A program made the translations under genes and the position numbers. DNA of 36,852 nt from a virus. This document shows positions 1-36,852 of this stretch, piece after piece; position 1 is the first letter of the stretch; every line of letters starts with the position of its first letter. The stretch is from IMG/VR virus record IMGVR_UViG_3300042303_000322, positions 1 to 36,852 of that record; one strand, 5' to 3'. The notes beneath the pieces were generated by a model. It was not told where the DNA came from. It was given only the letters and a program-made list of their open reading frames with translations, and did no database searches.

Positions 1-197
1 CTTTTATGTTTACCGTAATACCATTCTTTATTTACATCTAAGGCTACATGTATGATTGCTGGAATTACTATAGTACTATTATCTATACCGTTTCCTATTA
101 CTATATCATCTACGCCTCCTTCATATCCACTTACTATTACTCTTATGTCCTTGTCTTCTATCTTACTTAGACTTTCAATTAGTTCTTTAACTGTCAT
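1..197 (-). CDS. Small conserved-looking phage protein, 3' end outside window
   Basis: Open reading frame from an ATG at 197 running off the left edge, with 65 codons visible. The translation starts MTVKELIESLSKIEDKD and contains an acidic-glycine stretch, GYEGGVDD, followed by a hydrophobic beta-like segment. The start overlaps the stop of the preceding gene as ATGA, the overlap type used by most genes here, which supports it as real. I do not recognise a family with a function. The C-terminus cannot be judged because the window ends. Confidence 0.7.
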   Translation of the reverse strand, partial: MTVKELIESLSKIEDKDIRVIVSGYEGGVDDIVIGNGIDNSTIVIPAIIHVALDVNKEWYYGKHK

Positions 198-391
198 CTT
201 CCTCCATTTATTGCTGTTACAAGTATATGTTTGAATTGTTTTTCATCATCAAAGAGGTATTGTATGAATTTTACTTCATAATGATTACCTCCTATGGAGA
301 TTAACTCCCCTATTCTAGGCTTTATAATCTCTGTTTCGAAATCATATTCTGTATGACCTCCTTTCATTATAACCATTCTAGTCTTTATCAT
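194..391 (-). CDS. Hypothetical protein, 65 aa
   Basis: A small soluble protein, rich in charged residues and without membrane segments (MIKTRMVIMKGGHTEYDF at the start). The ATG lies 5 nt after the stop of the coiled-coil gene upstream, and the stop overlaps the next start as ATGA, so it sits in a tightly coupled string of short genes. An alternative internal ATG at codon 6 or 9 would shorten it slightly. No recognisable motif; function unknown. Confidence 0.6.
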   Translation of the reverse strand: MIKTRMVIMKGGHTEYDFETEIIKPRIGELISIGGNHYEVKFIQYLFDDEKQFKHILVTAINGGR

Positions 392-396
392 CTCTA

Positions 397-546
397 TTAT
401 TTTATAATGTTCTTTCTTTTTTCGTATTCTAATTCCTCTCTGAGTATTTTATTTTCATTTCTAAGCCTTTTTATCTCATCTAAGGTTGTTTTTATTTCCT
501 GGGCTTTCTCCTTATTAAAAACATCTTTGATTGTTATTTCTTTCAT
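397..546 (-). CDS. Hypothetical coiled-coil protein, 49 aa
   Basis: Translated directly from the minus strand: it begins MKEITIKDVFNKEKAQEIKT and continues into a Lys/Glu/Leu-rich helix (LDEIKRLRNENKILREELE) with clear heptad spacing of leucines and isoleucines. It is predicted to be almost wholly helical, so a small dimerising protein is likely. The start overlaps the upstream stop as ATGA, and the next gene starts 5 nt after its stop. Without it there would be a 150-nt hole in an otherwise gapless gene string. Function unknown. Confidence 0.65.
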   Translation of the reverse strand: MKEITIKDVFNKEKAQEIKTTLDEIKRLRNENKILREELEYEKRKNIIK

Positions 547-749
547 ATCTTTCTTATTTGTATTTTAAATACTTCCTTTATTTTTCTATGTCCGTTTGCA
601 TCCTCCTTACTTAGAATCTTGAGAAAGGTCATGTGACTGTTCTTTCTCTTTAATGTAAATGTTTCCGGATCATACCAATCGCTAAGGACGATTGTATACC
701 CTATCATTCCTGTAAGTCTCCAATACAATATCCAAAGTAACTTTTTCAT
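543..749 (-). CDS. Hypothetical protein, 68 aa
   Basis: A basic protein (MKKLLWILYWRLTG at the N-terminus, then SDWYDPETFTLKRKN). The hydrophobic N-terminus is short and probably not a full membrane span. It overlaps both neighbours by 4 nt as ATGA, which argues for translational coupling through this block of short genes. No family recognised; function unknown. Confidence 0.6.
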   Translation of the reverse strand: MKKLLWILYWRLTGMIGYTIVLSDWYDPETFTLKRKNSHMTFLKILSKEDANGHRKIKEVFKIQIRKI

Positions 750-895
750 ATCTCTGTTATTGAATTCTTACTTACTGCATGTGAGAAGTTTTCTCTATCT
801 CTGAGAATTACTACATCTAGTTCCGGTACCTCTTGTACGGCTATCCCCTCTATTATCATCCCGCTTCCTTTTCTAGAATTGAACATGACCTTCAT
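746..895 (-). CDS. Hypothetical protein, 49 aa
   Basis: The ATG at 895 is chosen because it follows the stop of the upstream 55-aa gene (900) and is preceded by a purine-rich AAGGGG. The longer form starting at 940 begins with TTG and would overlap most of the upstream gene's end. The protein reads MKVMFNSRKGSGMIIEGIAV and then a mixed beta-like sequence, suggesting a small beta-barrel-like fold, but no family is recognised. Confidence 0.55.
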   Translation of the reverse strand: MKVMFNSRKGSGMIIEGIAVQEVPELDVVILRDRENFSHAVSKNSITEI

Positions 896-899
896 CCCC

Positions 900-1067
900 T
901 TATACTTCTTCTGATACAATACTATCACCATCCTCTTCAATTGTTAGTAAATAATTAACTCCTTGTTCTGACTTCTTAACCTCTCCTGAGGCTATTAATA
1001 TCTCTGTCTCTTTGGCTCTTTCATGTAACATAAGAGCAATAGTTCTTTCCATATAGATTACTTTCAT
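900..1067 (-). CDS. Hypothetical protein, 55 aa
   Basis: Found by reading the minus strand between two accepted genes. The ATG follows the TAG of the upstream gene by one base, and the stop TAA lies 4 nt before the next start. The sequence starts MKVIYMERTIALMLHERAKE and ends in an acidic tail (EEDGDSIVSEEV). An alternative ATG at codon 6 is possible. Its placement fills the gap exactly. Function unknown. Confidence 0.6.
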   Translation of the reverse strand: MKVIYMERTIALMLHERAKETEILIASGEVKKSEQGVNYLLTIEEDGDSIVSEEV

Positions 1068-1068
1068 A

Positions 1069-1323
1069 CTATTGTATCATTTCAAATACATGCCACACAA
1101 AATATCCTTCCATGAATGTACAAATATATTTCGTATTGTCCTCTACTTGCCATCCTGTACCTACAATGGATATAAATCTATCCACTAATACATTCTCTGG
1201 ATCTACTAAAGCCCATATCATTGGCCTACCGTCTTGAATCTGTACTGTAAGTATCTCTGCCCCTAGAGGAAGCTTTATACTAGCATCTTGTGATCTTAAT
1301 TCGTACTTGTAAATTGTTTTCAT
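1069..1323 (-). CDS. Hypothetical protein, 84 aa
   Basis: A soluble protein with an alternating beta pattern (MKTIYKYELRSQDASIKLP, later IQDGRPMIWALVDPEN). This layout, with a short N-terminal strand, a LPxGAEILxVQxQxG segment and a tryptophan-containing core, is common in a small conserved phage/bacterial protein family whose role is unknown to me. It is the first gene after the GC-rich untranslated element at 1374-1417, so that element may act on its translation. Confidence 0.65.
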   Translation of the reverse strand: MKTIYKYELRSQDASIKLPLGAEILTVQIQDGRPMIWALVDPENVLVDRFISIVGTGWQVEDNTKYICTFMEGYFVWHVFEMIQ

Positions 1324-1351
1324 ATAGTTTTTATTTAGATTTTACCTCCAA

Positions 1352-1417
1352 CAACCTGGAAGGTTGGGAGAAATTGCGCGTGACACCTTCGGTGAGTAGT
1401 CTTGCGCCCCCTCCCCT
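1352..1417 (-). repeat. GC-rich structured intergenic element, copy 1
   Basis: An island of high GC in AT-rich DNA, lying between the stop at 1424 and the start at 1323. Positions 1374-1396 (plus strand starts TTGCGCGTGACACC) are identical over 23 nt to 26945-26967. Positions 1405-1417 (CGCCCCCTCCCCT) are identical over 13 nt to 26978-26990. The two blocks are separated by 8 nt here and 10 nt there. On the minus strand it holds a CACC-GAA-GGTG hairpin. This copy alone has a second perfect hairpin at 1352-1366 (CAACCT/AGGTTG). Function unknown; an mRNA structure or DNA-binding site is possible. Confidence 0.7.
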
Positions 1418-1423
1418 AAGTTT

Positions 1424-1522
1424 TTAAATCGAATCAATCTGCTCCTGTGTTAAACTATCTCTCCATTCATTGATGTATTTCTCTTCCTCATCAAGTAATG
1501 CCTGTAACTCTTCTTCTGTCAT
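1424..1522 (-). CDS. Hypothetical short acidic protein, 32 aa
   Basis: Minus-strand reading gives a 32-residue, strongly acidic, helical peptide starting MTEEELQALLDEEEKY and ending in DSI. It starts 16 nt after the previous gene's stop, downstream of an AAAGGATAAGAGCT stretch that may act as a ribosome site. It ends just before the GC-rich element. Very short, so being a true gene is likely but not certain. Confidence 0.45.
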   Translation of the reverse strand: MTEEELQALLDEEEKYINEWRDSLTQEQIDSI

Positions 1523-1538
1523 AGCTCTTATCCTTTAG

Positions 1539-1715
1539 TTATACAGAGACTTCATCAGTACCATCTACCAATATACTAATACCCTGGCATACTACAATGT
1601 ACTTATCCATTCCATTGTATCTAATCATCTCGCATTTAACCTTAGTCTGCTTACCGCTTACTGATAGTCCATTCATCTTAAACTTATCACCTGCTTTTAA
1701 ATCTTGTACTTTCAT
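1539..1715 (-). CDS. Hypothetical protein, 58 aa, SH3-like pattern
   Basis: The first gene after the promoter at 1743-1773. The translation starts MKVQDLKAGDKFKMNG; 'vxdLKaGDkF' openings are typical of small beta-barrel or SH3-like domains, here with two cysteines. The ATG is preceded by GTT, the start context repeated at about a dozen genes in this window. The coding frame fills the space between promoter and next gene. Function unknown. Confidence 0.6.
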   Translation of the reverse strand: MKVQDLKAGDKFKMNGLSVSGKQTKVKCEMIRYNGMDKYIVVCQGISILVDGTDEVSV

Positions 1716-1742
1716 AACCTTTATTTGTTTGTTTCTAATACT

Positions 1743-1773
1743 TAAAGATAAGAAAAAAGGCTCACATAAGCAA
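1743..1773 (-). promoter_or_regulatory. Promoter TTG-N20-TATCTTTA
   Basis: On the minus strand TTG (1773-1771) is followed after exactly 20 nt by TATCTTTA (1750-1743), matching the Bacteroidetes TTG...TAnnTTTG layout. The box ends 27 nt before the ATG at 1715. The TTG lies inside the terminator stem of the upstream SPFH gene. Confidence 0.75.
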
Positions 1774-1781
1774 GCCTTTTT
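1754..1781 (-). terminator. Rho-independent terminator after the SPFH gene
   Basis: A 9-bp stem AAAAAGGCT/AGCCTTTTT (1754-1762 with 1773-1781) and a 10-nt loop, followed on the minus strand by a T-rich tract that runs directly into the next promoter's TATCTTTA box. Confidence 0.8.
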
Positions 1782-1801
1782 ACATTTATTTTTAATATAT
1801 T

Positions 1802-2659
1802 TTAGTTTCTATTCAAGAGTATTCCTGATGTAGATCCAAAGACGTTATTAGATCCATACTCTGATGTACCATTGGTAGCTCTTATTCTAGCTGTCTCTGC
1901 TTTGTACAATTCTAATAACTTAGGTTGAGATAAGATTTCTTTTGTTTTAGCATCATATTGTGCTGCTTCATAGTTACCTTTTGCTAATGCTACTTTCTTT
2001 AATGCTGTCTGCTCTGCTTGCTTTGTCTGAGAGATAATAGTTGCTGTCTCTTGTAATACTGCAATCTTTCTTTCAATAGCTGCTTTATATGATTTAGGCA
2101 ATTGCATTTTAAGAATTGCAATGTTATTTAATGTGAATCCTTCCTTCTCTAAAGAAGCTGTTAAAGATCTTGTTACATTACCTTCATAGATATTTCTATG
2201 CTGTAATAAACTATCTGAAGCGAAGTTAACTGCATTGTCTAGTAACTCTTTTCTAACTATAGTTCTTACTCTTGAATTAATTAGATCTTCCATATCAACT
2301 CTATACTTGATAAATAATTCAGCTGCTCTTGCTCTCTGCAATTGTAAGTTAATAGATACATCTAATCCAAATGTCGCTCCATCTGCTGACGTTACATCAA
2401 TATGCTCATCTGTTGGAGAGTCTTCATCTACTGATGCTGTCCATACCTTGTGTTGAACTGATGTTGGATACATAAATACATCTTGTGTTGGCGGGAAATA
2501 GAAAATAAATCCACTTGCCATTTCAATGTTGGGAACTCCTTTATTGGTTCCAATTTGATCTACCACTAATGCTACTTCTGCCGAATCGGCAATCTTACAT
2601 GACCCTGCTAATCCTAATGTTACTAAGATCAACGCTACTACTACTAAAATTCTGTTCAT
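1802..2659 (-). CDS. SPFH/prohibitin-like (band 7) membrane protein
   Basis: 285 aa. Residues 1-20 form a hydrophobic export signal ending LAGSC, which could be a Bacteroidetes lipobox (Cys21) or a membrane anchor. The middle (about 30-190) has the SPFH pattern: VALVVDQIGTNKG, then a beta-rich part, then the ELLDNAVNFASDSLLQHRNIYEGN helix region and GFTLNNIAILKMQLP. The C-terminal third is an Ala/Lys/Glu-rich helix (KQAEQTALKKVALAKGNYEA), as in prohibitins, which form membrane-bound rings. It is last in a run of small membrane proteins and is followed by a strong terminator. Family assignment is good. The role in a phage is unknown; membrane organisation or control of a host protease such as FtsH is conceivable. 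Confidence 0.85.
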   Translation of the reverse strand: MNRILVVVALILVTLGLAGSCKIADSAEVALVVDQIGTNKGVPNIEMASGFIFYFPPTQDVFMYPTSVQHKVWTASVDEDSPTDEHIDVTSADGATFGLDVSINLQLQRARAAELFIKYRVDMEDLINSRVRTIVRKELLDNAVNFASDSLLQHRNIYEGNVTRSLTASLEKEGFTLNNIAILKMQLPKSYKAAIERKIAVLQETATIISQTKQAEQTALKKVALAKGNYEAAQYDAKTKEILSQPKLLELYKAETARIRATNGTSEYGSNNVFGSTSGILLNRN

Positions 2660-2712
2660 AACTACTTTTGTTTAAATTTAATTGTTTACTTTTATTTGTT
2701 TTTAATAATACT

Positions 2713-2743
2713 TAAAGATACGAAACTTACTTCGATAAATCTA
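2713..2743 (-). promoter_or_regulatory. Weak promoter candidate upstream of the SPFH gene
   Basis: A TATCTTTA box (2720-2713) identical to that of the 1743 promoter lies in the 81-nt gap upstream of the SPFH gene. The triplet 20 nt upstream is TAG (the previous gene's stop), not TTG, so the -33 element is imperfect. Confidence 0.45.
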
Positions 2744-3103
2744 CTCTAATCCTAATTTTTTTCTCTTCCAATTGCTTTTTGTTCCTTGTCCAAACATTGC
2801 ATCAATTCTAGGCTTTGATTTACTCCATGCTGGAATTGCTCCTACATACTCTATGTGATATGGGAAAACTAATCGAATTACTGCAGGAGATTGTTCAATA
2901 CTCTTCTTTACATTTGCTGAATATGTTGGATCTATTCTGTGAGTGTATTCTGAGATGTATACGTTAAAGCTATCTCCTAATTTATCTAGATAATCTTTTA
3001 CGGTTTGGTCATCTAATATACCGTCATTCTCTGCTAAAAATATTCCCAGTACTATTGTGAATATAAGCAGCAGTACTACTAAAACTACTATTAAAAATAC
3101 CAT
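2741..3103 (-). CDS. Hypothetical single-pass membrane protein, 120 aa
   Basis: Residues 2-23 are a strong hydrophobic span (VFLIVVLVVLLLIFTIVLGIF), followed by an acidic linker and a soluble domain with a basic C-terminus (KSNWKRKKLGLE). It probably has a membrane anchor with the bulk on one side. It lies 2 nt downstream of another membrane protein gene and one gene before the SPFH protein, so these may act together at the membrane. No family recognised. Confidence 0.65.
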   Translation of the reverse strand: MVFLIVVLVVLLLIFTIVLGIFLAENDGILDDQTVKDYLDKLGDSFNVYISEYTHRIDPTYSANVKKSIEQSPAVIRLVFPYHIEYVGAIPAWSKSKPRIDAMFGQGTKSNWKRKKLGLE

Positions 3104-3105
3104 AA

Positions 3106-3393
3106 CTATTCTTGTTTAACTTGTTTAACTTCTTCTTCTACTTCTTGCTCAGGCTCTTCTTGCTTAACTTCTTTACTCTCTAGATACTCCTTTGATAACT
3201 TACCCATGTACCCTCCTAAGTTCCATGCAAAGTACCCTATGGCTCCAATTGTTGATAGTGCTGCTAATACTCCAAATGTAAATGAAAGATTGCTTGGTTG
3301 ATTCATTAGATATGTTCCCACACCTATTAATTGGAATGATAACAACCATCCTATAAAAAATCCAATTGCTTTTAAAATTGTTTTTGTCTTCAT
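3106..3393 (-). CDS. Hypothetical two-TM membrane protein, 95 aa
   Basis: Two hydrophobic segments (about residues 10-30 and 38-60, the second containing FGVLAALSTIGAIGYFAWN) are followed by a highly charged Glu/Lys tail (VKQEEPEQEVEEEVKQ). It starts 1 nt after the preceding stop. The small two-helix membrane layout with a charged cytoplasmic tail resembles holins or membrane scaffolds, but the true lysis block is elsewhere in the window, so I do not call it a holin. Confidence 0.6.
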   Translation of the reverse strand: MKTKTILKAIGFFIGWLLSFQLIGVGTYLMNQPSNLSFTFGVLAALSTIGAIGYFAWNLGGYMGKLSKEYLESKEVKQEEPEQEVEEEVKQVKQE

Positions 3394-3394
3394 C

Positions 3395-3601
3395 TTATTT
3401 ACTATTTGATGTTGATTTGAATAATATATTGCAAAGGAATGTAAGTCCTAATGCTTGCCAAAATCCTATTGGATTGATTCCATCCACTGCTCCTACTAGA
3501 GCGTTATTCCAAAGCCACTGTGTTGGCCAAGCCAATAATACTGCTGTTAGTACTGCAACTCCTAAAGCTGCCATTACTGCTAATCCTACTTTTTCTACCA
3601 T
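3395..3601 (-). CDS. Small membrane protein, 68 aa, WPTQWLWN type
   Basis: An N-terminal hydrophobic span (AVMAALGVAVLTAVLLAWP), then WPTQWLWNNALVG, then a second hydrophobic stretch FWQALGLTFLCNILF and a short polar tail. The Trp-rich WP-x-LWN ... FWQALGL-x-x-LxxxLF pattern recurs in small proteins of Bacteroidetes phages, from memory; function unknown. Its start overlaps the upstream stop as TAATG. Confidence 0.65.
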   Translation of the reverse strand: MVEKVGLAVMAALGVAVLTAVLLAWPTQWLWNNALVGAVDGINPIGFWQALGLTFLCNILFKSTSNSK

Positions 3602-3840
3602 TATAATTCGTTTTCTGGTGTTCCTGTTAATGAATCTACTTCTGTGTATCTTGAATTGACTTGCTCTTTAAGAACTTCTCTTAAGTACTTTACATATTCT
3701 ACTCCTCCTACTCCTCTGATTGCTCTCTGAGGATCTTTATAAAGCTTATCGTGAGTCTTTCCATTCTTTTTAATTACTTGAATGTAATTTCCTTTTAAGT
3801 CTGCCATTAATTCCTTCGGTGTTTTTACTTTTCCTTCCAT
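3601..3840 (-). CDS. Hypothetical protein, 79 aa
   Basis: A soluble basic protein (MEGKVKTPKELMADLKGN, later GVGGVEYVKYLREVLKEQ). No signal, no transmembrane segment, no recognised motif. It lies 2 nt after the upstream gene and shares TAATG with the downstream membrane protein gene, so it is co-translated with the membrane-protein run. Confidence 0.55.
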   Translation of the reverse strand: MEGKVKTPKELMADLKGNYIQVIKKNGKTHDKLYKDPQRAIRGVGGVEYVKYLREVLKEQVNSRYTEVDSLTGTPENEL

Positions 3841-3842
3841 GT

Positions 3843-4082
3843 TTAGTTTATGTATATTAAATTTCCTTGTTGATCTTCTATCTTTGATACATCCATCTTC
3901 TTGTCCATATGCTCTAGAATAAATGCTCCATTCATTTGGAAGTACATATTGAAGGCTTGTTGAAATATTTCAAAGGGAGGTGTTACTCTATTCTTATCCT
4001 TATTCTCCAGGAAGTATTGGTAAAACCAAGCCAGATCATACTGGCCTGATTTTCTCATCTGTATATACTTTGCTCTATCCAT
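3843..4082 (-). CDS. Hypothetical protein, 79 aa
   Basis: A small helical protein rich in aromatics (MDRAKYIQMRKSGQYDLAWF, FEIFQQAFNMYFQMNG), likely an all-helical soluble fold. Its start overlaps the stop of the DUF932 gene by one base and it is transcribed with it. I do not recognise the family; a helper of the DUF932 protein is only a positional guess. Confidence 0.55.
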   Translation of the reverse strand: MDRAKYIQMRKSGQYDLAWFYQYFLENKDKNRVTPPFEIFQQAFNMYFQMNGAFILEHMDKKMDVSKIEDQQGNLIYIN

Positions 4083-4906
4083 TAGTTTACTAATGCTACT
4101 GCTAGCTTGAATAAATCTTGATTCACTTTAAGATCTTTCTCGAATGATTTGATCTTTCTAACCTTTCTAACCTTAGCACCATTCAATGCTGCTGAATATC
4201 CTCCTTGAGTAATCTTCTCTTGAATTACATTAAAGACTGTCCAAAGATCATTTCCTTTATCAGCATCTCTTATAGGAGTTAAAACGTCTTGAATAGTTTC
4301 TTCATCCCATACAGCATCGATTCTATTTGTTCTCAATTGCATTGCATCGATAGCTAACTGTCTTTGCTCTACTGGAGACAATTCTCTCAACTGCATTTGA
4401 TTTAAAATCATTACCTTATTAGGAAGATCAGCTACTGCTTGTGCTACTACTCCTCTTAATTCTTCGAAGGTATATCCTGTGTGACGTATTCTGAATGCTG
4501 AGAATTCCTCGTCAGCTACTACCAATCCATTTGAACATACCAATCTGTAGATTCCAATTCTAAACTGAAAAGAATTAAATCCATCATGGGAGTTCGTTAA
4601 AATGATTCTTGGAAAAGCATCATCACCATTCTTACCCTTGATCATAAGATCTGGATTCTGAAAGGATACCATGTGCTTGGAGAAGATTGTAGCCTTTTCA
4701 GACTTTCTAGCCTTTCTTTGAGAGGCTGTAACTGGAAGCCATCCTAACTTTTCTAAGTCATCGATGATAGTCTCAGTATTTACTAGTAAGTAATCCTTAC
4801 TAACTTTATCACTTGTTGGTGCTGTAGCGAATGCTACTGGTGCTAAAGCTTTTACTTGATCTTTTGAAAGGTAAGAATCTAAACCTGTGTTGAATTTTGC
4901 TAACAT
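4082..4906 (-). CDS. DUF932-family phage/plasmid-like protein
   Basis: 274 aa. The signature region at about residues 98-130 reads RIILTNSHDGFNSFQFRIGI followed by YRLVCSNGLVV, the most conserved part of DUF932 (phage/plasmid-like protein) proteins. The rest is helical with a basic C-terminal part (AKVRKVRKIKSFEKD). Family members are common in phages and plasmids and lack a firmly known role; some are compared with replication or DNA-binding proteins. It is the first gene after the promoter at 4937-4967, whose box ends 30 nt before the ATG. The start also has the repeated GTT-ATG context. Confidence 0.8.
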   Translation of the reverse strand: MLAKFNTGLDSYLSKDQVKALAPVAFATAPTSDKVSKDYLLVNTETIIDDLEKLGWLPVTASQRKARKSEKATIFSKHMVSFQNPDLMIKGKNGDDAFPRIILTNSHDGFNSFQFRIGIYRLVCSNGLVVADEEFSAFRIRHTGYTFEELRGVVAQAVADLPNKVMILNQMQLRELSPVEQRQLAIDAMQLRTNRIDAVWDEETIQDVLTPIRDADKGNDLWTVFNVIQEKITQGGYSAALNGAKVRKVRKIKSFEKDLKVNQDLFKLAVALVN

Positions 4907-4936
4907 AACTTATTGTTTTTAATTGATTTCTATACC

Positions 4937-4967
4937 TAAATATACGAACAAAGATTCGTTCTAGCAA
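4937..4967 (-). promoter_or_regulatory. Promoter TTG-N20-TATATTTA with inverted repeat in spacer
   Basis: On the minus strand TTG (4967-4965), 20 nt, then TATATTTA (4944-4937). It belongs to a three-member subgroup with an almost identical flank (TAGTTGCTAGA ... TTCGTATATTTAGGTA). An inverted repeat, GAACGAA-TC-TTTGTTC with one G-T wobble (4946-4961), sits between the boxes. Confidence 0.8.
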
Positions 4968-4990
4968 CTAATATACAAACTTTTTTTAAT

Positions 4991-5245
4991 TTATTTTACA
5001 AGGCCTAAATTCTTAGCTCTGTAATATCCCACTTCTTTTCCTGTTGCAGGATTTAAGAACATTTGTTTTGTTTTCGGAAGATTACTCTGTCTTTTTTCCT
5101 TTTTATTGAATTCATCTAAGTATTCTTTAGGATATTCGAACTCTGCTTTTATGATACCATTTACAATGCTAGCACCGTTGTAAGTGTAGGTCGTTATAAT
5201 TCCTGTGATATCACATGTAAATGTTTTAGTATAAGGCTTTACCAT
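4991..5245 (-). CDS. Hypothetical protein, 84 aa
   Basis: Begins MVKPYTKTFTCDITGIITTY and has a basic middle (NKKEKRQSNLPKTK). The FTCDITG start could be part of a small zinc or beta-ribbon fold, but only one cysteine is present. It overlaps the previous gene by 7 nt and is the last gene before the promoter at 4937-4967. Function unknown. Confidence 0.55.
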   Translation of the reverse strand: MVKPYTKTFTCDITGIITTYTYNGASIVNGIIKAEFEYPKEYLDEFNKKEKRQSNLPKTKQMFLNPATGKEVGYYRAKNLGLVK

Positions 5246-5535
5246 GTTTTTATTTCTTTAATTAATAAAAATGTATCTATTGCGTCGTCTCCCATCTCCC
5301 ACTCCTCATAGTGAGAAAGACAATTCTCTAATGCTATTATCCATTCCTTATGCGATAGCGATATTTCAAATACGGAATCACTCTCATCAAAAGTAATCTC
5401 AAATAGATTGGCTGTCTTCTTATGAAACATGAAAGCCTCTCTTATAGAATGTACTATTGCATTTGTAAGCTCTGGGCTCTTTCCTTTAAAGAATTCTGAG
5501 AATTCATCTGTGGATCTGAATACTAATTTTTTCAT
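5239..5535 (-). CDS. Hypothetical protein, 98 aa
   Basis: A soluble, acidic, helical protein. The segment HKEWIIALENCLSHYEEWEM recalls a small group of bacterial/phage proteins with 'EWxxxLExxLxxYExxExYE' of unknown role, but I would not assign a family. It shares ATGA with the upstream gene and overlaps the downstream gene by 7 nt, forming a three-gene unit behind the promoter at 5862-5892. Confidence 0.55.
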   Translation of the reverse strand: MKKLVFRSTDEFSEFFKGKSPELTNAIVHSIREAFMFHKKTANLFEITFDESDSVFEISLSHKEWIIALENCLSHYEEWEMGDDAIDTFLLIKEIKTW

Positions 5536-5858
5536 ATACGATTGCTGTTAGGTAAAGATTTTTGTGTTGATTCAATATATGGATTAGTTACAATTGTCTC
5601 TGTATCCATTCTGATTACTTCTAAGTTTGTTTGAAGAACATATACTGGACCGTTATAGTCATAGGTCTTAAATTCTATATCATTAAAACTATCCCCTATA
5701 CCTGGCTGTTTGATTGGCTCAGTTATTCTTCTCTTACCATCGAATGATCTAAAATCATTACAAGTAGTCCTATACCAGTTACCTTTTATACATACTTCTA
5801 ATACTCCTGAGGTATTAAAGTCATGAAGCTTCTTTACTGTTGCACCTGTTTTTTCCAT
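5532..5858 (-). CDS. Hypothetical protein, 108 aa, probably leaderless mRNA
   Basis: The ATG at 5858 (MEKTGATVKKLHDF) is chosen over an upstream TTG at 5876, because that TTG lies inside the promoter at 5862-5892. The TATATTTA box ends only 3 nt before the ATG, so transcription should start at or inside the start codon. The protein is beta-rich with several Thr/Asp repeats and no recognised motif. Its two downstream partners overlap in sequence. Confidence 0.6.
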   Translation of the reverse strand: MEKTGATVKKLHDFNTSGVLEVCIKGNWYRTTCNDFRSFDGKRRITEPIKQPGIGDSFNDIEFKTYDYNGPVYVLQTNLEVIRMDTETIVTNPYIESTQKSLPNSNRI

Positions 5859-5861
5859 ACC

Positions 5862-5892
5862 TAAATATACGAACAAAGGTTTGTTCTAGCAA
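5862..5892 (-). promoter_or_regulatory. Promoter TTG-N20-TATATTTA with perfect inverted repeat
   Basis: On the minus strand TTG (5892-5890) follows directly on the stop TAG of the 42-aa gene, then 20 nt, then TATATTTA (5869-5862). A perfect 7-bp inverted repeat GAACAAA-CC-TTTGTTC (5871-5886) fills the spacer. The ATG at 5858 is too close for a leader. Confidence 0.8.
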
Positions 5893-6021
5893 CTATTTCC
5901 TAAATAATTTCCAAAAAGAATTACTAATTGTTTTCTCTCTCAGCTTTTCATTCTGTTCAGATTGTTTGACAAGCTTGTTAGCTACAATTCTCTCCCTAGA
6001 GGGCTTAGTCTTCTTTTTCAT
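5893..6021 (-). CDS. Hypothetical basic protein, 42 aa
   Basis: Reading the minus strand gives MKKKTKPSRERIVANKLVKQ followed by SEQNEKLREKTISN and the tail SFWKLFRK. It is strongly basic and helical with an amphipathic aromatic C-terminus. The ATG lies inside the end of the HNH-like gene (17-nt overlap), and the stop TAG touches the -33 TTG of the next promoter. It fills an otherwise empty 128-nt gap. Function unknown; nucleic-acid or membrane-surface binding is possible. Confidence 0.55.
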   Translation of the reverse strand: MKKKTKPSRERIVANKLVKQSEQNEKLREKTISNSFWKLFRK

Positions 6022-6658
6022 TCCCTTTATAGTTTTCTGAGATGTATTGTGAACCATCTGTTGGTACTTCATTCCAAAGTCCTAATGATTCTAAATGCTC
6101 TTTCATTGCATCATCTACCTCCCAATCAAAATCTCTTACTTGTCTGTCTACAGAATCCTCTGCTGCTGCTACTTGTCTATCGGTGATAGGTGATACAGAG
6201 TATAGGAAAGAGCAATTGTAACACATAAGCTCTATATTAGAAAGCTCGTAGTTGACTTTGTTCTTATCTCTAAATTGAAGTATCAAAGGTATCTTATGAT
6301 CTGTTACTCTCTCTTCATGAAAGCCACATCGATTACATTCCTCTTTTAAATAGCCTTCAAAGATTAATCTCTGTTTGATCTTAGCCGGCTCAAAAGAAGC
6401 TACTGATATCTTCCCTTCAATCAATTCTTTAAGAGGTGCTTGCTTACCTTTGTTAGGAAGATATTTAGGAATACCTATGCCTGATTGATTCTTATGAGCC
6501 TCCCATAGAGTTACTCCTTGATCATTAACATACGTTCTAGCATACTTCTTATAGTGTACAAAGCTACATCGAAGAAACCGAGCTGCTCCTCGGTTACTTC
6601 TAGTATTTTGCATTGCTCTTAAGCAATCATCTTTCGATATGAATTTTGGTGGTGGCAT
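6005..6658 (-). CDS. Degenerate HNH-type protein with HTH-like N-terminus
   Basis: 217 aa. The N-terminal part (about 8-45, DDCLRAMQNTRSNRGAARFL) looks like a helix-turn-helix DNA-binding region. Residues about 108-155 carry an HNH/zinc layout: CNRCG, then DHKIPLILQFRDKNKVNYEL, then SNIELMCYNC. In active HNH nucleases the first strand usually has a His pair and the second Cys pair is followed by His (NCH). Here the general-base region reads TDHKIP and the end reads NCSF, so catalytic activity is uncertain and it may be a DNA-binding relative. It adjoins the DksA-like gene with no gap. Confidence 0.65.
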   Translation of the reverse strand: MPPPKFISKDDCLRAMQNTRSNRGAARFLRCSFVHYKKYARTYVNDQGVTLWEAHKNQSGIGIPKYLPNKGKQAPLKELIEGKISVASFEPAKIKQRLIFEGYLKEECNRCGFHEERVTDHKIPLILQFRDKNKVNYELSNIELMCYNCSFLYSVSPITDRQVAAAEDSVDRQVRDFDWEVDDAMKEHLESLGLWNEVPTDGSQYISENYKGNEKED

Positions 6659-7066
6659 CTATTCGTCGTCTTCGTCTTCAAGCTCTACATCTTCAACATC
6701 TTCTAGGTCTTCTAAGTCTTCTTCATCATCTAAGACTTCTAATTCACCTTCTAATGCTTTGTCTGTAGCTTCTGAGATTGCTCTACTGTCGTCAGACATT
6801 TCATCCTCATCAAAGTTTAAGATCTCTAATGGAACATTTCTAACTCCTCTAGAGGTATTCTCCAGCTCTTGAAGTCTTCTAGCTGTATCCTGGTCTAAGA
6901 TATCAAGTTCAGTGACTGTATAGTCTCCTTCCCCAACTACTCTAATACGTCCTACCTTAGGCTTTACATCTGAACATTCTATACAGAAATCGTATCCGTA
7001 ATTGTCCAATCTAAGTTTAGGCATATCATTCCTACACCTTGTACATTTAATTTGTTCTAAGCTCAT
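6659..7066 (-). CDS. DksA/TraR-type zinc finger protein with acidic tail
   Basis: 135 aa. The N-terminus has C-x2-C ... C-x2-C (CTRCRNDMP ... FCIECS) in the arrangement of the DksA/TraR zinc finger, without the DksA coiled-coil N-terminal half. The C-terminal 35 residues are almost all Asp/Glu (ending VEDVELEDEDDE). DksA-type fingers often bind RNA polymerase; an acidic tail could mimic DNA. That role is inference. It is the first gene after the promoter at 7093-7123 and has the GTT-ATG start context. Confidence 0.65.
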   Translation of the reverse strand: MSLEQIKCTRCRNDMPKLRLDNYGYDFCIECSDVKPKVGRIRVVGEGDYTVTELDILDQDTARRLQELENTSRGVRNVPLEILNFDEDEMSDDSRAISEATDKALEGELEVLDDEEDLEDLEDVEDVELEDEDDE

Positions 7067-7092
7067 AACCGTTTTAATTTATTATTTATACC

Positions 7093-7123
7093 TAAATATA
7101 CGAACAATAGTCTTATCTAGCAA
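7093..7123 (-). promoter_or_regulatory. Promoter TTG-N20-TATATTTA (third of subgroup)
   Basis: On the minus strand TTG (7123-7121), 20 nt, TATATTTA (7100-7093). It shares TAGTTGCTAGA and TTCGTATATTTAGGTATA with the 4937 and 5862 promoters, but the spacer middle differs and lacks the inverted repeat. Confidence 0.8.
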
Positions 7124-7135
7124 CTATTTTCTTAT

Positions 7136-7534
7136 TTATTTTAAGCTGGATATAACATTCCATACTTGATCAGGAGTTTCAAAGTCAACAGTAATCATTT
7201 CCTTTCCGTCTGTAATATCAATCTTTCCATCCCAATCTTCAATCTCCGGAACTTTATATAGGTAGTATTGTATTAAAGCAAATTGTTCTTTTGTAAAATG
7301 AACTTTAAATAGATTCTCTATAATCTGTAAGAACTTCTCTTCATACATAGACATATCCATTCCAATCTCTTCCTCCATAAAGTCTCTTCTATCTTCTATC
7401 TCTCTTAAAAGGATTATGCTTTCGATAAAAAGTTTCTTTTCCATTGTATCTCTAGCCATATCTCTTTCTTTTATCCTAATATTACCCTTTAAGTAATTGT
7501 TTAGCGTTTTCCTTAATTCCTTCTTGAGCTCCAT
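7136..7534 (-). CDS. Hypothetical helical protein, 132 aa
   Basis: An all-helical, charged protein (MELKKELRKTLNNYLKGN, then DRRDFMEEEIGMDMSMYEEK) with a beta-like C-terminal end. From this ATG it overlaps the upstream gene by 53 nt, long for this window. An alternative ATG at 7459 (MARDTMEKKLF, 107 aa), preceded by AAAGAGAT, would remove the overlap. I keep the longer form because its N-terminal helix looks natural, with low certainty. No family recognised. Confidence 0.55.
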   Translation of the reverse strand: MELKKELRKTLNNYLKGNIRIKERDMARDTMEKKLFIESIILLREIEDRRDFMEEEIGMDMSMYEEKFLQIIENLFKVHFTKEQFALIQYYLYKVPEIEDWDGKIDITDGKEMITVDFETPDQVWNVISSLK

Positions 7535-7694
7535 ACGTATAGTTTTTTACTTCGAAAATTGTTAGAAAATCATTTGTTGATAATTGTTTTGACAATGAGA
7601 AGAATTTTATTGCTTCTTCTCTACTTGCTGCGTGTAGAACTCCTACTGGTTCTTGTGTAGGGTTATTCTTTGAATAAAAACAAAACTGTGGCAT
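7482..7694 (-). CDS. Hypothetical protein, 70 aa
   Basis: Starts MPQFCFYSKNNPTQEPVGVL and continues HAASREEAIKFFSLSKQLS. The pattern of a strand, a short loop and 'AxSREEAIxFF' is typical of small alpha/beta proteins that phages encode in number, of unknown function. It lies 11 nt after the preceding gene. Confidence 0.55.
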   Translation of the reverse strand: MPQFCFYSKNNPTQEPVGVLHAASREEAIKFFSLSKQLSTNDFLTIFEVKNYTYGAQEGIKENAKQLLKG

Positions 7695-7705
7695 ATCTTT
7701 TTTAT

Positions 7706-8056
7706 TTAGTCGTTACTTGTTTGTGCTGCTTGATTTAGAGCATTGATAATAATCTTATCTAGATATTCGATATAGATAAAGAAGCCTACAATTGTCTTAT
7801 CCTTTAACTCTCTGTCTCTCTCTACTGCTAACCCTAGAGGTGCTAATCCTTGATTTAATTTAGCTCCTAAGTCCATAGCGATATCGTCTTGTTGTTGTTT
7901 AGACATACCTGAGAATGTTGTTGGAAGGAATTGTACTTTAATTCCTTTCTTATTTGGATCTTCATTTACATCTATCTTAAGGACAAATTTATTTCCTTTG
8001 AAGTTTACTTTGGTAACTTCTGATAGCATCTCTTTTATTTCGTTGATTAAGCTCAT
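7706..8056 (-). CDS. Hypothetical phage protein, 116 aa
   Basis: A mixed alpha/beta soluble protein: MSLINEIKEMLSEVTKVNFK, a strand pair around KFVLKIDVNEDPNKKGIKVQF, and a C-terminal IYIEYLDKIIINALNQAAQ. No catalytic motif is visible. It directly follows the glycosyltransferase run in the same direction and is probably read through from it, as I see no terminator or promoter in the 27-nt gap. Confidence 0.55.
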   Translation of the reverse strand: MSLINEIKEMLSEVTKVNFKGNKFVLKIDVNEDPNKKGIKVQFLPTTFSGMSKQQQDDIAMDLGAKLNQGLAPLGLAVERDRELKDKTIVGFFIYIEYLDKIIINALNQAAQTSND

Positions 8057-8083
8057 ATGTTTTTGTTATAAATAGTTTATTTT

Positions 8084-9361
8084 CTAGTATACCTTATATA
8101 GATGTTCTGGTTTTATATCAGGATTGTTTACTTTAAGTTTAGTCTCTATAATATTCTCTTTGTTCTTTATTGAGAAAGTAAATCCTTCGAATTCATAATC
8201 ACCTGGTTCTGCTTCGTGTATTATGTGTTGTAACTTACTTAGTACATTATTAAATGTATTTTGGTTAATACTACTAAGGTTAAATGAAACTACCACATCT
8301 CCTTCTGGTTCTCCTATACAAACTCTATCCTCTAATCTCTCTATGTTGCACATGTACTTGTACTCCTCCCACTGTTCTTGAGAGTACTTGTAAAGTATAT
8401 TAGCATATAGATGTTCATTCTCATTTATAAACTCGTTATATAGTTTTTTAGAAGTTATGTAGTTTTTTATAAAAAACATCTCAACGTTTTTAAATAACTC
8501 TAAGTTACCTATATCTATATCTATATTAATTTCTGAGACTATATTATAGTAGTACGGTGTTGGATGTCCATGGCTAAATTCTCCCCACTTTCTAAATATT
8601 CTAGTAAGTTCTACCTTATCTGCTCTTGCTTGGAGTTGTAACTTTTCCTGTGCCTTTGTATTACTTGGCTCATGCCAGCCCGGTCCTCTACTAGAAGTAC
8701 AAGTAAAATGGTATACCAGTGCTTCCCATGTTTGAACAATCTCTACTCCTGAAAGTATAAACCTATTTAAAATATCAGAGTCATCTCTTGACCGTCTAAA
8801 GGTGTTGTCTTGCCCTCCTATAGTGTTCCAAATCTCTCTATATAAAGTAAATGGTGCAAAATAGTAACTTGTTGTTTTATCTTCTCTACATATGTCACAG
8901 TAGTTTAAAAACCCCTCATAATCAAACTCAGAGGGAGTTAGTCCAAAGTTCACAGTATGCTTCTCAGGACCTGGTCCATGTAGTGGTGGTTCAATTCTAG
9001 TGCTAGATAGTATCGTATTAGGTTTAATATGCTTTAAGAGATACTCATCATAGTTTCTAGAAACAACCATATCAGACTGTAGGTAAGAAACTATTTCATG
9101 AGAAGCAAATTTAAACATTTCATTTATATTCCTAATAGGGCCATAACATACTGGGAGTATGTTTTTAAGTATTTTTAGATTCTTAAACTCTAACTTTTGA
9201 GTAGTCAGCCATTCGAAGGTTTTTTGATTATCAGAATCAACAAACACAATTACCTCGTGGTGGTCGTACTTAAGATTTTCTTTTAACGACTTCATTAGTA
9301 GTTTTAAATAAGGTAGTTCATCTACTGCTGTATTGATGCAAAAACTAATTGAATTTTCCAT
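8084..9361 (-). CDS. Family 2 glycosyltransferase with long C-terminal extension
   Basis: 425 aa. The N-terminal GT-A fold spans about 1-240: FCINTAVDELPYLKLLMKSL, HHEVIVFVDSDNQKTFEWL, then the acceptor/metal region IVSYLQSDMVVSRNYDEYLL, where the usual DxD reads QSDM. It continues with FAPFTLYREIWNTIGGQDN and a RRSRDDSDILNR loop matching the ED/D-x-D catalytic-base region of GT2 enzymes. The C-terminal 180 residues are helical then beta and unrecognised. It is the last enzyme of the sugar island, probably adding a sugar to a glycan. Donor and acceptor are not predictable. The single Asp in place of DxD is unusual but seen in GT2 relatives. Confidence 0.75.
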   Translation of the reverse strand: MENSISFCINTAVDELPYLKLLMKSLKENLKYDHHEVIVFVDSDNQKTFEWLTTQKLEFKNLKILKNILPVCYGPIRNINEMFKFASHEIVSYLQSDMVVSRNYDEYLLKHIKPNTILSSTRIEPPLHGPGPEKHTVNFGLTPSEFDYEGFLNYCDICREDKTTSYYFAPFTLYREIWNTIGGQDNTFRRSRDDSDILNRFILSGVEIVQTWEALVYHFTCTSSRGPGWHEPSNTKAQEKLQLQARADKVELTRIFRKWGEFSHGHPTPYYYNIVSEINIDIDIGNLELFKNVEMFFIKNYITSKKLYNEFINENEHLYANILYKYSQEQWEEYKYMCNIERLEDRVCIGEPEGDVVVSFNLSSINQNTFNNVLSKLQHIIHEAEPGDYEFEGFTFSIKNKENIIETKLKVNNPDIKPEHLYKVY

Positions 9362-9379
9362 TGTATGTATATATGTAAC

Positions 9380-10021
9380 CTATTGTGTTATGTAAATTCT
9401 ATCTGCTTGGTACGATTCTACATGTTTGTATCCTAATTCAACTAAAAGAGTTTCAACACTATCTGACGTAGCTTCATACCTATTTAACCAGTTTTCACAG
9501 AACTCTATACATAGTACAGGTTTATATTTCTTAATAGTCTCTACTGCACCCAGTAGTGCATTGAGTTCATACCCTTCTATGTCTAGTTGAATTAAGTCAC
9601 ATGCCTGTAGGTTTAATTTGTCGATAACAATAGTAGGAGTAAACCCTACTCCACTAACATGTACTCCCCCTATGTCTATTCCCTCTCCTATACCTCTTTG
9701 TAGATGTTGTACAGCTACTGGTGTACTTTCTTTTCCTAAGCAACATTGCATCTTAATAACACTTGGTGCTGTAACATTCTGATTCAAGCAATAAAAGTTT
9801 ATTGGATCTGGTTCAAATGTATAGATGTTGTTAAAGTAGGGAACAAAGGTACTTAGAATGAATCCACAATTACCACCTGCTTGTATCATTACATCATTCT
9901 TCACTACATAGGGAAGTATGTATTGAGCTAGTTCCTTTTGTTTTATTTGACCTTGCCAACTTCTCTCATCCTTCTTAGGCCAAATCCAGCCTCCTTCTTT
10001 TACTACAACTTCGTTTTTCAT
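9380..10021 (-). CDS. FkbM-family SAM-dependent methyltransferase
   Basis: 213 aa. SAM-binding motif I is VMIQAGGNCGFILSTFV (about 44-60), a variant of DxGAxxG. Motif II is YTFEPDPINFYCLNQN, and the FkbM-specific DLIQLDIEGYELNALLGA follows at about 143-160, then CIEF. FkbM enzymes O-methylate sugars or polyketides, so here it most likely caps a sugar hydroxyl in the glycan made by neighbouring genes. It overlaps the upstream SDR gene by 4 nt. Confidence 0.85.
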   Translation of the reverse strand: MKNEVVVKEGGWIWPKKDERSWQGQIKQKELAQYILPYVVKNDVMIQAGGNCGFILSTFVPYFNNIYTFEPDPINFYCLNQNVTAPSVIKMQCCLGKESTPVAVQHLQRGIGEGIDIGGVHVSGVGFTPTIVIDKLNLQACDLIQLDIEGYELNALLGAVETIKKYKPVLCIEFCENWLNRYEATSDSVETLLVELGYKHVESYQADRIYITQ

Positions 10022-10929
10022 TTTCTTACTTTATAATATGTTATTGTTTTAACTAATCCTTCATTTAAAGATATCTGAGTTGGAATATTTGCAACAGCAT
10101 CAATCTTTCGTCTGTCCCCACATACATAAGAGTATGTAGAGGTTCTTTTTAGATTAGCACTAAATTCAATAGTACTACTACTCTCAATTTGTTTATGAAC
10201 TTGCTCAACTATATCTCTTATCTTGTATTGTTTTCCTGAGCATATGTTGTACACTCCTGTATGTTTTGTTAATATAAGAAAATAAATTGAATTAACAAAA
10301 TCATCTATATAAATATAATCTACAGTAGAAGTACACTCATCAAGTATTACTGCTTCATTCCTTAAGAACTTCTTAATTATACTAGGAAGAAGTCTTGTGC
10401 TTACATCTCCTGGTCCGTAAACGTAGCAGGGCCTTATCCATACCCATTCTATACTGTGTTGGTTGCATATCATTTCACTATACTTCTTAAAAGTATACTT
10501 TGATAGTCCATATAGGTTTGTAGGAACTTCTTGGACTGTTTCACTTACTGGATTGAACATCTCTCCATACTCTGCAAAACTTCCAAAACCTACAAACTTA
10601 GGCTTCTTCTTGAGCTTACTTAGTAGTTGTAGTAGAGAGATACTTGGATCTACATTTTCATAAAACTGATCCATACTATTAGTATCTGCGTAACTATTTC
10701 CTCCACTCCATCCACAATGTATTACTATGTCTGGTGAAAATGTCTCTATTTTCTTCTTAAACATAGGTAGTGAATTAGTACTACTGTAGTCAAATAAAAC
10801 TTGAGGAAGTATGTCCTCTATGTTATTTGTATTGTTTGAAAATAAGTAGACACTATGTCCTTCCTTTAACAGCTTTCTAACAATATTAGATCCTAAGAAT
10901 CCATTCCCTCCTGTAATTAATATGTTCAT
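10018..10929 (-). CDS. NAD(P)-dependent SDR epimerase/reductase of NDP-sugars
   Basis: 303 aa extended SDR. The N-terminal Rossmann motif is TGGNGFLGSNIV (TGxxGxxG); the catalytic site has a serine in GFGSFAEYG and the Y-x3-K pair in NLYGLSKYTFKKYS (about 140-150); then WIRPCYVYGPGD, and a substrate-domain YIYIDDFVNSI. This layout fits reductases finishing dideoxy- or branched sugars (abequose synthase RfbJ, or YerF in yersiniose synthesis). Beside a YerE-like ThDP enzyme and an RfbH-type dehydrase, it is the best candidate for the last reduction step. The exact substrate is inferred. Confidence 0.8.
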   Translation of the reverse strand: MNILITGGNGFLGSNIVRKLLKEGHSVYLFSNNTNNIEDILPQVLFDYSSTNSLPMFKKKIETFSPDIVIHCGWSGGNSYADTNSMDQFYENVDPSISLLQLLSKLKKKPKFVGFGSFAEYGEMFNPVSETVQEVPTNLYGLSKYTFKKYSEMICNQHSIEWVWIRPCYVYGPGDVSTRLLPSIIKKFLRNEAVILDECTSTVDYIYIDDFVNSIYFLILTKHTGVYNICSGKQYKIRDIVEQVHKQIESSSTIEFSANLKRTSTYSYVCGDRRKIDAVANIPTQISLNEGLVKTITYYKVRK

Positions 10930-11928
10930 CTATCTCTTCTTTAGCTTCTGTGCTACCTCTAAGATAAGATCTTCTTGCCCGGCTACCAACTTTCTATTAC
11001 CTAATTCAAAGATAAGAGATGAATATTCTATTCCATACAACTTAGAAGCACTTACGATAGGCTTTTCAAATCCTGAGAATAGTTTCTTAAGTCCGGTTAG
11101 TATGTTAATTGGAGTTGTGATAGGAGCTGATGGAACTAAGTAGTTCATTACATTATCAGCTTCTTTGATCGTCTCCTGGAAGTTTATTCCTACTTGAAAG
11201 CCTGTTTGCTCTAATACTGGTATAAGTATTTCTAGTGGTGCATTTCCTGCTCCGGCTCCAAATCCTCTAATACATCCGTCAATATAGTCTGCTCCAAATT
11301 CTACTGCTGTTAGGGAATTGGCTACTGCACATCCTAAGTTGTTATGAGCATGAAATCCTACTGCAATATTTAGATTGCTTGTCAGTAGGGCAATTCTCTG
11401 CTGTACATCAAATGGTAGATATGTTCCTGTAGAGTCCATTATAATAATAGCCTTAGCTCCATACCCTTCCATTATTTTAGCTTGCTCTAATAATTCTAGA
11501 GGAGTAATTAAAGCACTCATCATCAATACTCCGAACACTTCTACATTTGCTTTTGCTAGTGCTTCAATATGAGATTTAGATAGTGTTGCTTCTGTACAAT
11601 GTGTTGCCACTCTCACTACATCTACTCCTAGATCAATTGCTCTCCTAGTATGTTCTAGTGTTGCTAGTCCTGGTATCATATGAATTCCTAGTTTAGAATT
11701 CTTTAGATTCTTTCTAGCAGTTGTTAGCATCTCTTCATCTGTATTAACAGACTTACCTACAAGTAAAGAGGATGCTGCTAATCCATTTCCGTGACCTACC
11801 TCTACAATTGGTACGCCAGCTCTATCAGCAAATTGACAATACCTTGCTATACTATCTAAACTTATAGTATGCTTAACACTATGATTTCCATCTCTAAGAC
11901 TTGAATCTGTTATGATTACTTTTCTCAT
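10930..11928 (-). CDS. 4-hydroxy-2-oxovalerate aldolase (DmpG/MhpE-like)
   Basis: 332 aa, full length for the family. The N-terminal metal/catalytic motif is DSSLRDGNHSVKHTIS (Arg12, Asp13 and a following His). Then GHGNGLAASSLLVG, VATHCTEA, MDSTGTYLP and the metal-binding GFHAHNNLGCAVANS near residue 200. The family cleaves 4-hydroxy-2-oxovalerate to pyruvate and acetaldehyde, or runs in reverse, normally complexed with acetaldehyde dehydrogenase. That partner is encoded immediately upstream with a 4-nt overlap, as in meta-cleavage operons. Here the pair lies among NDP-sugar genes, so its substrate may be a sugar-linked compound rather than a catabolite. Confidence 0.9.
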   Translation of the reverse strand: MRKVIITDSSLRDGNHSVKHTISLDSIARYCQFADRAGVPIVEVGHGNGLAASSLLVGKSVNTDEEMLTTARKNLKNSKLGIHMIPGLATLEHTRRAIDLGVDVVRVATHCTEATLSKSHIEALAKANVEVFGVLMMSALITPLELLEQAKIMEGYGAKAIIIMDSTGTYLPFDVQQRIALLTSNLNIAVGFHAHNNLGCAVANSLTAVEFGADYIDGCIRGFGAGAGNAPLEILIPVLEQTGFQVGINFQETIKEADNVMNYLVPSAPITTPINILTGLKKLFSGFEKPIVSASKLYGIEYSSLIFELGNRKLVAGQEDLILEVAQKLKKR

Positions 11929-12782
11929 TTTACCAATCTTTCTGTTACTTTAATTGCTGCACAGTTAATAATATCCAGGTTACCAGCATAGGCTGGAAGA
12001 TAGTCTCCTGTACCTCTTACTTTAATACTCATTACAACTACACCATTATCGTTCATAGTTGGAGGAAGCACCATTTCGTAATATGGAATGTATGTTCTTA
12101 ACTCTTCAATTTTTTCTAAGACCTTCTCTGTTAGATTTTCAAAATTAACTTTCTTTGCTTTGATAAAGATAGTTGTCTGCATATCAACACAGGGTTCAGC
12201 AGGGTTAAGGTTTAGTATTACTTTGTTATTTGAACAACCAGTAAACTTTGTTATAGCTTTCTGAGTTGTTTGAATGTAATTGTCTACGTTTATTCTTGTA
12301 GCCATTCCTGCACTCTTAGATGCAATCTGTGATACTACTTCGATGTATTCTAATCCTATGCACTCTTTTGATAGTAAATGAAGCATAGGCATTGAAGCTT
12401 GTCCTCCGCAAGTAATCATATTTACATTATCATCTGTCAATATAATCTCAGAGTTAACATCTGGTACGCACATATCTCCTACCTTGGCTGGTGTTAGGTC
12501 AATTACTTTTATTTCCTGGTCTTTAAATATCTTAGCATGTTCAATAGCATCTGCTGCTGAGGTACAATCGTAAACTACATCACAACACTTTGGATTGTCA
12601 ATAAAGTATTGAATACCTTGATCTGATATCAGTACATTGTATTTCTTAGCTGTTAGCATTCCATCTGAATCTAATCTACGACCTACGAATGCTACTACAT
12701 CCATGAAGTCTGTCTTTAAGGCTTTGAGTAATAAATCTGTTCCGATATTACCTGTACCAATAATTGCTACTTTTATTTTCAT
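11925..12782 (-). CDS. Acylating acetaldehyde dehydrogenase (DmpF/MhpF-like)
   Basis: 285 aa. NAD-binding motif GTGNIGTDLL (9-18), YDCTSAADAIEHA, then DLTPAKVGDMCVPDVN, and the catalytic cysteine Cys125 in NMITCGGQASMP. The C-terminal dimer part includes PPTMNDNGVVVMSIKVRGTGDYLPAYAGNLD as two shorter family blocks. The family turns acetaldehyde, channelled from the aldolase, into acetyl-CoA with NAD and CoA. It overlaps both neighbours by 4 nt (ThDP enzyme upstream, aldolase downstream), showing a coupled three-gene unit for handling two- and three-carbon units. Confidence 0.9.
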   Translation of the reverse strand: MKIKVAIIGTGNIGTDLLLKALKTDFMDVVAFVGRRLDSDGMLTAKKYNVLISDQGIQYFIDNPKCCDVVYDCTSAADAIEHAKIFKDQEIKVIDLTPAKVGDMCVPDVNSEIILTDDNVNMITCGGQASMPMLHLLSKECIGLEYIEVVSQIASKSAGMATRINVDNYIQTTQKAITKFTGCSNNKVILNLNPAEPCVDMQTTIFIKAKKVNFENLTEKVLEKIEELRTYIPYYEMVLPPTMNDNGVVVMSIKVRGTGDYLPAYAGNLDIINCAAIKVTERLVK

Positions 12783-14533
12783 CTTACAACTGTTTTACTT
12801 CTTTGGTTAATTCCTGCAACCATTGCTTGTTCTATTTCTTCTAACGGAAGAAGTGGAGACATCTCCTCTAATAGTCCTGCTTGGATTGTACTATCTTCTA
12901 GCTTCATTCCTCTTACCTTAGGAATAAATTCTTGATTTGGATCCATAAATACTTCCATGATAGCCTGGCCTTCAAATGCTAAGAAGTCATCTACGTTATC
13001 TTCTGTGAAGTATTCAAAATCAAATGCATGTGCTACTTTTTTATAATCAGGAAGTGTTACTCCTGTCTCTTTGTCAACACAAGTACGTGCTCCTTTAAAT
13101 AACATATTCTGAGTATGTTTGATCATTAAGTATCCGTCATTGTTGAATATGATAATCTTTACTGGAAGGTTATGTGTCTTAATTGTTTGTAACTCTTGTA
13201 TGTTCATCATCATACCTCCATCACAATTTAAACACATCACTGGTCTTTCTCCAAATCCAGCTCCAACTGCTGCTGCTAATCCATATCCCATCTCTCCTAA
13301 TCCTAGAGAGGTAAACATCTTTTGGTTAGGTTTAATTCTCCATCCATAGAATCCACTTAATAAAGCTGTTCCCATATCAGTAACGATTGTATAATTGTCC
13401 GATACTTTTTGTGAGAATTTATCAATAAATGTATATGAATTGGTAGGGTCTGCTAAATGCTCAGGCATTACTAAAGGATACTTTTCTTTAATTTGATTAC
13501 AGTATTGTATCCATTCCTCTATTTCAATCTCAGCTTTCCATTTAGAATTTAAACTTGTAAGTAATTCTCCTACATCTGCTTTTATATTCTTTCCGTTGAA
13601 CTTATTAATTTCTGTATCATCTACATCAACATGAATGATATTAGCATATGGAGCAAAGTCTTCTCTTTTGTAGCCTGTCTGAAGTAATGATAGTCTGCTT
13701 CCTAATACAATTAGTAAATCAGAGTTCTGTACTATAAAGTTAGCTGCTCTCTGACCCTGTACTCCTGGTCTTCCGAAATAGTTAGGATCATTATCATCAA
13801 GTAAGTCTACTGCTGACCAGCTTAATACTGTTGGTATGTTATAGTCTCCTACAAATTGTTTAAATAATTCTTCTGCTTTAGCTAGCTTAACGCCGTGACC
13901 TCCTAGTATAACTGGTCGCTCTGCTTGTGAAAGTGCAGAGAGGATATAGTCTGTATCAGAAGAAGTCTCAGGGTATATTTCTACAATTGGAGTTACTTTT
14001 ATTTCTACTTCTTCTATCATTTTACTTTGAACATCGAAAGGTACTTCCAGGAATACTGGCCCTGGTCTACCTTCTTGTGTTAAAGCAAATGCAAAAGGCA
14101 TTATTGAATGTAAGGTATTTTCTGTAAGTACATAAGACATTTTAGTACAGTTTTCATATGCTTTAGTTGCATCATAACCTTGTACTCCAAACATTCTCAT
14201 ATCTTTATATTCAGCTAAGTAGTAGGATTGTTCTTGTCCTGAGATAGTTATTCCTGGAATGGAGTCAGCCCAGTTGGAAAGAATTCCTGTTGAAGCATTT
14301 GATGCTCCTCCTCCTGCTGTTACTAATGCAACAGCCATCTTTCCGGTTGAACGGTAATAAGCTCCCATAGCCATTACAGCGGCTTGTTCATGATGTACCG
14401 ATACCAATTTGATACTTCCTTCTTCTAATATCGAATTGAATATGTGAGAATTAGCTGAGCCAATTATTCCAAATACAATCTCTATCTTATTAGCTTTAAG
14501 GTATTGAACGATTACATCACTTACTTTTACCAT
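12779..14533 (-). CDS. ThDP-dependent acetolactate-synthase-like enzyme, YerE-like candidate
   Basis: 584 aa with the three ThDP-enzyme domains. The pyrimidine-binding domain has HHEQAAVMAMGAYYRSTGK (cofactor-activating Glu49) and TAGGGASN. The middle domain (about 190-330) reads AERPVILGGHGVKLAKAEELF and LLIVLGSRLSL. The PP domain has LGLGEMGYGLAAAVGAGFG and the motif NCDGGMMMNIQELQTI ... IFNND (normally GDG-x~25-NN). The family decarboxylates pyruvate and transfers an acetyl group; YerE does this onto a CDP-3,6-dideoxy-4-keto sugar. With RfbH and SDR genes nearby, a two-carbon-branched sugar is the likely product. True acetolactate synthase is less likely, because no other branched-chain gene is present. 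Confidence 0.82.
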   Translation of the reverse strand: MVKVSDVIVQYLKANKIEIVFGIIGSANSHIFNSILEEGSIKLVSVHHEQAAVMAMGAYYRSTGKMAVALVTAGGGASNASTGILSNWADSIPGITISGQEQSYYLAEYKDMRMFGVQGYDATKAYENCTKMSYVLTENTLHSIMPFAFALTQEGRPGPVFLEVPFDVQSKMIEEVEIKVTPIVEIYPETSSDTDYILSALSQAERPVILGGHGVKLAKAEELFKQFVGDYNIPTVLSWSAVDLLDDNDPNYFGRPGVQGQRAANFIVQNSDLLIVLGSRLSLLQTGYKREDFAPYANIIHVDVDDTEINKFNGKNIKADVGELLTSLNSKWKAEIEIEEWIQYCNQIKEKYPLVMPEHLADPTNSYTFIDKFSQKVSDNYTIVTDMGTALLSGFYGWRIKPNQKMFTSLGLGEMGYGLAAAVGAGFGERPVMCLNCDGGMMMNIQELQTIKTHNLPVKIIIFNNDGYLMIKHTQNMLFKGARTCVDKETGVTLPDYKKVAHAFDFEYFTEDNVDDFLAFEGQAIMEVFMDPNQEFIPKVRGMKLEDSTIQAGLLEEMSPLLPLEEIEQAMVAGINQRSKTVVR

Positions 14534-15483
14534 ATGAATTTTTCTCTATAATATTCTACAACATTTTTTAATTCCAAGTCAAAGTCAATTGTAGGTTTCC
14601 ATCCTAATGCTCTTAATTTATCATCATTTAAGGCATACCTAACATCTTGTCCTTGTCTATTACATTTTAGGTCTAAGTTAGCTTCTATGTCTACTCCTAA
14701 ATCCTTATAGTACAATATAAGAACTTTTTTAATAGTATCCAAATTAGTTTGCTCAAATCCTCCACAAATATTATAGATTTCATTCTGCACTCCTGATTCA
14801 ATAATTCTAATTACAGCCTCAGCTGTATCCTGGGCATGGAGCCAGTTTCTAATTGGAGTACCGTTATTGTGTAGAGGAATCTTTTTACCAAGTCGTAAGT
14901 ACTTACAGGCTTTAGGTATTAACTTCTCTACATACTGCCCTATTCCGTAATTGTTTGTTGGCCTTATTATAATATAAGGAAGTTTGTAAGTTCTTGCCCA
15001 AGCTGTTATTAGCATATCTGCTGCAGCTTTAGTAGCTGAGTATGGATTAGATGGTTTAAGTATGTCAGTCTCGATATGCTCTCCTTCTTCGATATCTCCA
15101 TAAACTTCGTCTGTACTAAAGTGAAGGAGTGTAGGCTTAGTAGCATTCTCTCCTCTATGATTTTTTATTAACTCTAGTAGATTGTGAACTCCATTTACAT
15201 TTGAATGTACAAATACATCCGAATCCATTATAGAGTTTCCTACATGAGTCTCAGCTGCTGTATTAATTATATAGTCACAGTCATATAGGAACTTCAAATC
15301 ATTTATATCACAATCTACAAATGAAAAGTTTTCATACTCTTTAAACTCTTTTAATAAGTCTTTATTAGCTGCATAGGTCTTCTTATCAACTCCCTTAACG
15401 TACCATCCTCTATCTAAACACTTCCTTGTTACGTAGGATCCAATAAATCCTAAACAACCGGTAACGTAAACTACTTTTTTCAT
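14527..15483 (-). CDS. RmlB-like NDP-glucose 4,6-dehydratase (SDR)
   Basis: 318 aa. NAD motif TGCLGFIGSYV (9-19); NTAAETHVGNSI (RmlB-type 'HaAAeSHVDrSI'); active-site FSTDEVYGDIEEG with the Asp-Glu pair of dehydratases; PYSATKAAADMLITA with Tyr-x3-Lys; RPTNNYGIGQYVEKLIP; and RNWLHAQDTAEAV. This is the RmlB pattern: NDP-glucose becomes NDP-4-keto-6-deoxyglucose, the feedstock of 6-deoxy and 3,6-dideoxy sugars. Usual RmlB is slightly longer (about 340-360 aa). It overlaps the ThDP enzyme gene by 7 nt. Whether the donor is dTDP or CDP is not visible. Confidence 0.85.
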   Translation of the reverse strand: MKKVVYVTGCLGFIGSYVTRKCLDRGWYVKGVDKKTYAANKDLLKEFKEYENFSFVDCDINDLKFLYDCDYIINTAAETHVGNSIMDSDVFVHSNVNGVHNLLELIKNHRGENATKPTLLHFSTDEVYGDIEEGEHIETDILKPSNPYSATKAAADMLITAWARTYKLPYIIIRPTNNYGIGQYVEKLIPKACKYLRLGKKIPLHNNGTPIRNWLHAQDTAEAVIRIIESGVQNEIYNICGGFEQTNLDTIKKVLILYYKDLGVDIEANLDLKCNRQGQDVRYALNDDKLRALGWKPTIDFDLELKNVVEYYREKFIW

Positions 15484-15510
15484 CTTTATAAAATTATCTT
15501 TTTATGTTAT

Positions 15511-16539
15511 TTAGTTAAAATTTAGTTGCATACTTCCCAGTTGGTAGCTACCTGATAGTATTGTATCCTGTATAATATACGGTAATGATTGTATATATCC
15601 TACATCTTCTTGAGATATTTGCAGTCCGTCTACTATTAGCTCTACTGTACTAGGTTCACTTATTAAGGATAGGTACTCTTGTAATGATTCACTACAGTTT
15701 GTGTGTTTAATTAAGACTGGTATCTTCTTATATGGAATACCTGCTGACATTGTATACTGTCTGAAGTAATTGAATTCTACCTTCCATTTCTTAACAAACA
15801 ACTTATGAGTGATACTCTCAGCTACCCTACTCTCCGGAGTTCCTCTAGAGGTTAGGCTTACCATATGATATACTAAACTATCTAGTACCTGTATAAACCT
15901 AAAGTTTGCTAGGTGTAGCCGTACCATTAAGTCACTGTCTTCAAAGAAATAGGGTTGAAAGGTTTCATCAAATCCTCCTATACTTAATATACTCTTAGTA
16001 CTTCCCACCATAAAAAATCCTCCAAAAGGAGATTCTACTGTTCTGTGTTCTAAGGTCTGTACATACTTTTCTGTATATTTATTAAAGTTCTCTACTACAA
16101 ACGTATCTAAGCTTCTACCAAAATCCCTAATTGGTGCTGTTGCTGAATCGATGTTGCCAAATACTGGAGGCTCTATTGCAGTGAAGTTACAAAACTGACT
16201 TTCGCTTATATGGGGTAATATGTTTTCTAGAAAGTTAGGAGCAATAAAAGTATCATCATGTAGAAATACAAAATATGGCTTAGAGCAGTTTTTTAATGCT
16301 ATATTATATCCCCTACTAACATACACTCTTTCCGAAGTTGGAATCTCCAGTAGGTTTATATCTTCTCTATTTAGTAATAAAACACCAGTGTTATCATATA
16401 CTACTACTATTTCATTTTCCGGGTATTGTAGCCTTATTGACCTGTAGGCTTCTCTTAGTCTATTCTCATCTCTTGCTGCAGTTACGATCAAGAAGCTAAA
16501 CTCAGCTAAAGTAGGTAGAGCATTTTTCTGTAAATTCAT
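15511..16539 (-). CDS. Family 2 glycosyltransferase
   Basis: 342 aa GT-A enzyme. Nucleotide-binding start FSFLIVTAARDENRLREAYR, VVVYDNTG, then the metal DxD region PYFVFLHDDTFIAPNFLEN (about 90-108), and the acceptor-site loop ESPFGGFFMVGS followed by GGFDETFQPYFFEDSDLMVR, where FFEDSD is the catalytic-base ED motif. The start codon is placed inside the upstream gene (38-nt overlap), because no in-frame ATG exists between it and the conserved FLIVTAARDEN core. It probably transfers one sugar of the glycan built by this island; donor unknown. Confidence 0.82.
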   Translation of the reverse strand: MNLQKNALPTLAEFSFLIVTAARDENRLREAYRSIRLQYPENEIVVVYDNTGVLLLNREDINLLEIPTSERVYVSRGYNIALKNCSKPYFVFLHDDTFIAPNFLENILPHISESQFCNFTAIEPPVFGNIDSATAPIRDFGRSLDTFVVENFNKYTEKYVQTLEHRTVESPFGGFFMVGSTKSILSIGGFDETFQPYFFEDSDLMVRLHLANFRFIQVLDSLVYHMVSLTSRGTPESRVAESITHKLFVKKWKVEFNYFRQYTMSAGIPYKKIPVLIKHTNCSESLQEYLSLISEPSTVELIVDGLQISQEDVGYIQSLPYIIQDTILSGSYQLGSMQLNFN

Positions 16540-17347
16540 GTAACTGTTTTATTGTTAATGTTTCAATCTCTTCTACTTCTTCTAAAAATTCATTACGGAT
16601 ACTTCTGGCTCTGGGTAGATCGTCTATTCCATAGGCTACATACTTGCTTAGTGCAAATCCTTTTAGAAAATGTTCTTTCTCGGTCCAACTATTTGGAAGC
16701 ACTATGGCCTCTGTACCGCATAGTAGGCTCTGTATTGTTAAGTAGGTATATGTATCGTAGCAGTAGAATGCTTTAGATCTATTAAATATATCAGAAAGAG
16801 AGGCTAAATCTCCTGCTGCATGATACGGAAGAAACAAACTATCCTTAGGGTGTTTGTAATTTACTTCTTGTACTAACCCTTGAGCTTTTCTTAAAGTCCA
16901 ACTAGTAATAGTCCTTTCTAAGTTTCTATTAAAAAAGATATCCCTATGCTGCTCTCCTATATACAGTTGATTTTCTAAATGCTTAGTAAACTCAGAAGAC
17001 TTATAAAAAGGAATATACCAAAACCATAGGTCCTTGCTAGACCATGTAGCAGCAACATCCTTGGTAGGAGGTCCTATCATCCACCTAACTACGTTTGGTG
17101 CATTGAGGTAGTTACCGTTCCAGCTTTCAGGGTACACTACTATGGCCTCTTCCAGATTATCTAGTATGTCTTGTGTAATCATTTTGGTATTATACCCCTC
17201 ATACATGCCGAATGGTTCATTAAAATTTACTGGTATTAGATATGCGTCGTATCCATTTTCATTTAGAAGGTGACAAAGTTTATGTAAAACCTTTAAGCCT
17301 CCTATTCCCATATCAAACCCATGTGTACTTATTACAAATTTTTTCAT
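16502..17347 (-). CDS. Glycosyltransferase-like protein (GT-B, possibly WavQ-like)
   Basis: 281 aa. The N-terminus STHGFDMGIGGLKVLHKLCH followed by LLNENGYDAYLIP matches GT-B enzymes that open with a 'GGxxVLHxLCxxLNxxGxdAyl' loop. The C-terminal nucleotide-sugar part has FYCYDTYTYLTIQSLLCGTE, in which D-x2-Y-x3-E/Q substitutes for the usual E-x7-E. A conserved Trp-rich middle (VVRWMIGPPTKD, LWFWYIPFY) is typical of the same group. Likely a polysaccharide glycosyltransferase; smaller than standard GT4 enzymes (about 380 aa). Donor unknown. Confidence 0.7.
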   Translation of the reverse strand: MKKFVISTHGFDMGIGGLKVLHKLCHLLNENGYDAYLIPVNFNEPFGMYEGYNTKMITQDILDNLEEAIVVYPESWNGNYLNAPNVVRWMIGPPTKDVAATWSSKDLWFWYIPFYKSSEFTKHLENQLYIGEQHRDIFFNRNLERTITSWTLRKAQGLVQEVNYKHPKDSLFLPYHAAGDLASLSDIFNRSKAFYCYDTYTYLTIQSLLCGTEAIVLPNSWTEKEHFLKGFALSKYVAYGIDDLPRARSIRNEFLEEVEEIETLTIKQLHEFTEKCSTYFS

Positions 17348-17348
17348 A

Positions 17349-18659
17349 CTATTTACTGAAGAATTTATCTACAATTGTTCCAATGTATTCTATTTGTTCC
17401 AATGTAATGATTGGTGAGCATCCTAAGAAGAAAGTATCTGTTGTTACTTTTCTTGATACTGGATATTTCTCAATAACTTCTTTTGAATCAATTAAATGTG
17501 AATAGCCTGGCTGTAACATAATGTTACCTGCAAAGTAAGGTCTTGTTTGAATCTTATTTGCTTCTAAGTATTGACAGAATTCAGATCTTGTAAATCCTAC
17601 TCCGTCTCTTAATGTTAATGCTACTGCAAACCAATCTGGATCTGATTTATCTGTAGCTTTAGGAAGGATAAATTTATCTTCATACTTCTTAAAGATGTCA
17701 ACAATTGCTTTATGATTTCTTCTTCTCAGTACTCCAATCTCTTCTAACTTACCTAACTGAACATTACCCATTGCTGCTTGTAACTCTGTAGGTTTTAAAT
17801 TGTATCCAATCTCTTCATAAGTATATTTGTGATCAAAGATCTCATTAGGAAGACTTGGTAACCAATTACTAAATCTAATACCACATGAACCACATTCTAA
17901 AGCATTTGCTTTACCTTGACAGAAACACCCTCTACCCCAGTCTCTAAAACTTCTTAGTATCTTTTCTGTATGAGCATCTCCACAAGCTACAAATCCTCCT
18001 TCACCCATTGTAATGTGATGTGCTGGATAGAATGAGCATGAAGACATTTTACCAAATGATCCTAACATCTTACCATCGTATGTCGTTCCTAAAGCATCAC
18101 AACAGTCTTCTAATAGAATTAAATTATATTTGTTTACAATTTCCATTAATCGATCCATGTTAGGTGGATTACCTAATACGTGAGCAAATGTAATTATCTT
18201 TGCATCCGGATGATCAATGCATGCTTGCTCTACTTGATCTAAGTCTAGATTAAGAGATTCTAATTCAATATCAACAAAGATTGGTGTAAAGCCTACTTGA
18301 ATAGTAGGACTAAGTGTTGCAGGGAATCCTGCTATTGGAGTAATTACTTTTGTACCTTTTGGTAAGTTCATTCCTCTCTTAGATGTTAAGGCTAACATCA
18401 TTAGTAAATTAGCACTTGAACCGCTATTAACAATGACTCCAGTCTTCTGCCCTAATTTTTTAGGGAAACGTCTTTCAAACATTGCTCCTTCTTTTCCTAG
18501 AACTAACCATCCTTCAAGCATAGTCCTAACAACCGCTTGAGCTTCTTGACCATCGAAGTAAGGTCCAGCATATTGAACTAAGTCTTCTCCTGCTACCCAT
18601 TTCTTCTCGCTATCCTTCTTTGTAATGTACTCTTGTACTAAATTTAAAATACTATCCAT
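17349..18659 (-). CDS. rfbH: RfbH/E1-type CDP-4-keto-6-deoxyglucose 3-dehydrase
   Basis: 436 aa DegT/DnrJ/EryC1-fold enzyme. PMP/PLP site: NSGSSANLLMM (78-88), LLEDCCDALGTTYDG (182-196) and SFYPAHHITMGEGG (209-222). In this last motif the usual PLP lysine is His215, the hallmark of dehydrases rather than aminotransferases. Clustered cysteines after DWGRGC (C245, C247, C256, C259, with C186/C187) fit the [2Fe-2S] site of E1. The family removes the 3-hydroxyl of CDP-4-keto-6-deoxyglucose together with an E3 reductase. No E3 gene lies in the window. This step supplies the 3,6-dideoxy-4-keto substrate that a YerE-like enzyme would branch. Confidence 0.88.
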   Translation of the reverse strand: MDSILNLVQEYITKKDSEKKWVAGEDLVQYAGPYFDGQEAQAVVRTMLEGWLVLGKEGAMFERRFPKKLGQKTGVIVNSGSSANLLMMLALTSKRGMNLPKGTKVITPIAGFPATLSPTIQVGFTPIFVDIELESLNLDLDQVEQACIDHPDAKIITFAHVLGNPPNMDRLMEIVNKYNLILLEDCCDALGTTYDGKMLGSFGKMSSCSFYPAHHITMGEGGFVACGDAHTEKILRSFRDWGRGCFCQGKANALECGSCGIRFSNWLPSLPNEIFDHKYTYEEIGYNLKPTELQAAMGNVQLGKLEEIGVLRRRNHKAIVDIFKKYEDKFILPKATDKSDPDWFAVALTLRDGVGFTRSEFCQYLEANKIQTRPYFAGNIMLQPGYSHLIDSKEVIEKYPVSRKVTTDTFFLGCSPIITLEQIEYIGTIVDKFFSK

Positions 18660-18666
18660 AACTAAT

Positions 18667-19284
18667 TTATAATGTATCGTAATAATTATTCTGTTTCTCT
18701 TGTCTGTCGATTGTCTTTGGATGATATAGGCAATACATCTCCTCTGCTGGAAGTAGTGTGGATGTTTTAAATCCTTCTAGTACTTCGTGTACTCTGTTCT
18801 TCCATTTTATACTAGGATCATTTCTATAAATTCTCCATTGGTAGTCTGGGAAGTTTACCCAACCTTTATCATTTACATTCCATCCCCATTTCTGAATATG
18901 TTGAAGTGTTAGTCCTTCTACTGTATTAATTCTTGGTACAAGAAATACATCTACATCTTGATTAACTTCTAAGATGTACGGAAGGTTTACAATAAGGTCT
19001 TCAGTTGGAAGTTCGTCTGCATCTATTTGAAAGATGTACTTTCCTGTACAGTGTGATGTAAGTTCATTTTTCCAATCAGCAAAGTGTCCTTCAAACTTTT
19101 CACAGAATACTTCACAGTGATAAACTTGAGACTCTATGTAATCAAATACTTCATCTGTTCCGTTCTTCTCATCAAATAAAATAACTACTTCGTCTTCTTT
19201 ACGTTTAGTAAGAAGGAGGAAAGTCACTAAGCGTTTAATCTCCTCCAACTCATTACAAACTGTTATTGCATAACTTATTTTCAT
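18667..19284 (-). CDS. Family 2 glycosyltransferase, WaaE-like, 205 aa
   Basis: A compact GT-A enzyme: MKISYAITVCNELEEIKRLV, DEVVILFDEKNGTDEVFDYI, then GKYIFQIDADELPTEDLIV with a clear DxD (about 93-95), and YQWRIYRNDPSIKWKNRVHE ending in YHP. The 'QIDADE ... WRxYRnxpxIxWxnrVHE' series is shared with LPS-core beta-glucosyltransferases of the WaaE/KdtX type. It is the first gene of the long sugar operon behind the promoter at 19289-19319. The promoter box ends only 4 nt before the ATG, so the mRNA is probably leaderless. Confidence 0.82.
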   Translation of the reverse strand: MKISYAITVCNELEEIKRLVTFLLLTKRKEDEVVILFDEKNGTDEVFDYIESQVYHCEVFCEKFEGHFADWKNELTSHCTGKYIFQIDADELPTEDLIVNLPYILEVNQDVDVFLVPRINTVEGLTLQHIQKWGWNVNDKGWVNFPDYQWRIYRNDPSIKWKNRVHEVLEGFKTSTLLPAEEMYCLYHPKTIDRQEKQNNYYDTL

Positions 19285-19288
19285 CCTA

Positions 19289-19319
19289 TTAAGATAAGAA
19301 ATTTATTCTGATTCAGCAA
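19289..19319 (-). promoter_or_regulatory. Promoter TTG-N20-TATCTTAA of the sugar operon
   Basis: On the minus strand TTG (19319-19317), 20 nt, TATCTTAA (19296-19289). The TTG lies within the last codons of the 152-aa zinc-ribbon gene. The gap to the ATG at 19284 is 4 nt, predicting little or no leader. Confidence 0.72.
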
Positions 19320-19761
19320 CTTCTACATCAAAGAATTTGATAGCATCTAATGCTTCCATAAAATCTTCTTTCTCAAAATGTTTGATATTTTTCATATCCA
19401 TTTTAGTTGTCTGACCTTTTGGAAATTTAGCTTTCTCTTCTTCTAGAATCTCTACTGAGGTTACTGCTGCCCATCTCCAATTCTCTTTTGCTGTTCCGTC
19501 TAAGAATACCATTCCTTTATTTGGAAGAGTAACTGTAGAAGGGAACCATACTTTCTTATCTTCACTTACAAACATAAGATCTTTATAAAGTTCTGGTGAT
19601 GCTTCTAGTGTTTTGTTTACTAAATCTCCTCCTTCAACCATTAGAGTTGAAGTTGAATACCCGCATCCAAAGCAAAAGCTTGTTGTTACTTCTTCTGTTA
19701 CTGCTTGTTCATAGCAAGCATTTCCTCCACAATGTGGACAGATTGACATTTTTTCTTCCAT
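19303..19761 (-). CDS. Zinc-ribbon protein of unknown function, 152 aa
   Basis: The N-terminus has a zinc ribbon, CPHCGG at 8-13 and CFGCGYS about 20 residues later. The rest is an alpha/beta domain with PNKGMVFLDGTAKENWRWAA and an acidic C-terminus, similar in style to small phage proteins of unknown role. The start ATG overlaps the upstream glycosyltransferase stop by one base (TAATG); MSICPHCGG at codon 5 is an alternative. It is odd to find it between glycosyltransferases; it may belong to virion or tail assembly rather than sugar chemistry. Confidence 0.65.
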   Translation of the reverse strand: MEEKMSICPHCGGNACYEQAVTEEVTTSFCFGCGYSTSTLMVEGGDLVNKTLEASPELYKDLMFVSEDKKVWFPSTVTLPNKGMVFLDGTAKENWRWAAVTSVEILEEEKAKFPKGQTTKMDMKNIKHFEKEDFMEALDAIKFFDVEVAESE

Positions 19762-21047
19762 TATATTTTAGTTAATTTTGGTAGTTCTATTTTCTTAAGT
19801 TGAGGTAACTTTAACTGTACTTGCTTAGGGAATTCAGGAATGTACTGTGTTAGAAGAGTATCTAGCGTCTCTCTCATCTTATCATACGAGAACTCAGTTC
19901 TACTCTTATACCCCTGTCTTTTGGCTAATTCCTTATATGGTTTATAATCCTCAAATACATCCTTAAGAGCTTTTCCTACAAGAGCATCGTCTGGTGTAAA
20001 CCACTGGCTTTCTTGTAAGATCATTTTGTCTACAGCTGCTGATGGATGTACGTTTGTAAGAGTTCCTCCTATTTGTTTTGTATATCGATTATCAAGGAAG
20101 TCAATATGCCCTGACCATCCTGAAGCTATGATTGGTTTGTTTATTAAACTAAATTCTAGTAGAGGTCTTCCAAATCCTTCTCCTTTTGTTAAAGAGATCA
20201 TCGCCTTTACCTTACCGTGGTTGTATAGTTCATTTACTTCAGCATCAGACATTTCTCCATGTAGTACGTAAATGTTTGGTAACTTTCCCTTTACTGTCTT
20301 TCTGATTGCATCAATTTTATCCAACACTGCTTCCCTATCCATGATAGAGGTTCCTGCTCCTGCTTGTACTTTTAAAATAAGTGCCGGTTGATCTTTTTTA
20401 TTCTTAAATGTTTCTAAGAATGCTTTAATAGTGTATCCAATATTCTTTCTATCCTCTCCAAGAGACCCCTGAAGCCAGTGACCTACTGTTAGGAAGCAGA
20501 ACATTTCCGGTATAGTTGAAAGATCTAATGTGACTGGCCATGACAATGGTGCATACTTCTCTATATCAGCTCCTTCAAATAGAACTTCTACCTTTGTACT
20601 AAGTGCTAACTGTCCTGTTACTTGTCCTGTATTTGAATCTTGCATATTGAATTTACTATCTTCAAATACTTTCTTAGCATGTTGTGCTGATACTAATACT
20701 AAGTCCATTCTGTTACATCCTTCAATCCAGGAAGGATCACAGATTGTAGTTTCAATTCCTGCTGTTAGTCCAATATTGTATTTACCAACCTTTTGAAATT
20801 CATTCGGTACTGTAATTTGAATCCAGATGTCTGGCTGTTGTGTTAGTTGTGGTATAATTCTAGAGGCTAAAGATTCATTCTTATGATCTTTAAGATATCC
20901 AAATCTAGTACCTCCCCATCTTTGTGATAGGATCTTTACTTCGTACTTATCTGTATCGATAATTGATTGTACAAAGTCTCTTGCTCTTGCTCCATATCCT
21001 GAGTAAGTGTCTACTGGACAGCTTACTACTAATGTAGGTTTACTCAT
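19761..21047 (-). CDS. GT-B glycosyltransferase (GT4-like)
   Basis: 428 aa. The N-terminal domain opens SCPVDTYSGYGARARDFVQS, a glycine-rich acceptor loop. The C-terminal nucleotide domain has FLTVGHWLQGSLGEDRKNIG, YVLHGEMSDAEVNELYNHG and the E-x7-E motif TKGEGFGRPLLEFSLINKPI, followed by SGWSGHIDFL. This is the GT4 retaining-glycosyltransferase plan. It is preceded at 2 nt by a second GT-B gene of similar kind, so the two may act in sequence. It ends with a Pro/Lys/Leu repeat tail (KLPQLKKIELPKLTKI), unusual for the family. Donor and acceptor unknown. Confidence 0.82.
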   Translation of the reverse strand: MSKPTLVVSCPVDTYSGYGARARDFVQSIIDTDKYEVKILSQRWGGTRFGYLKDHKNESLASRIIPQLTQQPDIWIQITVPNEFQKVGKYNIGLTAGIETTICDPSWIEGCNRMDLVLVSAQHAKKVFEDSKFNMQDSNTGQVTGQLALSTKVEVLFEGADIEKYAPLSWPVTLDLSTIPEMFCFLTVGHWLQGSLGEDRKNIGYTIKAFLETFKNKKDQPALILKVQAGAGTSIMDREAVLDKIDAIRKTVKGKLPNIYVLHGEMSDAEVNELYNHGKVKAMISLTKGEGFGRPLLEFSLINKPIIASGWSGHIDFLDNRYTKQIGGTLTNVHPSAAVDKMILQESQWFTPDDALVGKALKDVFEDYKPYKELAKRQGYKSRTEFSYDKMRETLDTLLTQYIPEFPKQVQLKLPQLKKIELPKLTKI

Positions 21048-21049
21048 AA

Positions 21050-22492
21050 CTAGTATATTAATTTATGTGTGATATATTTTTTTGGTCTGTCTGTTACTTT
21101 ATATAGGTCAAATCTAGATCTTGGAGTAAACTTTTCAAATGTCTCATCCATTGCATCAATAACGTTTGTACACATTTGACGTGCTGACATTCCTGATTCA
21201 TCTGATGTTACCCATTCTCTAGCTAATAATCCTCTTCTATCTCTCTCTTCTTTCCCCATGTTGTAAACCTCTTCTAAAGCTTTAGCTACGTCTTCTGGTG
21301 CACACCTATCATCGAAGATGTATGGAGTTGGAACTGAACCTACCATTGAGATGTTTGAAGGATAGACAGGCACTGCCCACTCTCCATGCTCTTTATAAGT
21401 ACCTCTATGGTTAGAAGGGAAGTCAGGAGTGAAGTTAATCCACTCACCATTCTCATCTGTAAATCTCATTTGATCTTGCATACCGCCTGTTACGTTGGCT
21501 ATGATCATTTTACCTGCCATCATAGTCTCAGTTAGAGATAATCCCCATCCTTCATTTGAAGTGATAAGCAATCCTACATCAGCTATGTTATAAAGTAAAT
21601 TAATTTGTGGAGTATCTAATCTCTCTTGTGAGAAGAATACATTTACATAACTCTCATCACAAATTGCTTCTCTTACTGCATAAAGGTCTGTACCGTTTTC
21701 ATCTACAGCCTGTGTGTGCATTACTAAAGCACATTTCTTAGCTTTCTCTTCTCCGATTAAATCACAGAACATTCTATAAGATAGAATTACATCTCCTGGA
21801 GATTTTCTTCTGATGTTTCTTGAATTGAAGAATGCTACGAATTCGATATCCTTTCCTTGAAATAAGTCTTTTTTAAATTGACCTAAAGTCTCAAGTTGAT
21901 CTACTGAGGTCATTGGAAAGAAGTGCTCTTCATTTATTCCATGAGGAACATATTTTAAAATCTTATTCTCAACTGCTTCTCCTAAAACTATTTCATTAAT
22001 ATTTTTAGTTTGTTTTGAGATTGCCATTAACAAATCACATGACTCGTAGTACGGTTTGTTATAAAGAGGAGCTGGATAGTCATCCCAAATGTTTAAGTAC
22101 ATCAAAGGAATTTCATTTCTAATCTCTCTTTCTATTTCAAATAACCATACCCAGTACCTTGGATCTGTAAAGATAAAAATAGCATCTGGCTTTTCTTGTG
22201 CAATTAAAGCTCTAATTTGCATAGCATCTCCATAACCATTGTTAGGCAATACCTTTACATCTGAATCTTCTAGCCCTGTTAACCTATTAACCTCTCCTGA
22301 GATGTCAAATCCTTTTCCTGCTTCGGGGTGGTTAATTGCAGCTCCTAGATTGATCCAGTTAAAGTGATGAGATGTTCCTACAACAATCTCTCTAGCCATC
22401 GTTGCGATACCGGAATGCATCCTAATATCATCGCATAACAGAAGTATCTTTTTACGATCTTCTTTCTTAACATAACGAAATTTTTCTTTCAT
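21050..22492 (-). CDS. GT-B glycosyltransferase (GT4-like), 480 aa
   Basis: The N-terminal Rossmann domain starts ILLLCDDIRMHSGIATMARE, a typical 'SGiaxxar' acceptor loop. The C-terminal domain has FVAFFNSRNIRRKSPGDVIL, YNIADVGLLITSNEGWGLSL, and TETMMAGKMIIANVTGGMQD with the E-x7-E pair (Glu in NEGWG and in TETM). It has a long insert before the C-terminus (ENGEWINFTPDFPSNHRG). Relatives occur in large phages and in polysaccharide clusters. It is the first glycosyltransferase after the ribbon-helix-helix gene, 4 nt downstream of it. Confidence 0.82.
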   Translation of the reverse strand: MKEKFRYVKKEDRKKILLLCDDIRMHSGIATMAREIVVGTSHHFNWINLGAAINHPEAGKGFDISGEVNRLTGLEDSDVKVLPNNGYGDAMQIRALIAQEKPDAIFIFTDPRYWVWLFEIEREIRNEIPLMYLNIWDDYPAPLYNKPYYESCDLLMAISKQTKNINEIVLGEAVENKILKYVPHGINEEHFFPMTSVDQLETLGQFKKDLFQGKDIEFVAFFNSRNIRRKSPGDVILSYRMFCDLIGEEKAKKCALVMHTQAVDENGTDLYAVREAICDESYVNVFFSQERLDTPQINLLYNIADVGLLITSNEGWGLSLTETMMAGKMIIANVTGGMQDQMRFTDENGEWINFTPDFPSNHRGTYKEHGEWAVPVYPSNISMVGSVPTPYIFDDRCAPEDVAKALEEVYNMGKEERDRRGLLAREWVTSDESGMSARQMCTNVIDAMDETFEKFTPRSRFDLYKVTDRPKKYITHKLIY

Positions 22493-22496
22493 GTAA

Positions 22497-22679
22497 CTAT
22501 TTTAATTTAATATCTGTTTGTGTGCGTAATTTTTGTTTAAAGCTCTCTTCTGTAATATAAAGAAAAATTGCTCTGTCTACAAGCTTCTGTAAAGAAAATT
22601 TATCTCTTACGCATTGCTCTTTAAATTCTTGTAGAAGATCCTCTTCTACCTTAACCGATGTTAATTTTTTTGTGTTCAT
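22497..22679 (-). CDS. Ribbon-helix-helix DNA-binding protein, 60 aa
   Basis: The sequence MNTKKLTSVKVEEDLLQEFK followed by EQCVRDKFSLQKLVDRAIFL has the CopG/Arc layout: a short beta strand (TSVKVEED), helix A, a turn at FSLQ, helix B. Arc/CopG proteins bind DNA as dimers through paired strands. It precedes the glycosyltransferases and follows the nuclease gene. It could regulate one of the hairpin-containing promoters in this window, but no target can be assigned. Confidence 0.75.
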   Translation of the reverse strand: MNTKKLTSVKVEEDLLQEFKEQCVRDKFSLQKLVDRAIFLYITEESFKQKLRTQTDIKLK

Positions 22680-22714
22680 TGTTTATATAATTATATGTAT
22701 ATATAAATATACCC

Positions 22715-23656
22715 TTATATCAAAACACCTGCATGGCAATGCTCTGTACCTTTAAAATCACAGAACATACAATTGGACTTGGATGGCTTCTTATCATATT
22801 CCTTATCAATATACTTTCCATGTGAATCGAAAGCATCGTCAATAAATTTTGTAAGAGCTGTGGTTGCTTGTCCTCTTTTAATTTTTCCTGAAGGTGGTAC
22901 AAACTCTTGAACTCTTCTACCCATGGCTGGATATTCTGGATCGGCAGGTACTTTTCTCTTTACGATGAAGTACTTTACATCTACCTTATCAACATCTATA
23001 TCAAATTGTCTTGCTAGGAATTCTTTATAGAGAAGTAATTGTGCTAGCTTTTTATCATCCTTCTTTGCATAATCATTCCATCCTGAGGTTGATGTTTTGA
23101 TATCTAAAATGATATACCTGTCATCCTGCTCATCATAGAGAACAATATCAATAAATCCTTTGAAGAAAATATTCTCAGCTATTTGATGTATCAAAGGAAT
23201 CTCTACTCCTACCAACTTATAATACTTGGTACCGAAGTAAATAGAGCGTTTCTTACGTACGTAATTCAATATTTCAACTCCATCATTATGAAACTCAGAT
23301 AACTGCTCAGAGGTAGAGAAATGTTTTCCGTACTTATCTTTTTCTTGAGCATAAATACTAAAGAGCTTTTCATGTAGAAGTGCTCCAAGATCCATCTCAG
23401 TTGCTTTCTTTACAGTCCCTTCATAGAGTTCTGTTAGCCATTCCTGTACAACTTCGTGTAAGGCTGTTCCAAAGACTGTATGAATGGAGGGCTTATACTC
23501 CTGCAGTCCTTTAACATATTTTAATGCCCATTGGTGCGGACAAGTATTGTATGCTAGAGTTTGACTATACGATATTGATTTGCTGATGTTATAATCTATA
23601 ACTGGATTGCAGAAGTCCTTAATTAGACTTACCTGCTTGAGTATTTTCTTGGCCAT
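22715..23656 (-). CDS. Cas4/AddB-like PD-(D/E)xK nuclease with Fe-S cysteines
   Basis: 313 aa. Motifs in order: YSQTLAYNTCP (30-40, Cys39), FGTALHEVVQEWL with nuclease His67, FFKGFIDIVLYDE (motif II Asp), YIILDIKTSTSGW (motif III D-x-K), and AQLLLYKEFLAR (motif QxxxY-like). The C-terminus has C296-x2-C299 and C307. Cys39 plus these three match the four-cysteine 4Fe-4S staple of AddB and Cas4 exonucleases. It probably resects or recombines phage DNA, or degrades host DNA. It overlaps DUF3310 upstream by 38 nt. Confidence 0.85.
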   Translation of the reverse strand: MAKKILKQVSLIKDFCNPVIDYNISKSISYSQTLAYNTCPHQWALKYVKGLQEYKPSIHTVFGTALHEVVQEWLTELYEGTVKKATEMDLGALLHEKLFSIYAQEKDKYGKHFSTSEQLSEFHNDGVEILNYVRKKRSIYFGTKYYKLVGVEIPLIHQIAENIFFKGFIDIVLYDEQDDRYIILDIKTSTSGWNDYAKKDDKKLAQLLLYKEFLARQFDIDVDKVDVKYFIVKRKVPADPEYPAMGRRVQEFVPPSGKIKRGQATTALTKFIDDAFDSHGKYIDKEYDKKPSKSNCMFCDFKGTEHCHAGVLI

Positions 23657-23909
23657 TTTTCTTTAGTGTTTTGATTTCTCTTTTTAAATACCAAAGAGCT
23701 TTTTCTAATTCTTGAACTATGTTATCTTTCTTTCCTGCTCTGGAGATATACTTCACAGTATTTCCTAAACAGAAACCTAAGTCCCATGCTTCAATTACTT
23801 TTATGGCTTCGTATTTGTTTCCCTTACCTCCGTAGTGTTGAGGATGGTCGACCATTTTGTTTACAACCTTCTCTTTTACTAAAGGTTTTACATCACTGTT
23901 CTTTGTCAT
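23619..23909 (-). CDS. DUF3310 (SaV-like) phage protein
   Basis: 96 aa. The core DHPQHYGGKGNKYEAIKVIE followed by AWDLGFCLGNTVKYISRAGK and a following KALWYLKREI is the signature of the DUF3310 family: HPxHY, YExI, FCLGNxxKYxxRxGxK and KAxWYL. The domain is common in phages of many hosts and is annotated as a nucleotide kinase-like or SaV-like protein, without an established reaction. It is the first gene after the fused terminator/promoter at 23928-23963 and has the GTT-ATG start context. Confidence 0.88.
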   Translation of the reverse strand: MTKNSDVKPLVKEKVVNKMVDHPQHYGGKGNKYEAIKVIEAWDLGFCLGNTVKYISRAGKKDNIVQELEKALWYLKREIKTLKKNGQENTQAGKSN

Positions 23910-23927
23910 AACGTATTTTATATAACT

Positions 23928-23958
23928 ATAATATAAGAAAAAAGGCCTGCAAAAGCAA
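23928..23958 (-). promoter_or_regulatory. Promoter TTG-N20-TATATTAT, fused to terminator
   Basis: On the minus strand TTG (23958-23956), 20 nt, TATATTAT (23935-23928). The box ends 18 nt before the ATG at 23909. The TTG and most of the spacer are the hairpin and T-tract of the lysis operon terminator. Confidence 0.75.
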
Positions 23959-23963
23959 GCCTT
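23942..23963 (-). terminator. Rho-independent terminator after the lysis genes
   Basis: Stem AAGGC/GCCTT (23942-23946 with 23959-23963), one mismatch, an inner TGC/GCA and an AAAA loop (plus strand). On the minus strand it is followed by a T-tract before TATATTAT. Sequence is closely similar to the 1754-1781 terminator. Confidence 0.78.
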
Positions 23964-23975
23964 AATTTAATTATT

Positions 23976-24371
23976 TTAGTAGAGGTAGAGTGCTAATGCC
24001 AATCCGACAAATGTTCCTACTTTATAGAGGAAGGTTTTTGTTCTAGAGGCCTTTAACTCTTTTTGTAAATCGTCAGTCATATGTTCGTACTGTCCAATTT
24101 GAAGTTCATTCTGATGAATGATGTATTTATTGTTCTCATCCTTATCGTTTAGAAGCTTGATGATAGTATCTTTTTGTACTTCTCTTTCTTCTAACTTGAT
24201 AATTTTTTCTTGAGTAAGTTTTAGTTCTTGTTTGCAACCATCATACCTAATAAGGTCTTTTGCAACTTGTCTAGCAATTTTAGTTGGGAGTAAGACTTTT
24301 GTTGTATCTGCTTGCGAAAAACTGCTCAAGCTCAACATTAGAAAACTTACCAGCATTAGCAGCTTTTTCAT
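23976..24371 (-). CDS. Outer spanin-like protein (signal peptide, coiled coil, C-terminal TM)
   Basis: 131 aa. The N-terminal signal MKKLLMLVSFLMLSLSSFSQ is followed by AD, a typical Bacteroidetes signal peptidase site. The middle (about 45-105) is a long charged coiled coil (CKQELKLTQEKIIKLEEREV), and residues 112-131 are a hydrophobic C-terminal segment (TFLYKVGTFVGLALALYLY). The gene starts inside the upstream inner-spanin-like gene in another frame (92-nt overlap), like Rz/Rz1 pairs. No lipobox Cys is seen, unlike classical Rz1. A unimolecular spanin is an alternative. Spanins fuse inner and outer membranes in the last lysis step. Confidence 0.65.
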   Translation of the reverse strand: MKKLLMLVSFLMLSLSSFSQADTTKVLLPTKIARQVAKDLIRYDGCKQELKLTQEKIIKLEEREVQKDTIIKLLNDKDENNKYIIHQNELQIGQYEHMTDDLQKELKASRTKTFLYKVGTFVGLALALYLY

Positions 24372-24633
24372 TTGTTTGATTTTTTACGATTGTTATTGTA
24401 TTGTCTATGTGATGTATTTCTTTTGAAATAGAAACTACCTTTTCTTTTACTGAATCGATTTTAGTATCGATTTGTTTGTTTACTGTCTTAGCTGAATCTA
24501 CTTTAGTTTGTAATAATTCTATTTCAGCTTTGTACCCTTTTACATCTGTTCTGATGCTATTTGTATTGAAAATATTATAACCAATTAATACAACTACTAT
24601 AACCAGTAATAAGTTTTGTTTATTCTGTAACAT
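24280..24633 (-). CDS. Inner spanin-like (Rz-type) protein
   Basis: 117 aa. An N-terminal membrane anchor (residues 7-22, NLLLVIVVVLIGYNIF) is followed by an extended periplasmic coiled coil (KAEIELLQTKVDSAKTVNKQ, then DTKIDSVKEKVVSISKEIHH) and a short polar tail. This is the plan of Rz inner spanins. Its position after a GH19 endolysin and a holin-like gene, and the nested downstream gene in a different frame, support it. It overlaps the holin-like gene by 14 nt. Confidence 0.65.
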   Translation of the reverse strand: MLQNKQNLLLVIVVVLIGYNIFNTNSIRTDVKGYKAEIELLQTKVDSAKTVNKQIDTKIDSVKEKVVSISKEIHHIDNTITIVKNQTNEKAANAGKFSNVELEQFFASRYNKSLTPN

Positions 24634-25045
24634 CTCTTTCTCCTTTGTGTTTATCTAGTCTGTCCAATATCTGAACTGCTAATTCATTTTTTACTAAACC
24701 TACCATTGAGGCATTTTTTAAAATAGAAATTAACTGGAATACTAAGAAGGGAGCCATAATAGTCTCGCTTAACCAAGCTGTTCCAGTAAATCCTTTTTCT
24801 ATTGATAAGATAGCTGATAGCATTACTACCCAAAAGCCAAATGTTTTTAATACGCTTAATGCTTTAAAAGTCTGAAAACCTTCTCTCTTAACTCCTGCCC
24901 ATATACCAAAGAAGCCATCAGCAAAGACAACCAACCCTACTGAAAGGTATTGTTCGATGTTATCTGCTGTTAGGTGCATAAAATATGTACCAATAAATGC
25001 TAATGCTGTTGTCAATGATAATGTGATTAATAGTGAAGTTTTCAT
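24620..25045 (-). CDS. Holin-like membrane protein (phage_holin_4 type)
   Basis: 141 aa with three or four hydrophobic segments: LLITLSLTTALAFIGTYF, then VGLVVFADGFFGIWAGVKRE, GFWVVMLSAILSI and ETIMAPFLVFQLISIL. The motif 'ADGFFGIWAGVKREGF' with a following hydrophobic helix is the signature of the Bacillus/Clostridium-type toxin-secretion/lysis holins. The C-terminus is charged (DRLDKHKGERDVTE), as in holins. It lies 11 nt after the endolysin gene. Holins form membrane lesions that release or activate endolysin. Confidence 0.75.
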   Translation of the reverse strand: MKTSLLITLSLTTALAFIGTYFMHLTADNIEQYLSVGLVVFADGFFGIWAGVKREGFQTFKALSVLKTFGFWVVMLSAILSIEKGFTGTAWLSETIMAPFLVFQLISILKNASMVGLVKNELAVQILDRLDKHKGERDVTE

Positions 25046-25056
25046 CTTATATTTAC

Positions 25057-25668
25057 CTATTTAACGTATTCGTAATATTTTTTAGTTTTCTCAGAACGAT
25101 CTGCTAAACCATGAGTACCGCCGTTAATTCTTTTTGTAAGAGCTAGGATTGAAGCATCGTTCACTCCTTGGTCACATATTGACCATAATTTATTTTTATC
25201 AAAAAAGAACATTGCTGATTCAAAAGAGTAAGTAGTTGCTACTAGATCTGGATTGGTCATGATTTCTGGCTTTTTCAAATAATCTGAAAATGCTTTGTAG
25301 TTTTCTTTTCCTGTCAATTGAAGAGCTCCTCTTCCTCTGAACTTGTATCCATCTCCTGAAGCTTCTGCTCCATTACCCATTCTTGATCCGTATACTCTAT
25401 TGGCAATCTTTTCAGGATTACGAGCGTATAGTTCATTTAAGTTACCTGGAAAGTATTTTCCAAAGATACCTTTTAATCCATCTCCTGAGTAGTTTAGATT
25501 TTCTGCAAATGCTTTAAACCCTCCTGTTTCGTGTGCTGTTTGTGCAAAGAAATGTGCTGCTCTTACTGGAGTTAATTTATAAAACTCCATTGCTTTTTTC
25601 ATTGTTCCTGGACCAAAAGCACCATCGGCTGTTACTCCTACTTTTTCTTGTAAACTTTTTAAGCTCAT
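25057..25668 (-). CDS. GH19-type endolysin with short peptidoglycan-binding start
   Basis: 203 aa. Residues 1-28 (LQEKVGVTADGAFGPGTMKKA) are a shortened PG_binding_1-like repeat. From 37 on it is a GH19/chitinase-type lysozyme: FFAQTAHETGGF with catalytic Glu47, GKYFPGNLNELYARNP, YGSRMGNGAEASGDGYKFRG and RGALQLTGKENYKAFSDYL as separate conserved blocks, ending ITKRINGG-like (LTKRINGGTHG). It cleaves the N-acetylglucosamine/muramic acid glycan backbone of peptidoglycan. No export signal is seen, so it depends on a holin. The gene sits between two holin candidates. Confidence 0.92.
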   Translation of the reverse strand: MSLKSLQEKVGVTADGAFGPGTMKKAMEFYKLTPVRAAHFFAQTAHETGGFKAFAENLNYSGDGLKGIFGKYFPGNLNELYARNPEKIANRVYGSRMGNGAEASGDGYKFRGRGALQLTGKENYKAFSDYLKKPEIMTNPDLVATTYSFESAMFFFDKNKLWSICDQGVNDASILALTKRINGGTHGLADRSEKTKKYYEYVK

Positions 25669-25678
25669 AATCTAATTT

Positions 25679-25987
25679 TTATTCTTCGTTGTTTGATTTA
25701 CCTCCGTTTTTCATTGCTGCAAATTTCTCCAATACATCTGGAAGGAATGAACCTAATGTGATGTACATGAATGCATCAAAGATGTACTCGTTTAATTCTA
25801 AAGCTTTACCCATGTAACCTGTTACAAGGTCTACTGCAATGGCAATTACCATCACCATGAATGACATGAATCCAATTACAACCTTTTCATTGTAATCATT
25901 TGATTTTTTAAAGATACTGAAAAATCCCATAAAATATTTTTTTAAGTTAGTTAGGACGTAACTAATTGGTAGTAACAAAATTTTCAT
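25679..25987 (-). CDS. Two-TM membrane protein, possible holin
   Basis: 102 aa from ATG at 25987. A longer reading to 26014 would need a TTG start located in the terminator's T-tract, so it is rejected. An inner ATG (MGFFSIFKKSNDYNEK, 25930) is an alternative start. Two hydrophobic spans follow: VVIGFMSFMVMVIAIAVDLV and a second around YIFDAFMYITLGSFL. The tail is charged (KNGGKSNNEE). It is the first gene after a strong terminator and directly precedes the endolysin by 10 nt, so holin or pinholin is likely, but a second holin-like gene is present downstream. Confidence 0.6.
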   Translation of the reverse strand: MKILLLPISYVLTNLKKYFMGFFSIFKKSNDYNEKVVIGFMSFMVMVIAIAVDLVTGYMGKALELNEYIFDAFMYITLGSFLPDVLEKFAAMKNGGKSNNEE

Positions 25988-26017
25988 AGTAACTCTTTGA
26001 TATAAATAGCACAAAAA

Positions 26018-26038
26018 AAAGAGGCACGAGGCCTCTTT
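26018..26038 (-). terminator. Strong rho-independent terminator
   Basis: A perfect 8-bp stem AAAGAGGC/GCCTCTTT (26018-26025 with 26031-26038), 5-nt loop, followed on the minus strand by eight T. It closes the groESL/Hc1 operon region before the lysis block. Confidence 0.9.
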
Positions 26039-26059
26039 GAAGTTTAAGTAAAGTCTGGT

Positions 26060-26296
26060 TTATTCCTCAGAATTCAACCCTTTTAATTCCTTTGGAAGAA
26101 ATTCTGTGTTGACATGGCCGCAGGCCTTGCACGCAAATACCGGAATAGGCATGTAGGTTGTTTGACCTGTACCTGTAAGTATTCCCGATGCTTTTCTAAT
26201 ATGAAGTGCTTCTTCAAAGAAGGTGTGTCCACATTTTTCGCATTCTACCGGAAGTGTTTGATCAATCGATAGATTCATTCTTGGTTGTTGTTCCAT
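26060..26296 (-). CDS. Zinc-ribbon protein, 78 aa
   Basis: The start is placed at ATG 26296 (MEQQPRMNLS), which follows the upstream stop as TAAAATG. A form beginning 10 codons earlier would overlap the previous gene by 29 nt. Two CxxC knuckles (VECEKCGHTF and FACKACGHVN) flank a loop containing ASGILTGTGQTTYMPIPV, a layout seen in small phage zinc-ribbon proteins. Function unknown; nucleic-acid or protein binding is probable. The strong terminator at 26018-26038 follows. Confidence 0.7.
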   Translation of the reverse strand: MEQQPRMNLSIDQTLPVECEKCGHTFFEEALHIRKASGILTGTGQTTYMPIPVFACKACGHVNTEFLPKELKGLNSEE

Positions 26297-26297
26297 T

Positions 26298-26552
26298 TTA
26301 GTTTTGTTTTGCATTGCATAATTCATCTACCTTTGTAGCATCTGCTGCTATTTGAAAGACAGTGGCCGGTGAAAGGTTTGGACCCTCCTTTGATACTTCT
26401 AACACTTTTGATAAAAGGTGCTTGGTGAGAGAGGTATGATCACTTGCCTGTAGAATTTCTACAATAATGGCCACGCTTCTTTGCTGTTCTGTATTTTCAA
26501 CAAAGGTAGGCTTCTCTCTTAATTCCTCGTACTTGGCTCTTGAATCTGACAT
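26298..26552 (-). CDS. Hypothetical protein, 84 aa
   Basis: A helical soluble protein (MSDSRAKYEELREKPTFVEN, then a Leu/Ser/Lys-rich helix LTKHLLSKVLEVSKEG). It shares TAATG with the upstream membrane-protein gene. No recognised domain. Confidence 0.55.
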   Translation of the reverse strand: MSDSRAKYEELREKPTFVENTEQQRSVAIIVEILQASDHTSLTKHLLSKVLEVSKEGPNLSPATVFQIAADATKVDELCNAKQN

Positions 26553-26923
26553 TATGCCTTCCCCTTAGGAGCTTTTGGATAATACTTTCTTTTTTTCTTA
26601 GGCTTGGTTGATTCCACTACTGCTTCAACGTTTACTGTTGTAGTGTCTGGTGTTACTTGGGCAATCTCTACTACTTTCTCTACAACCTCTGGTGTTATTT
26701 CTGCTACCTTTTCTTTCTTAGGTGCTTTCTTTGCTGTAACTGGACGTAGGTCTTTGTTATACAATTCTTTAGATAACTGTACTAACTCTTGAGCTTCCTC
26801 GTTGTTATCGAAGTCTGTTTTAAATTCTTTTAAGGTTTTTGTACCTTTTTGCACATTGTATGCAATGAATAGAGCTATTGCTGTGATAGCTACTACTAGA
26901 ATAAATGATGTTAAAATTGTCAT
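26552..26923 (-). CDS. Membrane-anchored protein with Lys-rich tail, 123 aa
   Basis: N-terminal membrane span (residues 5-24, TSFILVVAITAIALFIAYNV) followed by a charged helix and a low-complexity Val/Glu/Thr region (EVVEKVVEIAQVTPDTTTVN) and a strongly basic C-terminus (KPKKKRKYYPKAPKGKA). It may be a cell-envelope or DNA-tethering protein; no family recognised. The gene follows the second GC-rich element (26945-26990), as the 84-aa gene at 1069-1323 follows the first. Confidence 0.6.
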   Translation of the reverse strand: MTILTSFILVVAITAIALFIAYNVQKGTKTLKEFKTDFDNNEEAQELVQLSKELYNKDLRPVTAKKAPKKEKVAEITPEVVEKVVEIAQVTPDTTTVNVEAVVESTKPKKKRKYYPKAPKGKA

Positions 26924-26944
26924 ATGTTTGTTAATTGGTTAATT

Positions 26945-26990
26945 TTGCGCGTGACACCTTCGGTGAGGAGGTTTTGACGCCCCCTCCCCT
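26945..26990 (-). repeat. GC-rich structured intergenic element, copy 2
   Basis: Plus-strand 26945-26967 is identical over 23 nt to 1374-1396, and 26978-26990 (CGCCCCCTCCCCT) is identical to 1405-1417. Spacer is 10 nt here. On the minus strand GGGGAGG can pair with CCTCCTC (one wobble), and CACC-GAA-GGTG forms a hairpin; copy 1 lacks the first pairing in this form. It lies between the Hc1-like stop and the next ATG. Confidence 0.75.
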
Positions 26991-27002
26991 CTCGGTCCCT
27001 TC

Positions 27003-27170
27003 TTATTTACTCTCTGCTGTTGAAGCTTTTCTATAGTCCGTGATTAATTTCTTAACCTCTCCAATAGATTTTCTTGCTCCTGCTTGTGATTTTTTAGTAG
27101 TTCCGTTATGGCTTGCTACAAAACTTTGATACAATTCATCGATTTGTTCGAATAATTCTTGCTTGTTCAT
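27003..27170 (-). CDS. Histone H1-like (Hc1-type) DNA-binding protein, 55 aa
   Basis: Read directly from the minus strand: MNKQELFEQIDELYQSFVAS, then HNGTTKKSQAGARKSIGEVK and KLITDYRKASTAESK. The pattern 'helix, GxxxxxxAGxRKSxxEVKKLIxDYRKASxxxxK' matches the small Bacteroidetes Hc1-like proteins (RARKASLEIEKLMKEFRKxS). Those bind DNA and compact the nucleoid. It lies 24 nt after groEL and just upstream of GC-rich element copy 2. In a phage it may condense phage DNA or alter host transcription. Confidence 0.8.
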   Translation of the reverse strand: MNKQELFEQIDELYQSFVASHNGTTKKSQAGARKSIGEVKKLITDYRKASTAESK

Positions 27171-27193
27171 TTTTTTTATTTGTTTAATTAATA

Positions 27194-29142
<1,949 letters not shown>

Positions 29143-29171
29143 AAACTGATTTTAATTTATAACTTATTTTA

Positions 29172-29202
29172 TTAATATATGAATAAATATCTAAGGAAAC
29201 AA
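29172..29202 (-). promoter_or_regulatory. Promoter TTG-N20-TATATTAA of groESL
   Basis: On the minus strand TTG (29202-29200) begins just after the DNA polymerase stop, then 20 nt, TATATTAA (29179-29172), 29 nt before the groES ATG. No hairpin is visible here, so readthrough from polA is possible. Confidence 0.75.
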
Positions 29203-29205
29203 CTT

Positions 29206-31539
29206 CTAATGACCTTCTGCAAAGTTATTTGCTATTTGTGGTGGTGCCTTTAGAGTTACTCCTGGAAGTTGTGTTGTTAGTTCCATTAGCTCTTTTACAT
29301 AAGGCATAAACATTTCTGCTTGATCTTCTCTAATGTTTATGATAAGTTGATCATGAATCTGTGCCTGTACTCTAGCATCTATTCCTAACTCTTTTGCCTT
29401 TCTGTTGATCTGTACTGCTGCTCTATTCACAACCGCCGCTGCTAGTGACTGTAGCTGATAATTCAAGCAGTTGTTCAATCCATTTCGATAATCTCTATAC
29501 ATCTGCATTACAGGCTCTTTTCCGTATTGATTCTCTAGACTCTTTCTAAATCTCCAATCCAATACTTGATCTCCAAATTTCTCAAAGATAAGTTTTACTT
29601 TTGGTAAGTGTCTGATTCGTCCTACTTTATTTTGGATATACCCATGTTGTTTTACTTGCTCTCTAGAATTAACTCTCCACTCTTTTAATTGAGGAAAACC
29701 ATCTAGGTAACCTGCTACAAGAGTATCAGCTTCTTTCTGAGATATATCTAGAGTTTTAGCCAATGCGTATGCTTCCATTCCGTATGCAATTCCTAATGAA
29801 TAAGCCTTTGCTTGATTTCTTTTTACTGGATCTAATTTCTTTAAGAAGATAGGAGATTTAGTATCAGGTGAAACACCATTTGGATACTTTACTTTATCTT
29901 GATCTAGCTTCTCAGTTCTTATGGCAACAGTAGAATAAAAATCCCATCCGTTGTTAAAGATCTCTTGAAGATTAATATCACCTGCTACAGAAGCAAAGCA
30001 GTGAGGTTCTAGAGAAGTATAATCATTATCGATTAACTTTCTTCCTTCTCCTGCAATTAAGAACTCTCTTACTACATTTGTATATTTTACAAGTAGTGGG
30101 GTATCTTCTCCTTCTTCTTTAGGTTTAGGTAATTGTTGTGCATCTGAACCATATCGTCCTGATACTGTACCATGCTGCTTATAATAGAAATAGTATCTTC
30201 CGTCTTCTTGACCGTCTAGGAATCTATCGATGTAGGTTGATTTAATCTTTAGTAACTTATTATATGTTCTAAGATTATTTGCCCATTCATATGTCTTGGC
30301 TAGTTCCTCTAACATATCCATATCGAATTGATCTTGTCCTTTTTTAGTCTGAGTAAGAGGTTTAATTCCCATATACTTAAATGCAATCTCACCTAAGTGT
30401 TTCTTTGATTGTATATTCAAATAGTCTCCTTCATTGTCTTCCTTCCACATTGACATAGAGATTCTAACAACTTCCATTTCGTCTAGTAGAGATAAATCTC
30501 CTGTTAGTAGAAATTGTTTTATGTTACTCTCATCTAATTCGTCAATAGCTTTCTTAGTTAAAGAATACTTTCTAGTCTTCTCGCTTCTTTCTAGGGGAAG
30601 TGAATGAAGCATAATTAAATTCTGTGCCCAGTTTCCTTTATGCGAAGGTGGATAAGTATATAGTGCTGTATCGACTACCCATTCCTTGGCCTCTGGAATA
30701 CTTAAAATGCTATCGATTACAATCTTTTTATTTGACTGTAAATCATTTGTAATATCCTCTTTAGTCTTTTCCAGTAGTGGAAGATCTAATGCTACTCCTA
30801 ACTCTTCCATTGGAATAGTTACTTCTCTATAAAGAGGCATTACTTCTTCTTCAAAGAAGAATTTCTCTAATCCTTCCGCCTTTAACACTTTTAGGAAGTG
30901 ATTACAAACCCTGAGGGTTAAATCTGTATCGGCTGCAGCATACTTTGACAGAATTGCCATATCTGCTTTGAAAATTTCATAGAGGTCTTTCGTGGTTGAT
31001 CCTCCGTTTGCTTTAATAGATTCTTTTAACTCTACTTGTTCCTTATTGGCTGCTTCTTGTACATCTAATCCAATCTCTTTCTGAATAGAGATTGCTAATG
31101 CTTTTAATCCAAATACTCCCATACCTGCTCCCTCTTCCTGTACTGTATGAACAAGTAGAGCTGTATCTACCCAAAGATCTTCTAATAAAGATACTCCGTA
31201 ATAGTTCTTTGTAAAACGGCAGTCAAAAGAAGCATTGTGCATTACTAGTTTCTTACCCTTAAGCAGCGGGAGTAACTTTTTAGTAATACCATGTGCTCCT
31301 TTGCCACCAATACTACATTCTTCCAATTGATTTGTTTCTGTATTCCATTTCTGAGTAGGGAGATAAAATCCTATTCCTTCTTCTCCTGATATGGACCATC
31401 CTACGATAGATCCTTTTCTAACATTTAAGCCACTTGTCTCAGTATCATAGGCAATAACCTCTGACTGATTAATATGTTCGATAAGAAGATTAACAGTCTC
31501 GATACTGTCAACATGGTAGTACTTTTTTTCTATTTGCAT
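29206..31539 (-). CDS. polA: Family A DNA polymerase with 3'-5' exonuclease
   Basis: 777 aa. Exonuclease motifs: AYDTETSGLN (Exo I, D32/E34), VMHNASFDCRF (Exo II, D106), YAAADTDLTLRV (Exo III, near 200). Polymerase motifs: GTVSGRYGSDAQQLPKP (457-473), motif A LIDNDYTSLEPH (D506), motif B RNQAKAYSLGIAYG (R574, K578, Y586) and motif C IHDQLIINI (D730). At the position equal to E. coli Phe762 it has Leu582; motif A has Ser where Gln is usual, and motif C has HDQ instead of HDE. There is no 5'-3' exonuclease domain. It is the replicative polymerase, alone in its operon between a terminator/promoter and the groESL promoter. Confidence 0.95.
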   Translation of the reverse strand: MQIEKKYYHVDSIETVNLLIEHINQSEVIAYDTETSGLNVRKGSIVGWSISGEEGIGFYLPTQKWNTETNQLEECSIGGKGAHGITKKLLPLLKGKKLVMHNASFDCRFTKNYYGVSLLEDLWVDTALLVHTVQEEGAGMGVFGLKALAISIQKEIGLDVQEAANKEQVELKESIKANGGSTTKDLYEIFKADMAILSKYAAADTDLTLRVCNHFLKVLKAEGLEKFFFEEEVMPLYREVTIPMEELGVALDLPLLEKTKEDITNDLQSNKKIVIDSILSIPEAKEWVVDTALYTYPPSHKGNWAQNLIMLHSLPLERSEKTRKYSLTKKAIDELDESNIKQFLLTGDLSLLDEMEVVRISMSMWKEDNEGDYLNIQSKKHLGEIAFKYMGIKPLTQTKKGQDQFDMDMLEELAKTYEWANNLRTYNKLLKIKSTYIDRFLDGQEDGRYYFYYKQHGTVSGRYGSDAQQLPKPKEEGEDTPLLVKYTNVVREFLIAGEGRKLIDNDYTSLEPHCFASVAGDINLQEIFNNGWDFYSTVAIRTEKLDQDKVKYPNGVSPDTKSPIFLKKLDPVKRNQAKAYSLGIAYGMEAYALAKTLDISQKEADTLVAGYLDGFPQLKEWRVNSREQVKQHGYIQNKVGRIRHLPKVKLIFEKFGDQVLDWRFRKSLENQYGKEPVMQMYRDYRNGLNNCLNYQLQSLAAAVVNRAAVQINRKAKELGIDARVQAQIHDQLIINIREDQAEMFMPYVKELMELTTQLPGVTLKAPPQIANNFAEGH

Positions 31540-31557
31540 AACTGATTTTATATACTA

Positions 31558-31588
31558 TAAAGATAAGAAAAGAGTTGCGATTAAACAA
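31558..31588 (-). promoter_or_regulatory. Promoter TTG-N20-TATCTTTA of polA, fused to terminator
   Basis: On the minus strand TTG (31588-31586), 20 nt, TATCTTTA (31565-31558). The box ends 18 nt before the ATG at 31539. The hairpin of the upstream operon terminator occupies the -33 box and the spacer. Confidence 0.8.
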
Positions 31589-31595
31589 CTCTTTT
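31568..31595 (-). terminator. Rho-independent terminator of the dpdA/queF operon
   Basis: A perfect 10-bp stem AAAAGAGTTG/CAACTCTTTT (31568-31577 with 31586-31595) and an 8-nt loop. On the minus strand it is followed by TTTTCTTATC, the T-tract and the next promoter's box. Confidence 0.88.
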
Positions 31596-31598
31596 GTA

Positions 31599-31880
31599 TT
31601 AAAATTCCCCGTAAAGATCATAAGTTTTTGGAGGTGGTGGTATTACTGCTTCTGGCTCTGCCCACTCTATTGCCATCAAAGTTCCTCTCAAAGGCTCCAA
31701 TCGATAACCTTCTTTGTGTCCGGTTTTTTTCATGTAAGCTGACAAAGTCTCAACTAAACCTTCTATGATCTCTCCAGAAGGTTTATGATTATCATCTACT
31801 AGTCTCCATCTATCTCCTGGAGCTTCTCTTTTTGCAATTACTCTGAATCGCATTTCAGTTATCTGCCTACCTTCTGACAT
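31599..31880 (-). CDS. Hypothetical protein, 93 aa, end of the dpd operon
   Basis: Starts MSEGRQITEMRFRVIAKREA, then a Leu/Glu-rich helical middle, and a proline-rich end (AVIPPPPKTYDLYGEF). No recognised motif; not QueD (no CxxxHxH) and not QueE or QueC. The start overlaps the queF stop as TAATG, and the strong terminator follows 3 nt after the stop, so it is the last gene of the modification operon. A helper role for the DNA modification is a positional guess. Confidence 0.6.
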   Translation of the reverse strand: MSEGRQITEMRFRVIAKREAPGDRWRLVDDNHKPSGEIIEGLVETLSAYMKKTGHKEGYRLEPLRGTLMAIEWAEPEAVIPPPPKTYDLYGEF

Positions 31881-32806
31881 TATTGACGTAATGTTTTAGC
31901 CATTCTACAAGTAATGTCTGTAAAGAATCCTGGTATTAGTTTCTTATGTGAAGCTCTAATTGGATTAATATCTAATCCTCCTCTACGAGTGTAAAGACAA
32001 GCTACCATTAATTCTTCTGGATTGTAAGCTTCTTTTAAGTGCATGTAGATCATTTCACAAATCTCTTCATGGAAGTGACTTACTTGTCTATGACTTACAA
32101 TATATTTTGCTAGTGATTGTAGATTAGGAACAACTCCTGCTTTAGGCTTGATGTGAATAAATACATCACCCCAGTCTGGTTGATTTGTTACTCTACAATT
32201 TGATCTTAAAAGATTTGATTGTACTTTTATTTCTCCTATTTCAACATCCTCATCTACTTCTTCTGTTTCCAATTGTGTAGCGTCTGAATGGTAAGAAGTA
32301 AATTCAATTGCATTTAGATCTACTAAAGCATCTAGTGGTGCATATCCTTTGAAGGCATAGCTTGGAGAATGCTCTGAGGTAAACATCTCTACCTGTACTT
32401 TTGTTTGTAGTAAGTCAGATAAGTCTTTCTTTACTCTTTGTTTTAGTAACTTGATACATTCATGATCTGTTTCTCCCAATTGAGTCATATTGAATGAATT
32501 CAAATACAATTTAATTGATTTAGACTCTACGTGAAGTTTTGAATCTGCTGGATACCAAATCTTTAACATTCCAACAACTGGAAGTCCTTTTGTAGTAATT
32601 GCAGATACTTCGTATGCATTCCATACATCTCCTCCCACGAATGGTAAACTGTTATCATCAATTCCATACGCTTCTCTATTCAAGTAACGTGGAATTTCTA
32701 CCAATAGGCTTGGATCATAAGTATCGCTATAACCTGCTCCACCTACTTGTCCTAGATGCTTTCCTGCAATCTTTACAACTTCTGCTTGATTTAATTCTTG
32801 TGTCAT
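31880..32806 (-). CDS. queF: NADPH-dependent 7-cyano-7-deazaguanine (preQ0) reductase QueF
   Basis: 308 aa, the long (type II) form with two tunnelling-fold halves. The first half has VESKSIKLYLNSFNMTQ with the E-S motif (Glu94/Ser95). The second has the thioimide-forming Cys204 in LLRSNCRVTNQPDWGDVFI (Asp211 acid/base partner), FHEEIC (His246, Glu247) and YTRRGGLDINP. All residues needed for preQ0 binding and reduction to preQ1 are visible. With FolE and DpdA it supplies preQ1 for DNA rather than, or as well as, queuosine tRNA. Confidence 0.94.
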   Translation of the reverse strand: MTQELNQAEVVKIAGKHLGQVGGAGYSDTYDPSLLVEIPRYLNREAYGIDDNSLPFVGGDVWNAYEVSAITTKGLPVVGMLKIWYPADSKLHVESKSIKLYLNSFNMTQLGETDHECIKLLKQRVKKDLSDLLQTKVQVEMFTSEHSPSYAFKGYAPLDALVDLNAIEFTSYHSDATQLETEEVDEDVEIGEIKVQSNLLRSNCRVTNQPDWGDVFIHIKPKAGVVPNLQSLAKYIVSHRQVSHFHEEICEMIYMHLKEAYNPEELMVACLYTRRGGLDINPIRASHKKLIPGFFTDITCRMAKTLRQ

Positions 32807-32807
32807 A

Positions 32808-33332
32808 TTATTTTATGTAGTTTAATATTTGTTCAACTCTTTGATTAGGACTTCCTGTTACTGTTAAATAATCTCCTCCAGCAAATTTAATTGCTTTTAA
32901 GTTAATTTCAAACTGCTTATCAATTGCCTCTCTCCATTCTTCGTTTACACTTCTTACTCCATCGTCTACTGATGCAAATTCGATAGGGAAGTAAATAAAA
33001 TGTGTATACTGATGCCTAACTCTTACCCAAGTATCTAATATGTAATCATATGCGCTAGTAGATAACTTATCCATATAAGTAGAGTATACTACCAAATCCA
33101 AATAACATCTATCTAAGATTACATCCTTAGGAGCTAATAGAGCTTCTAAATGGAAAGAAGAAATAGCAAGCTGTGTTTCAGAAGTTCCTGCTTCATTAAT
33201 AGGAAATCCAAATTTACCAACCGTTCTTGTTGATTCATTTATGAAATCATACTCAGGTAATTTACTTTTAAGTAATTCATATACCGTAGTCTTACCTACT
33301 GATGATGCTCCTACTAATGCTATTCTTTTCAT
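32808..33332 (-). CDS. P-loop kinase, NadR/AAA_28-like
   Basis: The ATG at 33332 (MKRIALVGASSVGKTTVYEL) is chosen because it lies 2 nt after the upstream stop and has the GTT-ATG context; the longer form overlaps that gene. 174 aa. Walker A GASSVGKTT is at residues 8-16; a DRCYLDLVVYS segment carries the catalytic Asp-Arg typical of nucleoside kinases; the last third has a lid-like R/N-rich helix. The AAA_28 (NadR-type) family holds nicotinamide-riboside and deoxynucleotide kinases. In this operon a nucleotide kinase or an NAD-related enzyme is possible; the substrate is not visible. Confidence 0.7.
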   Translation of the reverse strand: MKRIALVGASSVGKTTVYELLKSKLPEYDFINESTRTVGKFGFPINEAGTSETQLAISSFHLEALLAPKDVILDRCYLDLVVYSTYMDKLSTSAYDYILDTWVRVRHQYTHFIYFPIEFASVDDGVRSVNEEWREAIDKQFEINLKAIKFAGGDYLTVTGSPNQRVEQILNYIK

Positions 33333-33334
33333 AA

Positions 33335-33862
33335 CTAATTTTTTAAGAAGTCTACCCAAAGACTTACTGATATACTATGTAAGATATGAAATAATTCTCC
33401 TATTTCCAACCCTTTTATAGAAACTTTTCTACTTCGAAGTATCTCTCCTTCATCAACTCCTTCTGTTACTCTATGAATAACACATCCGGAAGATTCTAAT
33501 CCTAAGTCAAAAGCTTTTTGTTGTGGATCTTTTCCTTTTAGTTCTGGATGTTCAGTTATAAGTCCTGGATGTCCATTATAGATTTCAAACCTATTACAGA
33601 TATCCGGAGGCATAACTCTTAACCATCCATGAAGAGTTACTAAAGGTTCTTTATAGTGACCTAATATTAGTCCTAATTCTTCTTCTGAAGGTTTATTATC
33701 TACGAAGATTAAATGCTTGTTCTCTAAAGCCGGATGAATCTTTCTAAGATGTTCTGGTCTTTCGTTTGTTACTATCATATCAGGCCATCTTCCTAGAAGC
33801 TTTGATACTTCTACGATCTCTGATCCTGTTTGACTAAAAAATGCTATCCAAGGTCTAATCAT
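33335..33862 (-). CDS. dpdN: Formyltransferase, DpdN-like (dPreQ1 formylation candidate)
   Basis: 175 aa, a single PurN/Fmt-like formyl_trans_N domain. Active-site elements: VTLHGWLRVMPPDI (76-88), YNGHPGLI with the catalytic Asn96/His98 (Asn-x-His-Pro), SSGCVIHRVTEGVDEGEIL with the third catalytic Asp137, all in PurN order (N106, H108, D144 in E. coli). Standing between dpdA and queF, it fits DpdN, described (from memory) as the enzyme that formylates preQ1 in phage DNA to 7-(formylamino)methyl-7-deazaguanine. A PurN or other small-molecule formyltransferase remains possible. The start overlaps the end of the 58-aa gene by 8 nt. Confidence 0.75.
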   Translation of the reverse strand: MIRPWIAFFSQTGSEIVEVSKLLGRWPDMIVTNERPEHLRKIHPALENKHLIFVDNKPSEEELGLILGHYKEPLVTLHGWLRVMPPDICNRFEIYNGHPGLITEHPELKGKDPQQKAFDLGLESSGCVIHRVTEGVDEGEILRSRKVSIKGLEIGELFHILHSISVSLWVDFLKN

Positions 33863-34031
33863 TTACTCTTTCTAATATTTCTGATTCTTCTATTACGTGA
33901 AACTTTCCTTCTGATCTAACACTGTAAAGTACTCTTTCTCTCATTTTAAAATGTCCGAATATCTGTACTTCTAGTATTTCATTATCACGATTAATATCAA
34001 CTTTTTGTCCTACTTTATACTTTGCTTCCAT
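33855..34031 (-). CDS. Small protein of the dpd operon, 58 aa
   Basis: Read directly from the minus strand: MEAKYKVGQKVDINRDNEIL, then EVQIFGHFKMRERVLYSVRS and EGKFHVIEESEILERVND. The pattern 'KYKVGQKVDI ... VLYSVRSEGKFHVI' suggests an SH3-like small beta barrel. It overlaps dpdA by 17 nt and the formyltransferase gene by 8 nt, so it is translationally coupled to both. It is a plausible accessory or specificity factor for DpdA or DpdN, which is inference. No similar protein is recognised. Confidence 0.7.
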   Translation of the reverse strand: MEAKYKVGQKVDINRDNEILEVQIFGHFKMRERVLYSVRSEGKFHVIEESEILERVND

Positions 34032-34809
34032 TTGTAAACCATTTGAACTTATTGATATTATATAGTATTGGATTAATATCTTCTACCTGATGATTTATTA
34101 ATTCAAATAACTTCTGAGATTCTTTTGACCATAGTCCGTCTTCTCTGTATTCAATTCCTTTTATTCCGTGAACAACTGGATTGGAAGTATCTAAAGAGTA
34201 TATCCATTTATAATCTGAATAGAAAGCAAACTCTTGAGGTAATCCGCATCCTAATAAGTGATGCTTCTTATTCTCATTTATTATTCCATCCTTTAATAAA
34301 TCTCCTAATAGTTTTACTCTACCCATCATCCAGGAAACATATTTGTTTGGATGCGGAACTGATTTAACATAGTAAGAATAGTCAAATGAAATTGCAATCA
34401 TATCAACTTCAGCAATCTTATCCATGTATTCGTAACAAGATTTAATCTGCTGATAGGTTGTTCCTTGAACAACTCCTATCTTCTTTCCTGGAAGATTTTT
34501 ATATTTGTTTATCCAATTTGCCATTTGTGAGCAAGTCTTCTTTGCATCCTCTAAAGCATCAGGAACTATATACCAATCTGGTTGTAACTCTAATACCCAT
34601 CCTGCAAACTTCTCTGCATCAAAAGCTTCTTCTAATTCAAAGATAGAATTATCTAGAATAATCTCTCTTCCTTTTTCCTTTGCCTCTTGAAATTGCTGTA
34701 GGTATTCAGGATCTTCTTCAAATAAATGTACAAGTGCATAGTCATAGTCAGTTACACTCTGTACCTGTTTGAATATGCTTTTTGGTGATTCGTGAGCTAT
34801 CTTAATCAT
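34015..34809 (-). CDS. dpdA: DNA guanine transglycosylase DpdA (TGT-like)
   Basis: 264 aa TIM-barrel enzyme of the tRNA-guanine transglycosylase superfamily. ILDNSIFELEE (51-61) holds the general-base Asp53 (DSGGFQ in bacterial TGT). Then VPDALEDA, IGVVQGTTYQQI (111-122), HHLLGCGLP (183-191, the LxGxG base-recognition loop), and SLDTSNPV (205-212) with the nucleophile candidate Asp207 (D280 in TGT). Being much shorter than TGT and lacking its zinc-binding C-terminus fits phage DpdA enzymes that exchange guanine in DNA for preQ0/preQ1-type bases after replication. Its operon partners are FolE (upstream operon), QueF and a formyltransferase. Subfamily (DpdA1/2/3) not decided. Confidence 0.85.
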   Translation of the reverse strand: MIKIAHESPKSIFKQVQSVTDYDYALVHLFEEDPEYLQQFQEAKEKGREIILDNSIFELEEAFDAEKFAGWVLELQPDWYIVPDALEDAKKTCSQMANWINKYKNLPGKKIGVVQGTTYQQIKSCYEYMDKIAEVDMIAISFDYSYYVKSVPHPNKYVSWMMGRVKLLGDLLKDGIINENKKHHLLGCGLPQEFAFYSDYKWIYSLDTSNPVVHGIKGIEYREDGLWSKESQKLFELINHQVEDINPILYNINKFKWFTNGSKV

Positions 34810-34999
34810 TTTCTTCTGGTATTTCTAGTTCTTCTGTCAATCCTCCGAGTTGTTCCTGTAGTAAAGATAAAGTGTCCTGTAATTGTTCATCGATTGATAA
34901 CTCCACTGCCTTGTAAGCTTCCGATAAAGGTATCATATCTGTTCCTAAAGTCTCAATAAAGACTTTATGCTTCTCTAAATGGTCTAATGCTTTTTGCAT
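34802..34999 (-). CDS. Hypothetical acidic helical protein, 65 aa
   Basis: A helical acidic protein: MQKALDHLEKHKVFIETLGT, then ELSIDEQLQDTLSLLQEQLG and a Glu-rich tail. Its stop overlaps the dpdA start by 8 nt, and it begins 1 nt after the MazG-like gene's stop. Function unknown. Confidence 0.6.
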   Translation of the reverse strand: MQKALDHLEKHKVFIETLGTDMIPLSEAYKAVELSIDEQLQDTLSLLQEQLGGLTEELEIPEEND

Positions 35000-35000
35000 A

Positions 35001-35525
35001 CTACTCTCCTGTTAGTTGTTTTAAATATGACTTCTGAAGTTCTTTATCTGTAAAGAATTGTTTTAAGTCCGGACGGAAATAGTTAACGTTCTTCATTACT
35101 TTTCTATCTCTTGTTCTATAGACGATATAATAGTCTCCAACTTTTTCATGATGACATGCTTCATTCTGTTCGAGCGCTCTCTTAATGACAGTCTGTAAAG
35201 CTTCGTCTTCTGTTTTGCAAGCTTTAGACATATTTGATGCCTGTACTTCTTGATATGCTGGCCATATCTTATCCTTAAGGCCATGTAACATAGTACCGTT
35301 CCCAAGGGAAACATAAGCAATATCGCACAAAGCATCCAAAACCTCAACGATGTCTCCTCTTTCGCAAGCTTCTCTATATTCTTCCAATTCCTCAAGGATG
35401 AAATTGTATACAAACTCCCATTCTTTTCTTTCGGGGATAGTTGGTTCATAGTTGTTAGGTTTGCCCATTACGGCATTAAACTCTTCTACCTCATCAATAA
35501 AAGGTACTTTTGGATCTGTTATCAT
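35001..35525 (-). CDS. MazG-like nucleotide pyrophosphohydrolase (PRA-PH superfamily)
   Basis: 174 aa. The all-alpha NTP-PPase signature is EELEEYREACERGDIVEVLD followed by ALCDIAYV (about 46-72): E-E-x-x-E on one helix and E-x-x-D-A-x-x-D on the next, binding Mg2+. The following PAYQEVQASNMSKACKTEDE resembles the 'F-x-E-V-x-x-S-N-M-S-K' of phosphoribosyl-ATP-pyrophosphohydrolase-like phage enzymes. The family hydrolyses nucleoside triphosphates; in phages it may clear (p)ppGpp, dUTP-like or damaged nucleotides. First gene after the fused terminator/promoter at 35543-35573. Confidence 0.82.
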   Translation of the reverse strand: MITDPKVPFIDEVEEFNAVMGKPNNYEPTIPERKEWEFVYNFILEELEEYREACERGDIVEVLDALCDIAYVSLGNGTMLHGLKDKIWPAYQEVQASNMSKACKTEDEALQTVIKRALEQNEACHHEKVGDYYIVYRTRDRKVMKNVNYFRPDLKQFFTDKELQKSYLKQLTGE

Positions 35526-35542
35526 AACTTTTTACTTTTTTA

Positions 35543-35573
35543 TTAATATAAGAAATTGGACCCGAAGGTCCAA
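35543..35573 (-). promoter_or_regulatory. Promoter TTG-N20-TATATTAA of the dpdA/queF operon
   Basis: On the minus strand TTG (35573-35571), 20 nt, TATATTAA (35550-35543), 17 nt before the ATG at 35525. The spacer contains the hairpin of the adjacent terminator. Confidence 0.78.
35556..35573 (-). terminator. Terminator-like hairpin with UUCG loop after DUF4494 gene
   Basis: A perfect 7-bp stem TTGGACC/GGTCCAA closed on the minus strand by a C(TTCG)G tetraloop, one of the most stable loops in RNA. The T-tract after it is short (TTTCTT), so termination may be partial. It lies 4 nt after the DUF4494 stop. Confidence 0.7.
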
Positions 35574-35577
35574 CTTT

Positions 35578-35775
35578 TTATTCCAATACTTTTAATATTT
35601 TAGATTGATTAACTCCTACTACTGTGAAGTTAGACTCTCCTTCGAACTCTACATAGATTTTAGCTTCAGCTTCTGTTGCTGAAATTGCATCTACTAAATA
35701 AAGTTCTCTTACTTTCTGAATACGACCTCTGTCGTTTTCGTGCTCCAATTGCACTGTTACTTGCCAATAATCCAT
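35578..35775 (-). CDS. DUF4494 family protein, 65 aa
   Basis: The central motif RELYLVDAISATEAEAKIYV matches 'ExYLVDAxSxTEAEARI' of DUF4494, a small Bacteroidetes/phage family without known function. A C-terminal strand (FTVVGVNQSKI) fits too. It lies 11 nt after folE and is its operon partner. Presence of this family is a further pointer to a Bacteroidetes host. Confidence 0.78.
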   Translation of the reverse strand: MDYWQVTVQLEHENDRGRIQKVRELYLVDAISATEAEAKIYVEFEGESNFTVVGVNQSKILKVLE

Positions 35776-35786
35776 TTTGTTTGATT

Positions 35787-36497
35787 TTAGTTATTTTTTC
35801 CGAGTTTAATATTTGAATAGAATTCTGCTCTTGCTGAATCTTCTTCTAAGAAACATCCTGTTAGCTTTGCTGTTTGCATTGAAGCTCCTTGATGTTTAAT
35901 TCCTCTACATGATACGCAGTTATGTGTTGCTGAGATTGCTACTGCTACTCCTAGATTCCCTTCACAGATTTTATCTACTGCATTATGAATTGCAACTGTT
36001 AACTGTTCTTGGATTGCTCCACGTCTAGCAAACTGCTCTACAATTCTATTTAGTTTTGAAAGCCCAACTACCTTTCCATCTTTAGAGGGAATATAAGCTA
36101 TGCTTACCTCTCCGGAGATTGTTTGGTGGTGATGTGAACACATTGAAGTAACTGGTATGTTACTCTCTTGAACTATTCCATCATATCCATCTGAAGGAAA
36201 TGCTGTGATTTGAGTAAGTGGTGCATACCTTCCTGCCCATAGATCATTTACATAAGCCTTTGCAACTCTCTTTGGAGTATCAGATGAATTTGGATCATTC
36301 TTCCAATCAGTACCTAAAGCTGTTAAGAAGTTACCAAATGCTTCTGCTGCATCTTCGATTATGTGTTGCTTTTCTACTTCAGTTAGTCTTGCCTCTGGAC
36401 CATCTGTTAATTGTTTTTTAGCTAATTGAGATGAAATACCATTAGCGAATCCGGCTTGTACTAATTCTGTACCGTCGATAAATTTTTTATTTGACAT
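35787..36497 (-). CDS. folE: GTP cyclohydrolase I FolE
   Basis: 236 aa. The zinc/catalytic site is visible: VTSMCSHHHQTISGEV (Cys120, His122/123), the substrate segment VVGLSKLNRIVEQFARR (144-159), QEQLTVAIHNAV, and the second zinc cysteine Cys194 in ATHNCVSCRGIKHQG. The fold region SDTPKRVAKAYV is the usual 'DTPxRVAK'. It turns GTP into dihydroneopterin triphosphate, the first step of preQ0 (and folate) synthesis. Here, with queF and dpdA two operons on, it likely feeds DNA modification. The N-terminus up to about residue 40 is less conserved. Confidence 0.95.
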   Translation of the reverse strand: MSNKKFIDGTELVQAGFANGISSQLAKKQLTDGPEARLTEVEKQHIIEDAAEAFGNFLTALGTDWKNDPNSSDTPKRVAKAYVNDLWAGRYAPLTQITAFPSDGYDGIVQESNIPVTSMCSHHHQTISGEVSIAYIPSKDGKVVGLSKLNRIVEQFARRGAIQEQLTVAIHNAVDKICEGNLGVAVAISATHNCVSCRGIKHQGASMQTAKLTGCFLEEDSARAEFYSNIKLGKNN

Positions 36498-36537
36498 ATA
36501 AGATTGTTTTTATGGAGGTTCTACGACTCCGTTTTAT

Positions 36538-36568
36538 TTAATATAACATTTTTTATTCTATCCTACAA
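36538..36568 (-). promoter_or_regulatory. Promoter TTG-N20-TATATTAA of folE
   Basis: On the minus strand TTG (36568-36566) directly follows the stop TAG of the phosphoribosyltransferase; 20 nt later TATATTAA (36545-36538), 40 nt before the folE ATG. A short GGAG-N9-CTCC inverted repeat (36514-36530) lies in the leader. Confidence 0.75.
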
Positions 36569-36852
36569 CTATTTTTTCAAATAATCTTGAATAGTTTCTG
36601 AATCATTTCTTTCCCAAGGGTAAACAATCCACTCTGTTCCTACTTCTTTTGAATAGAAGTCTGGGGTAAATATTGCTGTTGGTTTGTAATGAAGCGTTGC
36701 AGTATACATTCCAATAGTCTTTTTTAACGTCTCTCCTGTATCGCAAATGTCATCTACAACAAGAGTATCTTTATTTATTCTACTAACGAAAGGTATATGG
36801 AGCTTGTGGGAGATCATTACTGCTGGTATTAATCCTCCTCTTTGAATACCTG
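36569..36852 (-). CDS. Type I phosphoribosyltransferase (xanthine/hypoxanthine-type), 5' end outside window
   Basis: The frame stays open to the right edge: from there it reads GIQRGGLIPAVMISHKLHIP, then the PRPP-binding loop TLVVDDICDTGETLKKTIG with the Asp-Asp pair, and ends WIVYPWERNDSETIQDYLKK. The R-G-G-L substrate loop and the W-x-V-x-P-W-E end are typical of bacterial Gpt-like xanthine/guanine phosphoribosyltransferases. It salvages purine bases with PRPP. Residues before GIQRGG are off the window. It is the last gene before the folE promoter. Confidence 0.85.
   Translation of the reverse strand, partial: GIQRGGLIPAVMISHKLHIPFVSRINKDTLVVDDICDTGETLKKTIGMYTATLHYKPTAIFTPDFYSKEVGTEWIVYPWERNDSETIQDYLKK

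Follow-up and report, generated by a model that had tools for sequence, protein, structure and literature searches.

A predicted preQ1-formylation cassette in an Immutovirus-like phage and its relatives without dpdN

Cassette layout and described relatives

One base reportedly found in phage DNA is fdPreQ1, the N-formylated form of preQ1, and Cui et al. in 2023 are said to have named DpdN as the predicted formyltransferase and to have credited the DpdA3 subfamily with complete replacement. A sequence-only reading of the DNA studied here, made earlier, had described DpdN as the formyltransferase giving fdPreQ1, in agreement with what Cui et al. reportedly stated. Hutinet 2019 (PMC6884629) describes phages that combine the preQ0 pathway with DpdA or DpdA2, among them Streptococcus phage Dp-1, which encodes QueF-L and in which dPreQ1 was found. 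The word stem “formyl” was not found in the text of PMC6884629, and searches of the literature for DpdN, fdPreQ1, formylamino, and immuto gave no phage DpdN paper among the matches listed.

Our window is a stretch of 36,852 nucleotides (IMG/VR record IMGVR_UViG_3300042303_000322), and it is a fragment from an Immutovirus relative, a Flavobacterium-type phage. Its gene order is that of vB_FspM_immuto_2-6A (NC_055915, Immutovirus, host Flavobacterium sp. LMO8; hereafter immuto), namely folE, DUF4494, MazG-like, orf, dpdA, orf, dpdN, kinase, queF, orf. The two share 87% identity in DpdA, 91% in DpdN, and about 85% at the nucleotide level over the matched parts of window positions 12000-36852 (66% of the query). 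Immuto is nevertheless a different phage, with one hypothetical gene between the post-queF gene and polA. DpdA and QueF are already annotated as such in its record, where the MazG-like gene appears as a hydrolase, the kinase as a thymidylate kinase, and the formyltransferase as a phosphoribosylglycinamide formyltransferase. The Campylobacter phages CPt10 and CP220 (Firehammervirus) carry a DpdA homologue at 41-42% identity followed by the same type of kinase, but the complete CPt10 genome, unlike the window, has no QueF and no DpdN. Like the phages of Hutinet 2019 (PMC6884629), the phage studied here joins the preQ0 pathway to a DpdA, although the profile of its DpdA matches 9g DpdA only negligibly.

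The open reading frames that the sequence-only reading had assigned to FolE, a DpdA-like protein, a formyltransferase, and QueF all lie on the minus strand where it placed them (Table 1), and Pfam matches above the cut-offs bear out the FolE, formyltransferase, and QueF families. It had placed dpdA, dpdN, and queF in one coupled operon. Adjacent cassette genes overlap or lie nearly end to end, and two terminator-like hairpins, one at 35576-35553 and one at 31595-31568 (consensus matches only), would delimit a unit consisting of the MazG-like gene, orf65, dpdA, orf58, dpdN, the kinase gene, queF, and orf93. The MazG-like gene is the first in this likely unit; outside it, upstream of the first hairpin, are folE and the DUF4494 gene. 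For the kinase, the ATG at 33332 is the likelier start. Among the small ORFs, orf65 and orf93 have homologues in 54 and 37, respectively, of 90 scanned sequences (window and immuto counted), and a 50-aa gene occupies the position in immuto that matches orf58. The MazG-like gene is present in Immutovirus-like loci and rare among distant cassettes, and the phosphoribosyltransferase gene lies between queE and folE in immuto. A search of the window for tRNAs found none, and an Rfam search of it gave no match at the gathering score, so that by this test it contains no preQ1 riboswitch.

Table 1. Features of the cassette region, in window coordinates
Feature	Position	Strand	Basis
Phosphoribosyltransferase, truncated by window end	36569..36850	-	Pfam Pribosyltran 1.9e-6
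folE, GTP cyclohydrolase I, first step to preQ0	35787..36497	-	Pfam GTP_cyclohydroI 3.2e-45
MazG-like nucleotide pyrophosphohydrolase	35001..35525	-	Pfam PRA-PH 9.2e-10; phrog_671 1e-28
orf65, small ORF 5' of dpdA and overlapping it	34802..34999	-	ORF
dpdA, predicted DNA-guanine transglycosylase, short type, 264 aa	34015..34809	-	Fold and residues
orf58, 58-aa ORF overlapping dpdA end and dpdN end	33855..34031	-	ORF
dpdN, predicted preQ1 N-formyltransferase, 175 aa	33335..33862	-	Formyl_trans_N 7e-13
P-loop kinase, NadR/dNK/TMK type, between dpdN and queF	32808..33359	-	AAA_28 4.6e-13; phrog_2107
queF, predicted bimodular NADPH-dependent preQ0 reductase (to preQ1), 308 aa	31880..32806	-	QueF_N 8.9e-34; QueF 6.5e-21
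orf93, uncharacterized 93-aa ORF following queF	31599..31880	-	ORF
Terminator-like hairpin, would close the unit	31568..31595	-	Consensus match only

Assignment of DpdA, DpdN, and QueF

The call of a TGT-like DpdA is upheld by structure prediction. The AlphaFold2 model (pLDDT 94.8) is a single 264-aa domain; all 50 matches listed by Foldseek (best E 1.8e-8) and all 50 listed by VIA-align (Z 17.4-18.0, rmsd 2.9-3.4, 227-235 residues aligned for TGT) are TGT structures. Profile searches gave a match to phrog_19058 (4.3e-55) but none in Pfam, TGT included, and a search of PDB sequences with the DpdA profile at E up to 10 found no TGT. In hhalign, Asp207 falls on the Asp of FDCVMPTR in Escherichia coli TGT and VVQG falls on IIQG, at a probability of only 8%. 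Because neither Pfam nor PDB sequences yield a significant TGT match, the assignment rests on the fold and this weak register. All 30 aligned homologues keep Asp53, Asp207, and Gln115-Gly116; in TGT the two Asp residues are catalytic and the VQG motif binds the base. The modeled TGT fold, these residues, the neighboring genes, and the naming in the immuto record lead us to predict that the protein is DpdA. A match to TGT profiles is no requirement for subfamilies of phage DpdA, and PSI-BLAST searches from 9g DpdA likewise missed DpdA2 (Hutinet 2019, PMC6884629).

The catalytic residues that the sequence-only reading had named in all three enzymes are intact and invariant in the aligned relatives. 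In DpdN these are Asn96, His98, and Asp137 (30 of 30 homologues), the catalytic triad of the formyltransferase superfamily. Among solved structures the DpdN profile matches PurN best (4.1e-16), but all 30 homologues have G-x-Glu where two aligned PurN structures have G-S-N, and the score against the NCBIfam PurN equivalog TIGR00639 is 51.5 bits, below the cut-off of 150.1, by which measure the protein is classed as not PurN. The gene also travels with dpdA and queF. A queF lies on the contig in 54 of the 55 dpdN clusters described below (all chosen for having dpdA), and among 34 distant DpdN loci (L056-L089, mostly 36-57% identity) dpdA was present in 31 and queF in 32; four of the five exceptions are at locus ends, and the fifth, L088, has no queF within its 40-kb fragment. 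The sequence-only reading had called this gene dpdN. PurN-like genes of cyanophages surface as distant DpdN matches.

In QueF, Cys204, Asp211, and His246 are invariant in 22 of 22 aligned homologues, and the protein has the His246-Glu247 pair and a complete ESKSIKLY motif (E-S-K-S-x-K-L-Y), presumably the NADPH-binding motif. Both the QueF_N and the QueF domain pass the Pfam cut-offs, and the best structure match is the bimodular QueF 3bp1 (4e-75). The NCBIfam equivalog TIGR03138 is matched at 264.9 bits, below its cut-off of 293.45; membership rests on domains and residues, and the claim is therefore one of belonging to the QueF family and does not extend to the NCBI equivalog rule.

The genes for the earlier steps had been thought to lie outside the window or to be supplied by the host. 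The former proved correct: queD and queE lie just upstream in contigs more than 99.6% identical to the window over about 11 kb. One of these, L005 (150,740 bases; 99.64% identical across 10.8 kb), encodes QueD and QueE and, farther from these, QueC, and in the 160-kb immuto genome queD and queE are likewise just upstream and queC farther off. The precursor pathway is thus phage-encoded and neither missing nor left to the host.

Recurrence, proposed function, and competing readings

The cassette recurs far beyond Immutovirus. We grouped 134 loci at 90% identity (DpdA of at least 230 aa, at least 3.5 kb of sequence after dpdA, L159 excluded) into 69 dpdA clusters, of which 54 have both dpdN and queF, four queF alone, one dpdN alone, and 10 neither (Fisher p 3e-8, a value that overstates independence because clusters at this identity remain related). 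L168, in which queF was found elsewhere on the contig, was counted as queF-positive. The A1 and A5 scans kept the best 80 matches, and the cluster counts are therefore from a sample biased to near relatives; four GTDB loci stand outside both these counts and those of the 81 clusters below. Searches of the records behind the 10 clusters with neither gene, some of them complete genomes and one of 4.4 kb, found no QueF, and queries with the DpdA proteins of CPt10 and Youna2 added hardly any viral contigs, or none.

The observations comprise gene content, folds, intact active sites, the complete pathway on a near-identical contig, and the recurrence of the cassette; from them we infer which reactions occur, in what order, and how the phage gains, and we consider it probable that the cassette makes fdPreQ1 and installs it in phage DNA. 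FolE, QueD, QueE, and QueC would convert GTP to preQ0, which QueF would reduce to preQ1. The small, TGT-fold DpdA, with its two presumably catalytic Asp residues, would swap guanine for the 7-deazaguanine. DpdN would formylate the primary amine of preQ1, with 10-formyl-tetrahydrofolate as the presumed donor and with either the free base or the base in DNA as substrate, giving fdPreQ1. The resulting DNA should be hidden from host restriction.

Two other readings concern the identity of the base. It is very unlikely that the DNA holds dPreQ1 and that the formyltransferase is a PurN serving phage purine synthesis: DpdN does belong to the PurN superfamily, with PurN as its best structure matches and cyanophage PurN-like genes as distant ones, but its score far under the equivalog cut-off, the invariant Glu in place of the Asn of the G-S-N loop, and the linkage of dpdN, dpdA, and queF in relatives as distant as L056-L089 argue against that role. 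That QueF is instead an amidotransferase (QueF-L) and the base archaeosine is hardly probable at all. The entire E-S-K-S-x-K-L-Y motif is present, the best structure match is a bimodular QueF, and an amine-directed formyltransferase suits preQ1; Hutinet 2019 (PMC6884629) describes sequence as a poor guide for telling QueF from QueF-L in phages, but the same paper has Dp-1 carrying dPreQ1, not dG+.

The third reading turns on the kinase gene, which the sequence-only reading did not mention. The model of its product (pLDDT 89.3) resembles NadR (Z 18.1), dCK (Z up to 16.8), and TMK (Z 15.9); as structures of all three types score Z 15.5-18, it is assigned to the broad group only, and its match to Pfam Thymidylate_kin (16.6 bits) is below the cut-off of 27. 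The short DpdA might act on nucleotides, exchanging guanine for preQ1 on dGMP (perhaps derived from dGTP via the MazG-like protein), with the adjacent kinase phosphorylating the product and the phage polymerase incorporating it, a route that could yield complete replacement of G. In keeping with this, DpdA is modeled as one domain of 264 aa, and kinase-like genes adjoin short dpdA in several branches: an AAA_28 kinase lies within 8.5 kb of dpdA in 52 of the 69 clusters, among them those of Campylobacter phages CPt10 and CC_R7, L099 has a dNMP kinase (PF21448) by dpdA with homologues in L177 and L178, and BSTP12 has a weakly dNK-like P-loop gene beside dpdA. We nevertheless regard this reading as unlikely. 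Crippen in 2019 reportedly found no modified nucleotide phosphate in work on Campylobacter phages. Kinase homologues occur in 89 Streptomyces phage records, but the 26 records that match DpdA include no Streptomyces phage. No such kinase was seen in the loci of the dpdA branch L179-L197, where the neighbor of dpdA appears deaminase-like from its sequence, and seven dpdN/queF clusters are without one; whole-record searches of five kinase-less contigs gave one partial match of 29 positions only. DpdA is described as working on the DNA polymer in a review (PMC12707154). We prefer the reading in which the phage DNA carries fdPreQ1.

Acyltransferase-like genes in relatives without dpdN

To survey the relatives without dpdN we used 81 clusters (185 loci) with dpdA and queF no more than 7 kb apart; L026, whose contig stops short of queF, was left out. 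In 76 of these clusters dpdN is present and in five it is missing, and in four of the five the cassette contains a match to GNAT-type acyltransferases. Among the matches listed for the slot ORFs of dpdN clusters there was no GNAT; this control covered 106 unannotated ORFs from one representative locus per cluster in 59 of the 76 clusters (17 had none), with the best 25 of 38 Pfam families considered and single-ORF families down to E 0.0088, and the kinase ORFs (27 members of A3) were checked separately against the best 25 of 32 families. The association of GNAT with dpdN absence, a post hoc comparison devised once the pattern had been noticed, has p 3e-6, or p 0.003 with only L033 and L159, whose GNAT matches are above Pfam cut-offs; with clusters this related, these values too overstate independence. 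Whole-record searches behind L033, L122, L155, L159, L167, L026, and L032 found no DpdN, and the same search recovered it in five of five viral records known to carry it. A later locus without dpdN, L266, whose DpdA is 85% identical to that of the window, also has a GNAT; in L267, dpdN-less and cut at its end, no GNAT was seen in 3.8 kb beginning inside the dpdA ORF, where the Pfam scan covered the kinase and QueF.

The pattern points to a slot in the cassette for N-acylation of preQ1, in which the group attached can be exchanged. The FkbH-domain plus GNAT protein of L032, L033, and L026 might add a glyceryl-like group to the preQ1 amine, the amidoligase-like and GNAT proteins of L155 and L266 an amino acid or acyl group, and the small or kinase-fused GNAT protein of L159 and L122 an acetyl-like group. 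We give slightly less than an even chance to the general proposal that dpdN is one filling of a swappable N-acylation function, with relatives lacking it capping the amine in these other ways to produce undescribed N-acyl-7-aminomethyl-7-deazaguanine DNA bases through the exchange of one or two genes. A role for GNAT acyltransferases in modifying phage bases was proposed by Iyer et al. in 2013 (cited in PMC8056088); in that case the base was unknown, whereas here the GNAT-type genes lie in dpdN-less preQ1 cassettes.

The kind of cassette found in the window is already known, and its dpdN-less relatives with other acyl-adding genes point to undescribed DNA bases. If the proposal is true, the phage itself encodes the step that covers the positively charged amine of preQ1, and an exchange of one or two genes would alter the chemical face of a whole genome, allowing it to evade restriction enzymes directed at a single modification. 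The conserved kinase beside dpdA makes the target of the small DpdA, DNA or nucleotides, a testable matter, and the swapped loci would point to particular new DNA bases whose presence can be tested.

Gene order and source of the fragment

The cassette occupies the right quarter of the 36,852-base viral record and runs, on the minus strand, through a truncated phosphoribosyltransferase gene, folE, DUF4494, MazG-like, a 65-aa ORF, dpdA, a 58-aa ORF, dpdN, kinase, queF, and a 93-aa ORF, after which come polA, groES, and groEL. Two terminator-like hairpins flank the genes from MazG-like through the last ORF (93 aa), and within this run neighbors overlap or almost abut. The coordinates and residues assigned to the cassette in the sequence-only reading were correct. 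Phage-encoded GroEL and GroES adjoin polA here and likewise in Flavobacterium phage vB_FspM_immuto_2-6A (immuto). In many such cassettes the phosphoribosyltransferase gene stands beside queE and folE; as an idea only, its product could salvage the guanine freed by DpdA.

The window's last 11,515 bases match three contigs (loci L035, L036, and L054) at 99.66%. The 150,740-base contig that holds L054 also carries queD and queE, in locus L005, and a QueC match. In immuto, which is ~85% identical to the window over the matched parts only, queE and queD are directly upstream of folE, and queC lies ~10.5 kb past queD. The absence of queD, queE, and queC is thus explained by the window's end rather than by host dependence; of the two sources initially proposed, a location outside the window held and supply by the host did not.

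Enzymes of the cassette and their distribution

Among the libraries searched, only PHROGs placed DpdA by sequence, chiefly in phrog_19058. Its structure model (pLDDT 94.8) has the TGT fold: Foldseek matched it to TGT (E 1.8e-8), and the 50 hits listed by VIA-align are TGT without exception (Z 17.4-18.0), preQ0 and preQ1 complexes among them. Asp53, Gln115-Gly116, the LLG turn, and Asp207 are unchanged in 30/30 homologs. DpdN, the predicted preQ1 N-formyltransferase, belongs to the formyltransferase superfamily and has an invariant Asn-His-Asp triad. As a PurN it fails the NCBIfam cut-off, and the G-S-N loop of two aligned PurN structures, which binds the GAR phosphate, is G-x-Glu in DpdN (30/30). 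QueF, the predicted preQ0 reductase, is of the bimodular type with its two modules present, and contains ESKSIKLY, Cys204, Asp211, His246, Glu247, and Arg275, which are also conserved in five aligned dpdN-less relatives, with conservative changes at two motif positions.

The cassette is distributed more widely than Immutovirus. Among 34 distant DpdN loci (L056-L089, mostly 36-57% identity), dpdA is present in 31, queF in 32, and the kinase in 19, and four of the five dpdA/queF exceptions are at locus ends. On a Rhodobacteraceae bin contig (L265) the order is queE, phosphoribosyltransferase, queD, folE, dpdA, dpdN, kinase, queF, queC. Across 69 dpdA clusters, queF and dpdN occur together in 54, queF only in four, dpdN only in one, and neither in 10; in five phages with complete genomes that encode a DpdA relative, neither QueF nor DpdN was found. 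This co-occurrence and joint absence is the pattern expected of an enzyme acting on preQ1. One locus, L154, has two adjacent dpdA-like genes before dpdN and queF.

Features in the window and in loci (L-numbers) with cassette relatives
Locus	Coordinates	Feature
Window	36569-36850	Phosphoribosyltransferase
Window	27194-29142	GroEL and GroES
L033	6918-8444	FkbH-domain + GNAT protein, glyoxalase-family neighbor, no dpdN
L264		As L033
L032	3327-4850	As L033
L026	5528-7054	As L033
L026	2841-3851	336-aa protein
L155	9009-10055	Amidoligase-like (weak match, 0.02), between dpdA and kinase
L266	8980-9978	Amidoligase-like (Pfam E 0.0021, below cut-off), between dpdA and kinase
L154	6572-8228	Two dpdA-like genes
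L099	5876-6442	dNMP kinase (PF21448)
L178	8843-9346	PF21448 kinase homolog

Cassettes without dpdN

In five of 81 dpdA/queF clusters dpdN is missing; their loci yielded no remnant of DpdN, and a search of the whole records, with a positive control, yielded no DpdN. In L033, a 508-aa protein between dpdA and the kinase combines an FkbH domain (TIGR01686, above cut-off) with a GNAT domain (2.8e-11) and is accompanied by a glyoxalase-family protein. L026 and L033 share this block of 2.35 kb at 97% identity, whereas their dpdA-holding stretch is 80% identical, so the block seems mobile as a unit. A NUMOD3-motif gene adjoins it in L033. Before a 68-aa ORF and dpdA, L026 encodes a protein that is radical SAM-like by eye and that the aligned L033 stretch lacks.

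Elsewhere, a GNAT protein (1.1e-5) is encoded immediately upstream of dpdA in L159, whose nearest relative, L166 (DpdA 80%), has dpdN; L122 encodes a fusion of the kinase with a weakly GNAT-matching part (0.0023); and L155 has a weak GNAT match (0.003) between kinase and queF. Neither GNAT nor amidoligase was seen in the L167 locus. GNAT genes therefore lie within the cassette, not always at dpdN's exact place. None was seen for 106 unannotated ORFs of dpdN-bearing clusters, among the 25 of 38 matched families that were listed. The families listed for slot ORFs (the slot being the proposed N-acylation function; alignment A6) include staphylococcal nuclease (n=6), the cupin/mannose-6-phosphate isomerase family (n=6), and, for two ORFs, the PF02592 vitamin uptake transporter family, which includes the preQ0 transporter YhhQ.

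Four GTDB loci (L265-L268) provided a test outside the counted clusters: dpdN is present in L265 and L268 and not in L266 and L267. The L266 DpdA is 85% identical to that of the window and 73% to that of L155, with 79% identity to L155 in the amidoligase-like protein and 48% in the GNAT protein, so the amidoligase-like and GNAT set occurs again on a different backbone. The L266 GNAT gene, before queF, matches at 2e-8, above the Pfam cut-off, and its homology backs the weak L155 match. No GNAT was seen by eye among the ORFs of L267, a contig that begins inside the dpdA ORF, with the upstream side outside it.

The kinase and the reading of the cassette

The gene between dpdN and queF, overlooked in the sequence-only reading, encodes a P-loop kinase of the NadR/dNK/TMK type. 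In 52/69 clusters, Campylobacter phages included, this kinase is encoded no more than 8.5 kb from dpdA; the L032 kinase shares only 29% identity with that of the window. The gene is not universal, being absent from seven dpdN/queF clusters and from the L179-L197 branch; related kinases are carried by Streptomyces phages, none of them with a DpdA match. Guanine salvage, nucleotide supply, and a nucleotide-level DpdA route are candidate roles for it. That DpdA works through such a route with the kinase involved we consider improbable. In L099, a dNMP kinase of the T4 gp1 type directly follows a divergent dpdA, and L177 and L178 have homologs at that position; neither the L099 nor the L178 record gave a QueF match.

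The proposed formylated-preQ1 cassette is ordinary in kind and well supported, and its principle has probably already been described for a close relative. The parts worth following are the slot swap and the kinase. The acyl groups predicted for dpdN-less loci are guesses; if one N-acyltransferase has been replaced by unrelated ones, this would support an amine-capping view of the step and predict new bases.
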